A DNA stretch of 64,000 nucleotides, from contig NC_007513.1 of NCBI RefSeq assembly GCF_000012505.1, positions 1,426,001 through 1,490,000 of the forward strand, written 5' to 3'. The number at the start of each line of letters is the position of its first letter. Position 1 is the first letter of the stretch. A program made the translations under genes and the position numbers. A model generated the notes under the pieces. That model was given only the letters and a program-made list of their open reading frames with translations. It searched no databases and was not told the origin of the DNA. Positions 1-64,000 of this stretch are shown here, one piece after another. The DNA comes from Synechococcus sp. CC9902. GTDB taxonomy: Bacteria > Cyanobacteriota > Cyanobacteriia > PCC-6307 > Cyanobiaceae.

Positions 1-286
1 ATTCATCGGCGACAGTGCCGTAAACCTCAATGCTGAAGCCATCGCCGAGTTCAGCATGCTTTTGGAGGTATTCCTGAACAGGGGGGTTGGAGACATGTGC
101 GCTGAAAGCCTCGTCGTTGGCATAGACCTCTGACCAAACAAATGCTTGAGGATCATCCGGATCCTGGTCAAAGGTGTGGTGGATCATTCCCGACTCAGAT
201 GCCTGAACTGCTTCGTCGGTGGCTCGCGCAAGCTCTAAGTAAGCATCGACGCATCCAGGCTTCACATGGATACGGGCCAACAGCAT
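1..286 (-). CDS. Antibiotic biosynthesis monooxygenase-like (ABM/YgiN fold) protein, 3' end cut by window edge
   Basis: The minus strand is open from an ATG at 286 to the window edge, giving 95 residues without a stop. It begins MLLARIHVKPG and continues with a dimeric alpha-beta barrel (ABM) pattern: a short strand, an ELARATDEAV-type helix, then a strand around the residues VWSEVYANDEAF. Small ABM proteins are usually 95-105 residues, so only a few C-terminal residues are probably missing. Members are quinol or small-molecule monooxygenases, or have no known substrate. Function here is inferred from fold pattern only. Confidence 0.7.
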   Translation of the reverse strand, partial: MLLARIHVKPGCVDAYLELARATDEAVQASESGMIHHTFDQDPDDPQAFVWSEVYANDEAFSAHVSNPPVQEYLQKHAELGDGFSIEVYGTVADE

Positions 287-756
287 GAAGGGTGTCGTCT
301 GATCAAAAACAGCCATTGAATTCGGAAGCTATGGAAGCAATCTTTCATGAATCACACCCCGAGTCTGTTCATCGGGCCCTTGGTGGGAGACCACATTTTC
401 CAGCGGAGCCTCATCATTCTCGGCCCAGCCGATTTACCCAGACACGACTAGATATCCAGCGATTCCCACACGTCCGCCAACAAAACGCTGATTCCAAAAG
501 TATTGGTCTGGCTTATCCCAAAATGGTGATGCCACTATCTCGATCCTCACCGCTGGAGCTGGACTCGATTGGCTCGGATGAAGGCTGACGATTCCAAGAA
601 TCCAGCCAATTGCGGAACGCTTTGATGAAAGCCACGGCTCATAGAAACACTGAGCTAATCAAAACTTGGATTTGTACGTTGTCGAGCCCACCCACTTACT
701 ACAACCGGCGCTGACGTTCAGTCGGGCAAACAACCGAGCAACCACCAAAGTGGCTT
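287..756. other. Gene-poor stretch with one doubtful small ORF
   Basis: No convincing gene fills this 470-nt stretch. A plus-strand frame at 292-588 starts with GTG and has an unstructured, low-quality composition, so I treat it as spurious. On the minus strand a 38-residue frame at 550-434 (GTG start) has a more protein-like composition, with FWDKPDQYFWNQRF followed by a glycine-rich hydrophobic end. It could be a small membrane peptide or a gene remnant. No RNA gene or repeat was recognised. Confidence 0.4.
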
Positions 757-954
757 TCACAGCAGTCCTGCCGAGATGGAAGCTTCCTCGGCCTGCGATA
801 ACGAATCAGGATCTAAATCCATATCAGCGATGACGCTTTGAATCAGATCGCGTGTGAGGCGAAACCTCTCTTTCTTTGATGCAGAACGAGGCCAATCATC
901 GATGCCTTCAAGGATCGGGGTATTGCTGCAAATGCCGTCAAGGATCTTTGCCAT
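757..954 (-). CDS. Small conserved hypothetical protein, paralogue of the island gene at 3383-3577
   Basis: 65 residues from an ATG at 954. The family is not one I can name. The C-terminal half contains FRLTRDLIQSVIADMDLDPD followed by a Ser/Gln/Glu-rich helix and ends SAGLL. That half is nearly identical to the island protein at 3383-3577: 62 nt (794-855 against 3479-3540, in inverted orientation) match exactly, while the first third has drifted. Both copies keep the DDWPRS motif upstream. Conservation in two copies supports real coding. The acidic and amphipathic make-up suggests a small protein-binding or dimerising module, which is inference only. Confidence 0.6.
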   Translation of the reverse strand: MAKILDGICSNTPILEGIDDWPRSASKKERFRLTRDLIQSVIADMDLDPDSLSQAEEASISAGLL

Positions 955-981
955 TACGTCTAAAGATGCGTTAAGGAAAGA

Positions 982-1320
982 TCAGACAAACGTACGTCCA
1001 TTCCAGCCCCAGTCCGAGGCGTTCACATCATCAAAGCCAATATAAATACGATCCTTAGAGATACCTAAAGACGCCTTTATCAACTCACAAAATTGATCTG
1101 ACATTTCCGGAGGAGCCAATGCTCCAATGGACTTGATCTCGACATAAGCACAGGGCTCATTACTCCCCGCGAAGGTCATTGGAACGCCGGAGTCCAAAAG
1201 CGTCATTACATATGACTCAGGCTTCCCCGTAGCACTAGCAAGAGCCGCAGACAGCTTTTTCAAAAGAGCATCTGGTGTCTGGACATCTGAAATATTTGTC
1301 CTGACGTTAATGAGAGGCAT
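982..1320 (-). CDS. MIF/phenylpyruvate tautomerase family protein
   Basis: The protein begins MPLINVRTN, so removal of Met exposes the Pro1 that acts as catalytic base in the tautomerase/MIF superfamily. I chose the ATG at 1320 over an in-frame start three codons earlier for this reason. Length (112 aa) and the closing segment IYIGFDDVNASDWGWNG match MIF-type proteins, which tautomerise phenylpyruvate and related enols. The physiological substrate in cyanobacteria is not known. Upstream is a gap of about 200 nt. The neighbours are small hypotheticals. Confidence 0.85.
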   Translation of the reverse strand: MPLINVRTNISDVQTPDALLKKLSAALASATGKPESYVMTLLDSGVPMTFAGSNEPCAYVEIKSIGALAPPEMSDQFCELIKASLGISKDRIYIGFDDVNASDWGWNGRTFV

Positions 1321-1533
1321 CTTTAGCAAGACAACAGATACATATTATGGCCATAAAGCCTAGATATGTCAGGCGCACTGATCAATCTTGAACTAGGTTT
1401 TCAGAGCAGTAGCGCAACCGGAAATCAAATTTATTTAGGAAACCCTCAAGAAACTCAGTAAATCAAATAATCACATAGTTTCACTCAATTAGTAAGGATT
1501 TACGCTACTTTTTACAGCTTTAGGCGACAGTAA

Positions 1534-1800
1534 TTATGCCGCTTTGGAATGACTACGTTTCGCTCTGCGTGGCTTGCCTTGCTTTGGGTGCTCAGATGCC
1601 TTGAGGTAAACCTTCTTGCCCTTGGCATCGATTCGATACAAGCCGCCTTTTGGGCCTCTATGAATCTCGGACACTTGGTCGACTCGCACCGTCTGCTGAG
1701 TCCGCTCTTTAAGCGTTGACTCCTTCGGCTGATCAAGCTTTTTGAGGAACAGCCATTCCATCAACGAACCAAGAGCATTGAACACAACCAGAAAGCTCAA
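1534..1800 (-). CDS. Small basic hypothetical protein with a GPKGG...KKVYL motif
   Basis: 88 residues if the TTG at 1800 is used, 75 if the ATG at 1761 is used. The first ~20 residues are hydrophobic (LVVFNALG...EWLFL). The rest is strongly basic and holds HRGPKGGLYRIDAKGKKVYL, which resembles the short basic adaptor motif found in chlorovirus and some bacterial proteins (GPxGGxYxxxxGxKVYL). The tail is rich in Lys/Arg. A nucleic-acid-binding or membrane-tethered basic peptide is possible. No function can be assigned, and the start is uncertain. Confidence 0.5.
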   Translation of the reverse strand: MSFLVVFNALGSLMEWLFLKKLDQPKESTLKERTQQTVRVDQVSEIHRGPKGGLYRIDAKGKKVYLKASEHPKQGKPRRAKRSHSKAA

Positions 1801-1826
1801 GTAACAGCTCTAATAAAGCGTTGCTG

Positions 1827-1946
1827 TCAAGAGTTCAGTGCACTGACCAAGACGCAGAGAGCTGCTGTCCCGATGGTTAGCAGCCACGTAATTGCCTGTG
1901 GTTGTGCCCGACGAATGTGCGAGGTTCGCTTGAATAGTGAAGACAT
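1827..1946 (-). CDS. Putative 39-residue membrane peptide
   Basis: ATG at 1946 is preceded by a purine-rich AAGGGGATG stretch that could serve as ribosome-binding site. The product has a basic N-terminus (SSLFKRTSHIRRAQ) and one predicted transmembrane helix (AITWLLTIGTAALCVLVSAL). A longer upstream frame to 2057 has poor composition, so the internal ATG is preferred. Single-span peptides like this are common in picocyanobacteria. Function unknown. Confidence 0.4.
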   Translation of the reverse strand: MSSLFKRTSHIRRAQPQAITWLLTIGTAALCVLVSALNS

Positions 1947-2114
1947 CACATCCCCTTTGAACCGAGTGTTTCGACTTTTTCTACCAGCAGAGCCGCTTAC
2001 CGCCATTTGGCGCACATTTTGGCGCAGAAAAATGATACTTAACCGTTTCGGCATCAAAAAGGCGACCCTTACAAGCCGCCGAAAAAGCTGTCCGTGACTG
2101 GTTTATTCTAAAAA

Positions 2115-2167
2115 TGGAGCCAAGCGGATTCGAACCGCTGACCCCCTGCATGCCATACAGGTGCTCT
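2115..2167 (-). repeat. Displaced 3' fragment of tRNA-Ala (distal att repeat)
   Basis: 53 nt match the 3' part of the intact tRNA-Ala(GGC) gene at 6803-6855 with a single A/G difference in the anticodon-stem region. The match stops at the D-arm side, and the following bases do not form a tRNA 5' half. This is what remains of the original tRNA end after integration restored the gene on the other side. The flank at about 2040-2114 also loosely resembles the flank at 6745-6802. Confidence 0.88.
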
Positions 2168-2298
2168 TTAGCTAAAACCTATTGGTACGACTAGGCCAGA
2201 GCAGAAGTATTAAATTTTTAGAGTAATTTTTAGAGTAGAGCTGTCCTAGCGGCTTAAACGCGCAAGAACCGTTGACAGCACTACTAGGTCGCCCTTTC

Positions 2299-2321
2299 TC
2301 AAGGTTGTATTACTACCTTGA
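2299..2321. repeat. Inverted repeat upstream of the island operon
   Basis: TCAAGGT (2299-2305) and ACCTTGA (2315-2321) are perfect inverted arms around a 9-nt centre, about 130 nt before the first operon gene. It may be an operator for an island regulator or a weak hairpin. No T-run follows, so a terminator is less likely. Confidence 0.4.
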
Positions 2322-2395
2322 AAGCATCAAATAAGGACCACCGAAGCAGCCCTTATTCGCTGTGCTACGCCGACTAGCCACCGTAAGACTGGCCA

Positions 2396-2423
2396 GTTAC
2401 ATATTAACGAAGGAAGCTACAAT
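2396..2423 (+). promoter_or_regulatory. Candidate sigma-70 type promoter of the island operon
   Basis: GTTACA (2396-2401) and TACAAT (2418-2423) are separated by 16 nt and lie 27 nt upstream of the first operon ATG at 2451. The -10 matches 5 of 6 consensus bases, the -35 about 4 of 6. Pattern match only. Confidence 0.35.
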
Positions 2424-2450
2424 AAAACTATCTTAAAACAGTCTTTTTGA

Positions 2451-2627
2451 ATGCCTAAACGTCAGCTACCTATCGAGGCTGAGCTGATCATCAACCGTCT
2501 TCGCTTGGAGGCAAATGTTGAGCATCAGTATGCATTAATTGATACGGATGACGATGCACCATCTGTGCCGTCATTTGATCCAATGAGCAATCCACAGAGC
2601 CGTCGCACAGCAACCCATGTCAGCTGA
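2451..2627 (+). CDS. Island operon gene 1, hypothetical protein (58 aa)
   Basis: ATG at 2451, TGA at 2625-2627. The product starts MPKRQLPIEAELIINRLRLEAN, with a helical N-terminal half, an acidic DTDDDAP stretch, then a Pro/Ser-rich tail ending HVS. It overlaps the next start (ATG 2617) by 11 nt, which supports translational coupling and real coding despite its size. No family recognised. A small DNA- or protein-binding accessory factor of the operon is possible but unproven. Confidence 0.5.
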   Translation: MPKRQLPIEAELIINRLRLEANVEHQYALIDTDDDAPSVPSFDPMSNPQSRRTATHVS

Positions 2628-3033
2628 ATACCAATCAATCGACGACCAGATCAAGGCGTCTTATCAGTCCGCTTCACAAGTGGAAACTCAGGCCCGTCAG
2701 CTTGAGGCTCGTATCGCCAAAATAGATGGTGCAAAGCGCCACTTACCGGCACGACGTTATGGGCAACCTGTAGACCTCAACAAAATCCGCAGTAACCTCA
2801 CACTTACAAGCCTTATTGCACAAGATTCCGCAGAGCTATCTCACTTTTGCGGCATTGATCCAAGCCTTCGGCACCGTATCGACGAGGAGCGCGAGGCCCA
2901 AGCCATGCGCGTCGAGGCGTTGCGCATGCAAACCGAGGCTCTACGGCAGCAAAACGCTCAGGCGCAGGCCGATCGTGATCGTGCTTTTCACGCCGGGGTT
3001 AATCCAGCCACTCATCGTCGCCACGGGTACTGA
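2617..3033 (+). CDS. Island operon gene 2, coiled-coil hypothetical protein
   Basis: 138 residues. The first ~45 residues and residues ~90-125 are rich in Glu, Gln, Arg and Ala with heptad-like spacing (QVETQARQLEARI, then DEEREAQAMRVEALRMQTEA), indicating two coiled-coil segments around a more mixed centre (LTLTSLIAQDSAELSHFCGID). No enzyme motif is visible. Stop TGA and the next ATG overlap as TGATG at 3031-3035, so it is translated together with gene 3. Unknown role. The coiled coils suggest self-assembly or a structural partner. Confidence 0.6.
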   Translation: MSAEYQSIDDQIKASYQSASQVETQARQLEARIAKIDGAKRHLPARRYGQPVDLNKIRSNLTLTSLIAQDSAELSHFCGIDPSLRHRIDEEREAQAMRVEALRMQTEALRQQNAQAQADRDRAFHAGVNPATHRRHGY

Positions 3034-3386
3034 TGCTTTCACGACCACACCCTTGCTTGGGATGGCTGCACGTCACACCCAATGACACCCGCAAGCTCTT
3101 GGATCGCTTGCTGAAGGATCGTGATGCTGCTCTAGAGGCAGACCCAATCCATAGCGGTATGCCGCAAGCGTTCATCGACTGGACGTGGCAAACCTGGTTG
3201 CCCGGCAACATGCACCGCTATCAGGCTCAGGTTGAGGAACACGTCCGTTACCTCGACCTCAAGATCGATGGTTTGAACAAAGATCTCGAACACATCGCTG
3301 GTGGTGTTCTTGATGACCGTGACGCTGCTACGGACCTACGTGATCGCCTCAAACGTGAACTTGCTTCAACAGCACTGCAGTCATGA
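3033..3386 (+). CDS. Island operon gene 3, helical hypothetical protein
   Basis: 117 residues, starting at the ATG that overlaps the stop of gene 2. Largely helical and charged: DTRKLLDRLLKDRDAALEAD, a Trp-containing middle (FIDWTWQTWLPGN), then VEEHVRYLDLKIDGLNKDLE and a basic C-terminal helix. The last four bases overlap gene 4 (ATGA at 3383-3386). No catalytic motif or named family seen. Its position in a four-gene cluster with start/stop overlaps implies a common complex or pathway with genes 1, 2 and 4. Confidence 0.6.
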   Translation: MLSRPHPCLGWLHVTPNDTRKLLDRLLKDRDAALEADPIHSGMPQAFIDWTWQTWLPGNMHRYQAQVEEHVRYLDLKIDGLNKDLEHIAGGVLDDRDAATDLRDRLKRELASTALQS

Positions 3387-3577
3387 GCAACATCCTTGAT
3401 CACATCGCTCCAACACCAGTTCTTGATGTTGTGGACGATTGGCCTCGATCAACGACACGCACGGAATGGTTTCGCCTTACACGCGATCTGATTCAAAGCG
3501 TCATCGCTGATATGGATTTAGATCCTGATTCGTTATCGCAAGTCGAGGAAGCTTTTATCTCTGCAGGACTGCTGTGA
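3383..3577 (+). CDS. Island operon gene 4, small conserved protein, paralogue of 757-954
   Basis: 64 residues from an ATG overlapping gene 3. It has the DDWPRS motif near residue 20 and the same C-terminal half as the protein encoded outside the island at 757-954, with 62 identical nucleotides. The N-terminal third differs (MSNILDHIAPTPVLDVV here). The pair may reflect duplication between island and flank or gene conversion. This is the only operon gene with a relative in the window. Function unknown. Confidence 0.65.
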   Translation: MSNILDHIAPTPVLDVVDDWPRSTTRTEWFRLTRDLIQSVIADMDLDPDSLSQVEEAFISAGLL

Positions 3578-3709
3578 GAGTTGCGCTTGGTTACGTAACC
3601 AACTAAACGTCAAAGGATCAGATGCGGGGATGGGATGGAGAGAGGCTGAGAGGGGGAGATTGGTGAGAGATAATGAAAAGAGATCTAGAACAAGACAGAC
3701 CGCACAAAG

Positions 3710-4738
3710 ATGAAGCAGGAAACTCAGGACTTTCTGGACTTTATAGATCGAGAGCTTAATCCAGGCACTATCACCATTGAGAAATGGAAGAAGTATCTCA
3801 AAAAGCTTCCCCAGATCTACAACGGCGACATAGCATTCCGATTGCTATTCGATTGGCACTGGGACCGAACAAATAGCATAGGACGCGCATTCTTCAAACA
3901 CGACTCACTTAATACGGAAGATTACATTTACACCAAGCAAGTGGAAATAATCGGAAGCGCAGGCATGCATTTCCATAACCTTGGATATCAATACCAGGAG
4001 CTTATCAAATGCCACGCACGATGCGACTTTCTAGGCAAGTCTATTCTTGAAATTGGAGGATCACTTCCCAACGACCTACTCTTCGAACATCTTGGGATTG
4101 AGTCATACATCAACATCGAATCTCCTGACTATATTGAAGCCAAGTCAGGCTCGACATATAGCTCCAAGCACGGCGACCACGAGAGGAGACAAACAATCTT
4201 CTGCAATGCGGAAGAGATCGACAAGAAAGTCAACAACGAATCAATCGACAGCATCTTTTCGGTCGCATGCTTTGAACATATTTACGACCTACCAGCAGCA
4301 CTAGAAGCATGCCATGCTTGCAGCAAGAAGGGAGGCACCCTCTATTCATTCTTCGCACCAATTTATTCACAAATCGACGAAGGAGACCATGGCGTCATCC
4401 CTCAGCATGAGAGATTCCCAGAGAAGCCCATCGGACTTCACTTACTCTCACGAGAAGATCAGAGAAAGAAACTGATCAGCGCAGGCATTACCGACCCCAA
4501 AGAGATCCAAGACTTTTTGGGTCGAGTCAACTTCAACCGAGTCCCCAATCGTCTTCTCTACAAAGACTATGAAAGGATCTGCACCGAATCTCCATATGCC
4601 GTTTTAGAGCTTGATCGGCAAGATGAATACAACATATCCAAAAGATTCCCGCGTCAGTTTGCAGAGGTTAGATCATCCAACATACATATCAACAATATGA
4701 TGACATTGGGTTTCAGGATTCATCTACTAAAAGCATAA
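3710..4738 (+). CDS. SAM-dependent methyltransferase-like protein (island cargo)
   Basis: 342 residues. A class I methyltransferase core is visible in the middle: a motif I-like stretch SILEIGGSLPNDLL (about residues 111-124), an acidic strand end (INIESPDY) and a motif IV-like IDSIFSVACFEHIYDLPAAL, the layout of Methyltransf_11-type enzymes. The N-terminal ~100 residues and the C-terminal ~130 residues are not recognised and may bind the substrate, such as a sugar or surface glycan. The gene is clearly AT-richer than core genes and stands alone, with a 132-nt gap from the operon. Acquisition with the island is likely. Confidence 0.7.
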   Translation: MKQETQDFLDFIDRELNPGTITIEKWKKYLKKLPQIYNGDIAFRLLFDWHWDRTNSIGRAFFKHDSLNTEDYIYTKQVEIIGSAGMHFHNLGYQYQELIKCHARCDFLGKSILEIGGSLPNDLLFEHLGIESYINIESPDYIEAKSGSTYSSKHGDHERRQTIFCNAEEIDKKVNNESIDSIFSVACFEHIYDLPAALEACHACSKKGGTLYSFFAPIYSQIDEGDHGVIPQHERFPEKPIGLHLLSREDQRKKLISAGITDPKEIQDFLGRVNFNRVPNRLLYKDYERICTESPYAVLELDRQDEYNISKRFPRQFAEVRSSNIHINNMMTLGFRIHLLKA

Positions 4739-4990
4739 ACTGCACCCCCTTTGCCTCAACACAAAAACTTAGCAATACAAACGCATCTGATATTACTTGA
4801 TTCTGCAACTACTTGTTTCCAGGTCTACGGTGCAATCCAAGGCTGTATCTAGCATGAATCGTTCCCCCGTATTGATACAGATAATTTCATCATTGCACCA
4901 GCTATTAGGCGATCAAGTGATCAACGGCTAGCATCTCAGTAATATATATTGTTTTCAGTAAAATAAATTGAGCTGATAGCATGATAACCC

Positions 4991-5518
4991 ATGGCTAAAA
5001 CCACTTACAAGGAGCGTCAGTTACGTCGTCGTAGAGCTGCTGAATTACTCGCTGGAGGTTTATCGCCTGCTGATGCCGTGTCACGCCTGACAGCGGAGTG
5101 GGGGTGCAGTCGTCGAACAAGCCTGCGTGACGTAAATCTTGGGCAGGATGCGTTGTTAGAGAGCATCGACTCACAAACGCACGCGCAATTAGCTGCATGG
5201 TGTGTGGCGTCATATGCACGACTGATGAACAAGGCTGAGAAGGCACATCAATACGGTGCAGCGATTGGTGCATTGAACGGCTTGGTGCGATTGGTGGTGG
5301 AGCCTCAGATGCAGATCGCGAATAAGCGCACGTTTAACGGCAGCAGGCTGCAGCAGATAGCACAATTCAGGTATACCCATGGCATGCCAATTACCTCGCT
5401 TTTTAGTTATCGGCAGCGACTAATCCTTCGTTATATCTCTCAACTGCCGCTTCCAGACTGGCTTCATCAACCCAGCTTCCGTAATGCTTCAAGTGAACTG
5501 CAACTGTGTGACCCATAA
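4991..5518 (+). CDS. HTH-like small protein of the island, C-terminus doubtful
   Basis: 175 residues as an open frame. The N-terminus is very basic (YKERQLRRRRAAELLAGG) and is followed by a helix-turn-helix-like pattern (LSPADAVSRLTAEWGCSRRT), reminiscent of phage small terminase or replication-initiator DNA-binding domains. A helical middle follows to about residue 110. The last ~40 residues overlap the integrase remnant on the other strand (5403-5518) and differ in composition, so the native gene was probably truncated or fused to other DNA near 5340-5400. Regulator or packaging-type protein; not certain. Confidence 0.5.
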   Translation: MAKTTYKERQLRRRRAAELLAGGLSPADAVSRLTAEWGCSRRTSLRDVNLGQDALLESIDSQTHAQLAAWCVASYARLMNKAEKAHQYGAAIGALNGLVRLVVEPQMQIANKRTFNGSRLQQIAQFRYTHGMPITSLFSYRQRLILRYISQLPLPDWLHQPSFRNASSELQLCDP

Positions 5519-6671
5519 GCGCAGCTGCTTGTCGAACATGCAAACCATTGTTTGACCAAACGTGACAGCGCCAGGCCCATGAATGTCTCAGCGAATAAGG
5601 AGTGACGCCTTCATTGGTGCGAACCAGATTTTTCCAAGGCTCATAACGCTTCAGCAACTGCCCAAACGCGTGACCGACTTGCTGGAAGGTGCCCTTGTCT
5701 TAAACCTTGCTGATCTCGTTCAAAACAGCCGCTGGCAGCTTCACCAAGCCGGATGAATACAGCTGCAACAACCGCTTGCCCTCACCTTCACGGCCAGCAA
5801 TATCCAGCGGTAAGCAGCGCCGTGGTGGCTTTGCCTTCTGCGCCAACGTTGCGATGTTCCGCTTAACGGCACCGGCGTAGAGCTTGTCGCCTTTAACGGT
5901 CAACAGAGCCAGCTCAGCAGGACGCAAACCAAACAGCGCAATCAGACCAGTTGCAAGGCGAAGGTCATGACGACCGTCAGCTTCCATTTGATCCAGCAAC
6001 GCGGCTAGGTCTTCTGGCTTGACTGGAGGCGTTAGCCGCTCCTCGGTAGAGGTTGCGGCTAACGCCGATCAGTTCATTGATGAACGCCTTCTCTGGTGGC
6101 AACCAACGCTGTGGCGCTCCTGCTTTGTTGACGGCAAAGGTCAAGAACGCACAGGCATCACCAAGGTTGCGCTTTCTGCCTTGGCCACCTGGTGCCATGC
6201 CCTTGAAATGCAGTTCCGCAAACCGCTTCAGCAACGCCCGTGAATCACGTGGTTTAGGTCTGCTTTTCATGCACTGCAAAACACGATCAAGACGCGTCCT
6301 GAGGTCAGCCAGCGTTGAGGTACGACGGCCTTCTTTGGTGCCCAGATACTCCTCAACAACAGCTGGCCAACCTTGATCCGCAGTGCCGTTGTGCTCTTCA
6401 GGAACAGCTAGTGCCTCAGTGTCCAAAGGACGGCCTCAGCAACGCTGACGTTCCTGGTTTCAACCAACTCACGAACGCGTGTGACGGCGTTCAAGATCAC
6501 CACCGATTTGGTGGCTTTCCACTCAATAGGCAGCACCTTGGCCGACTTGGTGCCGTCTTCGTAGCGGCGCGTCAGCTTGCATTTGCCGCTTTGAGCAATG
6601 ACATTCCAACCGTTTCCGTGGTTGTCCCTGATCTGGCGTCTCAGCGTTTGTTCCCACTTCTGTGGAGGCAT
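5403..6671 (-). pseudogene. Tyrosine recombinase/integrase, broken by two frameshifts and a stop
   Basis: Four minus-strand fragments join into one integrase of about 420 residues. Fragment 6671-6408 (basic arm-binding N-terminus) runs into 6426-5977 by a frameshift near 6420. A second frameshift near 6040 leads into the fragment ending at 5700, where the other frame reads on as ERLTPPVKPEDLAALLDQ. A TAA at 5702-5700 interrupts it in frame, after which DKGTFQQVGHAFG continues to 5403. Catalytic boxes remain: GLRPAEL (first Arg), SLRHSWA, and LMGHTVAVHLKHYGSW, which supplies the late His and the Tyr. It lies beside the tRNA-Ala target. As read, it cannot make a full protein. Confidence 0.88.
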
Positions 6672-6747
6672 GACTGCTTCCTGGATCTAGAGCAGGATTT
6701 AGAGCAGAACAGCCCCAGCAGGCTGTAGCAGGGTGTTGTCAGACAAC

Positions 6748-6769
6748 AAAAAAGCGGTCTTATGACCGC
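6748..6769 (-). terminator. Rho-independent terminator downstream of tRNA-Ala
   Basis: On the minus strand GCGGTC (from 6769) pairs with GACCGC around a 4-nt loop and is followed by six T residues (complement of 6748-6753). It sits 34 nt past the tRNA-Ala 3' end and would end its transcript. Confidence 0.75.
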
Positions 6770-6802
6770 CAAAAACCTTGTCTATGACTGTGGTTTTCCT
6801 GA

Positions 6803-6855
6803 TGGAGCCAAGCGGATTCGAACCGCTGACCCCCTGCATGCCATGCAGGTGCTCT
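6803..6855 (-). repeat. Proximal att repeat inside tRNA-Ala
   Basis: This 53-nt 3' part of the intact tRNA gene is the partner of the fragment at 2115-2167. Together they mark the island ends. Confidence 0.88.
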
Positions 6856-6875
6856 ACCAGCTGAGCTATGGCCCC
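6803..6875 (-). tRNA. tRNA-Ala (GGC)
   Basis: 73 nt. The acceptor stem GGGGCCA pairs with TGGCTCC (one G-T), discriminator A. The D-arm starts TAGCTCAGCTGG, the anticodon stem CCTGC/GCAGG holds the loop ATGGCAT with anticodon GGC, and the T-arm contains GGTTCGAATCC. CCA is not encoded. The gene is the integration target of the island on its 3' side. Confidence 0.97.
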
Positions 6876-6937
6876 AAAAACGATGGAATTGCCCTCGAGC
6901 AACCCTTCGTCGTGAGGACTTTACACCGTGAAGACCC

Positions 6938-7567
6938 CTAAACCTGGCGCCAGACAGCGACGAGCTTCCCTTGGACTTGCACCTGTTCCGCTGGCAACTC
7001 AATCGGGGAATAGGCCGGATTAGCTGCCTCCAGCACAACGGTGGGGCCCTGGCGATGGAAATGTTTGAGCGTGGTGCCGCTGCCAGCCACCAATGCACTC
7101 ACCACCGTGCCATCCCTGAGGCGTTGCGGGTCGACCACGGGCTCCATCAACACCACATCACCATCGGCAATATGCGCGTCCACCATGGAGTCACCGTTCA
7201 CGGTGAGGGCAAACAAGCCGCGTGTTTCCAAGACGGGAGCAAGGTCTAGATGATCTTGCACATCGTCAAAGGTGTCGACCAAACCACCCGCCGCCACAGC
7301 GCCTAAAACGGGAATACCAACTGATGCCGCCACATCACCGAGCAATTGCAGCGTTCGAGCTTGCCCTTCTTGCCAAGTGATCCAACCTTTCTGCTGCAAA
7401 TGACGAAGCCGGCTCTGTACTGGAGCGGGAGAACGCAAGCCCATGGCTTGCATCATCTGACGTATCGAAGGGCTATGGCGATGGGTGCCGATGTAATCGG
7501 ACAGCCAGTCGTACAACTCCTGCTGTGCGGAGGTCAGAGCCTCCTGGGGGTTGGCGGCCACCAGCAA
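6938..7567 (-). CDS. lexA: LexA repressor, SOS regulator with S24 self-cleaving domain
   Basis: 209 residues. The N-terminal winged HTH (about residues 10-65, including HSPSIRQMMQAMGL) binds operators. The C-terminal S24 domain has an Ala93-Gly94 cleavage site (GAVAAGG), catalytic Ser127 in NGDSM and Lys168 in TTLKHF, so it should undergo RecA-stimulated self-cleavage. The start is a TTG at 7567 because an in-frame stop lies directly before it. The promoter upstream carries a match to the cyanobacterial LexA box, implying autoregulation. In some cyanobacteria LexA also controls carbon or redox genes, so the regulon need not be limited to DNA repair. Confidence 0.93.
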   Translation of the reverse strand: MLVAANPQEALTSAQQELYDWLSDYIGTHRHSPSIRQMMQAMGLRSPAPVQSRLRHLQQKGWITWQEGQARTLQLLGDVAASVGIPVLGAVAAGGLVDTFDDVQDHLDLAPVLETRGLFALTVNGDSMVDAHIADGDVVLMEPVVDPQRLRDGTVVSALVAGSGTTLKHFHRQGPTVVLEAANPAYSPIELPAEQVQVQGKLVAVWRQV

Positions 7568-7580
7568 TCAATCATTGAAC

Positions 7581-7615
7581 AATACATTTGTACCCCCAAC
7601 CAAGCCTGCTTGCAA
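7581..7615 (-). promoter_or_regulatory. lexA promoter overlapped by a LexA (SOS) box
   Basis: Minus-strand -35 TTGCAA (7615-7610) and -10 TACAAA (7592-7587) are 17 nt apart, with the start codon at 7567. GGTACAAATGTATT (7594-7581) fits the cyanobacterial consensus RGTACNNNDGTWCB except for one base and covers the -10, a good place for autorepression. Confidence 0.6.
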
Positions 7616-7638
7616 GGGGAATGTGCCAGCTCAGGCCA

Positions 7639-8595
7639 TCACAGGCCACCCATCAGTGCCGCAAGCAGTGCTTGCTGTGCATGAAGTCGGTTTTCGGCCT
7701 GATCAAAAATCCGACTGGAGGCACCTTCCATCACCTCAGCGGTGATCTCTTCACCGCGGTGAGCAGGCAAGCAATGCAGAACAATCGCATCCTTGGCGGC
7801 TTGATCCATTAAGGCCTGGTCCACGCAGAACGCTGCAAAAGCAGCTTCCCGTTCAGCTTGTTCATCTTCCTGGCCCATCGACGCCCAGACATCGGTGTAC
7901 ACCGCTTGGGCCCCCGCCACCGCCTTGACGGGATCGGTGCAAATCTCGATGGAAGCCCCATGTTGTGCCAGGGATCTGGCCTGGTCCAACACCCCAGACA
8001 GCGGCTCAAATCCCTCCGGACAACCAATCCGCACGTTCACCCCGAGCAAGGCCCCACAAAGCATGAGGGAGTGAGCAACATTGTTGCCATCACCGATGTA
8101 AGCCAACGTTTGTCCAGGAAGATCTCCATGCACTTCCAACATCGTGAGGAAGTCCGCCAGGGCTTGGCAGGGATGTTCAAGGTCGGTGAGGGCATTAATC
8201 ACCGGAACCGACGCCCAGTGGGCGTAATCAACGAGTTCCTGTTGCGCAAAGGTACGGATCGCTAAGGAATCGCAGTAGCGACTCAACACACGCGCTGTGT
8301 CTTGCAACGGTTCGCCGCGGCCCAGCTGCGTCACGGTTGGATTCAGATCCACCGTTTGACCACCGAGTCGGGCCATCGCCACTTGGAAACTAACCCGCGT
8401 TCTGGTGGAGGCCTTGGTGAAGATCAATCCCAGAACACGGTTACCGAGATCGATGCGTCGGTCCCCTGATTTCAGCTGTGCCGCCAGGGTGAGAAGCGCT
8501 GCCGTTTCACCGGCGGAACCATCTGCGGAGGAGAGGTAATCACGACCATGCAGCCCCACGAGAGGGGCTGCAACCCCTTCAGCAGCGAAAGCCAT
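7639..8595 (-). CDS. argF: Ornithine carbamoyltransferase
   Basis: 318 residues, full length. It transfers the carbamoyl group from carbamoyl phosphate to ornithine, giving citrulline in cytoplasmic arginine synthesis. Carbamoyl-phosphate-binding STRTR is at residues 63-67 and HPCQ at 141-144. The ornithine site includes DVWASMG (235-241) and HCLPAHRG (274-281). The last motif distinguishes it from aspartate carbamoyltransferase. It lies just upstream of lexA on the same strand, after a 71-nt gap that holds the lexA promoter. Another arginine gene, argD, is far away at 57.8 kb. Confidence 0.96.
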   Translation of the reverse strand: MAFAAEGVAAPLVGLHGRDYLSSADGSAGETAALLTLAAQLKSGDRRIDLGNRVLGLIFTKASTRTRVSFQVAMARLGGQTVDLNPTVTQLGRGEPLQDTARVLSRYCDSLAIRTFAQQELVDYAHWASVPVINALTDLEHPCQALADFLTMLEVHGDLPGQTLAYIGDGNNVAHSLMLCGALLGVNVRIGCPEGFEPLSGVLDQARSLAQHGASIEICTDPVKAVAGAQAVYTDVWASMGQEDEQAEREAAFAAFCVDQALMDQAAKDAIVLHCLPAHRGEEITAEVMEGASSRIFDQAENRLHAQQALLAALMGGL

Positions 8596-8640
8596 TGCGA
8601 CGCTCTAAAGGACAGTTATCGGGGATGGAAGGGCCACACG

Positions 8641-10515
8641 TCAAGCGCTAACGCCTTCCGGAAGAACACTCGCCTCCAACATCTGTTTCAGATCGTCGCC
8701 CTCAATCACTTCTTTCTCGAGAATCTTCTGAGCAATGGTTTCAAGAAGTCCCATGTTTTGACGCAGGATCGACAGGGCATCGTCGTGGGCTTTATCCACT
8801 AGACCCCGCACTTCATGGTCGATCGCTTGGGCTGTGGCATCACTCACAGATCGGCGGGGATTGTTATTGCCGCCAAGGAAACGTCCTCCCCCCTGTTTGT
8901 CGTAGGCCAACGGTCCAAGGGTGTCGCTCATCCCATAGGTCCCAACCATTTGCTCCGCGAGATCTGTGGCCCGCTGAAGATCATTCGCCGCACCAGTGGT
9001 GATTTTTCCGAAAACAATCTCCTCTGCCGAGCGGCCACCCAACAGCGTGGCGATTTGGCCCTGAAGATCTTCCTTGGAATTGAGGAACCGTTCTTCTGTG
9101 GGGAGTTGAAGGGTGTAACCCAAGGCACTCATGCCCCGAGGAACGATTGAAATCTTGGCAACCTTGCTGCCACCCGGCATCAGGTGACCAACGATGGCGT
9201 GGCCAACTTCGTGATAAGCCACGACTTTTTTCTCATCATCCTGAAGCACACGACTCTTCTTCTCCAAGCCAGCGACAACACGCTCGATGGCTTCACCTAA
9301 ATCCTGCTGCTCAACTCGAGTGCGTTTTACTCGAGCTGCTAGCAGGGCGGCCTCATTCACAAGGTTGGCTAGATCAGCACCAGCAAATCCACTGGTGGCT
9401 TGCGCCACGCTGTCGAGGTCAACTCCTTCAGCCAATTTCACTTTCTTGGCGTAGATCTCCAAAATTGTTTTACGACCGGAAAGATCTGGACGGTCGACTA
9501 GGACTTGACGATCGAAGCGACCGGGACGCAACAGAGCCGCATCGAGAACCTCGGGTTGGTTGGTCGCCGCAAGAACGATGACGGGTTTGTCCTGGGCCGC
9601 GAAACCATCCATCTCCGTGAGCAATTGGTTGAGCGTTTGTTCGCGCTCGTCGTTTCCACCGACAACTCCCATCGAGCCAGAACGACTCTTACCGATGGCA
9701 TCAAGTTCGTCGATAAAGATGATGCAAGGGGCTTTTTTCTTGGCCTCTTCGAACAAATCACGAACGCGAGCGGCACCCGCACCAACGAAGAGTTCTACAA
9801 ATTCTGAGCCGGAAATAATAAAGAAGGGAACTTCTGCTTCACCAGCAACAGCCTTGGAGAGCAATGTTTTGCCAGTACCAGGAGGGCCAACTAACAAAAC
9901 ACCCTTGGGAATACGGGCTCCAATTTCTGCATAGCGCTCAGGAGTTTTGAGGAAATCAACGATTTCAGTAAGTTCGTCTTTTGCTTCATCCACCCCAGCC
10001 ACATCAGCAAAGGTGACGCGTGACTCTTCATCCGGGACGTAAACCTTTGCTTTGCTCTTGGTGAAACTGAGGGCTCCCTGAGCACCACCGCCCATCGAGC
10101 GACGCGCAAAGAATTGCAGAACCAAGATAAAAATCAGTGGTGGGACCACCCAACTCAAAATCGTGGTGAAAATATTTGGTTTTTTCGGGGGCGCTGCAGC
10201 GAACTCAACTCCCTTTGCCTCAAGGCGTTGGGGGAGATCCATATCGAAAATCGGCGTTGTGGCCAACACAGGAGGTGTTCCCTCCTCCGGGGCCGACAAC
10301 TCGTAGCGAATTTGATCTTGCGTGATGAACGCCCGTTTTACGGCGCCATCATTCACTTGGTCGATGAACAACGAATAAGGAACCCTCGGCACCTGCTGCA
10401 TACCGTTGCTTGGGATGAAACTGCTCACTAGCAGCAACACTCCAAAGCCGATTAACACCAGGTTGATGATTCCGAAACGACGGTTCGGTTGGTTGTCGTC
10501 CTGACGGATCGGCAT
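8641..10515 (-). CDS. ftsH: ATP-dependent zinc metalloprotease FtsH
   Basis: 624 residues from ATG 10515; a GTG eight codons upstream is possible but less likely. Two transmembrane helices (about residues 16-34 and 121-137) flank a lumenal or periplasmic domain. The AAA+ domain follows with Walker A GPPGTGKT (210-217), Walker [10 protein letters not shown] and the second region of homology, then the zinc site HEVGH (435-439). FtsH degrades membrane proteins. In cyanobacteria FtsH complexes remove damaged photosystem II D1. Which of the usual four paralogues this is cannot be fixed without alignment. Confidence 0.95.
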
Positions 10516-10610
10516 AGCCCACGCCTGCACTCTCCTCACGCTACGAGGGATGGCGCGAAGCGTGACGCCAGCATGGGTGTGAGAACCGAACGGCCCCTAA
10601 CGTTTTAAAG

Positions 10611-11258
10611 ATGTGTGGTCGCTATTGCCTCGAATCAACAACCGGTGAATTGGCGCGTCAGCTGAAGCCATGGCTGAAGGCAGACGATGCTGCATGGCTG
10701 AAGCATTACGCCCCACGGGCGCTGATTCGGCCCGGAGAGCCCGTACTGGCACTCCGACGTGAACATGGCCAAAGTCGAGCAGCACACATGCTGTGGGGAC
10801 TGCTGCCGGGCTGGGCCAAAGATCCAGTCGCCAGTCATCGGCCGATCAATGCCAGGGCTGAAAGCATTGCGGAGAAACCATCCTTCCGCGGGCCCTGGCG
10901 CCATCACCGCTGCCTCTTACCGAGCAGCAGCTTTTTTGAAAAAGGCCATCAAATCGGTCGGAACGACCAGGCCATGTTTTGGCTGGCGGGGCTCTGGGAT
11001 CGCTGGGTGGGGCCTGATGGCAGCGAAGTCGAAACCTGCTGCGTCATCACCACCCAGGCCAATGCCTTGGTGAAACCGCTGCACAACCGGATGCCCGTGA
11101 TTATTCCCAACGGTCTTGAGGAGCTGTGGCTGGAACCTGGCGACCAACACCATCGCCATGCCCTTGAACCGATGCTTACTCCCATCGCTGAACAGGGTTG
11201 GAGTTGCAGGCATCCATCTGCCAATGCCTCTGCAGCGGAACAGCTCAACCTGCTCTAA
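10611..11258 (+). CDS. SOS response-associated peptidase-family (YedK/HMCES) abasic-site DNA-protein crosslinker
   Basis: 215 residues starting MCGRY, so Met removal exposes Cys2, which forms a thiazolidine link with abasic sites in single-stranded DNA. Other SRAP residues are present: Asn80 in PINARAE, Glu110 in SFFEKG and His158 in LHNRMPVI. Length fits the family (about 220). Divergent from ftsH with a short intergenic region where I see no LexA box. Placement about 3 kb from lexA fits a DNA-damage role but is not evidence of co-regulation. Confidence 0.9.
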   Translation: MCGRYCLESTTGELARQLKPWLKADDAAWLKHYAPRALIRPGEPVLALRREHGQSRAAHMLWGLLPGWAKDPVASHRPINARAESIAEKPSFRGPWRHHRCLLPSSSFFEKGHQIGRNDQAMFWLAGLWDRWVGPDGSEVETCCVITTQANALVKPLHNRMPVIIPNGLEELWLEPGDQHHRHALEPMLTPIAEQGWSCRHPSANASAAEQLNLL

Positions 11259-11345
11259 ACACCTCTGTGCTCGGGCTATTTACGAAACAGACGGTTGACA
11301 GCCGCGACGGGGGGATGACCCTGAACCCAGTGCTGGCTGAATGCT

Positions 11346-12077
11346 TTGAGGTGGGCTTCGCGATTGCAACGCAAAGGAGGCTTGCAACTCAAGTTGCTGC
11401 TCCTATTCACCTTGATCGTGATGGTGGGCTTCGCCTTTCCGCGGCTGATCTGGACCACCCACGTGGGCTACACCTTGATCGCGCTCACGCTGACGCAAGT
11501 CATGGTGCGCGATGGCTTAGCCCCAATTTGGGCTGATCGGCTGTACCGCTGCCTTGGTTTGCTGGCTGTGTTGTCGATGTGGATCTGGCTGCTCACCCCC
11601 CATGAATTGATTTACAGCGGAGTTCCCCTCGCCCTGAGCTGGAGTTTGCTGGTGGGCTGGAGTGTGATCCGCCTTGTCAAACGTTTCGCCCAAGAACCCA
11701 ACGTGAGCGAATCGTTATTGATGGGTGCGACAGCGGGCTACCTCCACATCGGGCTGACCGCCGGCCTCGTGATGAGCGCCCTGGAAACCATCCAGCCGGG
11801 CAGCTTCGAACCACTCGAATTTCCAGTCGGTGCAGGGACGAGTGTGTTTGCCACCTCCCATGTGTTTTCGACAATTAACTACTTCGCCTTTGTTTGCCTC
11901 ACCACCGTGGGCTTTGGAGATATCAATCCGATGCTGCCGCTCTCAAGAATGGTGAGTGTGGCTACCAGCATTGCCGGACCGCTTTACCTGGCTGCCGTGA
12001 TGGGTGTCCTAATCGGTCGCTTTGCCAACAACCTGGAGCGAACCATCATTGAGTCGGAGCAGGGACCTAGGGAGTGA
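11346..12077 (+). CDS. Potassium-channel-like membrane protein (ion channel 2 domain)
   Basis: 243 residues with about five to six hydrophobic segments. Near the C-terminus TTVGFGD (186-192) matches the K+ selectivity filter, preceded by a pore helix (STINYFAFVCL) and followed by a final inner helix (VATSIAGPLYLAAVMGVLIG). The first ~110 residues form a small multi-span module. No cytoplasmic RCK or cyclic-nucleotide domain is present. The start is uncertain: TTG at 11346 is used, and a shorter start near 11394 lies 13 nt past AGGAGG. The 3' end overlaps ribD tail to tail by 11 nt. Confidence 0.8.
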   Translation: MRWASRLQRKGGLQLKLLLLFTLIVMVGFAFPRLIWTTHVGYTLIALTLTQVMVRDGLAPIWADRLYRCLGLLAVLSMWIWLLTPHELIYSGVPLALSWSLLVGWSVIRLVKRFAQEPNVSESLLMGATAGYLHIGLTAGLVMSALETIQPGSFEPLEFPVGAGTSVFATSHVFSTINYFAFVCLTTVGFGDINPMLPLSRMVSVATSIAGPLYLAAVMGVLIGRFANNLERTIIESEQGPRE

Positions 12078-13131
12078 GCTTGAACTGAAACAGCCAATCG
12101 TCTCCCAAGGGAACAGGGCTGAGAAAAGATCCGGCGACCACCTGATCCATGGCCGTGAAACCCAAATCTCCGAGGGGTGTTCGCGCCGGCACCCCGCCCA
12201 TGAGCTTGGGAGCCACCACAGCGGCAACGTCTTGGATACAACCCTGACGAATAGCAGCGGCTGCCAACTCAGGACCGCACTCCCAGAGCACACGATTGCA
12301 ACCACGGTTCGCCAGCTCCTGCATCAAGGGTTCTGGTTCAGAGGCTGAAAGGAGCAGGCGTTGCGGGCCGGAGGGGAACGGCCGATCCTGGGATTCAGGT
12401 CCATGGGCCACGAGCGTTGGAGCGAGCGTTGTATCCCAAAGCTGCGCTAGTTCGGGGAGCTCCATGCTTCGACTCAACACCACCCGTAGGGGCTCGGGCA
12501 TCCGCCGTCCGCGGCTGGTGAGCAATGGATCATCCGTACGCACGGTGCCACCACCAACGATCACCGCGTCTGATTTGGAGCGGAGTTGATGCACCCACTG
12601 CCGTGCCATTGGTCCACTGATCCATTGACTCTCTCCATTGGTCAAGGCATTGCGCCCATCCAGACCCATCGCCCATTTGAGCGTCCCCCAGGGGCGACCA
12701 GTGCGGACCCGATGCAGGAAAGCCCGATTCTGGAACACGGCTTCCGCCTGCAAAACCCCACTCATCACCTCAAGCCCTGCAGACCGGAGTCGCGCTATTC
12801 CTCCCCCAGCGACCCTTGGATCTGGATCCTCAAGGGCAATCACCACCCGATGGATACCAGCTTTTAAAACTGCATCGGCACAGGGGGGGGTGAGGCCGTG
12901 GTGACAGCAGGGTTCGAGGGTCACAACAAGAGTTCCGCCTTTCGCCCGATCACCGGCTTGGGCCAAGGCACCCACCTCAGCGTGGGGCTCACCAGCCCGC
13001 GCGTGAAACCCTTCCCCCACCAGACACCCATGCTGATCGAGAACAACAGCTCCCACGAGGGGATTCGGGCTGGTGTGTCCATCGGCAAGGGCAGCCAACG
13101 CCAACGCCCGCCGCATCCAGGCATCCCACAT
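12067..13131 (-). CDS. ribD: Bifunctional riboflavin biosynthesis deaminase/reductase RibD
   Basis: 354 residues. The N-terminal deaminase domain has zinc motifs HAE (50-52) and PCCHHGLTPPC (74-84). The C-terminal reductase domain begins around residue 150 (TLKWAMGLDGR). The enzyme deaminates and then reduces the pyrimidine intermediate in riboflavin synthesis. I chose ATG 13131 because it overlaps the stop of the upstream gene (TGATG), whereas the frame open to 13164 would overlap that gene by 34 nt. Likely co-transcribed with the DUF3122 gene. ribF is at 27.6 kb. Confidence 0.94.
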   Translation of the reverse strand: MWDAWMRRALALAALADGHTSPNPLVGAVVLDQHGCLVGEGFHARAGEPHAEVGALAQAGDRAKGGTLVVTLEPCCHHGLTPPCADAVLKAGIHRVVIALEDPDPRVAGGGIARLRSAGLEVMSGVLQAEAVFQNRAFLHRVRTGRPWGTLKWAMGLDGRNALTNGESQWISGPMARQWVHQLRSKSDAVIVGGGTVRTDDPLLTSRGRRMPEPLRVVLSRSMELPELAQLWDTTLAPTLVAHGPESQDRPFPSGPQRLLLSASEPEPLMQELANRGCNRVLWECGPELAAAAIRQGCIQDVAAVVAPKLMGGVPARTPLGDLGFTAMDQVVAGSFLSPVPLGDDWLFQFKLTP

Positions 13132-13619
13132 CAGCTCAAGGGCAGGTCCTGAAGCGAGCGCCACTCACCCACCACATAGGGAGGAACAGGCAACTCCGTA
13201 ATCACCCCAGGCAGAACAATGCGCAAGGGTCGGTTGTTGGTGAGGTCGTTGAGCAAGGGGTCCAGCGCAAATTCCACAGCAGCGTCACGACCGTCACCTG
13301 CCAAGACCGGATTATCCAAGGTGATGTCGTCGAGCACCCATGTGCGGCGGCCAGCTAAGACCTGGAGTCCGACGGGATGGTCAATGCGCAATTTGCCGGG
13401 ATAACCAACGATTCTAAGAACCACGGGTTCCCCCGGTTTGCCCTCCCGATAGGCCACCGCTTGCCAGCTGTCGTAGTCGAGATCGCGCAGGCTCTCCAGC
13501 GATCGGACCATGGCAACACCGGATTCACTTTCATGCTGATGGACCTGAGCCCAGGCGATGCCAGGCGTTAAGACCAATAACGCCAGAGCAGCCAAGAGAG
13601 AGCAAATCAAACGGCGCAT
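13131..13619 (-). CDS. DUF3122 family secreted protein
   Basis: 162 residues with a clear signal peptide (basic start MRRLICSLLAALALLVLT, cleavage near AWAQ). The mature part fits DUF3122, a cyanobacterial family of unknown function, with segments such as SLRDLDYDSWQAVAY and RTWVLDD. Probably lumenal or periplasmic. It precedes ribD with a 1-nt overlap, so the two are likely one transcript, but no functional link to riboflavin is known to me. Confidence 0.8.
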   Translation of the reverse strand: MRRLICSLLAALALLVLTPGIAWAQVHQHESESGVAMVRSLESLRDLDYDSWQAVAYREGKPGEPVVLRIVGYPGKLRIDHPVGLQVLAGRRTWVLDDITLDNPVLAGDGRDAAVEFALDPLLNDLTNNRPLRIVLPGVITELPVPPYVVGEWRSLQDLPLS

Positions 13620-13751
13620 CTGGACGAATTTCTGGGTGAATGGCTGGAACGTTACTCAGACCAATCATTCTGATGAATGATTTGAGAAACAAAAAGATCA
13701 GCAGATTTCATCGCACTACCCATCTCCGACGAAATCTGTGATAATGGAAAA

Positions 13752-14804
13752 ATGCAGACGTTGCATAAACACAAATATCAGCCGACTCCAAAACAGTGTG
13801 AGCGCGCCGTCCGAAGCAGGTCGTTTCGGACGGCTTGGGAATTTGAATCCTGCTTCGCTGCTGTTGGCTACGACGTTAAAGCTGTTCAAATCACCCCAGG
13901 CGAGCTGAGGGGCAACTTTGAAGTGTATGGAAGCAGCACCCTTCCGATCCTCTCAATTCGGACCAATCAGGGATTGGTGGTGGAAGGGAGTCGCAGCCTA
14001 GAAAAAACGGTCATTGGACTTGAGCAGACCGAGAACATCAACCTTCATCGGGTTCGAGGCGAATCTCTCAACCCTTGCAGCATTCACGGATTCAGCACGC
14101 GACTCAAGGACTCTTACTTTCAAATGTCGCCGGGTGCCCACACCACCATGGCGATTTTTAAGACGCAACGTCTTCAAGACCTCGCTCAAATTCACGGCGA
14201 GCAGAAACTTGTTGATTGCCTCGATCGGCACAATTCCTTGCAACTTCAACCCGAGCATTTCAATCAGCTCAAAACACTGTTGCAACCCAACAATCACACC
14301 AATGGGGTTTCACAAGAAAGCCTCATTGAAGGAGCCCTGCTGGAATGTTTCCATCCGGAGGTCTTTCTTGGCAGCAGTAATGGTGAGCCAACCCACCAAG
14401 CGCAATTGATGCGGGAGATGCTCCTCTGGGGACTCGAGAACCCCAATAACGCGATCAAATTGGATGACCTCTCAGCCACGATTTTTGCTTCGCGTTCATC
14501 ACTGGTTCAGAACTGTCGATCCACCTTCGGTCTTGGGCCGATGACCTTGATGAAAAATATTCGACTCGGACAAGTCCACCTTGCGCTGAGTCATCCCGAG
14601 ATTCGACACAACATGGGGCACCACACGGTGCGGAGCATCTCCTCCCATTACGGCTTCCAAAGCCGAAACCATTTTGCGAGGGACTATCGCCTCTTTTTCG
14701 GAGAATCACCCAGTGCAACGCTTCAACGCTCAGAAGCACCTGGGATTTCAGCCCAATCGGTGTCGGTAGCCCACAAGCCCCAAATCGCCATGGCTCTGAG
14801 GTAA
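13752..14804 (+). CDS. AraC-family transcriptional regulator
   Basis: 350 residues. The C-terminal ~110 residues form a double HTH AraC domain: KLDDLSATIFASRSSLVQNC (first HTH), then GLGPMTLMKNIRLGQVHLAL and SISSHYGFQSRNHFARDYRL followed by FGESPSATL, the AraC signature ending. The N-terminal ~230 residues would sense a ligand but match nothing I can name. ATG 13752 sits close behind a TGATAAT-like -10, so the leader may be very short. The last 82 nt overlap the convergent GH116 gene. Confidence 0.85.
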   Translation: MQTLHKHKYQPTPKQCERAVRSRSFRTAWEFESCFAAVGYDVKAVQITPGELRGNFEVYGSSTLPILSIRTNQGLVVEGSRSLEKTVIGLEQTENINLHRVRGESLNPCSIHGFSTRLKDSYFQMSPGAHTTMAIFKTQRLQDLAQIHGEQKLVDCLDRHNSLQLQPEHFNQLKTLLQPNNHTNGVSQESLIEGALLECFHPEVFLGSSNGEPTHQAQLMREMLLWGLENPNNAIKLDDLSATIFASRSSLVQNCRSTFGLGPMTLMKNIRLGQVHLALSHPEIRHNMGHHTVRSISSHYGFQSRNHFARDYRLFFGESPSATLQRSEAPGISAQSVSVAHKPQIAMALR

Positions 14805-17218
14805 TGACAGGCCCTGAAGGTGTTCACAGCTGTTATCGCCTCAGGCGTTCGGAACTGCAAGCCACCGGAGTACACCTGATTCACCACCGCTCCAGTAATC
14901 GCTAAAGCCGTATCGCTCTGGCCCATTAAACGGAAATAGCTGGCAATCCCGAAATTGATTCCAGTCCACACCTCAAGCGGATGCGTTCCATTTGGATCGA
15001 GTGGAGTTCCATCGCGTCGCAAGCCGTTAGCGACGCCAAGGGTGCCGCCCTCGAAACGCTCAAAGCAGGCGTCCCGCACCACATTCAAGGTGCTAAGGGC
15101 ATTGGCGTCACTCACCACAGATGGCAAGCCCAACAAACGCGCATAGAAATCACCACAGAGCTGATCCGCCATCACCACAGGCGTTCCGCTTTCAGCATCG
15201 ATTTCGTAGTACTCGCCATTCCAAAGCAAACGATCAAAGTTGCTCCTCGATTGTTCAAGCCACTGCCCAAAGCGGCGCTGCTCCACGGTGGTGTCGAGGC
15301 CAAGGTCGAGCTGCAGCCGTTGCGCCATCGCCAATGCCGCTTCCAACGCTGCGATCCAAAGCGCCCCGCAATAGGCGCTAACCCCTTTCAAGGGCCAATC
15401 ATCAAATGTTTGATCCGGCGCTCCGCCGTTATCCGGTAGACCGTCGTCATTGACGTCAAAACCCTTGAGGTAATCCAAGGCTCGAACCGCCGATGGCCAG
15501 CAATCCGCCAGAAAGTTCAAATCTTCACCGGTTGGCGCGAGCTGGAAGGTTCGCCACACCTGCAAAACGAAGTCACTGGCCAGATCTTTCCAGAGATTGC
15601 AATCTTGATAGGCGGTGTAGTTGGTGGCATCAAAAGGCAGCTCATTCGGAGCGCCCAGATCGTGGGGGGTCGCACCTGCGACCTTGCGATCGGCCTCAAC
15701 CCTTCCCCGGCCTTGGGTGAAGTACCAACCGATGGGGCGTTGGGTTGCGTCATGGGCCGGAATCGCACGGGAAAAACTGCGCAAGACAGCCTTATCCAGC
15801 TCGGGCCAGAGCTGAAGCAACGCCAAGGAGCCGTACAAACGAACGTCCAAGCTTTCGTACCAGGCGTAGTCAAGACACTCCAGAACCCCAAATCGGCCGT
15901 AGGGATCCTGCGCCGTCGCCGCCGTCCAGAGGCTGCCACCACTGCAGAGGTCGTAGAGCTCATTGAATAAAGCCATGCGCACAGGTTCCGGCAAAGCTTT
16001 CCGCTCCAAAACGGGTTGCTGCCAAGCCTCAATTCGCCCTCGCCAATCACTCCAATCCCTCAAGGCTTCCGCTGCGATCGCAGCTGCATTTCGGCCATCG
16101 CTGCCAAAGAAGTCGGTATAGCGACGGCGGTCCGCACAGCCGGAGGCAAAGGCTGTAATCGGCAGATCCCAACTGATCACCACTGGAATCTCGCGTGATT
16201 CCCCTGGAGCCAAGATGAATTTCACCACCATGGCGGCACTGGCCTGCTCGCCAGCGCGGCTCTCACGATCGTTATCGCTTTCCGGAATTCTTCCCTCTGC
16301 AGAAAAGGGAGTCCAGATGTCTGAGCCATCTCCGCTGGGATCCCAGCGGCTGCAGCGCAACACTTCAACGCCGGCTAGATCGTCGGGAACGGCAAGACAC
16401 CATTGGCCCTCCCCCTCCTGAATCGGCTCGGACGATCGCCCCTCCATCAGAACACCGGTAAGTCCTGACTCGCTGTGGGCACGGTTGCGTTGCCCTGCGC
16501 CACGGCCAATGGCTGGGGAATAGTTGTGTTCAGGGCTTCCGTCATCACGGAAGTGAACTTCCGCTGAAGCATCGGTATTGGTGAACCAGCCAACGGTGTT
16601 GCGCCAACTCACCATCAACGACAACTCCAACGGTTGATCGGTGGGGTTCGCAAGCTGCCAACAAAACACCGCTACCGGATAACTGCTGCGTTGGTAATCG
16701 CCCGGAAGAATCGGGCTGAACGCTTCACACAGCACCCCGGAACGAAACACCCCGTCGTAGTGGGTCCAACTCAGCGGATATCGGGCGGCATAGGTGCCTG
16801 TACAGCGTTTGTTCGTACTAGCGGGGTACCAACTCCAAGCCGGAAGCGATGCCGCAGCATCTGGACGCGACGCATCACCCTCCGGCGCAACGGCAAGGGC
16901 ATGGGCGCGCACATCATCACCCTGCTTTTCCCAAAGAGAGAACTGGCAATCGGGGAGCGTTCCAAACCAATGTTCCCCACCATCAAGGTGCCACAGATTG
17001 GTGTTGCCATCGGGGGCGCGGCCGAAGCATCCAGCACCTAATCCCCCCAGCGGCATGCCGTGGTTCGGACCATCATCGAGATTGCTCGCATAACGGACGC
17101 TGTAGGGCTGGTCCCAACCGAGGCCAAACGGTCGGCTCCAACTCGCTAATGGCGGGGTCCAAGGACTGGAACCACGGCGAAGCATCCCGCGCAAAGCGGA
17201 GAAACCCAGTCCAGTCAT
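14723..17218 (-). CDS. GH116 family glycosidase (GBA2-like beta-glucosidase/glucosylceramidase)
   Basis: 831 residues, no obvious signal peptide. The N-terminal beta-sandwich (about 30-350) has GMPLGGLGAGCFGR. The C-terminal (alpha/alpha)6 barrel carries GRFGVLECLDYAWYE, where Glu447 aligns with the GH116 nucleophile, and DDGLPDNGGAPDQTFDDW (about 591-608), which holds the acid/base Asp. Family members cleave beta-glucosides, including glucosylceramide in animals. The substrate here is unknown and could be a cyanobacterial glycolipid or polysaccharide. The 3' end overlaps the AraC gene, and sulfotransferase and small-protein genes lie upstream on the same strand. Confidence 0.9.
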   Translation of the reverse strand: MTGLGFSALRGMLRRGSSPWTPPLASWSRPFGLGWDQPYSVRYASNLDDGPNHGMPLGGLGAGCFGRAPDGNTNLWHLDGGEHWFGTLPDCQFSLWEKQGDDVRAHALAVAPEGDASRPDAAASLPAWSWYPASTNKRCTGTYAARYPLSWTHYDGVFRSGVLCEAFSPILPGDYQRSSYPVAVFCWQLANPTDQPLELSLMVSWRNTVGWFTNTDASAEVHFRDDGSPEHNYSPAIGRGAGQRNRAHSESGLTGVLMEGRSSEPIQEGEGQWCLAVPDDLAGVEVLRCSRWDPSGDGSDIWTPFSAEGRIPESDNDRESRAGEQASAAMVVKFILAPGESREIPVVISWDLPITAFASGCADRRRYTDFFGSDGRNAAAIAAEALRDWSDWRGRIEAWQQPVLERKALPEPVRMALFNELYDLCSGGSLWTAATAQDPYGRFGVLECLDYAWYESLDVRLYGSLALLQLWPELDKAVLRSFSRAIPAHDATQRPIGWYFTQGRGRVEADRKVAGATPHDLGAPNELPFDATNYTAYQDCNLWKDLASDFVLQVWRTFQLAPTGEDLNFLADCWPSAVRALDYLKGFDVNDDGLPDNGGAPDQTFDDWPLKGVSAYCGALWIAALEAALAMAQRLQLDLGLDTTVEQRRFGQWLEQSRSNFDRLLWNGEYYEIDAESGTPVVMADQLCGDFYARLLGLPSVVSDANALSTLNVVRDACFERFEGGTLGVANGLRRDGTPLDPNGTHPLEVWTGINFGIASYFRLMGQSDTALAITGAVVNQVYSGGLQFRTPEAITAVNTFRACHYLRAMAIWGLWATDTDWAEIPGASER

Positions 17219-17260
17219 GGAGCGCTTAGAGATGTCCCCAGATTGCCAGGTTTAGGAGCA

Positions 17261-17518
17261 TCAGCCAGGGGTTAAATCCTGCGGCGTGTCTTCCGCATCG
17301 ATCAGCGCATCCAGGGTGACCGCTGTCCGTACCAGAGCCTGATAGCGATGCAGAGTGCGGCGGTTTTGATCCAACCAACGGGCTGGAGCAGCTCCGCTCG
17401 ATACCTCTGGCCATTCTTCATCCATCAATGGCAACTCCTCTTCCCTTGCAATCAAGGCCAGCACCAATTCATGCAGCCGCTGTCGACGTTCAGGCTGTTG
17501 TCTTAAAGAGCTGTTCAT
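17261..17518 (-). CDS. Conserved hypothetical protein, coupled to the sulfotransferase
   Basis: 85 residues from ATG 17518, which overlaps the upstream sulfotransferase stop by one base. Mostly helical and acidic: RRQRLHELVLALIAREEELP, then EEWPEV and a helix NRRTLHRYQALVRTAVTLDA. No family recognised. Position between a sulfotransferase and a glycosidase suggests a minor role in the same glycan or lipid process, but this is only inferred from order. Confidence 0.6.
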   Translation of the reverse strand: MNSSLRQQPERRQRLHELVLALIAREEELPLMDEEWPEVSSGAAPARWLDQNRRTLHRYQALVRTAVTLDALIDAEDTPQDLTPG

Positions 17519-18600
17519 CACACCCCCAAGAGCTCCCGCAGGCGCTGTTCCGCTAGCGGCTCAAGGGCCACTGGATCAGCTCGATAGGTCGACGACTGTT
17601 CGATGCGTTGACGAATAGGAGCTTGCGCTGTGCTCCAACTTGGAAGGCCGAAAGCCTCATAAATGCTTTCCACAACTGCGAAGGGTTGTTGGATCAAATC
17701 GGCGTAGTTCACCTCGATCAATTGACCCGCCGGAATGAGCTGCCGCGACGTTTCGAACGCCTGGATCAGCTCGCGGTGGGCCGTCACGGTGTCTTCAACT
17801 TGAGTGATCTCGGTGGGCAGCGGTTGCAACCCCACAAGACCAGACATGCGTTGCTTCACCTGAACAAGAGACCGAATCGAATCAATCGGCTCCCGATTTA
17901 AAAAAATGAACCGTGCCTTCGGGAAGTGCTTCAACACCATGGGCACCCGAGCGGTATGGGCGGGGTTCTTGATCACTAGGTGCGACCGTCCAGCACCGTC
18001 ATGCAACCAGGTGAGACGCGTGATATCTAACCAATGACGTTCAAAGCGGCGGGTGGTGAGCAGAACACTCCGCCGAAAATGAATGAGGTAATCCAATGGA
18101 AATGCCACCCCCGCCATGTTGGTGTCGAGGGTGAGCTTGGCGATGCAGAGCTCATCTTCCTGTGAATCCTCCGGCCCCCAAGCCACCGCATCGATGGGTC
18201 GACGCGCCGACATCAACCGGGCCAATAAAAGGACGATCAGCGAACGCAATAGAACAGCAACCTGGGGAGCCACCATCAGGGAATTACGAACCGTGGCAGC
18301 GGCTGGATCACTGGCGAGCAGCTGATGCAGGTAAGTCGTTCCACTCCGCCAATGACCGATCACCACGATGGGGTCGGGCGGAAGTTGGCGCGCCCTCAGC
18401 TGACGACGAATCAGCAGAGATTGGACCCAGGCCAATGGTTCCACCAGCAGGCCGCTCAACGTGATCACCACAGCTGATGACCAACGAGCAAGGAAGGGGC
18501 GACCAACAAACAATCCACGCCAAAGCACCCAGGGCCGAATAAAACCGGCAATCACCAAGAGATCTGAACGTGGGGGACGATGACCCACCAGCAATGCCAT
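17518..18600 (-). CDS. Sulfotransferase family protein
   Basis: 360 residues from ATG 18600; a GTG at 18609 is possible. The PAPS 5'-phosphosulfate loop is visible as GHWRSGTTYLHQLL (about 82-95) and the 3'-phosphate site as ARFIFLNREPIDSIRS. The first ~60 residues are hydrophobic and may anchor it to a membrane. It would move sulfate from PAPS to a carbohydrate, lipid or other hydroxyl acceptor. Downstream are a coupled small gene and the GH116 glycosidase, which hints at surface glycan or glycolipid processing. Divergent from cobL with a 21-nt gap. Confidence 0.85.
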   Translation of the reverse strand: MALLVGHRPPRSDLLVIAGFIRPWVLWRGLFVGRPFLARWSSAVVITLSGLLVEPLAWVQSLLIRRQLRARQLPPDPIVVIGHWRSGTTYLHQLLASDPAAATVRNSLMVAPQVAVLLRSLIVLLLARLMSARRPIDAVAWGPEDSQEDELCIAKLTLDTNMAGVAFPLDYLIHFRRSVLLTTRRFERHWLDITRLTWLHDGAGRSHLVIKNPAHTARVPMVLKHFPKARFIFLNREPIDSIRSLVQVKQRMSGLVGLQPLPTEITQVEDTVTAHRELIQAFETSRQLIPAGQLIEVNYADLIQQPFAVVESIYEAFGLPSWSTAQAPIRQRIEQSSTYRADPVALEPLAEQRLRELLGV

Positions 18601-18621
18601 ACCTCCCACCAGAATGCCTGG

Positions 18622-19887
18622 ATGATCGATGTGATCGGAACCGATGCCGGGGCACCAGCCTCCTTAGCAACGGCTCAACAACAACTGATCCGTGAGGCGC
18701 ACTGGATTGCGGCACCGCGCCGACTTCAGCCGGCACTCAACGCTTGGCTCAATCAGCCCACACCCTTGATCGACAGCGACGATCCCCGCCTCTTGGTGGA
18801 CGCGCTCCAAGACGTGGACGCGACAGTTCCGGGGGTGGTGCTGGCAAGCGGCGATCCCCTCTGGTTTGGCATCGGCCGCATGCTGGGGGATCGGCTCGGC
18901 ACTGCGCGTCTGCGCTTTCACCCAGCCCCCACCTCGCTGCAGCTGGCCTTTGCCCGCATTGGCCGCCCCTGGCAAGACGCCACCTGGGTGAGCCTCCACG
19001 GTCGAGACCCCAACGTCCTGAGCCAGGCCCTCCAGAAGCGTCCCGCGGCGCTTGCTGTTCTCACCGATCCAAATCAAGGCGGCGCCAACAGCGTGCGGCG
19101 GATGCTCGCCAGTAGTGGTCTTGAAGCCAGCTACGACCTTTGGCTATGCGAAAACCTCGGTCACCCGGAAGAACGCATTCAGCAGATCGCACCGGATGAC
19201 AATCTCCCCCTCAATCTGCATCGGCTTTTGATTGCGGTGCTGATCGCCAAGGAACCAGCGCCACAAGATCCAAAGACCTATCCCCTCTTTGGCCTCGATG
19301 ATGGGGCGTACCTGCAGCACAGCGACCACCCAGGTCTGATGACCAAACGGGAAATTCGCATCCAACTGCTGGCCGATCTCAATCCACCGGAGCAAGGAGT
19401 GCTTTGGGATTTGGGTGCCGGCACAGGAAGCGTTGGGCTCGAAGCGTTGCGATTGCAGCCGCAACTGCAACTCATGGCGGTCGAACAACGGGCTGGAGGC
19501 GCCGCACTGATCAAGGCCAATGCCGAACGGTTGGGGGTACGCCCAGCAGCGGTGCTCGAAGCCAATGCCATCGATCTTTTACGGGGGGAGCTCCCGGTTG
19601 AGATCCCGCAGGATCTCCAGAAACCCAACCGTGTGCTGGTGGGAGGCGGCGGACGCCAACGCAACACATTGCTGCAACTCGTCTTGGAACGCATGGAGCC
19701 AACGGGCATCGTGGTGGTGCCTCTTGCCACCATGGAGAGCCTCAGTGGTGTGCGGCGGATACTCGAGGACGCCAACATGACGATCCGCATTAACCAACTC
19801 CAGGCCTGGCGCGGCCAACCCCTTAGCGATGGCACGCGGCTTGTGCCCATGAATCCAATCCTAACCGTAAGCGGCACGAAATCGTGA
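18622..19887 (+). CDS. cobL: Precorrin-6Y C5,15-methyltransferase (decarboxylating) CobL
   Basis: 421 residues in two modules. The N-terminal CbiE-like tetrapyrrole methylase half has MIDVIGTDAG and VVLASGDPLWFGIGRM. The C-terminal CbiT-like half has a SAM-binding motif WDLGAGTGSVGLEAL followed by AVEQRAGG. CobL methylates C5 and C15 and removes the acetate side-chain carboxyl in corrin ring synthesis. ATG 18622 is preferred to an upstream start at 18580 because the methylase fold begins at MIDVIG. No other cob genes are adjacent. Confidence 0.92.
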   Translation: MIDVIGTDAGAPASLATAQQQLIREAHWIAAPRRLQPALNAWLNQPTPLIDSDDPRLLVDALQDVDATVPGVVLASGDPLWFGIGRMLGDRLGTARLRFHPAPTSLQLAFARIGRPWQDATWVSLHGRDPNVLSQALQKRPAALAVLTDPNQGGANSVRRMLASSGLEASYDLWLCENLGHPEERIQQIAPDDNLPLNLHRLLIAVLIAKEPAPQDPKTYPLFGLDDGAYLQHSDHPGLMTKREIRIQLLADLNPPEQGVLWDLGAGTGSVGLEALRLQPQLQLMAVEQRAGGAALIKANAERLGVRPAAVLEANAIDLLRGELPVEIPQDLQKPNRVLVGGGGRQRNTLLQLVLERMEPTGIVVVPLATMESLSGVRRILEDANMTIRINQLQAWRGQPLSDGTRLVPMNPILTVSGTKS

Positions 19888-19906
19888 CTATATCAACACT
19901 ACTTAG

Positions 19907-20320
19907 TTACGGAATCGTTCCAATTTGCACAATATCGCCCGTTTCGATGCCAAGGCGTTCTGCTTCGCCAGCCGCCAGTTCCACCACCCCGTCTGCCAAC
20001 TGACGCGGGCCATAGCTGGGGCAAGGCAACTCTGGGCACACGGGCACTCTTGACTGAATCGACACCACGGTGTCCTCCCGCACAAAAATCATGTCCAGCG
20101 GCGCCAGGGTATGAAGCATCCAGAAACGCAGTGGCCGCGGGGTGTTAAACGGAAACCACATGCCGCGCAGGGGAGGCAATGGCGGACGTTGCATCAGGCC
20201 AAGCCTCTGTTGCTCAGAGGTCTGGGCCACCTCCAAGGCAATGCAGAGCTGCGGCTCGATGCACCATTGCGCCGTTAATGGCAGCTGTTGGGGCAACGGA
20301 AGGGCGGGTGGGGCATCCAT
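19907..20320 (-). CDS. DUF192 family protein
   Basis: 137 residues from ATG 20320. DUF192 features: QRLGLMQRPPLPPLRGMWFPF, RFWMLHTLAPLDMIFV and a C-terminal ELAAGEAERLGIETGDIV stretch. Many DUF192 proteins have a signal peptide, but this one does not show a clear one. Function of the family is unknown. It begins 6 nt after the response-regulator stop and closes the nadK operon on the minus strand. Confidence 0.85.
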   Translation of the reverse strand: MDAPPALPLPQQLPLTAQWCIEPQLCIALEVAQTSEQQRLGLMQRPPLPPLRGMWFPFNTPRPLRFWMLHTLAPLDMIFVREDTVVSIQSRVPVCPELPCPSYGPRQLADGVVELAAGEAERLGIETGDIVQIGTIP

Positions 20321-20326
20321 CGCCAA

Positions 20327-21010
20327 TCAACCCTCCGCAGCAGAAGGGCCGAGACAGTAACCACGGCCCCGGACGGTGTGAAGAAGCCTGCCTTCACCCT
20401 CAGCCTCAAGTTTTTGGCGCAAGTACCGCACATACACCTCCACAACATTGCCGCTGCTGGCCCGCTCGTCTTGCCAGACCTGCTGCAGCAACTGATCACG
20501 GCTCAAAACACGTCCCTGATGTTGCAGCAGGGTGAGCAACAACATGAACTCCCGTGTTGTGAGGTCGAGGGCTCGACCTCCGCGCCAAACCTCCCGCGTT
20601 GATGGATCCAAGCAAAGGTCGTCGTTCTTCAATTGCAGTAGCGAAGGTCGGCTTGGTTGCCGTTGCGAGAGGGTGCAATGCAACCGCAGCCGCATCAATA
20701 GATCGCTTGGGGCACTCCCAGACAACCAAAAATCATCCGCACCGGTTTGCAGGAATTCAGCTCGAGCATCCACGCTGTCGACCACCAGATCGAGCAAAAG
20801 CGGCAAGCCGGCACAACGATGACGCAGCAATGGAATGGCGTGGCGTTGCTCCGCAGCAAGAACAGCAGCCACCGGCCCTTGGTTCTTCAGCCCAGCCCAG
20901 TCCGTTAACTCCAAGTTCGTCAAGTCGACGGTGCTGTAACCCGAAGCCAACAGACGGGGAGCGAGTGCAACAGCACTACCCCCCACCAGAAGCAGCAAAG
21001 CCTCCGTCAT
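20327..21010 (-). CDS. OmpR-type winged-helix regulator with degenerate receiver domain
   Basis: 227 residues; ATG 21010 overlaps the nadK stop by 4 nt (ATGA). The C-terminal winged helix is standard: [21 protein letters not shown] and [14 protein letters not shown], ending [11 protein letters not shown]. The N-terminal ~115 residues have receiver-like order ([25 protein letters not shown]) but lack the acidic pair after strand 1 ([10 protein letters not shown]), the phosphoacceptor Asp and the conserved Lys (SG where KP is usual). It is thus probably not controlled by phosphorylation. Confidence 0.88.
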
Positions 21011-21915
21011 TCCTTGTCGGGCTTGGCGATGTGGGGCAATCCCCAACCGAGCTTGTTGCGCAACACCTGGAAAAATTCGTGGTCCACAAGCCGGACGAAA
21101 CGCACGGGGTGGTCACTGCGACGAATCAACACACGATCCTCCGGCCACACGTAACAGCCAGCAGTTCCATCCACCACCATGATCAGCCGTTCTGGGGTGG
21201 CCGGGAACACGGTGACCGGTTCACGGTCGCTGAAGACGAGGGCCCGGGACGCCAAGGAGTGGGGGGCAATCGGCGTGAGCTGCAGCACTGGACAATCGGG
21301 TGTAATCACTGGTCCACCCGCGCTAAGGGCGTAAGCAGTGGAACCGGTGGGCGTCGCAAGGATGATCCCGTCAGCGGCGATATCAACGGGGGCATGGCGG
21401 CCGATCGCAATCTCGAAGTGACACATGCTGGTGAGCGGCTCTCGGTGGAGTGCCATCTCGTTAAGCGAAAGCGCTTCCCAGCGACGCTGCTCACCCCGCA
21501 TCACACTCACCACAAGATTGCTGCGCTCTTCAATCGTCCACTGCTCGGTAAGCACCACCTCCAGGGCTCGATCCAAATCCCCCAGATAGGCCTCTGCCAA
21601 AAAGCCGAGATGACCCGTATTAATCGTGAGAATTGGTACACCCACCGGCGCCGTCTGACGGGCAGCCGACAAGACCGTTCCATCCCCTCCCAGCACGATG
21701 GCCAGGGCCATCGATGCATCAAATCCCTCTGGGACGCAGGCGCCGTAGCCCAGCATCCGCAAGTGTTGATCAGGGTTGGCAAAACCGACCATCCCACCGG
21801 CACTGCTGGCACGGACCACCTCCTGACCAGCGGCTTCTAAGCGTTGCTGAATTGTGTCAGCCGTTTGTTCCGCCAACGGCTTGCCATCGTTCACGATCAG
21901 TCCAATTCGGGGCAC
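21007..21915 (-). CDS. nadK: NAD kinase
   Basis: 302 residues. GGDGT at 76-80 is the catalytic loop that holds the nucleotide, and NEMAL and the [16 protein letters not shown] segment are the other NAD-kinase signatures. It phosphorylates NAD to NADP, which photosynthesis and carbon fixation need. Cyanobacteria often carry two NAD kinases, and I cannot tell which type this is without alignment. First gene of a three-gene minus-strand operon with the degenerate regulator and the DUF192 gene. Confidence 0.95.
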
Positions 21916-22046
21916 TGATCGAACAAGAAAAACAACACCCTTACTTTAAGGGGGATTGACATGAGCCCATTCGTACAGGAAGCCAATCGAGGGGATGGCA
22001 GATCGGCTGCCCCCCCTTAGCAAGGTGACAACACCACTCCGATTCA

Positions 22047-24068
22047 ATGAACCAGTTCAAAACATTGAATCGTGGACTGCTGATCGCAGGTCTGGGCATC
22101 AGCCTTGCTGGATTCGGGGGCGAGCAAAGGGCAGAAGCCAGCATTCGCAACAAAGTGCGCGGCACGGTCTCGGTGATGGGCAAGCCTGTTGCAGACGCCT
22201 CCGTCACCCTCTGGACAACAAGGGGCGGGCAGAAGCCTCAACAAGTCAAGGCGATTCGTTCCAAAAAAGACGGAAGCTTTGCGGTATCCGTCAAACCAAA
22301 AGACGGAACCATTCACTACCTCATCGCCTCTGGCGGGACAGTCAACAAGTCAAATGTTGATCGCCTCAGCATGCTCACTGTTCTTGACGAAACAGTGAAT
22401 GGAGAAGTAGCGATTAATGAACGAACAACCGTGGGCTCCGTCTGGCCTAATGCTCAGCAATTAAAGGGCAATCAACTCATTGGCAGCAAGAATGCTTTAG
22501 CGATTGGATCTGGACACGTCAGACATTTAGTTGATCAGAGCACAGGGCAATTCGGAAAAACTTTGCTCAATGGATTCAATTTACTGAGCTCAGAAACCGC
22601 TGCCCGCGTCAACGTTCTTTCCAACCTATTAGCACTTTGTGGAAACGCAAATCAAGAAAAGGGCTGCACACAACTTCTCGAACTAACAGGAACCGAGAAC
22701 AGCCTTGATGCGATGACAAGCATTGCAAAATTACCGTGGAAAAATACAGAAAGATTATACAAATTATTCGACAAAAATTATCCACTGAACAACAACAATG
22801 AAAGAAGAGCGATCGCATCACTTCCATACCTGCTGTTTCAACCAGAAAGTTTTTCCTTGTCAATCAGGTTTCAAGGTGGTGGTGCGTTAGCCCTTGGGAA
22901 ATTGGGCTTTGACCAAAAGGGACACCTGTGGAGCGGTGCCAACTGGATGCCCGGATCGCAATCAGGTGTGGTCAACAGCATTGGTGGTGGCATGACGCAC
23001 TTCGACCAAACAGGTACAGCGCAATCACCGCCAATCACCGGTTACAACGGGCAGGGCCTCGATGGCGTTGGCTGGGGAACGGGCATTTCAGAAAAATATG
23101 CATGGGTGGGCACGTTCAACAACAAAGTTGGCGTGTTTGACCTCAAAGATGGACGAGCTCTTGGGCCAGCGACGATTGATCAAGAGGTTGGTCAGCTCCA
23201 AGGGATTGGAACATCTAAAAATGGTGATGTCTGGATCGCAGACAACACCAGTAATTACATGATTCAGTTTCCCGACGGTGATTTCACAAAAGGGAAACGA
23301 CTCTCATTCGAAGGGCTTCAAGCCCCATTTGGTGTTGCGGTCGATAATCAAAATCGGGTTTGGGTGACGAGCAGCTTCAACAACAAGCTCACAGTGATTG
23401 AAGGTGATTCACCTGATCAATACAAAACAGTCACAGTGGCACTTGGAGCCCGTGGCCTTGCGATTGATTCCAAGGGCAACGCCTGGTTATCGCAACAATC
23501 CAATTCACCCACAGGTGCACTTCCTGCCGGTGCCGTCATGCCACCTGGAACACCAAACCCACCTCAACAGCCCAAGACAATTATGGAAGAGTTCGAGGCT
23601 GGTGCTGCCTTTGCTGCAGTCAATCCTGGGCTTAAAACCCTAGGAAATCTTGCCTTAATTTCTCCTGATCTGGAGATTATCAAAAATGGAATCGCTGGCG
23701 ATGTCGCCTTCGTGCCGTGGGGTGTGACGATTGACGGAAACGACAATGTTTGGGTTGGCAACCTTTACGGCCAAAGTCTGATCCACATCTGTGGAACGGA
23801 CCCATCCACGTGTCCTGAGGGAAAAACAACCGGCGACGTAATTCATAATTATCAAAGCGGAGTCATCCAAGTCACAACAGATGTTGTTGTTGATGATGCT
23901 GGCAACATCTGGAGCGCCAACAACTGGTACGACGCTGATGTCGTGATTAATAAGAACTACAATCCCCGCACATCAACCTTCCCAGGAGGGCAAGGCCTGG
24001 TGGTGACATATGGCGTAGCATCACCTGTACAAAATCCTCTTATGGGTGCAGTTCGAAAGGCACTTTAA
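22047..24068 (+). CDS. Secreted protein with NHL/Vgb-like beta-propeller
   Basis: 673 residues with a signal peptide (FKTLNRGLLIAGLGISLAGF, cut after an Ala-rich stretch near residue 31). Next comes a carboxypeptidase-regulatory-like Ig domain (GTVSVMGKPVADASVTLW), then a Cys-containing helical region, then repeated blades with the NxxWVxxxxxNKL pattern (QNRVWVTSSFNNKLTV, NDNVWVGNLYGQSL, GNIWSANNWYDADV), typical of NHL or SMP-30-like propellers. Base use is AT-richer than its neighbours. The next gene is an outer-membrane barrel 47 nt downstream, suggesting a shared cell-surface role. Confidence 0.75.
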   Translation: MNQFKTLNRGLLIAGLGISLAGFGGEQRAEASIRNKVRGTVSVMGKPVADASVTLWTTRGGQKPQQVKAIRSKKDGSFAVSVKPKDGTIHYLIASGGTVNKSNVDRLSMLTVLDETVNGEVAINERTTVGSVWPNAQQLKGNQLIGSKNALAIGSGHVRHLVDQSTGQFGKTLLNGFNLLSSETAARVNVLSNLLALCGNANQEKGCTQLLELTGTENSLDAMTSIAKLPWKNTERLYKLFDKNYPLNNNNERRAIASLPYLLFQPESFSLSIRFQGGGALALGKLGFDQKGHLWSGANWMPGSQSGVVNSIGGGMTHFDQTGTAQSPPITGYNGQGLDGVGWGTGISEKYAWVGTFNNKVGVFDLKDGRALGPATIDQEVGQLQGIGTSKNGDVWIADNTSNYMIQFPDGDFTKGKRLSFEGLQAPFGVAVDNQNRVWVTSSFNNKLTVIEGDSPDQYKTVTVALGARGLAIDSKGNAWLSQQSNSPTGALPAGAVMPPGTPNPPQQPKTIMEEFEAGAAFAAVNPGLKTLGNLALISPDLEIIKNGIAGDVAFVPWGVTIDGNDNVWVGNLYGQSLIHICGTDPSTCPEGKTTGDVIHNYQSGVIQVTTDVVVDDAGNIWSANNWYDADVVINKNYNPRTSTFPGGQGLVVTYGVASPVQNPLMGAVRKAL

Positions 24069-24115
24069 TGGCTCATTTTTGAAGATCAACGTATCAAAAA
24101 TCCGCAATAAATTAC

Positions 24116-25039
24116 ATGCGAATCAATTTGCTACTGGGCCTGGCAACAGCCTGCCTGTTCTCTTCAATGACCCTTCCAGTCAATGCGGAAGACAATACAA
24201 AACAAAGTGACAACAACACCCGCTTGTATGTGGAGGCTTATGGATTCTTCCCGCTTGAAACCCATTCAAAAACCACGCTAAACAACAACATCACTAGCGA
24301 AACGCTGGATCTCAACGATGTTCTCGACATGCTCACCGGCGTGTTCAGCGGCAAGGTTGCTGTTGAAAAAGGGCGCTTCGGTCTACAAGCCGGGCTTGAC
24401 CATCTCAGCTTCCGCACCTCCGAAATGGTCTCGTCCTGGCAGAGCTCCAATCCCATTCAAAATGAAAGCCACCCTCGGCTTCCGCAACGAAGGATCAACT
24501 CTGAAGGGAGCATCAAGTCAGTTACCGACACAGAGCAAACCCTGTTTGATCTTGCGCTTCGTTACCGCGGCGGTGCAATTCAAAAGCCAAGGATGACGCC
24601 TGGGGCGGTCAGTTTCGTCGGCTTTGCAGGGATGCGATTGATTGACGCGTCATTGGATATGGACGTGTCGTTTAAGGATGACGTCACAGTCGAGGGGATC
24701 CTGCCGTCACACAAGCTTCGACGTGAGATTGAGTCCGAAGCGAGTGAGACCTGGCACAACACCTGGGTGCAGCCCCTCATTGGCATGAACACCACCGTTG
24801 CCCTTGGAGAAGATTGGCAAGCCTTCCTAGCCATGGATGCAGGCGGTTTCGGGCTGAATGGCAAACACGATTTATCCGGAACCATCGAGGCCGGTCTTGC
24901 TTATGCCCTCGGCAATTCGGCCCAAATTTCACTGGCGTATCGCTATTTCGAGATCGAATACTCCGCTCACAATGGGCGCAACGGCTACTCCTCTACGCAG
25001 AACGGCGTGTCGATGGGATTTTGCTGGCTATTTGATTAA
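24116..25039 (+). CDS. Outer-membrane beta-barrel-like protein
   Basis: 307 residues with a signal peptide (INLLLGLATACLFSSMTLPV, cut near NAED). The mature part alternates amphipathic strands ending in aromatic residues (RLYVEAYGFFPLETH, AQISLAYRYFEIEYSA) and closes with VSMGFCWLFD, a C-terminal strand like those of outer-membrane barrels. Size suggests 8-10 strands. No enzyme motif. Same strand and AT-richer like the propeller gene 47 nt upstream, so they are probably one transcript. Confidence 0.7.
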   Translation: MRINLLLGLATACLFSSMTLPVNAEDNTKQSDNNTRLYVEAYGFFPLETHSKTTLNNNITSETLDLNDVLDMLTGVFSGKVAVEKGRFGLQAGLDHLSFRTSEMVSSWQSSNPIQNESHPRLPQRRINSEGSIKSVTDTEQTLFDLALRYRGGAIQKPRMTPGAVSFVGFAGMRLIDASLDMDVSFKDDVTVEGILPSHKLRREIESEASETWHNTWVQPLIGMNTTVALGEDWQAFLAMDAGGFGLNGKHDLSGTIEAGLAYALGNSAQISLAYRYFEIEYSAHNGRNGYSSTQNGVSMGFCWLFD

Positions 25040-25067
25040 AGAACTTCTCGGTTGACGCGCACTCCCA

Positions 25068-26075
25068 TCAAAACTGCTCGAGGAAACGCAGATCGCTTGT
25101 GTAGAGCCGGCGAATGTCATCAATGCCGTGGCGCACCATGCAGAAGCGCTCAACCCCCAACCCAGCCGCGAAACCGCTGTAGCGCTCTGGATCTAGTCCT
25201 AACCCTTCCAAAACGGCAGGATCGACCATGCCGCAACCCATCACCTCAAGCCAGCGCCCTCGCCACTGCACGTCCACTTCAGCCGAAGGCTCCGTGAATG
25301 GAAAATAACTCGCCCGAAAACGCACCGGAAGATCACCAAAAAAGGCTTTCAAAAAGGCCATCACAGTGCCCCTTAAGTGGCTGAAATCCAAGCCTTCATC
25401 GATCGCCAACACCTCCACTTGATGGAACACCGGCGAATGGGTGGCATCCACGGCATCACGGCGATAGACCCTCCCAGGCGCGACGATGCGAACCGGTGGG
25501 GGGTTCTGCTCCAGGTGGCGAATCTGCACTGGAGAGGTGTGGGTTCTCAGCAGGAGATCACCTTTTAAATAAAACGTGTCTTGCATGTCCCGAGCCGGAT
25601 GGTATTCCGGGATGTTCAGGGCTGTGAAGTTGTAGTGGTCCTGCTCCACCTCAGGGCCCTCCGCCACGCTGTACCCCAACCCCAAAAAGAGGTCGACGAT
25701 CTCTTCCGTTGTTGAAATCAATGGATGACGGTGACCCATTGGCGTTCCAGACGCAGGAGCCGTGACGTCGAGGGTTTCCCCCGCGATGCGTTCCGCCATC
25801 GCTGCTTGCTTCACCGCCTGAAGGCGCTCAGCCAACAACGTCTGCACTTGATTTTTTAAAACATTGGCCCGCTGCCCCACCACAGGCCGCTCCTCGCCAG
25901 GCAATTTGCCCATGGCTCCGAGGACTACGGAAATGCGACCCTTTTTTCCTAACAACCCGACACGCAGCTGCTCGAGGGATTGGGTGTTGACAGCCTCGGC
26001 AATTTCAGCGGCAGCTTCCTGCTCAAGGGCATCCAGCTGATCGGTGAGCTGCTGCAGGGTGACCGTGGCGCTCAC
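25068..26075 (-). CDS. pheS: Phenylalanine-tRNA ligase alpha subunit
   Basis: 335 residues from a GTG at 26075; the frame open to 26240 overlaps surE and lacks homology-like sequence. Class II synthetase features: [18 protein letters not shown] near residue 45, motif 2 around [14 protein letters not shown] with [12 protein letters not shown], and motif 3 near the end ([18 protein letters not shown]). It forms an alpha2beta2 enzyme with PheT that charges tRNA-Phe. pheT is not in the window. Divergent from surE with a 72-nt shared control region. Confidence 0.95.
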
Positions 26076-26147
26076 TGGGCTGTCGTGAAGAAGACCAGAC
26101 TGTAAGCAGTCGGGACGTTTAGGTTCCGAGCAAAGACGTTCGTTCCT

Positions 26148-26957
26148 ATGGCACCGCTTCGGATTCTGATCAGCAACGACGATGGCGTATTTGCTGATGG
26201 GATTCGGACCCTCGCGGCAGCTGCGGCAGCCCGGGGCCATGAGGTGACTGTTGTCTGTCCTGACCAGGAACGCTCAGCCACGGGGCACGGCCTCACCCTT
26301 CAATCCCCCATCCGAGCTGAACGGGCCGATGAGCTGTTTGCCCCAGGCGTCACGGCGTGGGCCTGCAGTGGCACCCCAGCCGACTGCATGAAGCTGGCTC
26401 TGTTTGAGCTGGTGAAACACAAACCTGATCTTGTTTTATCCGGCATTAACCACGGACCCAATCTCGGCACCGATGTGTTTTGTTCCGGCACCGTGGCTGC
26501 CGCCATGGAGGGAACGCTCGAGGGGATTCGCTCACTTGCGGTAAGCAGTGCCTGCTTCCAATGGCGCCAATTTCAAGCCGCCGCTGATCTAGCGATGGAT
26601 GTAAGTGAACAAGCCATCCATGGCAACTGGCCCGAAAACATGCTGCTCAATTTGAATATTCCGCCCTGTGCCAAGGAGGTGATGGGCCCCCTTCGTTGGA
26701 CCCGACTGTCGATCCGGAGATACGACGAGCAATTCAGCTCCCGCAAGGATCCGCGTGGCCGCGCCTACTACTGGCTCGCCGGTGAAGTGGTGAACGATTT
26801 GGAATCAGCAGGCGAAGGGCCCAAAGACTGGCCGAGCGACGTGGCGCAAATCCACAAGAACTGCCCATCACTCACCCCTATTCAGCCAGATTTGTTCTGG
26901 AGAGGTCCCCTTGGGGATCTCCCCCAGCTGAAGCTGAACGATCAGTCGGTCCACTGA
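26148..26957 (+). CDS. surE: 5'/3'-nucleotidase SurE
   Basis: 269 residues. The metal site starts with SNDDG (9-13). SGTPADCM and [20 protein letters not shown] follow, the family signatures. SurE removes phosphate from nucleoside monophosphates and short polyphosphate in the cytoplasm. Divergent from pheS, transcribed toward the DUF3611 gene. Confidence 0.95.
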
Positions 26958-27024
26958 ATCTGTTCATTGACTCGTTCACTAAACGACGCCAACTCCAAGC
27001 CGAACACGCTTCGAAGCCCAAGGC

Positions 27025-27585
27025 TTACTGGGTGCGATAAACGCGTTGCAGGAGCCACAGCGAAAGAATCAAACCAATCAAATGTCCAAATAAAACTTGG
27101 GTGTTGCTCAACACCGAAAGCATCTCGAGCGATGTGATCGCCAAATTGTCTGCAGAACCACCACCACCAATGGCGATGCCTGGGGTCTGCATTGAGGCTT
27201 GAACGAACAAACTTCCGGCCAGGGCTTGATAGCCAATCGCCGCAAAGGTGAGGCCCACAAGATCAGCGAGCAAACCCCGCTTAATCAGCCGTGCCGTTTC
27301 ACCACGGGTGGGTCGCGCTGCACTGTCCACGGCCCGGCCGATTCGAACAATCAACCAGCCTTGCCAGAGGCTGTACAACAACACCAAAAACGACAGGGTG
27401 GTGAGCGATAACCCTGGCCCCAAACCCACGGCCCGTTCAGCATTACGGGCCAAACTTCCGCCAATGTTGTTGAAAATCAAAACCCCCACCACCACGACTC
27501 CGAGCACCACCTGAATCCAAAAACGGATCCAGCCCATGCGCTTCAGCCCAAAGGACAACTGCTGGAAATCAAGGCGATCTGCCAT
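27025..27585 (-). CDS. DUF3611 family membrane protein
   Basis: 186 residues with about four transmembrane segments (around IQVVLGVVVVGVLIF, LTTLSFLVLLYSLWQ, LVGLTFAAIGYQAL and LFGHLIGLILSLWLL). Length and pattern, with a tight turn between helices and DRLDFQQLSFGLKRMGWIRF at the N-terminus, match DUF3611 of cyanobacteria and plastids. Function unknown. Divergent from ribF. Confidence 0.8.
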   Translation of the reverse strand: MADRLDFQQLSFGLKRMGWIRFWIQVVLGVVVVGVLIFNNIGGSLARNAERAVGLGPGLSLTTLSFLVLLYSLWQGWLIVRIGRAVDSAARPTRGETARLIKRGLLADLVGLTFAAIGYQALAGSLFVQASMQTPGIAIGGGGSADNLAITSLEMLSVLSNTQVLFGHLIGLILSLWLLQRVYRTQ

Positions 27586-27609
27586 GTCCGGTCGGTCAGT
27601 CGTTCAAAC

Positions 27610-28572
27610 TTGCCATCAAAGCGTCCGGCCCGCACCTCTTTGATCCCGCTCTGCTCGCCAAAGGATGCACGCCGGCCCACCGCCCTGGCCCTTGGCAGCT
27701 TCGATGGGATCCACGCTGGTCACCGCGCCGTGATTGCCGCGGCCCTCGATGGACTGGATCCAGAGATCGGTGCCGTTCCTAGCGTGGTGAGCTTCTGGCC
27801 CCACCCCCGCGAAGTGCTGTTTGGGGAAACACGGTTGCGCCTCGACCTCCCCCAGGAAAAGCTGTCTTTACTCGGACCGTTGGGCATCGAACAGCTAGTG
27901 CTGGTGCCCTTCACCAAAGAGCTGGCGCAACTCAGCGCTGAAGAGTTCGCAGATTCAGTTCTGTTGGAGACCCTTCAGGCCAAACGGATTGCTGTGGGGA
28001 CCAACTTCCGCTTTGGTCACCGACGTGCCGGCGATGCAGAGCTCCTGCAACGCCTGGCTCGTCGTCGAGGCGTGGACGTGAGGATTGTTGACATCGTTGA
28101 GGACGCGGACGGGCGCATGAGCAGCAGCCGGATTCGTTCCGCTCTTGAGCAAGGTGCGTTGGCACAGGCAGAAGCTCTCCTAGGTCGGCCCTACCGCTTC
28201 CAAGGCAAGGTGGTCCGCGGCCGTGGACTGGGACGGGAGATCGGCTGGCCGACGGCCAATTTGCAGGTGGATGGTCGCAAGTTCTTACCTGGCCTTGGGG
28301 TCTACGCCGCCTGGGTTCAACTGGATGGAGCAGGAGACGTCATGCCCGCGGTGATGAACCTGGGGCCCCAACCAACGGTGGATCCCAATTCACCCTCAGC
28401 GGTGGAAGTGCACCTGCTCGATCGCAACCTGGAGCTCGACCATCGCGAGCTAGTCGTTGAACCCGTTCATCGCCTTCGCGGCCAGAAAAAATTCAACGGA
28501 CTTCAAGAACTCAGTGCGCAGATCGGAGACGATGCCGAAGCGGCCCGACAATTGCTCAAGAATCCTGGCTAA
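27610..28572 (+). CDS. ribF: Bifunctional riboflavin kinase/FAD synthetase
   Basis: 320 residues. The N-terminal FAD-synthetase domain has GSFDGIHAGHRAVI (the HxGH nucleotidyltransferase loop) and SSSRIRSALEQG. The C-terminal flavokinase has GRGLGREIGWPTANL and PAVMNLG. The enzyme makes FMN and FAD from riboflavin. The first codon is uncertain: TTG 27610 is used, TTG 27640 is also possible. It overlaps the stop of the small gene on the opposite strand by 4 nt. Confidence 0.94.
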   Translation: MPSKRPARTSLIPLCSPKDARRPTALALGSFDGIHAGHRAVIAAALDGLDPEIGAVPSVVSFWPHPREVLFGETRLRLDLPQEKLSLLGPLGIEQLVLVPFTKELAQLSAEEFADSVLLETLQAKRIAVGTNFRFGHRRAGDAELLQRLARRRGVDVRIVDIVEDADGRMSSSRIRSALEQGALAQAEALLGRPYRFQGKVVRGRGLGREIGWPTANLQVDGRKFLPGLGVYAAWVQLDGAGDVMPAVMNLGPQPTVDPNSPSAVEVHLLDRNLELDHRELVVEPVHRLRGQKKFNGLQELSAQIGDDAEAARQLLKNPG

Positions 28573-28688
28573 GCCATCCCCGGGTAAGCATTCACCAAGC
28601 CCCACACGATGAACACCCCGATGCTGCCGAGGAGCACAATCCCCCAGATCAACACGCTCATGGAGCTATCGGAACCACCGTTCTCCAT
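28569..28688 (-). CDS. Small single-span membrane protein (39 aa)
   Basis: ATG 28688. A short polar N-terminus (MENGGSDSS) leads into one hydrophobic helix MSVLIWGIVLLGSIGVFIVWG ending LVNAYPGMA. Overlaps the thiE side at its 5' flank but not its coding region. The composition resembles the small subunits of photosynthetic or respiratory complexes, but I do not recognise it as any named one. A longer frame to 28772 would run into thiE and is not favoured. Confidence 0.55.
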   Translation of the reverse strand: MENGGSDSSMSVLIWGIVLLGSIGVFIVWGLVNAYPGMA

Positions 28689-28720
28689 GTTGAGCCGCAA
28701 TAGTCTCCCCACAGCGTGCC

Positions 28721-29785
28721 ATGGAATCGATGGGTGAGGGGCCATTGCGATTGGTTGATCCACGGGTGGCACGACTGATCGATGCCAATCTCGATCGATC
28801 CAGGGAAGGCCTGCGCGTCGTGGAGGACTGGTGCCGGTTTGGCCTAGAGCGCGACGATCTGGTTGTACAACTCAAAGATTGGCGGCAACGCCTGGGGCGA
28901 CTTCACCGAAGCACTTATAAACAGGCGCGATCGACGGCCACAGACCCTGGGGCTGGGCTCAGCCATCCAGCCCAACTGGAACGTGACAATCCCCAAGCAG
29001 TGGTGGCGGCCAATTGCGGCCGTGTGCAAGAAGCGCTTCGCGTATTGGAGGAATACGGCCGCAGCATTGATCCATCCCTGGCATCCGAATCAGCCGCGAT
29101 CCGTTACGGGCTTTACGACCTGGAAGTCACTTGTCTCAACGCCAGTTTGGGCAACGCACGTCGCCAAACCCTGAACAACTGCCAGCTATGCCTGATCACT
29201 ACCCCATGCCCCGATCTCATTGAGCGGGTGAGACAGTCCCTCACTGCCGGGGTGACGATGGTGCAGTACCGCTGCAAAAGCGGAAACGACCGTGAGCGCC
29301 TTGATGAAGCCAAGGCATTGCGAATGCTGTGTCAGACCCACGGAGCTCTCTTTGTGATCAATGACCGCATCGATCTAGCCCTCGCAGTCGATGCCGATGG
29401 CGTGCACCTCGGCCAAGACGATCTACCCACCGATGTTGCCCGAGACTTAATCGGAGAAGCTCGACTACTCGGGCGCAGCACCCACACCCTGGACGACGTG
29501 CGCCGTGCGGATACCGAAGCCTGCGATTACTTGGGGCTCGGACCGGTTCACACCACTGCTGTTAAACCAGAAAAAGCCGCAATCGGCCCGGTGCGTCTTC
29601 AAGATGCCCAGGCACTGACCCGTCTCCCGGTGTTCGCCATTGGCGGCATTGAGCTCAAGAACATCACGGCACTCCTCGATGTGGGTTGCCGGCGCGTTGC
29701 TGTGATCGGCGCAATCATGGCTGCGGAGAACCCTGAGAGCGCTAGTCAACAGTTGCTTCAGGCCTTATTGCCCCCCGTCGATTGA
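28721..29785 (+). CDS. thiE: Thiamine-phosphate synthase, long cyanobacterial form
   Basis: 354 residues. The C-terminal ~200 residues are the TIM-barrel ThiE: CLITTPCPDLIERVRQSL, VQYRCKSG, FVINDRIDLALAVDADGVHLG, GLGPVHTT and FAIGGIELKNI. The N-terminal ~150 residues form an extra helical domain (LIDANLDRSREGLRVVEDW, NCGRVQEALRVLEEYGR) seen in cyanobacterial ThiE and related to a ThiD2-like region. It joins the pyrimidine and thiazole phosphates. thiS overlaps just downstream. Confidence 0.94.
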   Translation: MESMGEGPLRLVDPRVARLIDANLDRSREGLRVVEDWCRFGLERDDLVVQLKDWRQRLGRLHRSTYKQARSTATDPGAGLSHPAQLERDNPQAVVAANCGRVQEALRVLEEYGRSIDPSLASESAAIRYGLYDLEVTCLNASLGNARRQTLNNCQLCLITTPCPDLIERVRQSLTAGVTMVQYRCKSGNDRERLDEAKALRMLCQTHGALFVINDRIDLALAVDADGVHLGQDDLPTDVARDLIGEARLLGRSTHTLDDVRRADTEACDYLGLGPVHTTAVKPEKAAIGPVRLQDAQALTRLPVFAIGGIELKNITALLDVGCRRVAVIGAIMAAENPESASQQLLQALLPPVD

Positions 29786-29790
29786 ATCCC

Positions 29791-30009
29791 ATGGCTCTCG
29801 ACCTCCAAGTGAATGGCGAACGTCGCCGTCTTGATCCAGCTCCGACGCCATCAACCTTGGTGTTGGTAATCGAAGCGCTTGCCTATAACCCTCAACTCGT
29901 AGTTGCCGAACACAACGGCGTCATCGTTCCGCGCACGCAGTGGGCGAACACCGCGGTCAGCGAAGGCGACAACCTCGAAATTGTCACCATCGTGGGTGGC
30001 GGTTCCTAG
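29791..30009 (+). CDS. thiS: Sulfur carrier protein ThiS
   Basis: 72 residues from ATG 29791, which begins 6 nt after the thiE stop; a TTG at 29782 would overlap it. Beta-grasp fold pattern: LQVNGERRRL, VIEALAYNPQLVVAEHNG, VSEGDNLEIVTIVGGGS. The Gly-Gly required for thiocarboxylation is followed by one Ser, whereas the standard ThiS ends in Gly-Gly, so a trim or tolerance at the end would be needed. Supplies sulfur for thiazole formation; thiF and thiG are not nearby. Confidence 0.88.
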   Translation: MALDLQVNGERRRLDPAPTPSTLVLVIEALAYNPQLVVAEHNGVIVPRTQWANTAVSEGDNLEIVTIVGGGS

Positions 30010-30050
30010 AGTTCCAATACAAAACCAGCGCCATTTCGGCAGCTAATTCA

Positions 30051-31004
30051 TTGTTCCGGACCCGACGCTTGCTCGCTTCGCTGCTCCTCCCCATGGTGTT
30101 GGTGGGCCTCAGCCTGATTCACGTCCAACCTGCTGATGCAGCTCGGGGTGGCCGTATGGGTGGTGGGAGTTTTCGAGCGCCTTCCATGCCTCGATCCGGC
30201 GGGCGCAGCTATGGCGGTGGTGGGTACCGAGGGGGTGGTTACGGCGGTGGTTACGGCGGTGGCTACAGGGGAGGCGGCATGGGTTTCCCCTTCCTGATTC
30301 CGATTTTTGGATTCGGGGGTGGCGGTCTCTTCGGACTGCTGATCTTGATGGCCGTAGCTGGGGTTTTAGTGAACGCCGTCCGTGGTGGCATCAGCGGAGG
30401 GGGAGCCCCAGGCATGGGCGGAGCTCCTGCCGCTCCGGCCCTCCCTCGCAACGTGAACATGATTCAGCTACAGGTGGGTCTGCTCGCCAGCGCGAAATCA
30501 GTACAAGACGACCTACGCCGACTGGCCGCGAGCTCTGACACAGGTAGCAAAAGCGGCTTACAACGCCTTCTCCAAGAGACAACCCTTGCGCTTCTGCGCC
30601 AGCCCGATCTCTGGGTCTACGCCAATTCTGAGAGCGGAAGTGTTCCCTTCAATGCGGCTGAAGCCACCTTCAATCGGCTGTCGATGAATGAACGCAGCAA
30701 ATTAGATGCTGAGCTCACCAGCAACGTGGGTGGTGAGCGCCGTGCTGAAGCGAACGTTGGTTCTGGTGATGCTGATGACACCAACGAATTCATCGTGGTG
30801 ACGTTATTGGTGGCCTCAACAGCGTCAGCCAAGCTGGCTGGCTCAGATACCGGGGAAGAGTTGCGTCAAACCCTGCGCATTTTGGGTTCAACGGCATCCA
30901 CCGAACTCATTGCCCTTGAAGTGATCTGGCAACCGGAAGGCAGAGGTGATGTGTTGAGCGCTGAAGATTTGGTAACGGCATATCCAAACCTCCAACATCT
31001 CTGA
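30051..31004 (+). CDS. DUF1517 family membrane/lumenal protein with Gly-Tyr-rich region
   Basis: 317 residues from TTG 30051, which gives a clean signal-like N-terminus (FRTRRLLASLLLPMVLVGLS, cut near ADAA). A Gly/Tyr/Arg-rich low-complexity stretch follows (GGGYRGGGYGGGYGGGYRGG), then a hydrophobic helix (GFGGGGLFGLLILMAVAGVL), then the DUF1517 domain (MIQLQVGLLASAKSVQDDL through FIVVTLLVAS). Known from cyanobacteria and plastids, function unclear. Follows thiS by 41 nt. Confidence 0.82.
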   Translation: MFRTRRLLASLLLPMVLVGLSLIHVQPADAARGGRMGGGSFRAPSMPRSGGRSYGGGGYRGGGYGGGYGGGYRGGGMGFPFLIPIFGFGGGGLFGLLILMAVAGVLVNAVRGGISGGGAPGMGGAPAAPALPRNVNMIQLQVGLLASAKSVQDDLRRLAASSDTGSKSGLQRLLQETTLALLRQPDLWVYANSESGSVPFNAAEATFNRLSMNERSKLDAELTSNVGGERRAEANVGSGDADDTNEFIVVTLLVASTASAKLAGSDTGEELRQTLRILGSTASTELIALEVIWQPEGRGDVLSAEDLVTAYPNLQHL

Positions 31005-31054
31005 ACGATCTACAGATTTTCTTCTGGAGATTTGAGTGAAGTAGGCATTTTTTC

Positions 31055-31071
31055 TTAGGTCCAACACCTAA
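31055..31071. terminator. Possible weak hairpin terminator
   Basis: TTAGGT (31055-31060) and ACCTAA (31066-31071) form a 6-bp stem with a 5-nt loop, with an upstream T-run (31050-31056). It lies 50 nt after the DUF1517 stop. Weak support. Confidence 0.3.
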
Positions 31072-31121
31072 ATTTCAAACCAACACATTCAGTCCGTCCC
31101 TTGTCTCCCGATCCTCGAGCA

Positions 31122-31250
31122 ATGAAATGGCAACAGGATGGTGAGTTGTCCCCTGCCGATCTCGACGCTTTGATCAACACGATGAAGCGCGTCGAATGTG
31201 ATCAGAACAGTGCCGAATTGGGTCGTTTAGGCCAAAGCACGACGGATTGA
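31122..31250 (+). CDS. Small hypothetical protein (42 aa)
   Basis: ATG 31122 to TGA 31250. Sequence starts MKWQQDGELSPADLDALINTM and ends in a polar, acidic helix with ELGRLGQSTTD. Composition is protein-like (amphipathic helix after residue 9). Its stop lies 10 nt from the convergent larB stop. No family known to me. Too short for certainty. Confidence 0.45.
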   Translation: MKWQQDGELSPADLDALINTMKRVECDQNSAELGRLGQSTTD

Positions 31251-31260
31251 TTGCCCGTTC

Positions 31261-31929
31261 TTATTCCCATCCATCCTCTGCGTCACCCCGCAGGATTCGC
31301 AGAGCTGCCATGGCCGCTCCGTATCCGTTATCGATATTGGTCACCAATAATCCAGGCGCACAACTCGCCAACATTCCTTCTAGGGCGGTGCGTCCACCCT
31401 GGCTGATGCCATAACCGACAGACACCGGTACACCAATCACCGGTTGGGGCACTAAGCCAGTGATCACCGTGGGCAAAGCTCCTTCCATGCCCGCACAAGC
31501 GATCAAAACGCGAGCGGTTTGCAGCCTTGGTAGTTGGTCGAGCAGACGATGCAACCCGGCCACCCCCACGTCCATCACGGTATCGACGCCGATTCCATGG
31601 CACTGCAACGCAAGAGTTGCCTCCGACACCACCGTGCGATCGCTGCTGCCGCCACTGATCACCGCCACCTCTGGTGCACCGCCCTTTGGCGTGGGCAAAG
31701 CACCCATCGTTAAACATCTTGCGTGGGGATGAATCCGCACCTGGGGTAAAGCCGCCGATATGAAATCTGCTTTCGTTGCATCCACCCGAGTGACCAACCC
31801 CAGCTCGCCCGCATCCTCAAAGCGCTTCAAAATCGCAATGATTTGATCGCCAGTTTTGTGCTCACCCCAGATGGCCTCCACCATCCCGAGGCGCCGTCGA
31901 CGCTGCAGATCGAGCCGGGCATCCACCAT
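31261..31929 (-). CDS. larB: Nickel-pincer cofactor biosynthesis protein LarB
   Basis: 222 residues with a PurE-like carboxylase core: VAVISGGSSDRTVVSEATLA, VGVAGLHRLLD and ACAGMEGALPTVI. LarB carboxylates nicotinic acid adenine dinucleotide in the synthesis of the Ni pincer cofactor used by lactate racemase. LarC and LarE are not next to it. Its stop is near the end of the small plus-strand gene. Its start (31929) touches the stop of the next minus gene by 1 nt, suggesting one transcript. Confidence 0.9.
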   Translation of the reverse strand: MVDARLDLQRRRRLGMVEAIWGEHKTGDQIIAILKRFEDAGELGLVTRVDATKADFISAALPQVRIHPHARCLTMGALPTPKGGAPEVAVISGGSSDRTVVSEATLALQCHGIGVDTVMDVGVAGLHRLLDQLPRLQTARVLIACAGMEGALPTVITGLVPQPVIGVPVSVGYGISQGGRTALEGMLASCAPGLLVTNIDNGYGAAMAALRILRGDAEDGWE

Positions 31930-32330
31930 CAGCCGGGCAAGCGGAGCGGCAACAACTCACCCTCCAGCACCAAGGGGAACGGGGATTCCGCCGATGCAGA
32001 ACGGCCCAATGCAGCATTCACAACGGAATCAAATTGGCGCTGCACCATGTCCACGTCATCGGGGTTGATCGCCTTCCATTGATCACGGGTGGCCCAATGA
32101 ATCAACAGCTGTCCTTCCTCATGCGCCGGATCCCAGGCGATGTCGCGTCCAAGGAATCCATCCTGTTGCTCAAGCCAGGGCTGCCAAGTCTGCTTCTCTG
32201 CATCAAGCCAGGTCTGAACTTGAGACTCCGGAACCTTCAAACGCAGTTGTTCAATTACCGCATCACTGGCCAAAACCTGTCCTGCGAACATCACAAGGAT
32301 GGCGAACAGCAGCACAAACTTGCGAATCAT
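31929..32330 (-). CDS. TIGR03792-like secreted small protein (ABM-like fold)
   Basis: 133 residues, signal peptide at the N-terminus ([19 protein letters not shown]). The mature part, [20 protein letters not shown] and [30 protein letters not shown], fits the TIGR03792 family of cyanobacterial proteins. Function unknown. ATG 32330 overlaps the trmD-ispF stop by 4 nt, so it is translated in an operon with that gene and larB. Confidence 0.8.
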
Positions 32331-33532
32331 GGTTTCTGCAAGAGCGCCACGGCATGGCAGCTGATCCCCTCTTCACGGCCCTCTGCACCCAGCTTTTCAT
32401 TGGTGGTTGCTTTGACACCAACAGCATCTCCGGCGATGCCAATGCGCATCGCGATGTTCGATCGCATGACTTCGATATGGGGCTTGAGCTTGGGCCGCTC
32501 CGCAATCACAACAGCATCAAGATTCACCACCTGCCAGCCCTGATTGCCCACAAGCTGAACCACCTGCTCCAGCAGCATCAAACTGTCAGCACCCTTCCAC
32601 TTGGGGTCGGTCGGCGGGAAATATTTACCGATATCCCCGAGGGATAACGCGCCCAGCAGGGCATCCATCACGGCATGCACCAACACATCGGCATCACTGT
32701 GGCCATCCAAACCGAGTCCATCCGGATGATCCAAGGTCACGCCACCAAGGATTAAAGGTCGACCCTTCACCAACCGGTGCATGTCGTAACCGTTGCCGAT
32801 ACGCAACTGCATGGCGGTGTCGCAAGGGAGCTCCATTCTCTCGGTTTGCCACCGCGTCCAAAGATCCGGCCGGCGTTCCTGGGTTCGCAGCTCACGCTGT
32901 TGCTGCCTCCAGTTCGCAATCGCTCCATGGTCTCCACTGCGAAGCACCGCGGGCACCGTCATCCCTCTGAAGTCCGCAGGCCGGGTGTAGTGAGGGTGTT
33001 CCAGTAACACCGTGCTGTGACTCTCCTCCACCAACGAATCGGGGGCCCCCACCGTCCCGGGGAGTAATCGCACCACACCATTGATCACGGTCATCGCGGG
33101 CAATTCCCCACCGGTGAGCACAAAATCTCCGATCGAAACCTCCTCATCTGCGAGGCCGCGAATGCGTTCATCAAACCCTTCGTAATGCCCACAGAGAAAC
33201 ACCAACTGATCGAACTCCCGCGACCAGCGTTGAAGATCGCTCTGCTGTAACGGGCGTCCCTGGGGAGACATCAGCAAAACCCTGGAGCGTGGACAGCGCG
33301 GCACCGACTCCATGGCGGCAAACACCGGTTCGGGCTTAAGCACCATTCCGGCACCACCGCCGTAGGGCACGTCATCCACTTTGCGGTGACGATCGGTGGC
33401 GAACTCCCGTGGATTGTGCAGATGCATCTCCGCAATCCCAGCGGAGAAGGCTCGCCCGATCACACCCAACTCCAATAAAGGAGCAAACGCCTGGGGAGCC
33501 AGGGTCACCACGTCAAGGCGATAGGTCGCCAT
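32327..33532 (-). CDS. Fused tRNA (guanine37-N1)-methyltransferase TrmD and IspF
   Basis: 401 residues with no stop between two enzymes. Residues ~1-235 are Trm[25 protein letters not shown] and the knot [12 protein letters not shown]. Residues ~241-401 are 2-C-methyl-D-erythritol 2,4-cyclodiphosphate synthase: NGYDMHRL (Asp250, His252), [19 protein letters not shown] and KATTNEKLG. TrmD protects reading frames by m1G37 in tRNA, and IspF closes the cyclic MEP intermediate of isoprenoid synthesis. In-frame ATG codons at 32836 and 32812 could also start a separate IspF of normal length. A sequencing or annotation error is unlikely since the frame is clean. Confidence 0.92.
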
Positions 33533-33538
33533 ATCGTC

Positions 33539-34003
33539 TTAAGCGGAGGGCTTCGAAACCCGGCGGATGTCGGTGCAAAAGCTGCCCTGCAGGGGAACAC
33601 CTTCACCATTCACGGCCGTAGTGCTGCGCAAACGCAAATTCGCGCGCGTGAACCAAATTCGCTCCTGCACCACAACACCATCGGGGCTCGGAAGATTGAG
33701 TTCCATGCTGCCGTCGGGCCAAAAGAGCCAGGTTCCCGCAGGCTCTCCATTGCGAGATAAGCCACCATCCTCGGAAAACAAAAGGGTGCTGCTGACTCCA
33801 CTGGGAGCTTGCACCACCAGCTGACCCAGGCCAGACGCTGGGGTGCTTTCACGACGCACCGTCAACTCCCCACGTTCACTGTTGTGCCATTCATCGTCTC
33901 CTTCCAACGACAGCTCGAAACAGCTCCGCAAACTCATCCATTGCCCATCGCAAAGGGCAATGAATGCGGCTGGATCGGCAGGAGGGAAGGGTTGTTCACT
34001 CAT
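33539..34003 (-). CDS. CpcS/CpeS-type phycobiliprotein lyase family protein
   Basis: 154 residues with lipocalin-type order seen in CpcS/CpeS: GQWMSLRSCFELSLEGDDEWHNSERGEL-like start (FIALCDGQW, then LTVRRES), a beta-rich core (GTWLFWPDGSMELNL) and the family end ERIWFTRANLRLRSTTAV followed by GSFCTDIRRV. These lyases attach bilins to Cys of phycobiliproteins. The substrate (phycocyanin, phycoerythrin or allophycocyanin) cannot be read from the sequence. It is away from any phycobilisome rod genes in this window and 6 nt from the trmD-ispF start. Confidence 0.72.
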   Translation of the reverse strand: MSEQPFPPADPAAFIALCDGQWMSLRSCFELSLEGDDEWHNSERGELTVRRESTPASGLGQLVVQAPSGVSSTLLFSEDGGLSRNGEPAGTWLFWPDGSMELNLPSPDGVVVQERIWFTRANLRLRSTTAVNGEGVPLQGSFCTDIRRVSKPSA

Positions 34004-34025
34004 TTGCCCATTCTCTCAGCCAGCT

Positions 34026-34979
34026 TCACCAAGTGATCGGCAAAAATGGATACGGCCGATTCCATCCATAAACAGCGAGGCGCTGGTGTCCGGGTACAGC
34101 GGCACCACGACGGTGGAAGCCGAACACATCGGCAAGCACAAGGGTGTTGGCAGGACAGGTCACGGCTATGGGCTTTGGCAAGCCCAGGCTTACCAAAGCC
34201 TCATCTCGAATCCGAAATGAGCCCGAAACATCGGGCTGACGGCGATGCAATAGCGCCGCATCTGCAGTGGATTGTTCCCAGCGCAAGCGGACTGGATCCA
34301 AACGATGACTACCGGGGACGTACTCAAACGGACCGTCATCGAGCTCGACAGGGCGTAAGAACAACCAAAACTTCAAGGCACGAAAAAACGTATCGCGATG
34401 CAGATCTTTCTGAAGATCAGGGGTTTCGCGCTCCTCCCCATGAACCGTTAAGTACACATCTACCTTGTGGTGATCCATCGGCAAACCGATCACCTGCCGA
34501 GAGCAGGACGACAAGCGTGGGTCATGACAGACCTTCGCCGCCTGGGGCATCTCCAATGGATCGATATGAAGGAAGCGGTTGAGGGTGCCGCCATCAAACC
34601 GATCAAATCCGCCGGGGAAGGGTTGCTTGGGTTGGAATCCAACCCGATTGTTCACAGGCATCGGATGCTGATGCGCAACATCACTCACCCGCGATTCCAC
34701 CTCATCACGCAACGCGGCAAATTGGCTCGGCGGGAGGAAGTTTTGGATCACAACAAACCCATCGCGCTCGAGATCGGCGCATCGTCCGGGTTTTAACCAC
34801 CGCCGCCAAGTGCAAAGGGTTTCGGCGATTTCCACCCGTCGACGGTGCAGCTGAAACTGCCGGTTCAGGATGGGATGACCGACCCAAGGATCCCGAAAGC
34901 TCTTGGTGCGTGTCAGCAAAGAGAGCATCGTTGAAGCGTAGATCGGACGCAATCCGCGCTCAGAAATCACCCCCGCCAT
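34026..34979 (-). CDS. Phytanoyl-CoA dioxygenase (PhyH) family protein
   Basis: 317 residues from ATG 34979, preceded by GGAG 7 nt upstream and overlapping era by 20 nt. The Fe(II) site appears as HRDTFF (His and Asp) with the second His in FGFHRRGAA, followed by the 2-oxoglutarate-binding Arg. The N-terminal ~60 residues are not conserved-looking. PhyH enzymes hydroxylate alkyl or amino-acid substrates. The substrate here is unknown. Neighbour era is unrelated in function, so only co-transcription is suggested. Confidence 0.82.
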   Translation of the reverse strand: MAGVISERGLRPIYASTMLSLLTRTKSFRDPWVGHPILNRQFQLHRRRVEIAETLCTWRRWLKPGRCADLERDGFVVIQNFLPPSQFAALRDEVESRVSDVAHQHPMPVNNRVGFQPKQPFPGGFDRFDGGTLNRFLHIDPLEMPQAAKVCHDPRLSSCSRQVIGLPMDHHKVDVYLTVHGEERETPDLQKDLHRDTFFRALKFWLFLRPVELDDGPFEYVPGSHRLDPVRLRWEQSTADAALLHRRQPDVSGSFRIRDEALVSLGLPKPIAVTCPANTLVLADVFGFHRRGAAVPGHQRLAVYGWNRPYPFLPITW

Positions 34980-35919
34980 AACCCAACTCCGCAAGGCGAT
35001 GGGGCTTACTCCGCCAATCAGGCACCACCTTCACAAACAACTCCAGATACACCGAACCATCGATCAACGTTTGCATCTGGAGCCTTGCTCCCTGACCAAT
35101 CGTTTTGAGCATGGCGCCGCCCTTCCCAATCAGGATCCCTTTCTGACTTTTCCGTTCCACCAGCACCGTGGCCAACACGGCCGTCCGCCCTGGATTTTTA
35201 CCCTTCGGTGGGATGTCTTCGACGCGATCGATCGTTACAGCAACGCTATGGGGCACCTCTTCACGGGTGTGGAGGAGCACCTGCTCACGAATCAATTCGC
35301 CTAAGAGCACGCGTTCCGGTTGATCCGTCACCATGTCTGGCGGATACAGCTGCGGTCCCAAGGGAAGCTGTTCCGCCATGGCGACGGAAAGCTCACGGCA
35401 ACCATCACCCGAGATCGCACTGCAACGATGCACCGGCCAATGGGTCTCAGCGAGGAGTTCGTCGTAGCTGGCGGCGGCCTGATCCTGTTGGTCGGCAGCC
35501 ACCAAATCCCATTTGTTTAAAGCAACCAACACTGGTAGCGACTGCTGTTTCAGCAAATTGACGATGAAAGCATCGCCGCGGCCTGGCCGCTCACACCCCT
35601 CAAGGAGAAGAAGCACAAGATCAACCTCTCCGATCGCGCTTCGGGCGCTGTGGACGAGCCGTTCGCCCAATAGATGATGGGGCTTATGAATTCCAGGGGT
35701 GTCGACCAGAACCATCTGGGACTCCTCAGTGGTGAGGATGGCGCGCAGGCGGTTGCGTGTGGTCTGAGCCACCGGCGATGTGATCGCCACCTTTTCCCCC
35801 ACCAGCTTGTTCAGCAGGGTCGATTTCCCAACGTTGGGACGACCGATCAAGGCAATAAAACCAGACCGGTAGTGGTCTGGCACAGGGGGGTCAACCATCA
35901 AACCAGTCTGCGGGTTCAT
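34960..35919 (-). CDS. era: GTPase Era
   Basis: 319 residues. The G domain has GRPNVGKSTLLNKLVG (G1), TRNRLRAI (G2 area), VDTPGIHKPHHLL (G3) and NKWD (G4). The C-terminal KH domain contains GILIGKGGAMLKTIG. Era binds 16S rRNA near its 3' end and supports small-subunit maturation. Start ATG 35919 overlaps the next gene stop by 1 nt. Confidence 0.95.
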   Translation of the reverse strand: MNPQTGLMVDPPVPDHYRSGFIALIGRPNVGKSTLLNKLVGEKVAITSPVAQTTRNRLRAILTTEESQMVLVDTPGIHKPHHLLGERLVHSARSAIGEVDLVLLLLEGCERPGRGDAFIVNLLKQQSLPVLVALNKWDLVAADQQDQAAASYDELLAETHWPVHRCSAISGDGCRELSVAMAEQLPLGPQLYPPDMVTDQPERVLLGELIREQVLLHTREEVPHSVAVTIDRVEDIPPKGKNPGRTAVLATVLVERKSQKGILIGKGGAMLKTIGQGARLQMQTLIDGSVYLELFVKVVPDWRSKPHRLAELGYGGGDF

Positions 35920-36767
35920 CAGCCGGCTTTGGTTTCGGCCTGCTCCAATGCCGATCTGGGATCTCCACTCAGGTCAGCCATCAAAAATTCGCGAGTTTCA
36001 GGCAAGGCAAGACGCAAGTTCGATTCAAGATCAAAATCCACCTGCAACGAATCGGCCCTTAGATCCAAGAGGTGGCCTCCGTGCTGTCGATCATCAGAAA
36101 GAAAATGCAAGTGATAGCCGGGGATATTCAGGCTGCTGGCATGAGTCGGGCTCCAAAATCCAACCAGAGTTCCTTGAATCGCCTGGTGGCGAAAGGTGGT
36201 TTGGGCCTTCGCTGCATCCAACAATGTGGCGCCTTCCTCCACTGGAGAAACCGATCGCACCAACACCTGATTGAACGTTCCAGTGATGCGGATGGCAACG
36301 AAGAGATTGGCGCTCGGCCTGAAGGGATCCAGCAACTCTCCAAGCTGCTCAAGGCTCTGTACGTCCTCAAGGGTGAATTGTTTTTCACTCTGAAAACGCG
36401 ATGCAATCCAAAAGGGAATGCCTTCATCGAGAGGGGCCTGAATCAAGCTTCCATCTGCCCTGGCCTGCCAACAAAGTCCATCGAGAAGGATTCCCTCCCC
36501 ATCAAGGTGCTCAAACGTCCCAATGCCAAAATCGCCGTGTTGAGGCAGATCAGACACTTTTAAGGCCTCTCCAAACACACCTTCCACCACGGCCGTCGAC
36601 GTCGAAAGCTGCCAAATGGTGTGGTGCTCTAAATCGAGGAAATCACCGAGTGCTTTACGAATCACTGCACTGGCGCTTTCCCCCGTCTGCGCACAATGCT
36701 TCTGTAACGCCTGCCAATGGCCGGAAGGAAGTCGCAGATGAAGATCGTGATTCGAGGAACTGAGCAT
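35919..36767 (-). CDS. Acetolactate decarboxylase with N-terminal ribbon-helix-helix-like segment
   Basis: 282 residues from ATG 36767. Residues ~45-270 are BudA-like: STSTAVVEGVFGEAL, HGDFGIGTFEHLDGEGILLDG, QGTLVGFWSP, and the zinc-ligand-type end LNIPGYHLHFLSDDRQHGGHLLD. BudA turns alpha-acetolactate into acetoin. The first ~43 residues (HLRLPSGHWQALQKHCAQ, then SASAVIRKALGDFL) resemble a RHH/CopG DNA-binding arm, which is unusual for a decarboxylase. Start overlaps nothing. It probably links pyruvate overflow to acetoin. Confidence 0.85.
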   Translation of the reverse strand: MLSSSNHDLHLRLPSGHWQALQKHCAQTGESASAVIRKALGDFLDLEHHTIWQLSTSTAVVEGVFGEALKVSDLPQHGDFGIGTFEHLDGEGILLDGLCWQARADGSLIQAPLDEGIPFWIASRFQSEKQFTLEDVQSLEQLGELLDPFRPSANLFVAIRITGTFNQVLVRSVSPVEEGATLLDAAKAQTTFRHQAIQGTLVGFWSPTHASSLNIPGYHLHFLSDDRQHGGHLLDLRADSLQVDFDLESNLRLALPETREFLMADLSGDPRSALEQAETKAG

Positions 36768-36817
36768 CACATCAACGCGTCAGACCCATAGCCTGGCTCG
36801 AGTGGCAACGATGCGCC

Positions 36818-37339
36818 ATGCCGAATCAACAGCCCACGTTTCAGCAGGCGATGGAAATCACAGCCACTTGGCTGCAGCAATGGGACAACGAAGAAATCAG
36901 CGATGAAGTGCTCGCCGATCGGATTGGTGAAATGGTGGCGAGCCGCGATGGGGCGCGAGGCTTTTTCGTGGTGACGCTCGCCGGAGACAGCGCCTTAATG
37001 GACCGCATGCCCGATGTGGTTGCGGGGCAGCTGCGCAGTGCTGGAGGCGATGTGGTGGATCTCAGCGTACGCAATTTGGCAATGAGCACTGCGATGGCCC
37101 TGCATCACAAGCGCAGCGGAGATGACAACCAACAGGCCGGATCGGAGCGGGTCACCCTCCGCTGCACAGAATTACTACGACTGTTGGAGCCGATCCTCGT
37201 AAAAGAACGGTTGGAGCAGCTGCTTGAAGCCACCATCGACAACGCTGGTGCTGATGTCTCCTTCTTGGAACGATGGGGCTACGACGACGAACAAAAACGT
37301 GCAATTAGCAGCAGTGTGTACGCCATCGCTGCTGCTTAA
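36818..37339 (+). CDS. Conserved hypothetical protein
   Basis: 173 residues, no signal or membrane segment. Helical N-terminus (AMEITATWLQQWDNEEISDE), then a mixed domain with DGARGFFVVTLAGDSALMD and a C-terminal helical part ending RAISSSVYAIAAA. No family recognised, but the composition is that of a soluble conserved cyanobacterial protein. Divergent from budA-like, ends before a bidirectional terminator. Confidence 0.65.
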   Translation: MPNQQPTFQQAMEITATWLQQWDNEEISDEVLADRIGEMVASRDGARGFFVVTLAGDSALMDRMPDVVAGQLRSAGGDVVDLSVRNLAMSTAMALHHKRSGDDNQQAGSERVTLRCTELLRLLEPILVKERLEQLLEATIDNAGADVSFLERWGYDDEQKRAISSSVYAIAAA

Positions 37340-37425
37340 GCAATCAAGATCGAGCGCAGTCAGGGCAATGATCCATTGAAGAGATGATCGAAGACATACC
37401 TCCAAAAGCCTGTTTAAGACACAAA

Positions 37426-37450
37426 AAAACCTCGACATCGTCGAGGTTTT
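37426..37450. terminator. Bidirectional rho-independent terminator
   Basis: AAAACCTCGAC (37426-37436) and GTCGAGGTTTT (37440-37450) form an 11-bp perfect stem with a 3-nt loop and A/T tracts on both sides. It serves the hypothetical gene ending at 37339 and the BI-1 gene ending at 37485. Confidence 0.9.
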
Positions 37451-37484
37451 TAATGAAATTAAATTTATGTATGCGTAATCTCGC

Positions 37485-38216
37485 TTAATCGCGACGACCA
37501 CCACCATTCAAAACAATAATCAACCGAAGAATGAAAATAAACAGATTGATGTAGGTGAGGTACATGCTCAGAGCACCGGCCAAATATTGGTCGTCCCGAT
37601 AGGCGCGGGGCATCGTGTAAAAGTCCACGAAAGCCGCACCAACAAATAGAACAGTTCCGAAGCCAGCGATCATCAGCTCAAAGCTGGTGCCATGGAACAT
37701 TGCTGGGGCAAAAATCCCGCCAACGAACTGAACGACCATCGCCAAAATCAGGCCGATCAACCCGAGACCAACGACACCGGATAGGGCCTGACCGACGCTG
37801 TCGCTCATGCGACGACCAACGACCGAGGCGATTACAAATGTGATTCCGGTCGCTAACGCGGCAGTACCAACGGCACCGACACCGGCTACGGCACCGGCAA
37901 AGGCCACCAGTCCACTGAGGGTGAAACCAGTAATCAGGCTGTAGACGGCCAAAAGTGGCAATGCCGTGGCGTTATTGCCCTTCATTGCCACATTTTGGGC
38001 AACAAAGAAGAGAATCAAATTGCCAATGAGTGCCACCCAGAACAGGGGCATAAAAATTGGCGTGGCGATCAAGGTGAGACCACCAAGCACTCCCAAGGAG
38101 GTGAGCACCATGCCACCGCCCACATAAGGCAAAGCCTTATTGACGACGTTGGGGCCGACGAGGGCACTGGACTGTGCCTCGCGGATGGCCTGTTGAAAAT
38201 TGCTGCTAGCTGGCAT
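37485..38216 (-). CDS. Bax inhibitor-1/YccA-like membrane protein
   Basis: 243 residues with about seven transmembrane helices (e.g. MVLTSLGVLGGLTLIATPIF, PLLAVYSLITGFTLSGLVAF, YLTYINLFIFILRLIIVLNGG). The Gly-rich family end FVDFYTMPRAYRDDQY is present. BI-1/YccA proteins act in ion leak or membrane-protease control. In E. coli YccA interacts with FtsH. No such link is shown here. Confidence 0.9.
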   Translation of the reverse strand: MPASSNFQQAIREAQSSALVGPNVVNKALPYVGGGMVLTSLGVLGGLTLIATPIFMPLFWVALIGNLILFFVAQNVAMKGNNATALPLLAVYSLITGFTLSGLVAFAGAVAGVGAVGTAALATGITFVIASVVGRRMSDSVGQALSGVVGLGLIGLILAMVVQFVGGIFAPAMFHGTSFELMIAGFGTVLFVGAAFVDFYTMPRAYRDDQYLAGALSMYLTYINLFIFILRLIIVLNGGGRRD

Positions 38217-38282
38217 GTCGACCAGACCACATTGCTTTTAATACTTTGACAGTGGTGGCAATGAGTTGGGGTGTGGATCTCC

Positions 38283-39314
38283 CTATCGACGCACAATCCG
38301 CGATGAAGGCCTAACGACCCCTTGTTCCTCTCGTTTCTCATCGAGGCGGGCATAGGCCTCCACAACCCTTTGCACCAAGGGATGACGCACGACATCGGCC
38401 GATGTCAAACGGCAAACAGCAACTCCGGCCACGCCATCCAACACGTCCGAGGCCTCCTCGAGGCCGCTGAGCTGATTGTGAGGAAGATCCACTTGAGTGA
38501 CATCTCCCGTCACCACCATGCGCGAATACTCCCCCAACCGGGTGAGCACCATTCGCATTTGGGCTGGGGTGGTGTTTTGAGCCTCATCCAGAATCACAAA
38601 CGCATTATTGAGCGTGCGTCCCCGCATGTAAGCCAGCGGCGCCACCTCAATCACGCCTTTATCTAAGAGGCCAGCAGTCTTTTCTGGTCCAAGAAGACAG
38701 TGCAGTGCGTCGTACAGCGGCCGCAGATATGGGTCCACTTTTTGCTGGAGGTCCCCAGGAAGGAATCCCAGCCGTTCCCCAGCTTCCACCGCTGGTCGCG
38801 TCAAAATCAGTCGCTCAACCTTCCGTTCCGTGAGCATGCGTACCGCCAACACGGCGGCCAAAAACGTTTTCCCTGTTCCTGCAGGTCCGAGGGCAAAGGT
38901 GAGGTCATGACGCTCCATAGCGTCCACATAACTTTTCTGTCGCAGGGTGCGTGGTCTCAAGGTGTGGCCCTGCGGACTCCGCACCAAAACCTGCTCTGCC
39001 ATCGCCGAGTGGTCGTCGCCGCGGCCTGTATTCAGAGCCCCCAGGGCCGATTGAAGATCAACGGACGACACCGCTTGACCGTCTTGCCAAATGGGGCGAA
39101 CCAACTCGACAACCGACGCGGCTCGCTCAATCTGCGCAGCATGACCAGTGATCACCAATTGGAGACCCCGCAACACGACTGAAGCCCCCGTAAGGGCTTC
39201 AAGTCGGTGAAGAGTGACCTCAGCTTCCCCTGCAATGGCGAGAGCAGCTTCAGGATCAGGAAGGTCGAAGACGAAACGACCGCGGTCGCCCCTATCGGGT
39301 GCTGAAGTGATCAG
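38283..39314 (-). CDS. phoH: PhoH-family ATPase, no canonical start codon
   Basis: PhoH core: [18 protein letters not shown] (Walker A), [21 protein letters not shown] and [17 protein letters not shown] (Walker B). Coding continues upstream of the first GTG (39176) with the conserved N-terminal pattern [28 protein letters not shown] and VVLRGLQL. That frame opens after a TGA at 39323-39321 and has no ATG, GTG or TTG before 39176. The rpsP stop overlaps. The start may be CTG (39314) or another non-AUG codon, so the true 5' end is uncertain. Possible translational coupling with rpsP. PhoH proteins are ATPases of uncertain role, perhaps RNA-related. Confidence 0.9.
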
Positions 39315-39703
39315 CCTTCCGACGCTTCAGCATCGGCAGCTGGGGCCTCAGCTTCAGCAGCAGCAGCTGCCTTGGCCTCAGCTGCATCCTTTGCAGCCTG
39401 TTTTGCAGCAGCTTCACGCTTTGCCGTTTGCTTGGCCTGGCCAACTGTCACGGAAGGGCGAACCGTTTTTTCGATCAATCCACCACGCTCCAAGAGGGTG
39501 CGCACGATGTCTGTGGGTTGAGCACCCTGACCCAAACGTTCGCGGATGGCCTCTGTATCCAGACGAGTTTCCTTCGTTCTGGGGTTGTAGAAGCCAAGCT
39601 CCTGCAACGGGCGTCCATCCCGTCGAGACGTGCTGTTGCAGGCCACGAGGCGGAAGCTCGCTTCCCGCTTCTTACCGAACCGCTTCAGGCGGAGCTTGAT
39701 CAT
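39311..39703 (-). CDS. rpsP: 30S ribosomal protein S16 with Ala/Glu-rich C-terminal tail
   Basis: 130 residues. The first ~85 residues are standard S16 ([32 protein letters not shown]). The last ~40 residues are an Ala/Lys/Glu-rich extension ([20 protein letters not shown]), which is common in cyanobacteria and would stick out of the ribosome surface. Downstream phoH overlaps it. Confidence 0.95.
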
Positions 39704-39782
39704 CGTGGCCTTGGTGTGAAGTGTGGTGGGGGTTCAAGCCGGGCCAATCAGCCCGCCAAACAACCACCATACCGGTTCACCT

Positions 39783-41261
39783 TCAGAGTTCACCGAAGCC
39801 CTTCTTTTTCTTGACTGGACGCTGACGCTTGGGGGGTCCACCCCGGCCAGGCCCTGCGGGCATTCCGCCCATCCCTGGCATACCACCCATTCCTGGCATC
39901 CCCGGCATCCCCGGCATTCCAGGCATTCCAGGCATTCCAGGCATTCCACCCATCCCTGGCATATTTCCTCGGCTCATCTGCTGCATGAAGCCCCGCATTT
40001 TCTGGAAGTCAGCCAGAACTTTGTCCACATCGGCGGGTTGGTGGCCACTCCCGGTCGCAATCCGACGGCGCCGACTCGGCTGAGAGGCCAGCAGCTCCGG
40101 TTGACATCGCTCGCTTTCTGTCATCGAACCAATCATGGCCTCGACACGCTTGAGCTGGTCCTCGCCCTGCTTCAACATCCCGTCGTCGATCTTGTTCATG
40201 CCGGGGATCATTTTCATGAGCCCCCCGAGGGATCCCATCCTCTTGATCAGACGCATCTGCTGGAGGAAGTCAGAGAAATCGAACGACGCCTCCTGCAGCT
40301 TCTTCTGCATTTTTTCAACGTCGGCGAGTTCGACCTCTTTTTGAGCCCTCTCCACCAACGTGAGCACATCCCCCATGCCGAGGATGCGGCTCGCCATCCG
40401 CTCTGGATGGAACGGCTGAAGCGCCTCAACCTTTTCACCGGTGCCAATGAACTTGATCGGCTGGCCGCTCACTTTGCGGATGGACAGTGCGGCGCCACCG
40501 CGGGAATCGCCATCCAACTTGGTGAGCACAGCCCCGGTAATACCCACCTGCTCATGGAAGGCACGGGTTAATTCAGCCGCTTCCTGGCCAATCATCGAAT
40601 CCACCACTAGCAGCACCTCATCGGGCTGAACAGCGGAGCGAATTCGCACCATCTCCCCCATCATTTCGGTGTCGATCTGAAGCCGGCCAGCGGTATCAAC
40701 CAGAAGGGTGTCGTACCCCTCCGCCTTCGCCTTCGCCAAACCGGCCGCAGCGATCTCTTCAGGCTTCGCGTCTGTTCCCAGACTGAAGACATCAACCCCA
40801 ATCTGCCCACCCAGGGTTTTCAACTGCTCGATGGCAGCGGGGCGATACACATCGGCACCCACCATGAGGGAACGACGACCCTGATCTTTGAGGTGCAGAC
40901 CCAGCTTGGCCGTGGCCGTGGTTTTACCGGCCCCCTGCAGACCGGCCATCAACACAACCGTTGGAGCTTCAGAGGCTCGGGCAAGCGGTGCGTTATCGCC
41001 ACCCATCACGTCCACGAGTTGATCGTGGACCACCTGGATGAACTTTTGGTCGGGGCTTACCCCCCGGACCACCTCAGCGCCGACGGCTTTGCCGCGCACC
41101 TCAGACACAAAATCCTTAACGACCGGAAGACTGACATCGGCTTCGAGCAGCGCACGACGGACCTCCTTAAGAGCCCCATCAACATTGGTTTCGCTGATCT
41201 TGTCCTGGCCTCTCAGCCCTTTGACAGCATCTTCAAAGCGGGCTGACAGCTCGTCAAACAT
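39783..41261 (-). CDS. ffh: Signal recognition particle protein Ffh
   Basis: 492 residues. NG domain: GLQGAGKTTATAKLG (G1), DVYRPAAI, VDTAGRLQ (G3) and TKLDGDSRGG (G4). The M domain follows with SDFLQQMRLIKRMGSLGGL, and the C-terminus ends with a Met-Pro-Gly repeat and a basic end (PPKRQRPVKKKK). Ffh delivers membrane proteins to the translocon and in chloroplast-like systems to the thylakoid. The Met/Gly/Pro tail is discussed as a repeat. Confidence 0.96.
   Translation of the reverse strand: MFDELSARFEDAVKGLRGQDKISETNVDGALKEVRRALLEADVSLPVVKDFVSEVRGKAVGAEVVRGVSPDQKFIQVVHDQLVDVMGGDNAPLARASEAPTVVLMAGLQGAGKTTATAKLGLHLKDQGRRSLMVGADVYRPAAIEQLKTLGGQIGVDVFSLGTDAKPEEIAAAGLAKAKAEGYDTLLVDTAGRLQIDTEMMGEMVRIRSAVQPDEVLLVVDSMIGQEAAELTRAFHEQVGITGAVLTKLDGDSRGGAALSIRKVSGQPIKFIGTGEKVEALQPFHPERMASRILGMGDVLTLVERAQKEVELADVEKMQKKLQEASFDFSDFLQQMRLIKRMGSLGGLMKMIPGMNKIDDGMLKQGEDQLKRVEAMIGSMTESERCQPELLASQPSRRRRIATGSGHQPADVDKVLADFQKMRGFMQQMSRGNMPGMGGMPGMPGMPGMPGMPGMPGMGGMPGMGGMPAGPGRGGPPKRQRPVKKKKGFGEL
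39891..39944. repeat. 9-nt tandem repeat coding Met-Pro-Gly in ffh
   Basis: Six tandem 9-nt units (each of the form tccaggcat or ccccggcat on the plus strand) follow each other and code for Gly-Met-Pro type repeats in Ffh. Two units are TCCTGGCAT/CCCTGGCAT-like variants next to it. Copy number may vary between strains. Confidence 0.8.
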
Positions 41262-41315
41262 TGCGGGACCATGACTGGCTCAATGCACTGATCGTAAAAA
41301 GCGGCTCGCCAATCG

Positions 41316-43361
41316 CTAGGAACCGGAAATGTATTCATGCAATTTCCACTGTTCTCCATCCCGTCCCAGCACGTAGGTGACGGTCAACGCTCCTGCAGGT
41401 GTCTGATCAATGGTGGTTCCAGAGCGATCAAGCGTTTGATCGAAGTAGTTCACCTCAGCCTTCACAGCAATGCGCCGTGGTGTTCGGCTCACCACATCAA
41501 CACTGGTGACAGAAGCCTTAATGATTTTTGTGTGGCCAAGCGCCGCGTCAGCGGTGCGCTCGGCTTGCACCCGTTGCAACAACCGATCGCGGGCAACGGT
41601 GGAAATCTGTTTCGAAACTGCTTCCGGCGCCGCGTTGGTCTGACCCGCTAGGGCCTTGGCTTTGGCATCCAACCAGCCCTGGACGAGATCCTCGAGTTGC
41701 TTGTCCGAAGGAGCATCACTCGTCAGCGGCTCGATTGGACGATCCAGAGGTTGCTCCGGTTGGAGTGTGGCTATCGGAAGCGACGTCTCATCGAGATCAT
41801 CGGGGGCCGGTAACACCGGTTCTTCCTTCACCACTGGCGACACCGGTGGCGCCTCACTTCGCTGACGGAGCATCAGCGAGAGACCGCCACCAAAAGCTGC
41901 CACGACGGCCGCCAGCACCGCAATCTTGACCACGAACGGGCGTGGAGGAAGTTGCGGCAGCCGGGGCAGTTGGGGCATTTGAGGGAGCGACAGGGCAGGG
42001 AGGCGGATACCGCGCGCCTCCAGCCCCCCCAAAGACTCCTTTGAAGAGTCATTTGAAGTGGACATCGAATCCAAAGCTTGAAGGCCAAGGCCCGAGGCAA
42101 CAGTGGTCTCCCAAGGCAATGGCAGCGCATCGTTAAGCGGCGGGCGGGATGCCTGGCGATCCAATCGCTCGACGTAGTTCTGCACATCACGGTCGGCAAA
42201 CCAAGCGTCGAGATCAATCGCCGTTGCATCGACATCGCGATAGCCCGGCAACACATCCCGCCCAAGCCAAGCCCTGCAGTATTCACACTGCGCCGCCAAG
42301 CTGTCGCCAGGGTGTTGCACAAACCAAGCTTGTACGTCCGCATCCCGGATCGCAGCGAAGTGATGGTCCGCTTCACGCACATTGCCAAGCAACAAATCCA
42401 AACAGCCCAAGAGGGGCATCGGATCAAGTTCTGAGTCCGGAAGGAGTTGCAGACGCCCTCGCGCCTGCTCAAGGCATTCCGGTTTGCGCCGGGAAAAACC
42501 AGCAGCCGTCAGCGCAAGAACTGCCAAAAATCCTGCTTCTGCTTCGCCCTCTTCCGACCAACGACTGAAGAGATCGATCTGTTCTTGCACCGTCAGAAAA
42601 CGGCGTATTTGTTGGAAGAACGACTCAAAATCATCTTGGGTCATGGACCCAGCCGTCTCGGCGGAGGTCACAGAATCCATTCCATCGAGCCCACCTCGTT
42701 GACTGACGAGCTGATCAAGCAGCGTTAATCCCTGTTGGTGAGAGGCCTGGTCACCCAAATCTCGACTGATCAGATCCAGAACTCTGAACGGAAGTAGCGC
42801 ATCCAGATCGCGTTCCAGCAAGCGCTGCTGATCGGGCAACTTACCCATGCGCTGTTGTAACTGGATTCCTTCCACCAACAGCTGCGCCGCAGATTCATAA
42901 CGGCGCTGGCCCTGTTCTTCCACTGCCGCATCGCGACACGCCAAAGCGGCCAACAGAGTGAGATCAGCTTCCCGTCCACTGCCGAGTGCAGGTGCTTGGG
43001 GTGGCTGAAGCCCATGACTTGCCATCTGGAACGCCTCGAGGGCTCCATGGGCCTCCCAAAGAAGAATCAATCCAGCAACTTCACTGCTTGCTGGGAGGTC
43101 GAGTCCGACAGTCTCGTTGGGGTGCGATGCACTCAAACGAAGTAGGGCAGATTCGTACTCAGCACGGTCATCTCGATCGGTGAGCAGGTCAGCCGAACGG
43201 CCCAACAATTCATTGCGCTTGAGCAGGGCTTCATGGGTAAACCCCTGATCAGGCGGGCTGTCACAGCGGGTTTGCAGACGATGAAGGATGGCTGCAGCAT
43301 CAGCGGAAGGACTGACACCCAGCAGTCGGAAATGATCGATGGGCAAATCCAACAGCTTCAT
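41316..43361 (-). CDS. zipN: ARC6-like cell division protein ZipN/Ftn2
   Basis: 681 residues. The N-terminus is J-domain-like ([20 protein letters not shown]). The central ~350 residues are helical repeats. One transmembrane helix ([19 protein letters not shown]) is near residue 480. The C-terminal ~130 residues form the ARC6/IMS-type domain with [16 protein letters not shown] and KLHEYISGS. Anchors the FtsZ ring in cyanobacteria. Full length for the family. Divergent from pdhA. Confidence 0.9.
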
Positions 43362-43453
43362 GTGTCGTAGGCGCGAACTTTAGTCAGTGTCTGGTGTTTT
43401 GCCTATTCCTCATCCGCTGGCCCTTACAGTTAGTTGGTGTGAATGAGCTGGTC

Positions 43454-44539
43454 ATGGGTCAGGACCTCGCGGTGGACTCCGCTTCCATCGGTATCGCCGC
43501 CGCCGGTGCCCATGCCGAACGTCTGTCCAACCTGGTGACATCCCAACGGGCCATCGTTGATCGCGACACAGGCTTAGACCTGTACCGAGACATGACCCTG
43601 GGCCGGCGCTTTGAGGACAAATGCGCCGAGATGTATTACCGGGGCAAGATGTTTGGCTTCGTTCACCTTTACAACGGTCAAGAAGCCGTCAGCACTGGTG
43701 TTATTGGTGCAATGAAGCGCCAGCACGACTGGTTTTGCAGCACCTACCGCGATCACGTCCACGCCCTGAGTGCCGGGGTTCCTGCGCGCGAGGTGATGAG
43801 TGAACTGTTTGGCAAGGAAACGGGTTGCAGCAAGGGCCGCGGTGGTTCGATGCATCTGTTTTCGAAGGAACATCACCTCTTGGGAGGTTTTGCTTTTATC
43901 GCGGAGGGAATTCCCGTCGCCCTTGGTTCAGCCTTCACCAGCCGCTACAAACGTGACGCCCTCGGTGATGCCTCGAGCAACTCAGTCACAGCAGCATTTT
44001 TTGGAGACGGCACCTGCAACAACGGCCAGTTCTTCGAATGTTTGAACATGGCCCAATTGTGGAAACTACCGATCCTTTTTGTTGTTGAGAACAACAAATG
44101 GGCCATCGGAATGGCCCACGACAGAGCCACGAGCGACCCTGAAATTTGGCGCAAGGCAGGATCCTTCGGCATGGCCGGAGAAGAAGTTGATGGAATGGAC
44201 GTTCTTGCCGTTCGTGCTGCAGCCCAACGGGCCATCGAACGAGCGAGAGCTGGGGAAGGTCCCACTGTTTTGGAATGCCTCACCTACCGATTCCGCGGAC
44301 ATTCACTGGCTGATCCGGATGAATTGCGCTCGGAACAGGAAAAGCAGTTCTGGGCCAAGCGTGATCCCCTCAAAGCCCTCGAACGCGATTTGACCGAAGC
44401 AGGCTTGGTCACAAGCGACGAACTGCGTGGAATTGAAAAAGAGATTGATGCGGTGATCTCGGATTGCGTTGATTTCGCGCTCTCCGCCCCTGAACCTGAT
44501 CCGGCAGAACTAACCCGATACATCTGGGCTGAGGACTAA
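43454..44539 (+). CDS. pdhA: Pyruvate dehydrogenase E1 component, alpha subunit
   Basis: 361 residues from ATG 43454. Thiamine-pyrophosphate motif: [17 protein letters not shown] followed by VVENNKWAI, the GDG...NN pattern. The phosphorylation-site-like loop [14 protein letters not shown] is present. The E1 beta subunit is not in the window, but E3 (lpd) is at 53.5-55.0 kb. The complex makes acetyl-CoA from pyruvate. Adjacent to the sigma factor gene, convergent, gap of 32 nt. Confidence 0.95.
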
Positions 44540-44571
44540 GCCTCAGCCACGCCACTCCTTAAAACCGCTCA

Positions 44572-45513
44572 TCAAATTCCGCTTGGCAGACGTCGGGTGA
44601 GATTGCGCAATTTACGAAGAGCCTTGAGCTCCACCTGACGGACCCGCTCTCGGGACACTTCCATCATTCGACCAATCTCGGCAAGCGTGTGACGCTCGTT
44701 GCCTTCTAAGCCAAAACGAAGCCGAAGCACATTTTGCTCTTGCTCACTGAGATGACTGAGCCAACGGCCAAGTTGCTCGTGATGAATGCGCTGCTCAACG
44801 ATGTCGAGGGGCTCGTCCGCTGACGAATCGGCAATTAGGTCCCCAAGGAAGCTTCGTCCTTCTTCTCCATTCACCGGAGCATCGAGGCTGCTGGTGGTGA
44901 GGGCCTGACGCAAGAGGGAATCAAGTTCCTCCACAGGGATGTCCATCGCTTCCGCAATTTCCAAGCGGTTGGGCATGGCGCCGAGCTTGTGGGCCAAATC
45001 CAGACTGACTTTGCGAATCGTGGTGAGTCGTTCGCTCAGATGAACAGGGAGACGGATCGTGCGGGACTGGCAAGCAATAGCCCTGGTCATGCTCTGCCGA
45101 ATCCACCAAAAGGCATAGGTCGAAAACTTGTATCCCCGGGTGGGATCGAATTTTTCAACAGCCCGTTCCAAGCCAAGCGATCCTTCCTGGATCAAATCCA
45201 AAAGCTCCAGGCCTTTGCCCTGATATTTCTTGGCAACGCTGACGACAAGGCGAAGGTTCGCCTTCATCATTCGTTCTTTAGCTCGACGACCAATACGCAG
45301 CATTCGCCGCTGTTTGGTGGTTAGGTCTTCAACTTTGAAGTCCTTCGAACCATCTTCCGTGAAAGCCATCATGGCTTGCACTTGATTCCCCAATTCAATT
45401 TCCTCTGCCGCCGTCAGCAGAGGGATCCTTCCGATCGTTGATAAATACCAACTCACAGGATCGCTACTACGGCGACGCTGCGTCTCGAGCGGCTTAGAAG
45501 CTGTGGACACCAT
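44572..45513 (-). CDS. RNA polymerase group 2 sigma-70 family factor
   Basis: 313 residues from ATG 45513. Regions: 1.2 (PVSWYLSTIGRIPLLTAAEE), 2.1-2.4 (LRLVVSVAKKYQGKGLELLD and FSTYAFWWIRQSMTRAIA), region 3, region 4.2 (LAEIGRMMEVSRERVRQVEL). It lacks the long region 1.1 of the principal RpoD, so it is a group 2 factor of the SigB/C/D/E type, likely for stress, dark or nutrient response. Which one is not fixed by sequence alone. A 564-nt gap upstream holds its control region. Confidence 0.92.
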   Translation of the reverse strand: MVSTASKPLETQRRRSSDPVSWYLSTIGRIPLLTAAEEIELGNQVQAMMAFTEDGSKDFKVEDLTTKQRRMLRIGRRAKERMMKANLRLVVSVAKKYQGKGLELLDLIQEGSLGLERAVEKFDPTRGYKFSTYAFWWIRQSMTRAIACQSRTIRLPVHLSERLTTIRKVSLDLAHKLGAMPNRLEIAEAMDIPVEELDSLLRQALTTSSLDAPVNGEEGRSFLGDLIADSSADEPLDIVEQRIHHEQLGRWLSHLSEQEQNVLRLRFGLEGNERHTLAEIGRMMEVSRERVRQVELKALRKLRNLTRRLPSGI

Positions 45514-46077
45514 GGAGGCAGCCCGAATGTGCAAAGACTTTCTTACGAAGAAACAAAAGAAGGCCTCTTTTTCAGCAACCCTTCAGATTCAGGCCAGGAA
45601 ATCGAAACATTTGGGCTTAACAAATATTCCCTTATTCCCAAAAAACGGGCTTATTTGGAGAAATCCAAGCAAGAGGAAATTCATCACTACCCGGATGGAT
45701 TTGTATTCAATTGATACCTCAATGTGAGGGTTCTCATACAACAAGGCGCACCATCGGCTTGTTGTAAAGCAACTCAAAGCCGAAATACATCTCAAGAAAC
45801 TCATCCCCCGCAAGGGATTTGAACCAATCAGCCAAGCAAAAAAGCCCGAGCCACCTTCCACAACCTGGATCAGCCCAACGAGCGAAGACCTCGTTGCAGA
45901 CGCGTCCGACCGAGCGGCGGTGGGGACAAAAACAACAAAACAACCTCTCGTCCGATCCTCTCAGCAACACTTTCATCGGCTGGAGACCAACCCATCGCGA
46001 GATTGGTGGCCAGGCACCCACCCAGAAGCTCACTATGGAGTGATCTCCCTGCGCCGCCGATGGCCCTTGGAACAACC
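45514..46077. other. Long intergenic region between sigma factor gene and mnmA
   Basis: 564 nt without a recognised gene. It should contain the promoters of the two divergent genes. A minus-strand frame at 45734-45835 (33 residues from [22 protein letters not shown] then LLYNKPMVRLVV) looks more protein-like than the other frames here, but lacks a clear ribosome site. I see no tRNA, rRNA or known small RNA. A T-arm-like stretch near 45815 does not fold into a tRNA. Confidence 0.4.
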
Positions 46078-47229
46078 ATGACGGAGGCCGGAGAAGCCGC
46101 CCTGGGCCGGCTGCGTCAATGGCCTGGGGAGCATCGCGTCGCCGTTGGGTTATCGGGCGGAGTGGATAGTTCCCTAACCGCTGCCCTGTTGGTAGAGGCC
46201 GGCTGGGAGGTCGAGGGACTGACGTTGTGGCTGATGAGTGGCAAAGGCGCCTGCTGCGCTGAAGGGTTGGTGGATGCCGCAGGCATCTGTGAGCAGTTGG
46301 GCATCCCTCACCATGTGGTCGATACCCGCGAGACCTTTCAAAAGGAAATCGTTCAACGACTCGTGGATGGCTACCAGGACGGCATCACGCCGCTGCCCTG
46401 CTCGCAGTGCAACCGATCTGTGAAATTTGGACCCATGCTCGAGTGGGCAGCGCAGGAGCGCAATCTTCCAAGAATTGCCACAGGGCACTACGCCCGGATC
46501 CGACATGGCGGTGATTGTGGACGCCACCAGCTGCTCCGAGGCTTGGACTCCCGCAAGGACCAGAGCTACTTCCTCTACGACTTGCCGCAAGAAGCCCTCG
46601 GCAGGATCGTCTTTCCCCTCGGCGAACTGACCAAAGCGGATACGCGCATCGAAGCCGGCCGCCACGGTCTGCGCACCGCCGAAAAGCCTGAGAGTCAAGA
46701 CTTGTGCCTGGCGGACCATCACGGTTCCATGCGTGCCTTTTTGGATACGTATTTGCCGCCGCGACAAGGAGAAATCGTGCTGAAGGACGGCACTGTGGTG
46801 GGCGAGCACGATGGCATCGAGCACTTCACCATCGGCCAGCGCAAAGGCCTTGGCGTGGCGTGGCAAGAGCCATTGCATGTGGTGAAACTCGACCCAGCCA
46901 TGAACCGCGTTGTGGTGGCACCTCGGGCGGAAGCTGGTCGTCATGAGGCTGTTGTCGGTGCGATCAATTGGGTCTCCATCGATCCCCCCCTGCAAGCCAT
47001 GAACCTTGAGGTGCAAGTGCGGTACCGCAGTGCTCCCGTTACCGCCCGATTAACGCCTTTGCCCGCAACCGACGACGACCATCAACGCCAGCGGCCCCAC
47101 CGCTGCCATCTGGTGTTTGACGAGGATCAGTTTTCCATCGCCCCTGGGCAAGCGGCCGTTTTTTATTCGGACGACACCGTGCTGGGGGGTGGATTGCTTC
47201 AGCGGGACTTCGACACCAACCAGGAATAA
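46078..47229 (+). CDS. mnmA: tRNA 2-thiouridylase MnmA
   Basis: 383 residues from ATG 46078; ATG 46060 is possible. PP-loop: [14 protein letters not shown]. Catalytic Cys in PCSQCN and a second in ESQDLCLAD, and ATGHYAR confirm the family. Uses ATP and sulfur carriers to place sulfur on U34 in tRNA for Glu, Gln and Lys. Overlaps lnt by 31 nt at the 3' ends. Confidence 0.95.
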
Positions 47230-48620
47230 AAGCTGATGGCTTGGCGACGCTGAACCGTCACCTTGGCGAGTCCGGCCTGCATCGGTGGTAACAGTCGCTC
47301 CACATGGCCGTCGGCTGAAATCAGAGCCGTCGGCCCCGTATTCGCGACGCTGAGCAGGTCACGACCCGCTTCGATGGCGCGCAGCTGCGCCAACGCCAAA
47401 AACTGTTGCTGCAGCTGCAAGGGGTACGGATCGAGATTGGCGATAGAGAGCAGCCAATCCGCCCCCTCGGATGCGGCCAAAGCAAGGGAGCTGCCATCAG
47501 CAATTTCGTAGCAAATGGCCCCAGCAGCAGGGGAATCGAAAACGGTAAACAGCCGCGATGCAGCGCCTGGATGCAGCCCCCCTACCGCCGATAAACCGGC
47601 ATTGACTCCCGACGGGAGCGGCGGCATCCACTCCCCAATGGGCACCAACCGATGTTTATCGAGCAGGGGAACTGGATGTTCAGCGCCAGGGGAAAAAAAC
47701 AACAGTGCGCTGCGCTGCTCCCCCCTCACCCAGCGGAAACCACCACTGATCAGGGGCACATTCGCTGCCCCCTGGGGCATACGCCAACGGGACGGAAGCA
47801 CACCCTCCGGCGCTACCAAAGCATCCACCTGCTTGCCTTCTGCCCCCTGCAACGCTGCGAGCAAAGCCTGAGGAAGCTGACGCTGTTGCTCCGGATCCAA
47901 CTTTTCACGGGTTGGCACCGCTGGCTGCCAAACGGCCATCGAGAGAGCACCGGTCACTGGAGGTGCTTTCGCCAAAAGCAAAGCGCCTAGACCATGGGCC
48001 AGCAGAAGGCTGGCAAACCCGATCCATAAGCCACGACGGTTTGCGGGACGACGGTTGATGGCTCGACGCTCCACCAAGCCACAAATCCACCAGGCCCACA
48101 TCAGCTGAACCACAACCAGGCCCCCGGAACCAAACCAACGGGACAAGCCAGCGAGCGGAAGGTCCCAGGGCAAGGTGCTGCCACCAACCCCGATCCAAAA
48201 CAACGGCGAACCCGACAACACCAGCTCAGCCCAGGCCCAAATCAATGCGAGAACACCCGCACGCCACCAGGGCGCCAATCGCGGAAACCAACGACGACCT
48301 TGCTGGAGCACTAGCGACCACACCGCCAGCAACGCCGCCGCACAACTGCCGCAGCTCAACCAAAGGGTGATCGCCACCGGAAGGCTCAACAGGGCAGGCA
48401 CACCCATCCAGGTAAGTGGATGCAGAGAGAGCATCCAGGCATGGCTCACCAGAACAGCGAGCAAACCCCAAGCGGCACACCAGCGGGTGCGTTCAGCGAA
48501 CGACCACAGCAACGTCAACGCAGGCAGCATCAGAAGGGGCCCGCCCAAAGAGGGGGCCAGTCCTGCGAGCACGCCGCCAATCACGGCACGCCATCCAGCA
48601 GACAGTCGGAGATCGCCCAT
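47199..48620 (-). CDS. lnt: Apolipoprotein N-acyltransferase
   Basis: 473 residues from ATG 48620; upstream frame to 48764 has non-coding character. About six transmembrane helices in the first 200 residues, then a nitrilase-type domain: Glu in [10 protein letters not shown], Lys in [11 protein letters not shown] and Cys in [10 protein letters not shown], the catalytic triad. It adds the N-acyl chain to membrane lipoproteins. Opposite mnmA and divergent from the next small gene. Confidence 0.93.
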
Positions 48621-48673
48621 GGTCAGAGGGGCAAGACCAAGCCATCCTGAACGGCAGCCCTTTGCTGCTCCCC

Positions 48674-49000
48674 ATGGACGCCAACCCGCTTCAGCAGCTT
48701 TTGCTCCGTGGCCTTGGCACCACAACCCTGGTGGCCGACCGGCTACGGGGGGTGACCCAAGCATGGGTCAGCAATGGCCAACTGGATCCAAATCAAGCAT
48801 CCGCGCTCGTAGACGACGTGCTGAAGGCTTTGCGGGGGGAGACCCCTGAGCTCGAGCAACAAATGGGACGAAACCTGGAACGCAACCGAGACAACCTTTT
48901 TCAAGACCTTGGCGTCCCAAGCCAAAAAGAAATGGATGAACTACGAGGCCGAATCGATCGACTGGAACAACAGTTACGTCAACTCAACCGGCCTGAATAA
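48674..49000 (+). CDS. Phasin-like small helical protein
   Basis: 108 residues from ATG 48674. Begins [22 protein letters not shown] and ends in a long coiled helix ([20 protein letters not shown]). This layout matches the phasin-like or PHA-regulator family of small cyanobacterial proteins. No PHA synthesis genes here, so function is open. Divergent from lnt. Confidence 0.6.
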
Positions 49001-49050
49001 ATCATCCCGACCCGCTGAGAGGCCAGAATTGGAGCATCCGACTCGGTTTT

Positions 49051-49644
49051 GTGCGCGACATCTTGATCTCCACATCGGTGTGTGTGGCTTGCCTGCTTCT
49101 GGCTTTTGTTAGTCAACTGATTTCTCCTTCCACGGTGACTGCTGCACCTCAGGCCCAGGCTGCTGTGGTGCGGTCCGAATCCAAAGCTGCCTTATCCAGC
49201 TTTGAACTCGACCCCGAAAACCCCAACCCAACGCTCTTCGCTATGGCACCCGACAACAACCAAGTCGATGCATCGGCCCTGGGCGGCCCGATGGAAGCTC
49301 CCGACACCCGCCTTCTAGCCAGTGGCTTGAAAATTACGGAGATCGAGGTTGGTAGCGGCGATGAAGCCACTGCAGGACAGACCGTTGTGGTGAATTACAG
49401 AGGCAGCCTCGAAAACGGCACCGAATTCGACAGCAGCTATGGACGCGGACCCTTCAGCTTCCCGCTGGGAGCTGGCCGCGTGATCAAGGGCTGGGAAGAA
49501 GGTGTCGCGGGGATGAAGGTGGGCGGTAAGCGCAACTTGGTCATCCCGCCCGACCTGGCTTACGGCAAGCGTGGTGCCGGTGGCGTGATTCCACCGAATG
49601 CCACGTTGCTGTTTGAGGTCGAATTACTCGACGTGAGGAAGTAG
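49051..49644 (+). CDS. Secreted FKBP-type peptidyl-prolyl isomerase
   Basis: 197 residues from GTG 49051, with an N-terminal hydrophobic signal ([20 protein letters not shown]). A linker leads to the FKBP domain from residue ~90: [40 protein letters not shown] and [15 protein letters not shown]. The active-site aromatic and Asp residues are in place. Catalyses proline isomerisation, likely in the lumen or periplasm. Upstream of sodN by 43 nt, but an operon is not certain. Confidence 0.92.
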
Positions 49645-49687
49645 GCGGAATCTAGGCTCATATCAAGCAAATACCGATCCTTAAACG

Positions 49688-50161
49688 ATGTTGCGTTCGG
49701 CCCTTAACGCGATTGTCTGCGCTCTGCCCGCTCCCGCCGTGGAAGCCCATTGCGATGGACCTTGTGGCGTCTACGACCCTGCTTCAGCTCGTGTCCACGC
49801 TGAGGCAGTGCTCGCGATGACTAAAAAGCTCAAGGCTTTGGAAGCACCTGCCGCAGGAAATGCAGCAGCTCTTGCCACCTACAACAACACCTTTTCCCGC
49901 TTCGTTGCGGTGAAAGAAGACGAAGCCCAAAAGACCAAAAAAGAACTGTTGATCCTTTGGACCGACTACTTCAAGCCCGAGCACCTCGCCACCTTCCCCG
50001 ACCTGCACGACACCTTCTGGAAAGCAGCCAAGCTTTGCAGCGCCTGCAAAGTGCACATCGATCAGGGCAAGGCAGAAGAACTGATGGCTGCTGTTGAGAA
50101 AATCCACGGCATGTTCTGGCAATCCAAGGGCCGCAACGACGCCTGGGTCACAGCCTCCTGA
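49688..50161 (+). CDS. sodN: Nickel superoxide dismutase precursor
   Basis: 157 residues. The Ni hook HCDGPCGVYDP starts at His21, which becomes the N-terminus after the first 20 residues (ending VEA) are removed. Cys22 and Cys26 bind Ni, and Tyr29 is conserved. The remainder is the four-helix bundle typical of NiSOD. It removes superoxide. Marine picocyanobacteria use this in place of Fe-SOD. sodX follows directly. Confidence 0.97.
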   Translation: MLRSALNAIVCALPAPAVEAHCDGPCGVYDPASARVHAEAVLAMTKKLKALEAPAAGNAAALATYNNTFSRFVAVKEDEAQKTKKELLILWTDYFKPEHLATFPDLHDTFWKAAKLCSACKVHIDQGKAEELMAAVEKIHGMFWQSKGRNDAWVTAS

Positions 50162-50214
50162 GCCCCATCAGCTCATCCATCACTCCGATTGCAGCAGCGG
50201 GTCTCCAAGACCTG

Positions 50215-50598
50215 TTGCTGCTTTTTTGTGGGAGACGTTTGCTGCTCAAAGTGGAAGGAAGCTCCATGCTTCCCTCCCTTAACCCTGACGACCGGGTGCT
50301 GGTTCGACGGACCACAGCCGACACAGACACTCCACCCCTGGGAGCGGTAGTAGTGGCGTGGCATCCATCGCAACCCAGACTTCGCCTGATCAAACGTCTT
50401 GAGAGCATGAGCAACGCTGGAATGATGCTGCTGGGCGATAACCCTTCCTCAAGCACCGACAGTCGGCAGCTCGGACCCATTCCCCGATCAGCTTTGATCG
50501 GCGTTGTTACATCTCGGGTAACTCCAGCAAAAAAGAATCCATCAACAAAAACCAACCAAAAATCACAGAATCAATTGGAACCCAAAACAAGGAGATAA
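50215..50598 (+). CDS. sodX: Nickel-type superoxide dismutase maturation protease
   Basis: 127 residues (TTG start at 50215). Signal peptidase S26-like: Ser in VEGSSMLPSL and Lys in RLRLIKRLE, with GDNPSSSTDSRQLGPIP. It cleaves the NiSOD propeptide to free His1. Its position 53 nt after sodN supports this. The start codon is uncertain because no ATG is in frame upstream of the catalytic Ser. Confidence 0.9.
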   Translation: MLLFCGRRLLLKVEGSSMLPSLNPDDRVLVRRTTADTDTPPLGAVVVAWHPSQPRLRLIKRLESMSNAGMMLLGDNPSSSTDSRQLGPIPRSALIGVVTSRVTPAKKNPSTKTNQKSQNQLEPKTRR

Positions 50599-50633
50599 AA
50601 GCAATACCACCAGATTTAAATAGTCGATCACAA

Positions 50634-51746
50634 TCAAGTCGGATAGTAAAAGAAAGCCGCTCCAAAAATCGCAAACATTCCTAAAAGAAGAACCCCTTCA
50701 AGCCAATTCGATTTGGCATCCATGTTGACAAAGTTGACAATAATAACGCTAAAGAAAAGTGCTATCACTTCAAATCCTGTGAAATCAAGATCCATCGGCT
50801 GACCAATCAGCGAGCCAATAATGATGAGCGCCGGAGCAATCAATAGAGCCACGAGCAAACTGGATCCCATCGCCAATGAAATCGGTAAATCCATTCGATT
50901 CCTCAGGGCACCTTTCACCGCAGGGATGTACTCCGAAAATCCACCAATAATTGGAATGATGATGATCCCTGTAAACAAAGCACTAAATCCAAGCTGCTTT
51001 GTTGCTGGTTCAAGGAAATGGACAAAACTTTCTGATTGATAGGCCAAAAATGCAGTACTCAAAATTAATTGCACAATCCATGGCATCAACCGCACCGACG
51101 CCGTTGATTCTGCGGCAAGACTCAGACCATCGCCCTCAACATGAAGAGGATCAAAGAGATGGCTATGGGTGGCGAGTGAAAAAATCAGGGTGAGAAAATA
51201 AATAACAATCAACACAACAGCAACGGTGATTGATAGCCCATGAATTGCGACTGGATCATCGATCCCAGACGTACTGATTAAAGAAGCGGGTAGCGCCATG
51301 GCCATAACTGCCAAAGTCATCGCCGCACCGTTGGTACGCGCCATGGTGGCTTGAAAGCTCTGTTCGCTGTATCGCAATCCTCCCACCAACATTGCCAGCC
51401 CAGTAACAAGCAACAGATCAGACAGAATGGCCCCAGTAAGGCTTGCCTTAACAACATCAATAAGGCCAAGCCTTAGGGCCGAAAGGGCAATAATAAATTC
51501 CGCACAATTACCAAAAACCGCAGTACATATAGCCCCAATTGTTGGCCCACTATGTTCAGAGATTTCCTCAGTCGCATCACTGAGCAAAAGGGCAATAGGA
51601 ATGATTCCGATGGCAGAGAGAATGAAGCAAGACAGTGTTGGCCAGCCCTGCATTGAGGCCAACTGCGTAAGGCCAAACATGATCAGCGCTGGGATCAACT
51701 TCCAGCGTCCAGACGCCATCAGTGAATGCCAAAAAACGTTAATCAT
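50634..51746 (-). CDS. Calcium/proton (cation) exchanger, CaCA/CAX family
   Basis: 370 residues from ATG 51746; a TTG at 51791 would add 15 residues. About ten to eleven transmembrane helices and the two alpha repeats of CAX: VFGNCAEFIIALSALRLG and IIPIIGGFSEYIPAVKGA. CAX proteins use the proton gradient to export Ca2+ or other divalent metals. It sits between sodX and the Ni/Co transporter-like gene but on the opposite strand to sodX. Confidence 0.9.
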   Translation of the reverse strand: MINVFWHSLMASGRWKLIPALIMFGLTQLASMQGWPTLSCFILSAIGIIPIALLLSDATEEISEHSGPTIGAICTAVFGNCAEFIIALSALRLGLIDVVKASLTGAILSDLLLVTGLAMLVGGLRYSEQSFQATMARTNGAAMTLAVMAMALPASLISTSGIDDPVAIHGLSITVAVVLIVIYFLTLIFSLATHSHLFDPLHVEGDGLSLAAESTASVRLMPWIVQLILSTAFLAYQSESFVHFLEPATKQLGFSALFTGIIIIPIIGGFSEYIPAVKGALRNRMDLPISLAMGSSLLVALLIAPALIIIGSLIGQPMDLDFTGFEVIALFFSVIIVNFVNMDAKSNWLEGVLLLGMFAIFGAAFFYYPT

Positions 51747-51876
51747 GCCGACACTCGGATCATCAAATTTGGCCTCATCATTATGAATCAACTCAATTTA
51801 CTAACGCCAACTTAAATGGCTTTGAATTGATATTTGACTCAGTCTGAGCATTCAAAAAAATTAGAATTTAAATTCA

Positions 51877-52545
51877 TCAGAACACAACAGCTGATGTTTT
51901 CTGCAACCAAATGGCACCGGTTGCAATGGAGAGTGCACCCGTGCATCCCACCAACCACGGCAGCATGCGTGCACCACTGCGCAACGTGAGAAACGACAGG
52001 GTGCTTACTACAGCTGCCATCGCCGCAATCGATCCGCCGAGGTAAGCCAGTAAGTAGGCAAAAGCTCCCAAGGGAGGCAGCGCCAAAGCAGGAATCACTG
52101 CCAGAAGATGACTCGCACCTGCCAAACCATGCAGAAGACCGAGGCCTGAAGCGGCATGGGCATGGCGACGGTGGTTGCTCTGGCCTCGAACATGCAGATG
52201 GAGATGCCGATGAATCGAGGCACCGTTGTGATGGTGCTCATGGCTATGCAGCTTGAGCCCAAAAGCGGTACGCACCGCCAGACCACCCACTACCAACAGA
52301 GCGACGCCCACCAAAAATTCGGCCCATGCCGACATCGCTTCGATATGGACGAGGTCTTTCAAGCCAATCGCGGCGAGGGCGAGCAACAAGACGCCGATCG
52401 AATGCCCCGCCCCCCAAGCCAAGCCGGCGCGGAGTGCTGCCACAGGCTGACGCAACGAAAATGGCGTCATCGCCACCAGATGGTCTGCACCACCCACAAC
52501 ATGGACGGCACCAGCGGCGAACCCCGTGAGGAGGCTGATCAGCAA
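51877..52545 (-). CDS. Nickel/cobalt transporter-like membrane protein near sodN
   Basis: 222 residues with about six transmembrane helices. Near the N-terminus GAVHVVGGADHLVAM resembles the HX4DH signature of Ni/Co transporters with one extra residue. A second copy-like GLGLLHGLAGASHLLAV is in the second half, separated by a His-rich loop (residues ~100-132, many His). This is the UreH/RcnA/HupE-like group. Placed 1.3 kb from sodX, so Ni supply for NiSOD is a sensible guess; such a gene (sometimes called sodT) is known near sodN in other cyanobacteria. Confidence 0.8.
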   Translation of the reverse strand: MLISLLTGFAAGAVHVVGGADHLVAMTPFSLRQPVAALRAGLAWGAGHSIGVLLLALAAIGLKDLVHIEAMSAWAEFLVGVALLVVGGLAVRTAFGLKLHSHEHHHNGASIHRHLHLHVRGQSNHRRHAHAASGLGLLHGLAGASHLLAVIPALALPPLGAFAYLLAYLGGSIAAMAAVVSTLSFLTLRSGARMLPWLVGCTGALSIATGAIWLQKTSAVVF

Positions 52546-52588
52546 GAGCTCGATGCGATAGAAATCAATTCTGCAGGACTGAGCGACA

Positions 52589-53473
52589 TCACGCCCCTAC
52601 CAGTGCATGGAGGGCCGATTCCACATCCTCTTGACGCATTAATGCCTCACCGACCAAAACGGCCTCAGCACCAGCAGCCTGAACCCGATCGAGATCGGAA
52701 CGCGCAAACAATCCCGACTCGCTCACCAGCACCGTGGTGTCCAAATGCAAACGATCACGGAATTGATTCACCAGCACCTCTGTCGTGGCCAAATCCGTTT
52801 CGAATGTGGCGAGATCGCGGTTGTTGATGCCAATCAACGAAAAACCTCCAATCGCGAGCACCCGCTCCAGCTCCTTGGCGTCGTGTACCTCAACCAACAC
52901 GTCCAAACCAAGGGATTGAGCCACTTTGTTGAGGTAGCGAAGGTCCTGATCCGTAAGGATCGCGGCGATCAATAGCACCGCATCCGCACCAGCAGCGCGT
53001 GCCTGAAAAAGCTGGTACGGACTCAGAACAAACTCTTTACACAGCAAGGGCAAATCAACGGTTTCACGCACCTGCACCAACACATCAAAACCACCTTGAA
53101 AAAATTGCTTATCGGTGAGCACAGATAAACAACTTGCCCCCCCTGCGGCATAGGCCTTCGCAATGGCCACAGGATCGAAATCATCACGGATCACTCCCTT
53201 ACTGGGGCTGGCCTTCTTCACCTCTGCAATCACAGCCGGCTTGATCTGTGCCCGCTTGAGTGCGGCAACGAAATCCTTTGTAGGTGGCAGCAAGCTGATC
53301 TTTTTTTTCAGTTGATCTAACGGCACTTTCTGCCGCGCTAGATCAACTTCGCGATCCTTCTCCCAAACTATTTTTTCGAGAATATTGCGCGGCTTTTCAT
53401 CGTCATGGGGAACGCCATACTCAAGGTATGAGACACGAATCTTGGGACTAGGCGAACGACGACGAATCTCCAT
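52589..53473 (-). CDS. trpC: Indole-3-glycerol phosphate synthase
   Basis: 294 residues. The TIM barrel has the family marks [46 protein letters not shown] and VSESGL near the end. Longer N-terminus (~45 residues, [13 protein letters not shown]) than in many bacteria, as in cyanobacteria. Catalyses the ring closure step of tryptophan synthesis. Downstream of lpd in the same direction, gap 66 nt. Confidence 0.95.
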
Positions 53474-53539
53474 AACAGTGCTGTAAGAAGTAAGGCGAAA
53501 AGTGAGTTAACTCTGGTTAGTAACGAATCAAAGATCGAA

Positions 53540-54982
53540 TCAAGCCACCAATTGCGAAGCAGCTTGCTTATACGCCACTTCCACCACCTCACTCAAGGTG
53601 GGATGCGTATGCACCTCTTGGGAGAGTTGTGAAACGCTCTGGCGTCGTGCCACTGCATTCGCCACTTCTTGAATCAAATCAGCGGCATGCAAACCATAAA
53701 TATGGGCACCAAGAACCTCCCCGCTGGATTTATTGAAGAGGAGCTTCATGACGCCATCACTATCAAGCTCTGCCAATGCTTTGGAATTGGCCTTGAAATA
53801 GCTGCGTACAGCGCCCAAGGGGAAGTTGTCCTTTTCCGCAAGAGCCTTGGCATCCGCTTCCGTTAAACCAACAGAGCTGATCTCTGGATGTGTGAACGTG
53901 GCCGCTGGAATGCTGCGGTAATCGATGGTTCGCGCATGGCCAAGAATGTTATCGACAGCCACTGTTCCTTGAGCAGCAGCCGTATGCGCCAACATCAGCT
54001 TTCCGGTGACGTCACCAACCGCCCAAAGATGGGGGATTGGTGAATCATTCACCAACACACGCATCGAATCATCAATCGGCACGAAACCACGATTGGTTTC
54101 GATGTTTAAGCATTCGAGATTGAGCCCTTTGCTCGTGGGAACACGGCCGGTGGCCACCAACACAGCATCCACCTCCAAGGTCTCAACAAACTCGCGGCTA
54201 TTGAAGTCGGCCAGTTCAATCTGGACAGGACAACCAGGAGTGACTTTTCGAGCCAACACACCTGAGCGGGCATCGATGTCACGGCCTTCAATCAGGTTGC
54301 GGCGAGCAATCTTTGCGATATCTGGATCAAACGTTGGCATCACACGGTCGAGAGCCTCGATCATCGTGACTTCACAACCTAGGGCTGTATAAACATCGGC
54401 AAATTCCAAGCCGATGTAACCGCTGCCGATGATGGCAATCCATCGAGGAAGCCACTCAAGGTTGATGGCTTCATCGCTTGTGAACACCGTCCGACCATCG
54501 GTTTCGATACCAGGCGGAACGAAGGGATCAGAGCCCGTTGCCAGGATCACGTCTTGCGCGGTAATGACACGGTCGACACCACTGGGTTCCCGCAATCCAA
54601 CCCGCTGGGATCCCTCAAGACGACCATGGCCGCGGAGAATGGTGACACCTGATCGTTCGAGCGTCTTCGTGAGGTTGGTGCGAATCGCTTGCACCAATTG
54701 ATTGGCGTGATCAGCAATTTTTTGACGTTCAAAGCGCACCGGCGCCGCGTGGATACCGAAGCTCGACAGATGCTTGTCATCGGCAAGCTCACGCACCTTT
54801 CCGCTTGCGGCCAGGAGAGCTTTCGACGGGACACAGCCTCGATTGACGCAGGTGCCACCCATGTCGCGCGATTCAATGATCGCCGTCTTCAATCCATGGT
54901 CGGCAGCATGCTTTGCAGCATCAAAGCCTCCATATCCGGCACCGATCACAATGACGTCGAAGTCGAAGCTGGCGTCGCTCAC
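53540..54982 (-). CDS. lpd: Dihydrolipoamide dehydrogenase
   Basis: 480 residues. FAD site VIGAGYGGFDAAKHAADHG, redox Cys pair in GGTCVNRGCVPSK, NAD site GSGYIGLEFADVY, and C-terminal HTHPTLSEVVEVAYK with the catalytic His. It is E3 of the pyruvate dehydrogenase complex, with pdhA at 43.5 kb. It may also serve the glycine cleavage complex. Confidence 0.95.
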   Translation of the reverse strand: MSDASFDFDVIVIGAGYGGFDAAKHAADHGLKTAIIESRDMGGTCVNRGCVPSKALLAASGKVRELADDKHLSSFGIHAAPVRFERQKIADHANQLVQAIRTNLTKTLERSGVTILRGHGRLEGSQRVGLREPSGVDRVITAQDVILATGSDPFVPPGIETDGRTVFTSDEAINLEWLPRWIAIIGSGYIGLEFADVYTALGCEVTMIEALDRVMPTFDPDIAKIARRNLIEGRDIDARSGVLARKVTPGCPVQIELADFNSREFVETLEVDAVLVATGRVPTSKGLNLECLNIETNRGFVPIDDSMRVLVNDSPIPHLWAVGDVTGKLMLAHTAAAQGTVAVDNILGHARTIDYRSIPAATFTHPEISSVGLTEADAKALAEKDNFPLGAVRSYFKANSKALAELDSDGVMKLLFNKSSGEVLGAHIYGLHAADLIQEVANAVARRQSVSQLSQEVHTHPTLSEVVEVAYKQAASQLVA

Positions 54983-54987
54983 CCGAA

Positions 54988-55827
54988 CTACTGCTGCGTA
55001 CCCACCATTCTCGCTCTTCGTCGCTCCAAAAGAAGGGGAACGGCCGCAGCTGCCACATTTAACGACTCAACCCTTGAACTATGCGGGAGGGTGACCGCAT
55101 GGGTGCAACAAGCCTGAAGGCGTGGATGAAGACCAGCGCCCTCAGTGCCAAGCACCAACGCTGTGGGTTTCGTCCAATCCAGCTCCCAATAGGGAATCGG
55201 AGGAAGCGGGCCGGAGGCATCAGGCACCAAAGTTGCCACCACCTGGATTCCTTGGGCCACGAGCACCCTCAAGGCTTGATCAAGATCGTCGATCGCCTTT
55301 TCTTGCTCCGGACCAAAGCGGCGATGGGGCAATTGCAACAGCGCCCCAGCCGATGCCCTTAAGACTTTCCCCCCCAACGGATCCACTCCAGATCCCATCC
55401 AAACGCTTTGGACATCTGCGGCTAAGGCAGAGCGCAAAAGGGATCCGAGGTTTCCAGGGTCCTGAATGCGATCCAAAACCAACCAAAAATCACAGGCTTT
55501 GGGCGGCTCCGGCAGCAGCGTTATGGGGCAGAGACAAGCCACACCATCAGGAGTCACGGTGCTGAGGGAAGCTCCCAGGACCGCCTCCGTGACACGTCGC
55601 CAAACAACAGACGCGTCCAACGCCTGGATTAGATCGGCGTGGCGGTCAAACCAAGCCTCCGTTGCGATGAGCTCGGTGGGCTGTCCCCCGATCCACAACA
55701 ACTCTTGAAGCAGATGCGTGCCCTCCAGAAGGATCAGACCCTCTGCATCTCTCCCGGGTCGGGACGACAACATTCGAAGCCGCTTGACCAACGGATTCCG
55801 CCGGCTACTGATCAACGGTTCCGACAA
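54988..55827 (-). CDS. SpoU/TrmH-family RNA 2'-O-methyltransferase
   Basis: 279 residues. N-terminal RNA-binding region (SSRRNPLVKRLRML, LILLEGTHLLQELL). Knotted SPOUT core: FWLVLDRIQDPGNLGSLLRS, GKVLRASAGALLQLPH, LVLGTEGAGLHPRL and SRVESLNVAAAAVPLLLE, the SpoU signatures. Target is rRNA or tRNA and is not defined. Starts 6 nt upstream of lpd. Confidence 0.9.
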   Translation of the reverse strand: MSEPLISSRRNPLVKRLRMLSSRPGRDAEGLILLEGTHLLQELLWIGGQPTELIATEAWFDRHADLIQALDASVVWRRVTEAVLGASLSTVTPDGVACLCPITLLPEPPKACDFWLVLDRIQDPGNLGSLLRSALAADVQSVWMGSGVDPLGGKVLRASAGALLQLPHRRFGPEQEKAIDDLDQALRVLVAQGIQVVATLVPDASGPLPPIPYWELDWTKPTALVLGTEGAGLHPRLQACCTHAVTLPHSSRVESLNVAAAAVPLLLERRRARMVGTQQ

Positions 55828-55836
55828 AACTCCCCT

Positions 55837-56085
55837 TTAAAAGGTGCTGTGCTTTCGAACTTTGAGACCTTTATGCACACTCAGGTCTTCACCTTCAAGC
55901 TCCAAACCATTAATTGCGGCAACCTCGCCTTTTAATCCCTCGGCAGCCAAGTTTTCGATCAACTTTTTAATCACCTGGTCTTCCACCGTGGTTTGGTCGA
56001 TGGAATCAGGGGTGAGGCGCTCTAGAAATCGGCCAACCTTTGAAGCCACAACTTCCGAAGCATTGGAAATCTTCAGGACGATCAT
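55837..56085 (-). CDS. Small conserved hypothetical protein (82 aa)
   Basis: 82 residues from ATG 56085; the longer frame to 56160 overlaps a tRNA. Sequence IVLKISNASEVVASKVGRFL, then a helical TVEDQVIKKLIENLAAEGL and a basic C-terminus (GLKVRKHSTF). No membrane segment or known family. Nine bases from the SpoU gene, so probably in the same operon. Confidence 0.65.
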   Translation of the reverse strand: MIVLKISNASEVVASKVGRFLERLTPDSIDQTTVEDQVIKKLIENLAAEGLKGEVAAINGLELEGEDLSVHKGLKVRKHSTF

Positions 56086-56119
56086 GGATGAAAAATTGTT
56101 GGTCGCATCGTCAAGATAG

Positions 56120-56203
56120 TGCGGATGGGGAGACTTGAACTCCCACGATGTTGCCACCACTAGTACCTGAAACTAGCGCGTCTACCAATTCCGCCACATC
56201 CGC
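56120..56203 (-). tRNA. tRNA-Leu (CAG)
   Basis: 84 nt. GCGGATG pairs with CATCCGC, discriminator A. TGGCGGAATTGGTAGACGC is the Leu-type D-arm, the loop TTCAGGT gives anticodon CAG, a long variable arm follows (class II tRNA), and GTTCAAGTC is the T-arm. CCA is not encoded. Confidence 0.96.
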
Positions 56204-56359
56204 GGGCGTTGTCGTTTTAGCGACCGGATGACCTTACGGCATTGATGCATCGCCAACGACCAGCACAGACCAAAGCCATCAATCCAGTTTGAATGCCGGC
56301 CGTCTAGACGGTCTCATCCACAATTGCGAGTATGCAGAAATAGTTAGTTGTTAGAGGAC

Positions 56360-57661
56360 ATGGTGGTGGGTGCAATTGCGTCTCAACAGAGTGTCACCCA
56401 GCATCTGAACGTCAAAGGCGGTCAACGTTTACAAGGCACCTTGACCGTGAGCGGTGCCAAAAATTCAGCCCTGGTGTTGATGACAGCCAGTCTGTTGACC
56501 GATGAAACGGTCGAATTAGTCAATGTTCCAGACCTAACTGATATTCAAGGAATGGGCGACATTCTGGGTGCGCTTGGAGTGCAGGTTGAGCGCAGTGATG
56601 GTCGGGTGGCTCTAACTGCAAAACAACTCACTAATGCAGAGCCTCCCTACGAACTCGTCAATAGCCTGCGCGCCAGTTTTTTCAGCATTGGCTCCCTCCT
56701 CGGTCGAATGGGTCACGCCAAAGTTCCTCTCCCAGGTGGATGCCGTATTGGAGCCCGGCCCGTTGTGGAACACATTCGTGGACTTAAGGCTCTTGGCGCA
56801 GTCGTCACCGTCCAACACGGCATCGTGACGGCTTCGGCAAAAGGGTCCAACCGACGACTCAAGGGCGCTGCCATCGTTTTGGATTGCCCCAGCGTGGGCG
56901 CCACAGAAACAATTTTGATGGCCGCCGTCCTCGCGGAAGGCACCACCAAAATCGAAAACGCTGCTCAAGAACCCGAGGTTCAAGACCTTGCCAACCTGCT
57001 GAATGTGATGGGAGCCAAGGTGACTGGCGCAGGGGGACCCGTGATCACGGTTGAAGGAGTGCCTTCACTTCATGGTTGCCGCGGTTACGCCGTAATTCCT
57101 GATCGCATCGAAGCCGGCACCTTTCTCATGGCTGCTGCGATTACCCGTTCCAGCATGTGTGTAGAGCCGGTTGTACCAGAGCACATGAACGCTGTTCTTC
57201 AAAAATTGCGTGATTGCGGTTGCTCCCTCGAGATCAACGGCAGAAGCATCCAAATCACCCCTGGGGACATCGTTGCAACAGACATCACAACCCAACCTTT
57301 CCCTGGCTTTCCGACCGACCTTCAGGCTCCGTTCATGGCCCTGATGTCAACGGCGAAAGGCACCAGCGTGATCAGCGAAAAAATCTATGAAAATCGGCTT
57401 CAGCACGTTGCTGAGCTGCAACGCATGGGGGCTGCCATTCGCGTTGATGGCAGCACGGCCATCGTTCAAGGCGTGCCGTCCCTCAGCGGTGCACCCGTCA
57501 CCGGCAGTGATCTTCGAGCAGCGGCGGCGATGGTGCTGGCGGGATTATCAGCATGCGGCACCACTCAGGTGTCGGGTTTGGGCCACCTCGATCGTGGCTA
57601 CGACAACGTTGAAGCCAAGCTTCGTGGTGTAGGCGCAACCGTTGAACGCGACGGTTTCTAA
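56360..57661 (+). CDS. murA: UDP-N-acetylglucosamine 1-carboxyvinyltransferase
   Basis: 433 residues from ATG 56360; other starts (TTG 56348, GTG 56363 or 56366) are close. Features: VSGAKNSALVLMTASLLTDE, the active-site Cys in GGCRIGARPVVEHIRGLKALG, and DLRAAAAMVLAGL. It performs the first committed step of peptidoglycan precursor synthesis and is the fosfomycin target. Upstream is the tRNA-Leu(CAG) gene on the opposite strand. Confidence 0.96.
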   Translation: MVVGAIASQQSVTQHLNVKGGQRLQGTLTVSGAKNSALVLMTASLLTDETVELVNVPDLTDIQGMGDILGALGVQVERSDGRVALTAKQLTNAEPPYELVNSLRASFFSIGSLLGRMGHAKVPLPGGCRIGARPVVEHIRGLKALGAVVTVQHGIVTASAKGSNRRLKGAAIVLDCPSVGATETILMAAVLAEGTTKIENAAQEPEVQDLANLLNVMGAKVTGAGGPVITVEGVPSLHGCRGYAVIPDRIEAGTFLMAAAITRSSMCVEPVVPEHMNAVLQKLRDCGCSLEINGRSIQITPGDIVATDITTQPFPGFPTDLQAPFMALMSTAKGTSVISEKIYENRLQHVAELQRMGAAIRVDGSTAIVQGVPSLSGAPVTGSDLRAAAAMVLAGLSACGTTQVSGLGHLDRGYDNVEAKLRGVGATVERDGF

Positions 57662-57700
57662 ACCAGTCGGTTGAATTCCTGAAACGGGGACGTCAGTCCA

Positions 57701-57706
57701 TACAAT
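57701..57706 (+). promoter_or_regulatory. Candidate -10 element of tRNA-Leu(CAA)
   Basis: TACAAT lies 8 nt before the tRNA start at 57715. No well-placed -35 is seen, only the -10 match. Confidence 0.35.
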
Positions 57707-57714
57707 TGACGTGC

Positions 57715-57796
57715 GGGAGCATGGCGGAATTGGTAGACGCAGTGCACTCAAAATGCACCGACTTCGGTCTTCTCGGTTCAAGTCCGAGTGCTCCCA
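57715..57796 (+). tRNA. tRNA-Leu (CAA)
   Basis: 82 nt. GGGAGCA pairs with TGCTCCC, discriminator A. Leu-type TGGCGGAATTGGTAGACGC, anticodon loop CTCAAAA with CAA, a long variable arm and GGTTCAAGTCC T-arm. argD starts nine bases downstream at 57805. Confidence 0.96.
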
Positions 57797-57804
57797 CTGC
57801 AATC

Positions 57805-58989
57805 ATGGGCACCTACAACCGTTATCCACTGACTTTGGTCAGTGGACGCGGCTGTTGGCTTCGCGACGATCAAGGGCATCGATATTTGGACGCGGTGGCA
57901 GGAATCGCCACTTGCACGTTGGGCCACAGCGACAGGGTGATGCGTCGTGCGCTGAAGGATCAGCTGAATCGACTGCAGCACGTCTCCAACCTGTACCAAA
58001 TCCCAGAGCAAGAACAACTGGCCCGCTGGCTCGTCGACAACAGCTGCGCCGATAGCGTTTTTTTCTGCAACTCCGGGGCTGAGGCCAATGAAGCGGCCAT
58101 CAAGTTGGCTCGCAAGCATGGCCATCAACGCCTTGGCATCGAACGCCCGGTCATCCTGACGGCAGCGGCCAGTTTTCACGGGCGAACCTTGGCAGCCGTC
58201 AGCGCCACGGGTCAGCCGAGATATCACAAGGGTTTTGAACCCATGGTGGAGGGTTTCGAAACCTTCGAATACAACAACCTTGCCAGTTTTGAGGCCTTAC
58301 TTGCGCGTTCGGAAGCCAATGGCCCAAGGGTGTCGGCTGTCTTGATCGAACCGCTTCAGGGGGAAGGGGGAGTCATTCCCGGCGATCCAGCCATTTTTCA
58401 AGCGATCCGGCGCCATTGCAGCCAAAGAGAGATCCTGCTGATCTTCGACGAAGTGCAAGTCGGCATGGGCCGTAGCGGTCAACTTTGGGGTTATGAGCAG
58501 CTTGGGGTCACCCCTGACGCCATCACCTTGGCGAAAGGCCTCGGCGGTGGCCATGCCATTGGTGCCTTGCTGGTGAACCAACAGGCCGACATTTTTGAAC
58601 CCGGCGACCACGCCAGCACCTTTGGAGGCAATCCATTTGCCTGTCGAGCCGGTCTCACCGTGGCGAGGGAACTGGAACGACGTCATTTGCTCCGCAATGT
58701 GCGCGAGCGCGGTGAGCAGCTACGCCACGGACTGGAAACCCTGGTCGAACGCTTCCCCAACGTGCTGCACCAGGCCAGAGGGTGGGGCCTTCTGCAAGGT
58801 CTCGTACTTCGAGACGATTGCGAACTCAATGCCGGAGCTGTTGTGAAAGCGGCTCTCGATCAAAAACTGCTACTCGTGCCCGCAGGTCCGAAGGTTGTGC
58901 GCATGGTGCCTGCCCTTGTGATCTCCCGTCGAGACGTGTCTGCACTTCTCGCACGCTTGGAGCGCACACTCCAACTGCTTCAGGCGTGA
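57805..58989 (+). CDS. argD: Acetylornithine aminotransferase
   Basis: 394 residues from ATG 57805; the longer frame includes the tRNA. PLP-enzyme fold: NSGAEANEAAIKLARKHG, ASFHGRTLAA, IEPLQGEGGVIPG, the Asp in LLIFDEVQVGMGRSG, and the PLP Lys in TLAKGLGGGHAIG. Transaminates N-acetylglutamate semialdehyde in arginine synthesis. Overlaps folC by 4 nt (GTGA). The arginine gene argF is at 7.6 kb, thus arginine genes are dispersed. Confidence 0.95.
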   Translation: MGTYNRYPLTLVSGRGCWLRDDQGHRYLDAVAGIATCTLGHSDRVMRRALKDQLNRLQHVSNLYQIPEQEQLARWLVDNSCADSVFFCNSGAEANEAAIKLARKHGHQRLGIERPVILTAAASFHGRTLAAVSATGQPRYHKGFEPMVEGFETFEYNNLASFEALLARSEANGPRVSAVLIEPLQGEGGVIPGDPAIFQAIRRHCSQREILLIFDEVQVGMGRSGQLWGYEQLGVTPDAITLAKGLGGGHAIGALLVNQQADIFEPGDHASTFGGNPFACRAGLTVARELERRHLLRNVRERGEQLRHGLETLVERFPNVLHQARGWGLLQGLVLRDDCELNAGAVVKAALDQKLLLVPAGPKVVRMVPALVISRRDVSALLARLERTLQLLQA

Positions 58990-60233
58990 CGCACCCCCCG
59001 GACGCTGCGCTGCACCGTCTGATTCAGCGCCTTCTGCCACCGTTCGAACAACGGGGCATGGATTTATCCCTCGAACGAATGCATCGCGTTCTCTCTGCAT
59101 TGGGAGACCCTTGCGGCAACACACCCGCTGTCCAGGTTGTGGGAACCAATGGAAAAGGGTCGATCGCTTGCATGATCCACAGCGGTTTATCCGCAGCTGG
59201 TGTGAATTCCGGACTCACCACCTCACCCCACCTGGTGAGTTGGTGCGAGCGGATTTGCATTAATCAAACCCCAATCACGCAGGTGGAACTCCACCAGCGG
59301 TTACAAGCGCTGGAACCCTTTGCGGAAGAGCACCACCTCACCACATTTGAGCGGTTGATCACCGCAGCGTTGATGCACTTCGAAGCCCATGACGTGGATT
59401 GGCTGGTGCTGGAGGCAGGACTCGGTGGCCGCCTCGATGCCACCACAGCCCACCCCCAACGTCCGCTGATTGCCGTGGGTGCGATTGGCATCGATCACCG
59501 CGAACATCTCGGAAACACGCTGACGGCCATTAGCCGAGAAAAGGCAGCTGCTATCAGCCCCGGCGCCCACGTGATCAGTGCTGCACAACTGGATCCTGTG
59601 CGTGCCGTTTTGGAAGAGCACACACGCATGGTGGGCGCCACCCTCGAGTGGGTTGAGCCACTACCCGATGCTTGGGATCTTGGCTTGCCAGGAACCCTGC
59701 AACGACATAACGGCGCCGTCGCCTATGGCGCTCTCCAAGAGATCCGGAGGTTGGGCGCCAACATTTCGGAGCAATCCATCCGGGAAGGGCTCGCCAAGGC
59801 CCATTGGCCAGGTCGCCTTCAAACGGTGCTCTGGAACGAGCGACCGATCCGTCTGGACGGAGCCCATAACCCTGCTGCCGCGGCCCAATTAGCCCAAGAA
59901 CGTGCGTGCTGGTGCGATCGCCAACAAGCTCAGATTTGGATTTTGGGAATTCAAGCCCACAAACAAGCCCCCGAAATGCTGCAGCTTCTGCTGGAACCCA
60001 ACGACTTCGCCTGGATCATCCCCGTGCCAGGACACCAAAGTTGGACCCTGGATCGTTTATCCGAGGCGTGTCCAAACCTTGCCAATCAGATGGGAGGCGC
60101 CAATGACGTGCTGGAGGTGCTGAATCGGCTGGTCTCAGCACCTGGCTCTTGGCCCAATCCATCTCCACTCATTGCTGGGTCGCTTTATCTGCTCGGTGAA
60201 TTGATGGCCCAACGGACTATTGAGGCAAAGTGA
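58986..60233 (+). CDS. folC: Folylpolyglutamate synthase/dihydrofolate synthase
   Basis: 415 residues from GTG 58986, whose GTGA overlaps the argD stop. ATP site VVGTNGKGSIACM, LGGRLDATTA, and LDGAHNPAAAAQLA. Adds glutamate to folates and may also make dihydrofolate. The frame open to 58782 is discarded since it runs inside argD. Confidence 0.92.
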   Translation: MTHPPDAALHRLIQRLLPPFEQRGMDLSLERMHRVLSALGDPCGNTPAVQVVGTNGKGSIACMIHSGLSAAGVNSGLTTSPHLVSWCERICINQTPITQVELHQRLQALEPFAEEHHLTTFERLITAALMHFEAHDVDWLVLEAGLGGRLDATTAHPQRPLIAVGAIGIDHREHLGNTLTAISREKAAAISPGAHVISAAQLDPVRAVLEEHTRMVGATLEWVEPLPDAWDLGLPGTLQRHNGAVAYGALQEIRRLGANISEQSIREGLAKAHWPGRLQTVLWNERPIRLDGAHNPAAAAQLAQERACWCDRQQAQIWILGIQAHKQAPEMLQLLLEPNDFAWIIPVPGHQSWTLDRLSEACPNLANQMGGANDVLEVLNRLVSAPGSWPNPSPLIAGSLYLLGELMAQRTIEAK

Positions 60234-60790
60234 AAAGGGTTATGGACCAGACCGTGATGCGCCATTCGGTTTTGCGAGCAGCTCTGGCAGTCGTGCTCAT
60301 GGTGTGTCTTTGGGTTGCGCCCAGTACCGCCATCGCCCTCGACACCTCCGCCGGTTTTGGATTGCAAGATCGTGCGCTCTTTCAGGAAACGGTCGATTAC
60401 ACCCTCACCAACCAAAGCAACGGGGATTTTCGAGGTCAAAATCTGGCCAACACCTCATTTGCTGGAGCGACAGGCCGGGGGGCCGATTTTCGCGACGCGA
60501 ACCTCCATGGCGCAATCCTCACGCAAGGGGCTTTTGCTGAAGCGGATTTCCGAGGAGCCGACCTATCCGATGCCCTAATGGACCGTGCCGATTTCGTGGC
60601 CACAGATCTGCGGGATGCCGTCCTAATTGGCGTGATCGCTTCAGGCAGCAGTTTCAGTAAAGCCCTGATTGAAGGCGCCGATTTCACCGACGCCCTGCTG
60701 GATCGTGATGACCAACGACTCCTATGCCGCGATGCCGATGGCATCAATCCAACCACCGGCATATCCACCTTCGACAGCTTGGGCTGTTGA
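60230..60790 (+). CDS. Pentapeptide-repeat protein with signal peptide, lumen-type
   Basis: 186 residues; GTG 60230 overlaps the folC stop, ATG 60242 is an alternative. Signal peptide: VLRAALAVVLMVCLWVA, cut near AIAL. The mature part has pentapeptide repeats of the A(D/N)LXX type (ADFRDANLHG, ADFRGADLSDALM, ADFVATDLRDAVL) that stack into a right-handed helix. A Cys pair lies near the C-terminus. Resembles thylakoid lumenal pentapeptide proteins. Function unknown. Confidence 0.82.
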   Translation: MKRVMDQTVMRHSVLRAALAVVLMVCLWVAPSTAIALDTSAGFGLQDRALFQETVDYTLTNQSNGDFRGQNLANTSFAGATGRGADFRDANLHGAILTQGAFAEADFRGADLSDALMDRADFVATDLRDAVLIGVIASGSSFSKALIEGADFTDALLDRDDQRLLCRDADGINPTTGISTFDSLGC

Positions 60791-60797
60791 GTTTCGT

Positions 60798-62156
60798 TCA
60801 GCTGTTTTGAGCACGCTCGAGCCAACCCCGAAGTTTGCCGGGATTCATCAGGCCATCCGGATCAAAGCGTTGTTTGGCTGAAACTTGATCACCGTCCACA
60901 ACACCAAGTCCCCCATCTTCGACAGTGATCACATGGGGGTTAAACACCACAGCGCCATGGGCACGACAGTCGTCCATGAGCTGCTCCAACAACGCAGCTC
61001 CACGCCAACGCACGAGGGGTAACGCCGCCACACGCACGGAACCTTGCTGCTTCACAAGCTCCAGATGCCAAAGCAAATCATCGCCCCAATGGTCTCGAAG
61101 CGCCTGCATGGCAGGGAGTTCTGGTTGAGGTAACAGCATTTGCAGGTACGTCCAACCCGGCTCCGAAGCGCGCATATGCAGCGTGGTGTGATTCCAACTC
61201 AGTTCCCGTAAACCATTACCAGCATTGAAATCCTCTGGGCCAAGATCCTGCAGGTCAGCCCCGGCATGAGCGGCCAACCGTTTCAGGCTTGCGATGCCAT
61301 CCGGGGCCACCAACAACAACAACCTGTGATGCCCCTTGGCCGGGCCACTCCAGCCAGGCAAGCGCTCCAAAACGGAGGCCTCTAAGGCCGTCGCGAGCTG
61401 GAGCGACACAGCGGAACGTCCACACGCCAACAACACGGCCACGGCATCGGCCCAATCCATGCAGTCGATGCAGACCTGATGCCAGTTCACCGCAGGAGCC
61501 GTAGACAACGTCAACGCCGTAATGATCCCGTTCGTGCCGTAGGAATGGTTCAGTGCTTCCGCCTCAACTTCATTCAATTGATGGCAGTGGGCATCCGTCG
61601 TCATCGGCACGACCTCAAGACCCAACAAGTGACCTGGATCGCGCAAAAATCCCCAGCGAATCGAACCAATCCCCCCCGATCCCCCAGCAACAAATCCACC
61701 CACCGTTGCGCTACGCCAGGTACTGGGAAGCAATCGCAGCTCGCGGTGATGGCGGCGTAGCTCCTGATCCAGCTGACTCATCTGGCAACCCGGCTCCACC
61801 GTGACGATCCCCGTGACGGGATCAAACTTGCGAATACGCTGTAAACCAGTGGTGAGCATCACCACCCCGCCCTCGAGGGGAACGCATTGCCCGTAATTCC
61901 CGGTGCCAGCACCCCGCACAGTGAGAGGGACTCCATGTTTGGTACACGCTGCTGCTAACTGCTCGACGGCGGCCACCGACTGAGGGCGAGACACCAATTG
62001 CGCTCGAGCCCCCGCGAGCTTGGGACTCAGTACAGGCGAGTAGTCGTATGCATCGCGGGAACATCGCAGCAACTGTCCGGGATCGTCCTGAAGATCCAGT
62101 TCAGAAATATTGGCGAGATCATGTCTTAGAGCGAGAAGCGCATCGGCGCGAGTCAT
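60798..62156 (-). CDS. FAD-binding oxidoreductase, glycolate-oxidase GlcD-like
   Basis: 452 residues. FAD_binding_4 domain: VPLTVRGAGTGNYGQCVPLEG, VTVEPGCQMSQLDQEL, and ATVGGFVAGGSGGIGS. The C-terminal part ends QRFDPDGLMNPGKLRG as in FAD-linked oxidases. It may oxidise glycolate or D-lactate. In picocyanobacteria GlcD-like proteins are connected with photorespiration. The glcE and glcF partners are not present here. No Fe-S motif. Confidence 0.82.
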   Translation of the reverse strand: MTRADALLALRHDLANISELDLQDDPGQLLRCSRDAYDYSPVLSPKLAGARAQLVSRPQSVAAVEQLAAACTKHGVPLTVRGAGTGNYGQCVPLEGGVVMLTTGLQRIRKFDPVTGIVTVEPGCQMSQLDQELRRHHRELRLLPSTWRSATVGGFVAGGSGGIGSIRWGFLRDPGHLLGLEVVPMTTDAHCHQLNEVEAEALNHSYGTNGIITALTLSTAPAVNWHQVCIDCMDWADAVAVLLACGRSAVSLQLATALEASVLERLPGWSGPAKGHHRLLLLVAPDGIASLKRLAAHAGADLQDLGPEDFNAGNGLRELSWNHTTLHMRASEPGWTYLQMLLPQPELPAMQALRDHWGDDLLWHLELVKQQGSVRVAALPLVRWRGAALLEQLMDDCRAHGAVVFNPHVITVEDGGLGVVDGDQVSAKQRFDPDGLMNPGKLRGWLERAQNS

Positions 62157-62190
62157 GGCTGCAGACCGTTCACTCCAAAGTGTCTAACCG

Positions 62191-63456
62191 TTAGATGGAC
62201 GCGAATGTCGGCGACAACCATTCACCTTGAACAAGAACACGCCGAGACGACGACCCGCGCAAGACATCCGACCAGCTCGTTCCCTTAACCGCCACGAAAT
62301 CGGCAGGAGCACCCCGCCGCAGCACACCATCCCAAGACAGGCCAAGAACGCCGGCCGCCGCTGTCGTGAACGGAGCCAAACCAAGACGCTGCCAAGGCAA
62401 AAGCTGCGTGAGTGGAATGGCAGCAGCCATCAACGCCAGAGGATCGAAATCACCAGCGGGGAACCAGGGATCAGCGACGTTGTCGCCAGCAACGGCCACC
62501 CGGACACCGGATCGTTGGAGTTGACGGATGGGAGCCTGAGGCCGCTTCAGTGGAGTGAGGTCGGAGCATCGCTCTAACAACCAGGCATTCGTCAGGGGAA
62601 GGGCAATCACCTGGAGATTGGCCGACATCATGCGCTCACCAAGCCGTTGCAACGCTGCCTGAGGCAGTAGCGAAAGGCTGCTGGCATGACTGCAGCTGAT
62701 CGGCACCCTGACAGGAGTGATCTGCAGCGCCCGAAGCAGCTGTTTCACCCCTTGTGCCGGCGCATGGTCGGCTTCATCAATGTGCAAATCCACCGCAAGG
62801 CCATGACGATCAGCCAAGCGAAGCAAAGCCTTCAACTGCTGATCCACGGCTGGCCCAAGCATCGATGGTTCCAATACACCGCCCAACAACCCACCGCACA
62901 GAGCGAGACGCCTAGCCATAGATTCCGCCTCAGCGCTCGTCCAAAAGGCAAGGGGCGCCAGGGCTACCAGTTGAAGCTCCACTCGACCCTGCCAACGCCT
63001 TTGGAGCAGCTCAAGCGCCTCCCAACTCGACGCAGCGCCAGGACCACCACTATCAATGTGGCTACGGACGGCCCTCAAACCCTGCGTGAACGCTTGCTGT
63101 AGAGCCCTTTCTCCGCGGGACAACACCACCTCAGTCGAGCGAGATTGATGCTCCACCAAATTGGCCTTCAATGCCCCCTCGTAGGTGCCGAGAAGATTGG
63201 GATGGTCCTGCCATGTGAAGGCTTTATCGAGATGCACATGGGCATCAACAAACCGTGGCAGCACCACATGCGCTGGTGGAGGTTCACCCGCATCTAGAGG
63301 CCGTAGATCCTCCAAGAGGCCCTCACACCAATCGATTTGAACAGGAGTGAAACCCTCAAGCGTGCATGCCGGCACAGATTGATCAGCCGGAAGCTCAAGC
63401 AATCCCCGCGGGATCCAGGCTTGCAGGGAGTCGGATCGATTGAGGGTCTGATTCAC
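62191..63456 (-). CDS. Amidohydrolase, cytosine deaminase-like
   Basis: 421 residues. Metal-binding HVHLDKAFTW, later VDLHIDEADHA and SCSHASSLSL, then a VAGDNVADPW end. These match the cytosine deaminase/CodA-like group of amidohydrolases. The metal is usually Fe or Zn. Substrate could be a nucleobase or cyclic amide. The ATG at 63456 overlaps the upstream gene stop by 4 nt, so it is likely in an operon with the next gene. Confidence 0.82.
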   Translation of the reverse strand: MNQTLNRSDSLQAWIPRGLLELPADQSVPACTLEGFTPVQIDWCEGLLEDLRPLDAGEPPPAHVVLPRFVDAHVHLDKAFTWQDHPNLLGTYEGALKANLVEHQSRSTEVVLSRGERALQQAFTQGLRAVRSHIDSGGPGAASSWEALELLQRRWQGRVELQLVALAPLAFWTSAEAESMARRLALCGGLLGGVLEPSMLGPAVDQQLKALLRLADRHGLAVDLHIDEADHAPAQGVKQLLRALQITPVRVPISCSHASSLSLLPQAALQRLGERMMSANLQVIALPLTNAWLLERCSDLTPLKRPQAPIRQLQRSGVRVAVAGDNVADPWFPAGDFDPLALMAAAIPLTQLLPWQRLGLAPFTTAAAGVLGLSWDGVLRRGAPADFVAVKGTSWSDVLRGSSSRRVLVQGEWLSPTFASI

Positions 63457-63884
63457 TCCTTCGTACCCGGATTCGTTTCAGCCCGCAGCACCACAAAACG
63501 ACCCGCCAATCCGAGACTTAAGACCTCCACCTCCGGCAGACTCAAACCCGGCAACAACGTCTCAGCTTCAAGTTGAGTGACATAAAAGCTGCCGATTCCG
63601 AAGTTCCAACGCGTTGTGAAGCGACCGGCCAAATCAGCAAGAGCCCCTCGCTGCGATGTCACCAGAGCGGAACAATCTTTGACCCATAACCGCAGCAACA
63701 TCGATAACGCGTTTTCGTCGCAGAGTTCTGCAGTAGCGAGAAGCACCAACTGATCACCGGCATGGGCTTCGTAATCATCAAAGGACGGGTTGGTCCAAAT
63801 GAGCGCCAGAGCCCCAGCGACACCAAAGCTCGCCGCCAGCAATGCCGTGACGGGCGGATGCTGACGTGTGAAAAAGCGGGACAC
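63453..63884 (-). CDS. DUF4359-like membrane-anchored hypothetical protein
   Basis: 143 residues. One N-terminal hydrophobic helix (PPVTALLAASFGVAGALALIW) then TNPSFDDYEAHAGDQLVLLA and a Cys pair (ELCDENALSM, KDCSALV). Matches the general outline of DUF4359 proteins in cyanobacteria, a family with a signal-like helix and a soluble domain. Function unknown. Overlaps the amidohydrolase start by 4 nt. Confidence 0.6.
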   Translation of the reverse strand: MSRFFTRQHPPVTALLAASFGVAGALALIWTNPSFDDYEAHAGDQLVLLATAELCDENALSMLLRLWVKDCSALVTSQRGALADLAGRFTTRWNFGIGSFYVTQLEAETLLPGLSLPEVEVLSLGLAGRFVVLRAETNPGTKE

Positions 63885-63926
63885 TTGGTGAGCCGTGGCA
63901 CGAATTGGTAGATTCTTACCGACACG

Positions 63927-63999
63927 GCGGGTGTCGCCAAGTGGTTAAGGCAGCGGCTTGTGGTGCCGCCATCCGGGGGTTCGAATCCCCTCATCCGCC
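63927..63999 (+). tRNA. tRNA-His (GTG)
   Basis: 73 nt with the extra G-1 base at 63927 opposite C73. GCGGGTG pairs with CATCCGC (63992-63998). The anticodon loop TTGTGGT has GTG. D-arm TCGCCAAGTGGTTAAGG and T-arm GGTTCGAATCC are normal. It lies at the window edge, and the CCA end is beyond view. Confidence 0.95.
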
Positions 64000-64000
64000 C

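Follow-up and report, generated by a model that had tools for sequence, protein, structure and literature searches.

The insert in the tRNA-Ala(GGC) gene of Synechococcus sp. CC9902 is probably a decayed phage satellite that would have redirected the packaging of a helper siphophage by means of its own small terminase (TerS). We put the probability of this reading, which is drawn from gene content and homology, at roughly three in four. The element most likely belongs to a family of phage parasites found in Synechococcus and Prochlorococcus. Coordinates refer to the window, the whole stretch of 64,000 nucleotides that was analysed. An earlier, sequence-only reading of this stretch had described an integrase remnant and a small unknown operon bracketed by tRNA copies, and had suggested that it could be a satellite or a decayed relative of the small elements that target tRNA genes in marine picocyanobacteria. 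Small tRNA-borne elements are thought to drive the turnover of genomic islands in these organisms.

Insertion into tRNA-Ala is demonstrated by the empty site of a relative. In G002, the closest relative compared (FtsH 99% identical), the order is ftsH, argF, lexA, one tRNA-Ala and the native flank, with no insert. The left flank in the window, together with its tRNA copy, aligned with this site without a break (87% over 700 bp), as did the right side (93% over 238 bp). Because both flanks run unbroken into the empty site, the segment between the tRNA copies is an insertion, and the same alignment identifies the copy at 2114-2167 as the displaced original 3' end of the tRNA. A further genome, G003, has the empty arrangement at tRNA-Ala too, so that the comparison of relatives proposed in the sequence-only reading came out in favor of insertion. 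The segment is not common to all close relatives, as G002 and G003 lack it and gene B of the insert (listed below) occurs in just nine genomes of the genus among those searched, in different tRNA sites.

1993 to 2113, no strand: native flank beyond attR, outside the element, which directly adjoins tRNA-Ala in empty sites
2114 to 2167, minus strand: attR, the displaced native 3' part of tRNA-Ala(GGC), positions 22-75 (54-nt repeat, 98%; the sequence past it matches the G002 empty site)
6801 to 6876, minus strand: attL, the intact tRNA-Ala(GGC) that the insertion restored; lexA lies upstream (ARAGORN and Rfam, and comparison with G002)

The intact tRNA-Ala(GGC) is present in one copy (called by both programs; Rfam core 6803-6875) and shares with the far end of the insert a direct repeat of 54 nt with one mismatch, in the anticodon stem (2114-2167 versus 6802-6855). 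The earlier description of a 3' copy and an intact gene bracketing the insert therefore stands. A second complete tRNA at 2114-2167 was considered and ruled out, given the single intact call and a copy that covers positions 22-75 only. Over its length the repeat matched at just these two places in the genome (2,234,828 bases in a single contig), and the insert between the tRNA copies measures about 4.6-4.7 kb.

Within the insert, a leader and an operon-like series of genes precede an integrase pseudogene on the opposite strand.

2330 to 2400, plus strand: conserved non-coding leader upstream of gene A, with a putative hairpin at about 2371-2398 and the invariant loop CCACCGTAA; the same block occurs in L035, L038, L040 and L041 at different tRNA sites
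2451 to 2627, plus strand: gene A, 58 aa, conserved core (20 family members; dN/dS 0.22-0.26)
2617 to 3033, plus strand: gene B, 138 aa, conserved core, predicted all-helical (pLDDT 85; dN/dS 0.12-0.23)
3033 to 3386, plus strand: gene C, 117 aa, conserved core, in which an HP motif is invariant and RD and LP motifs are nearly so (dN/dS 0.13-0.17)
3383 to 3577, plus strand: gene D, 64 aa, found in part of the family (dN/dS 0.28-0.34)
3710 to 4738, plus strand: cargo, class I SAM-dependent methyltransferase, 342 aa (Methyltransf_11 3e-5, Methyltransf_23 1.7e-5)
4991 to 5380, plus strand: gene E, TerS-like, a homologue of the gene that directly precedes terL in MED4-184/P-HS2/MED4-117
5380 to 5402, no strand: approximate deletion junction, where about 3.8 kb of the G014 relative is missing (helicase, topoisomerase-like gene, Xis)
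5403 to 6671, minus strand: integrase pseudogene (tyrosine recombinase), 87% nucleotide identity to the intact 422-aa Int of L035 in G014

The window copy keeps intact frames for A, B, C, D and the methyltransferase, and the A-B, B-C and C-D frames overlap by 1-11 nt at each junction. Folding of the leader as an RNA structure was unconvincing (z-scores of -0.3 to -1.7, the single-sequence fold of the window copy not being significant).

We reconstructed the element family from the surroundings of scattered genus-wide matches to the insert. Gene B was found in 30 loci across Synechococcus, Prochlorococcus and neighbors, and in 26 of the 400 genomes searched within the host's cyanobacterial family. 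The recurrent layout is A-B-C-(D)-variable cargo-E (about 58, 135, 115 and 64 aa for A to D and 125 aa for E), converging with genes on the other strand for a RepA/DnaB-like AAA helicase, in several elements a primase, a small HTH Xis-like protein and Int. Int and the A-E operon thus occupy opposite ends of the element. Family members occupy tRNA-Ala, tRNA-Arg(TCT), tRNA-Pro(TGG) and tmRNA genes. Complete copies span 6.4-8.6 kb with att repeats at their ends, and those bounded by tRNA-Ala repeats are as follows.

L074 and L075: about 7.6 kb each
L077: 8.6 kb
L035 (G014): 8.1 kb
L081 (Prochlorococcus-sized genome): 6.9 kb
L125 (Prochlorococcus AG-355-G23): 6.4 kb

The suggestion of a degraded member of a small picocyanobacterial group is thus supported by intact relatives of the same gene order, at the same tRNA-Ala and at other tRNA or tmRNA genes. 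The description of the contents fared less evenly. Its small unknown operon is the conserved core of the family, not random cargo, and E has a phage counterpart; only the methyltransferase is cargo-like. Values of dN/dS of about 0.1-0.35 (0.18 for Int) indicate that A to E and Int are real genes under selection. Gene A was without a Pfam or PHROG match, and the model of B had no significant fold match in PDB or BFVD. The profile of C, searched against 299 genomes of the order, was found in the host's cyanobacterial family only. Pattern scans were not practicable with the large alignments of E and C, which are too diverse. No common word that might serve as a pac/cos or ori site turned up between E and the helicase.

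Different elements carry unrelated genes between D and E: the methyltransferase in the window, a pilin-like gene in L035 and others in L037, L038 and L041. The methyltransferase has a G+C content of 44.5% compared with 52.8% for A-D, and its relatives, 51-58% identical, are in other genera, with none close within the genus. PADLOC gave no convincing defense match for cargo or core.

Compared with the element of G014, the window copy has lost its helicase, primase and Xis genes by one internal deletion, and its Int has been inactivated by frameshifts. The two elements align at 74% nucleotide identity over A-B and at about 86-87% in the Int region, and the window copy lacks about 3.8 kb between E and Int. 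The open frame of E continues to 5518, into the sequence joined by the deletion; residues 1-130 of this frame match L035 at 13182-13544, and residues 127-175 match it at 17338-17481. Since the C-terminal part aligns with sequence adjacent to Int in G014, the deletion took out the helicase and Xis and gave E a different tail. Three lesions disrupt the Int pseudogene: one nucleotide is missing near 6427, one extra nucleotide is present near 6060, and a stop codon stands at 5700-5702, in agreement with the integrase remnant proposed beside the tRNA. Its start adjoins the tRNA 3' end, as expected of the int-proximal end, and intact Int relatives match PHROG integrases. Given these losses the window copy is immobile by itself; movement or packaging in trans is the most that could be expected of it.

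The satellite reading, which had been offered as one option among others, is supported by the homology of gene E to a Prochlorococcus siphophage gene that occupies the place of TerS. When a divergent E (L076) was compared with 50,697 phage records, there were five matches, all to Prochlorococcus siphophages of the MED4-184/P-HS2/MED4-117 group, with an E-value of 0.2 that is not significant alone. The counterpart in these phages is a 107-aa gene annotated as hypothetical (CPAG_00036), which shares 4 nt with the start of terL, the position of a small terminase. In hhalign, the E family profile matched the 107-aa protein with 97.1% probability (E-value 4.7e-11, 100 columns), and among the 59 annotated MED4-184 coding sequences this protein was the sole match, the next best reaching 13.2%. 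A Prochlorococcus-only subset of E gave 91.6% against the same protein, and there was no profile match between E and the unrelated TerS of PSS2 (0.1%). These profile comparisons show E to be homologous to the phage gene. The TerS role of that phage gene, and hence the TerS-like reading of E, comes from gene position and is well supported, not proven.

Predicted structure is consistent with this assignment. TerS protomers combine an N-terminal HTH with a helical-hairpin oligomerization core (PMC9611059), and the AlphaFold2 model of E has the same plan of HTH and hairpin (pLDDT 88), with helices at residues 6-21, 26-37 and 41-58, then at 61-84 and 88-115. The top two PDB matches in Foldseek were the small terminases of G20C and P74-26, both weak (E-value about 1), and comparison with these gave a VIA Z of 5.2 over 103 residues at 9.4 Å. 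We note that the search with the predicted fold alone decides nothing on E.

The phage records contained no match to the DNA of the whole element, to B, to Int or to several of the E proteins; B and C as well as Int had no detectable relative in those records or among MED4-184 proteins, and Acinetobacter matches for one E were at chance level. A scan of IMG/VR with Int returned two weak partial matches.

Genes related to E also occur on their own. We found 42 orphan E genes in 42 Prochlorococcus-type loci, under purifying selection (median dN/dS of 0.18) and with no other family genes in the flanking DNA (up to 7 kb on each side, often ended by contig ends). Thus E can serve outside a satellite context, which suggests that hosts may have retained a gene for packaging.

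The persistence of E alone would also suit an alternative that we regard as unlikely, namely a non-satellite integrative element, a tycheposon-like carrier of cargo spread by vesicles, transformation or chance transduction, in which A-E form a replication or regulation module and E is a DNA-binding regulator that has no more than ancestry in common with phage TerS. The variable cargo slot, the generic HTH of E with its weak matches to transcriptional activator PHROGs, and IMG/VR scans reaching close relatives only, in which B, C and E had none, are all in keeping with such an element. Against it, the only phage relative of E lies directly upstream of, and overlapping, terL, and the A-E genes keep their order at the end opposite Int in 30 loci.

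A remnant of a MED4-184/P-HS2-type prophage stripped of its structural genes would explain why E is common to these phages, as well as the ancestry that element helicases share with S-CBS3 and S-CBS1: the L081 helicase is 33% identical to RepA of the Synechococcus siphovirus S-CBS3 (E-value 8e-50) and 30% identical to an S-CBS1 gene. We nevertheless consider this very improbable, because the same few genes are found again, with Int and both ends intact, in several genera and at several sites, with structural genes missing every time, and because B and C lack a relative in MED4-184 and B lacks one in any phage record. Capsid, portal, tail and large terminase genes were absent among the genes scanned in the compact, complete L081, and the gene lists of L074, L075, L077 and L125 leave no room for capsid, tail, portal or TerL genes. 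An ordinary genomic island, in which unrelated genes have gathered at a tRNA hotspot without forming a coherent element, is hardly credible. The hotspot is indeed variable, with several tandem elements at this tRNA in G014 and variation in the neighboring D' and MIF, but the gene order is conserved, the genes are under purifying selection and complete copies with defined ends exist.

For a decayed satellite, the following life cycle may be proposed. The element would encode the tyrosine recombinase by which it integrates at the anticodon stem-loop. The tRNA is rebuilt while a 3' copy is left at the far end, as the empty site and the repeats show. Infection by a helper, for which a P-HS2/MED4-184-like siphophage is the candidate, would lead to excision by Int and Xis and to replication by the element's RepA-like helicase and primase, genes that are present in relatives and whose action here is presumed. 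The converging operon A-B-C-(D)-E would then be expressed, and E, homologous to the phage gene, could act as a satellite small terminase that steers the helper's TerL and packaging motor onto satellite DNA. B and C might work on head assembly or interfere with the helper, which is a guess, and the D-E slot would carry variable cargo, the methyltransferase in the window. A bolder version, in which A-B-C-E define a distinct picocyanobacterial satellite family tied by TerS to P-HS2-like siphophages, B and C form a novel pair that hijacks heads, and the orphan E genes of dozens of Prochlorococcus genomes encode satellite TerS proteins that hosts have domesticated as packaging decoys against siphophages, seems to us doubtful as a whole.

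Satellites of the terS type are a classic kind, and their features recur in this family as known from its genes alone: an att-bounded integrase, no virion genes found and a terS homologue. We file the island with a known kind of element, and its A-E family may already be part of the tycheposon catalogue. Some tycheposons are reportedly viral satellites, according to the 2023 abstract of Hackl and colleagues. Like this family, tycheposons are small picocyanobacterial elements with a tyrosine recombinase, tRNA integration and variable cargo, and several family relatives are in genomes of Prochlorococcus, a tycheposon host. Tycheposons (Hackl et al. 2023) are mentioned in PMC10803314, PMC11389934 and PMC10872708, and both tycheposons and VEIMEs have been cited as satellite families.

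In SaPI/PICI elements, too, Int and Xis sit together with the replication genes at one end, the opposite end carries an operon whose last gene is TerS-like, and virion genes are missing. These elements live in other hosts, and the likeness is one of gene layout and of packaging redirection that would work alike. VEIMEs are marine and small and have a tyrosine integrase, but they are defined by recovery from virions, whereas B, C and E of this family were not found in the close-relative scans of IMG/VR. PICMI, the minimalist satellites of Vibrionaceae, are likewise small, marine and integrated, with an integrase and few genes; they lack terS and other packaging-redirection genes (PMC10803314), whereas this family has a TerS-like gene, and their host group is another. 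In the MED4-184/P-HS2/MED4-117 phages, terL follows the homologue of E, whereas the satellites are without terL. A TerS-like gene in common with one cultured siphophage group names a candidate helper, and the conserved A-E core offers a marker for finding the family. In the literature searched, to which the original tycheposon paper does not belong, we found no description of the TerS link to P-HS2-like siphophages or of the orphan E genes, which makes both notable.

The tRNA-Ala elements differ in which part of the tRNA they leave behind. Most leave a 3' copy (positions about 22/29-75), and L125 and L123 leave a 5' copy (positions 1-43). The part common to both kinds, at about positions 29-43, corresponds to the anticodon stem-loop CCTGCATGGCATGCAGG, which is nearly a palindrome, and from these repeats we infer that the recombinase could insert either way round relative to the tRNA at this stem-loop. 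An element with Int and E also adjoins tRNA-Val(TAC).

At the tRNA-Ala of the genome carrying a related intact element (G014), we found three elements in a tandem array (L035 2186 to L036 7412), parted by three partial tRNA copies and the intact tRNA gene, with integrase orientation differing among the three. In two Prochlorococcus elements (L125, 5872-12462, and L123, 9762-9804), the duplicated segment was the 5' half of the tRNA (positions 1-43) rather than its 3' part, which places the element on the opposite side of the tRNA. The core common to both kinds of duplication is the near-palindromic anticodon stem-loop.

Further features of the window and of the G014 element are as follows:
Window 757-954, minus strand: D', a copy of satellite gene D, forming a 168-nt inverted repeat (83%)
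Window 982-1329: MIF/tautomerase-family gene adjoining D'
Window 1534-1800: small gene in the native tRNA flank, encoding a PBCV-specific basic adaptor domain
Window 2330-2400: leader of gene A, non-coding but conserved, lying upstream of the gene and containing a hairpin
L035 13755-14609: 284-aa gene of the G014 element, between E and helicase, matching a DNA topoisomerase PHROG (8.1e-65)

Pairs of D' and the MIF gene recurred in other genomes (e.g., G019 contigs C53 and C43, and G016 contig C86), suggesting that D moves outside the satellite too. The adaptor-domain gene has a 93% identical counterpart in the close relative with an empty site (G002). A relative of the topoisomerase-like gene was found elsewhere only as a fragment (L047).

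The TerS-like gene E occurred as an orphan of 110-142 aa at 42 loci (within L126-L181) across many Prochlorococcus genomes, with a median dN/dS of 0.18. Neighbors were often small monooxygenase-type genes, and no A, B, C, integrase, or helicase was found in the fetched flanks of the 42 loci. Orphan E could possibly be a domesticated packaging decoy.

The loop of the leader hairpin (CCACCGTAA) was invariant across five elements, and its stem varied (CTAG/CTAG, CCAG/CTGG); the leader of A may be an RNA regulator or a DNA site.

We also note a second island in the CC9902 genome, adjoining ssrA (tmRNA; L042, G000:C1 444506-447718), where a 357-aa integrase-like frame is accompanied by one E gene and by fragments of D and of a second E.
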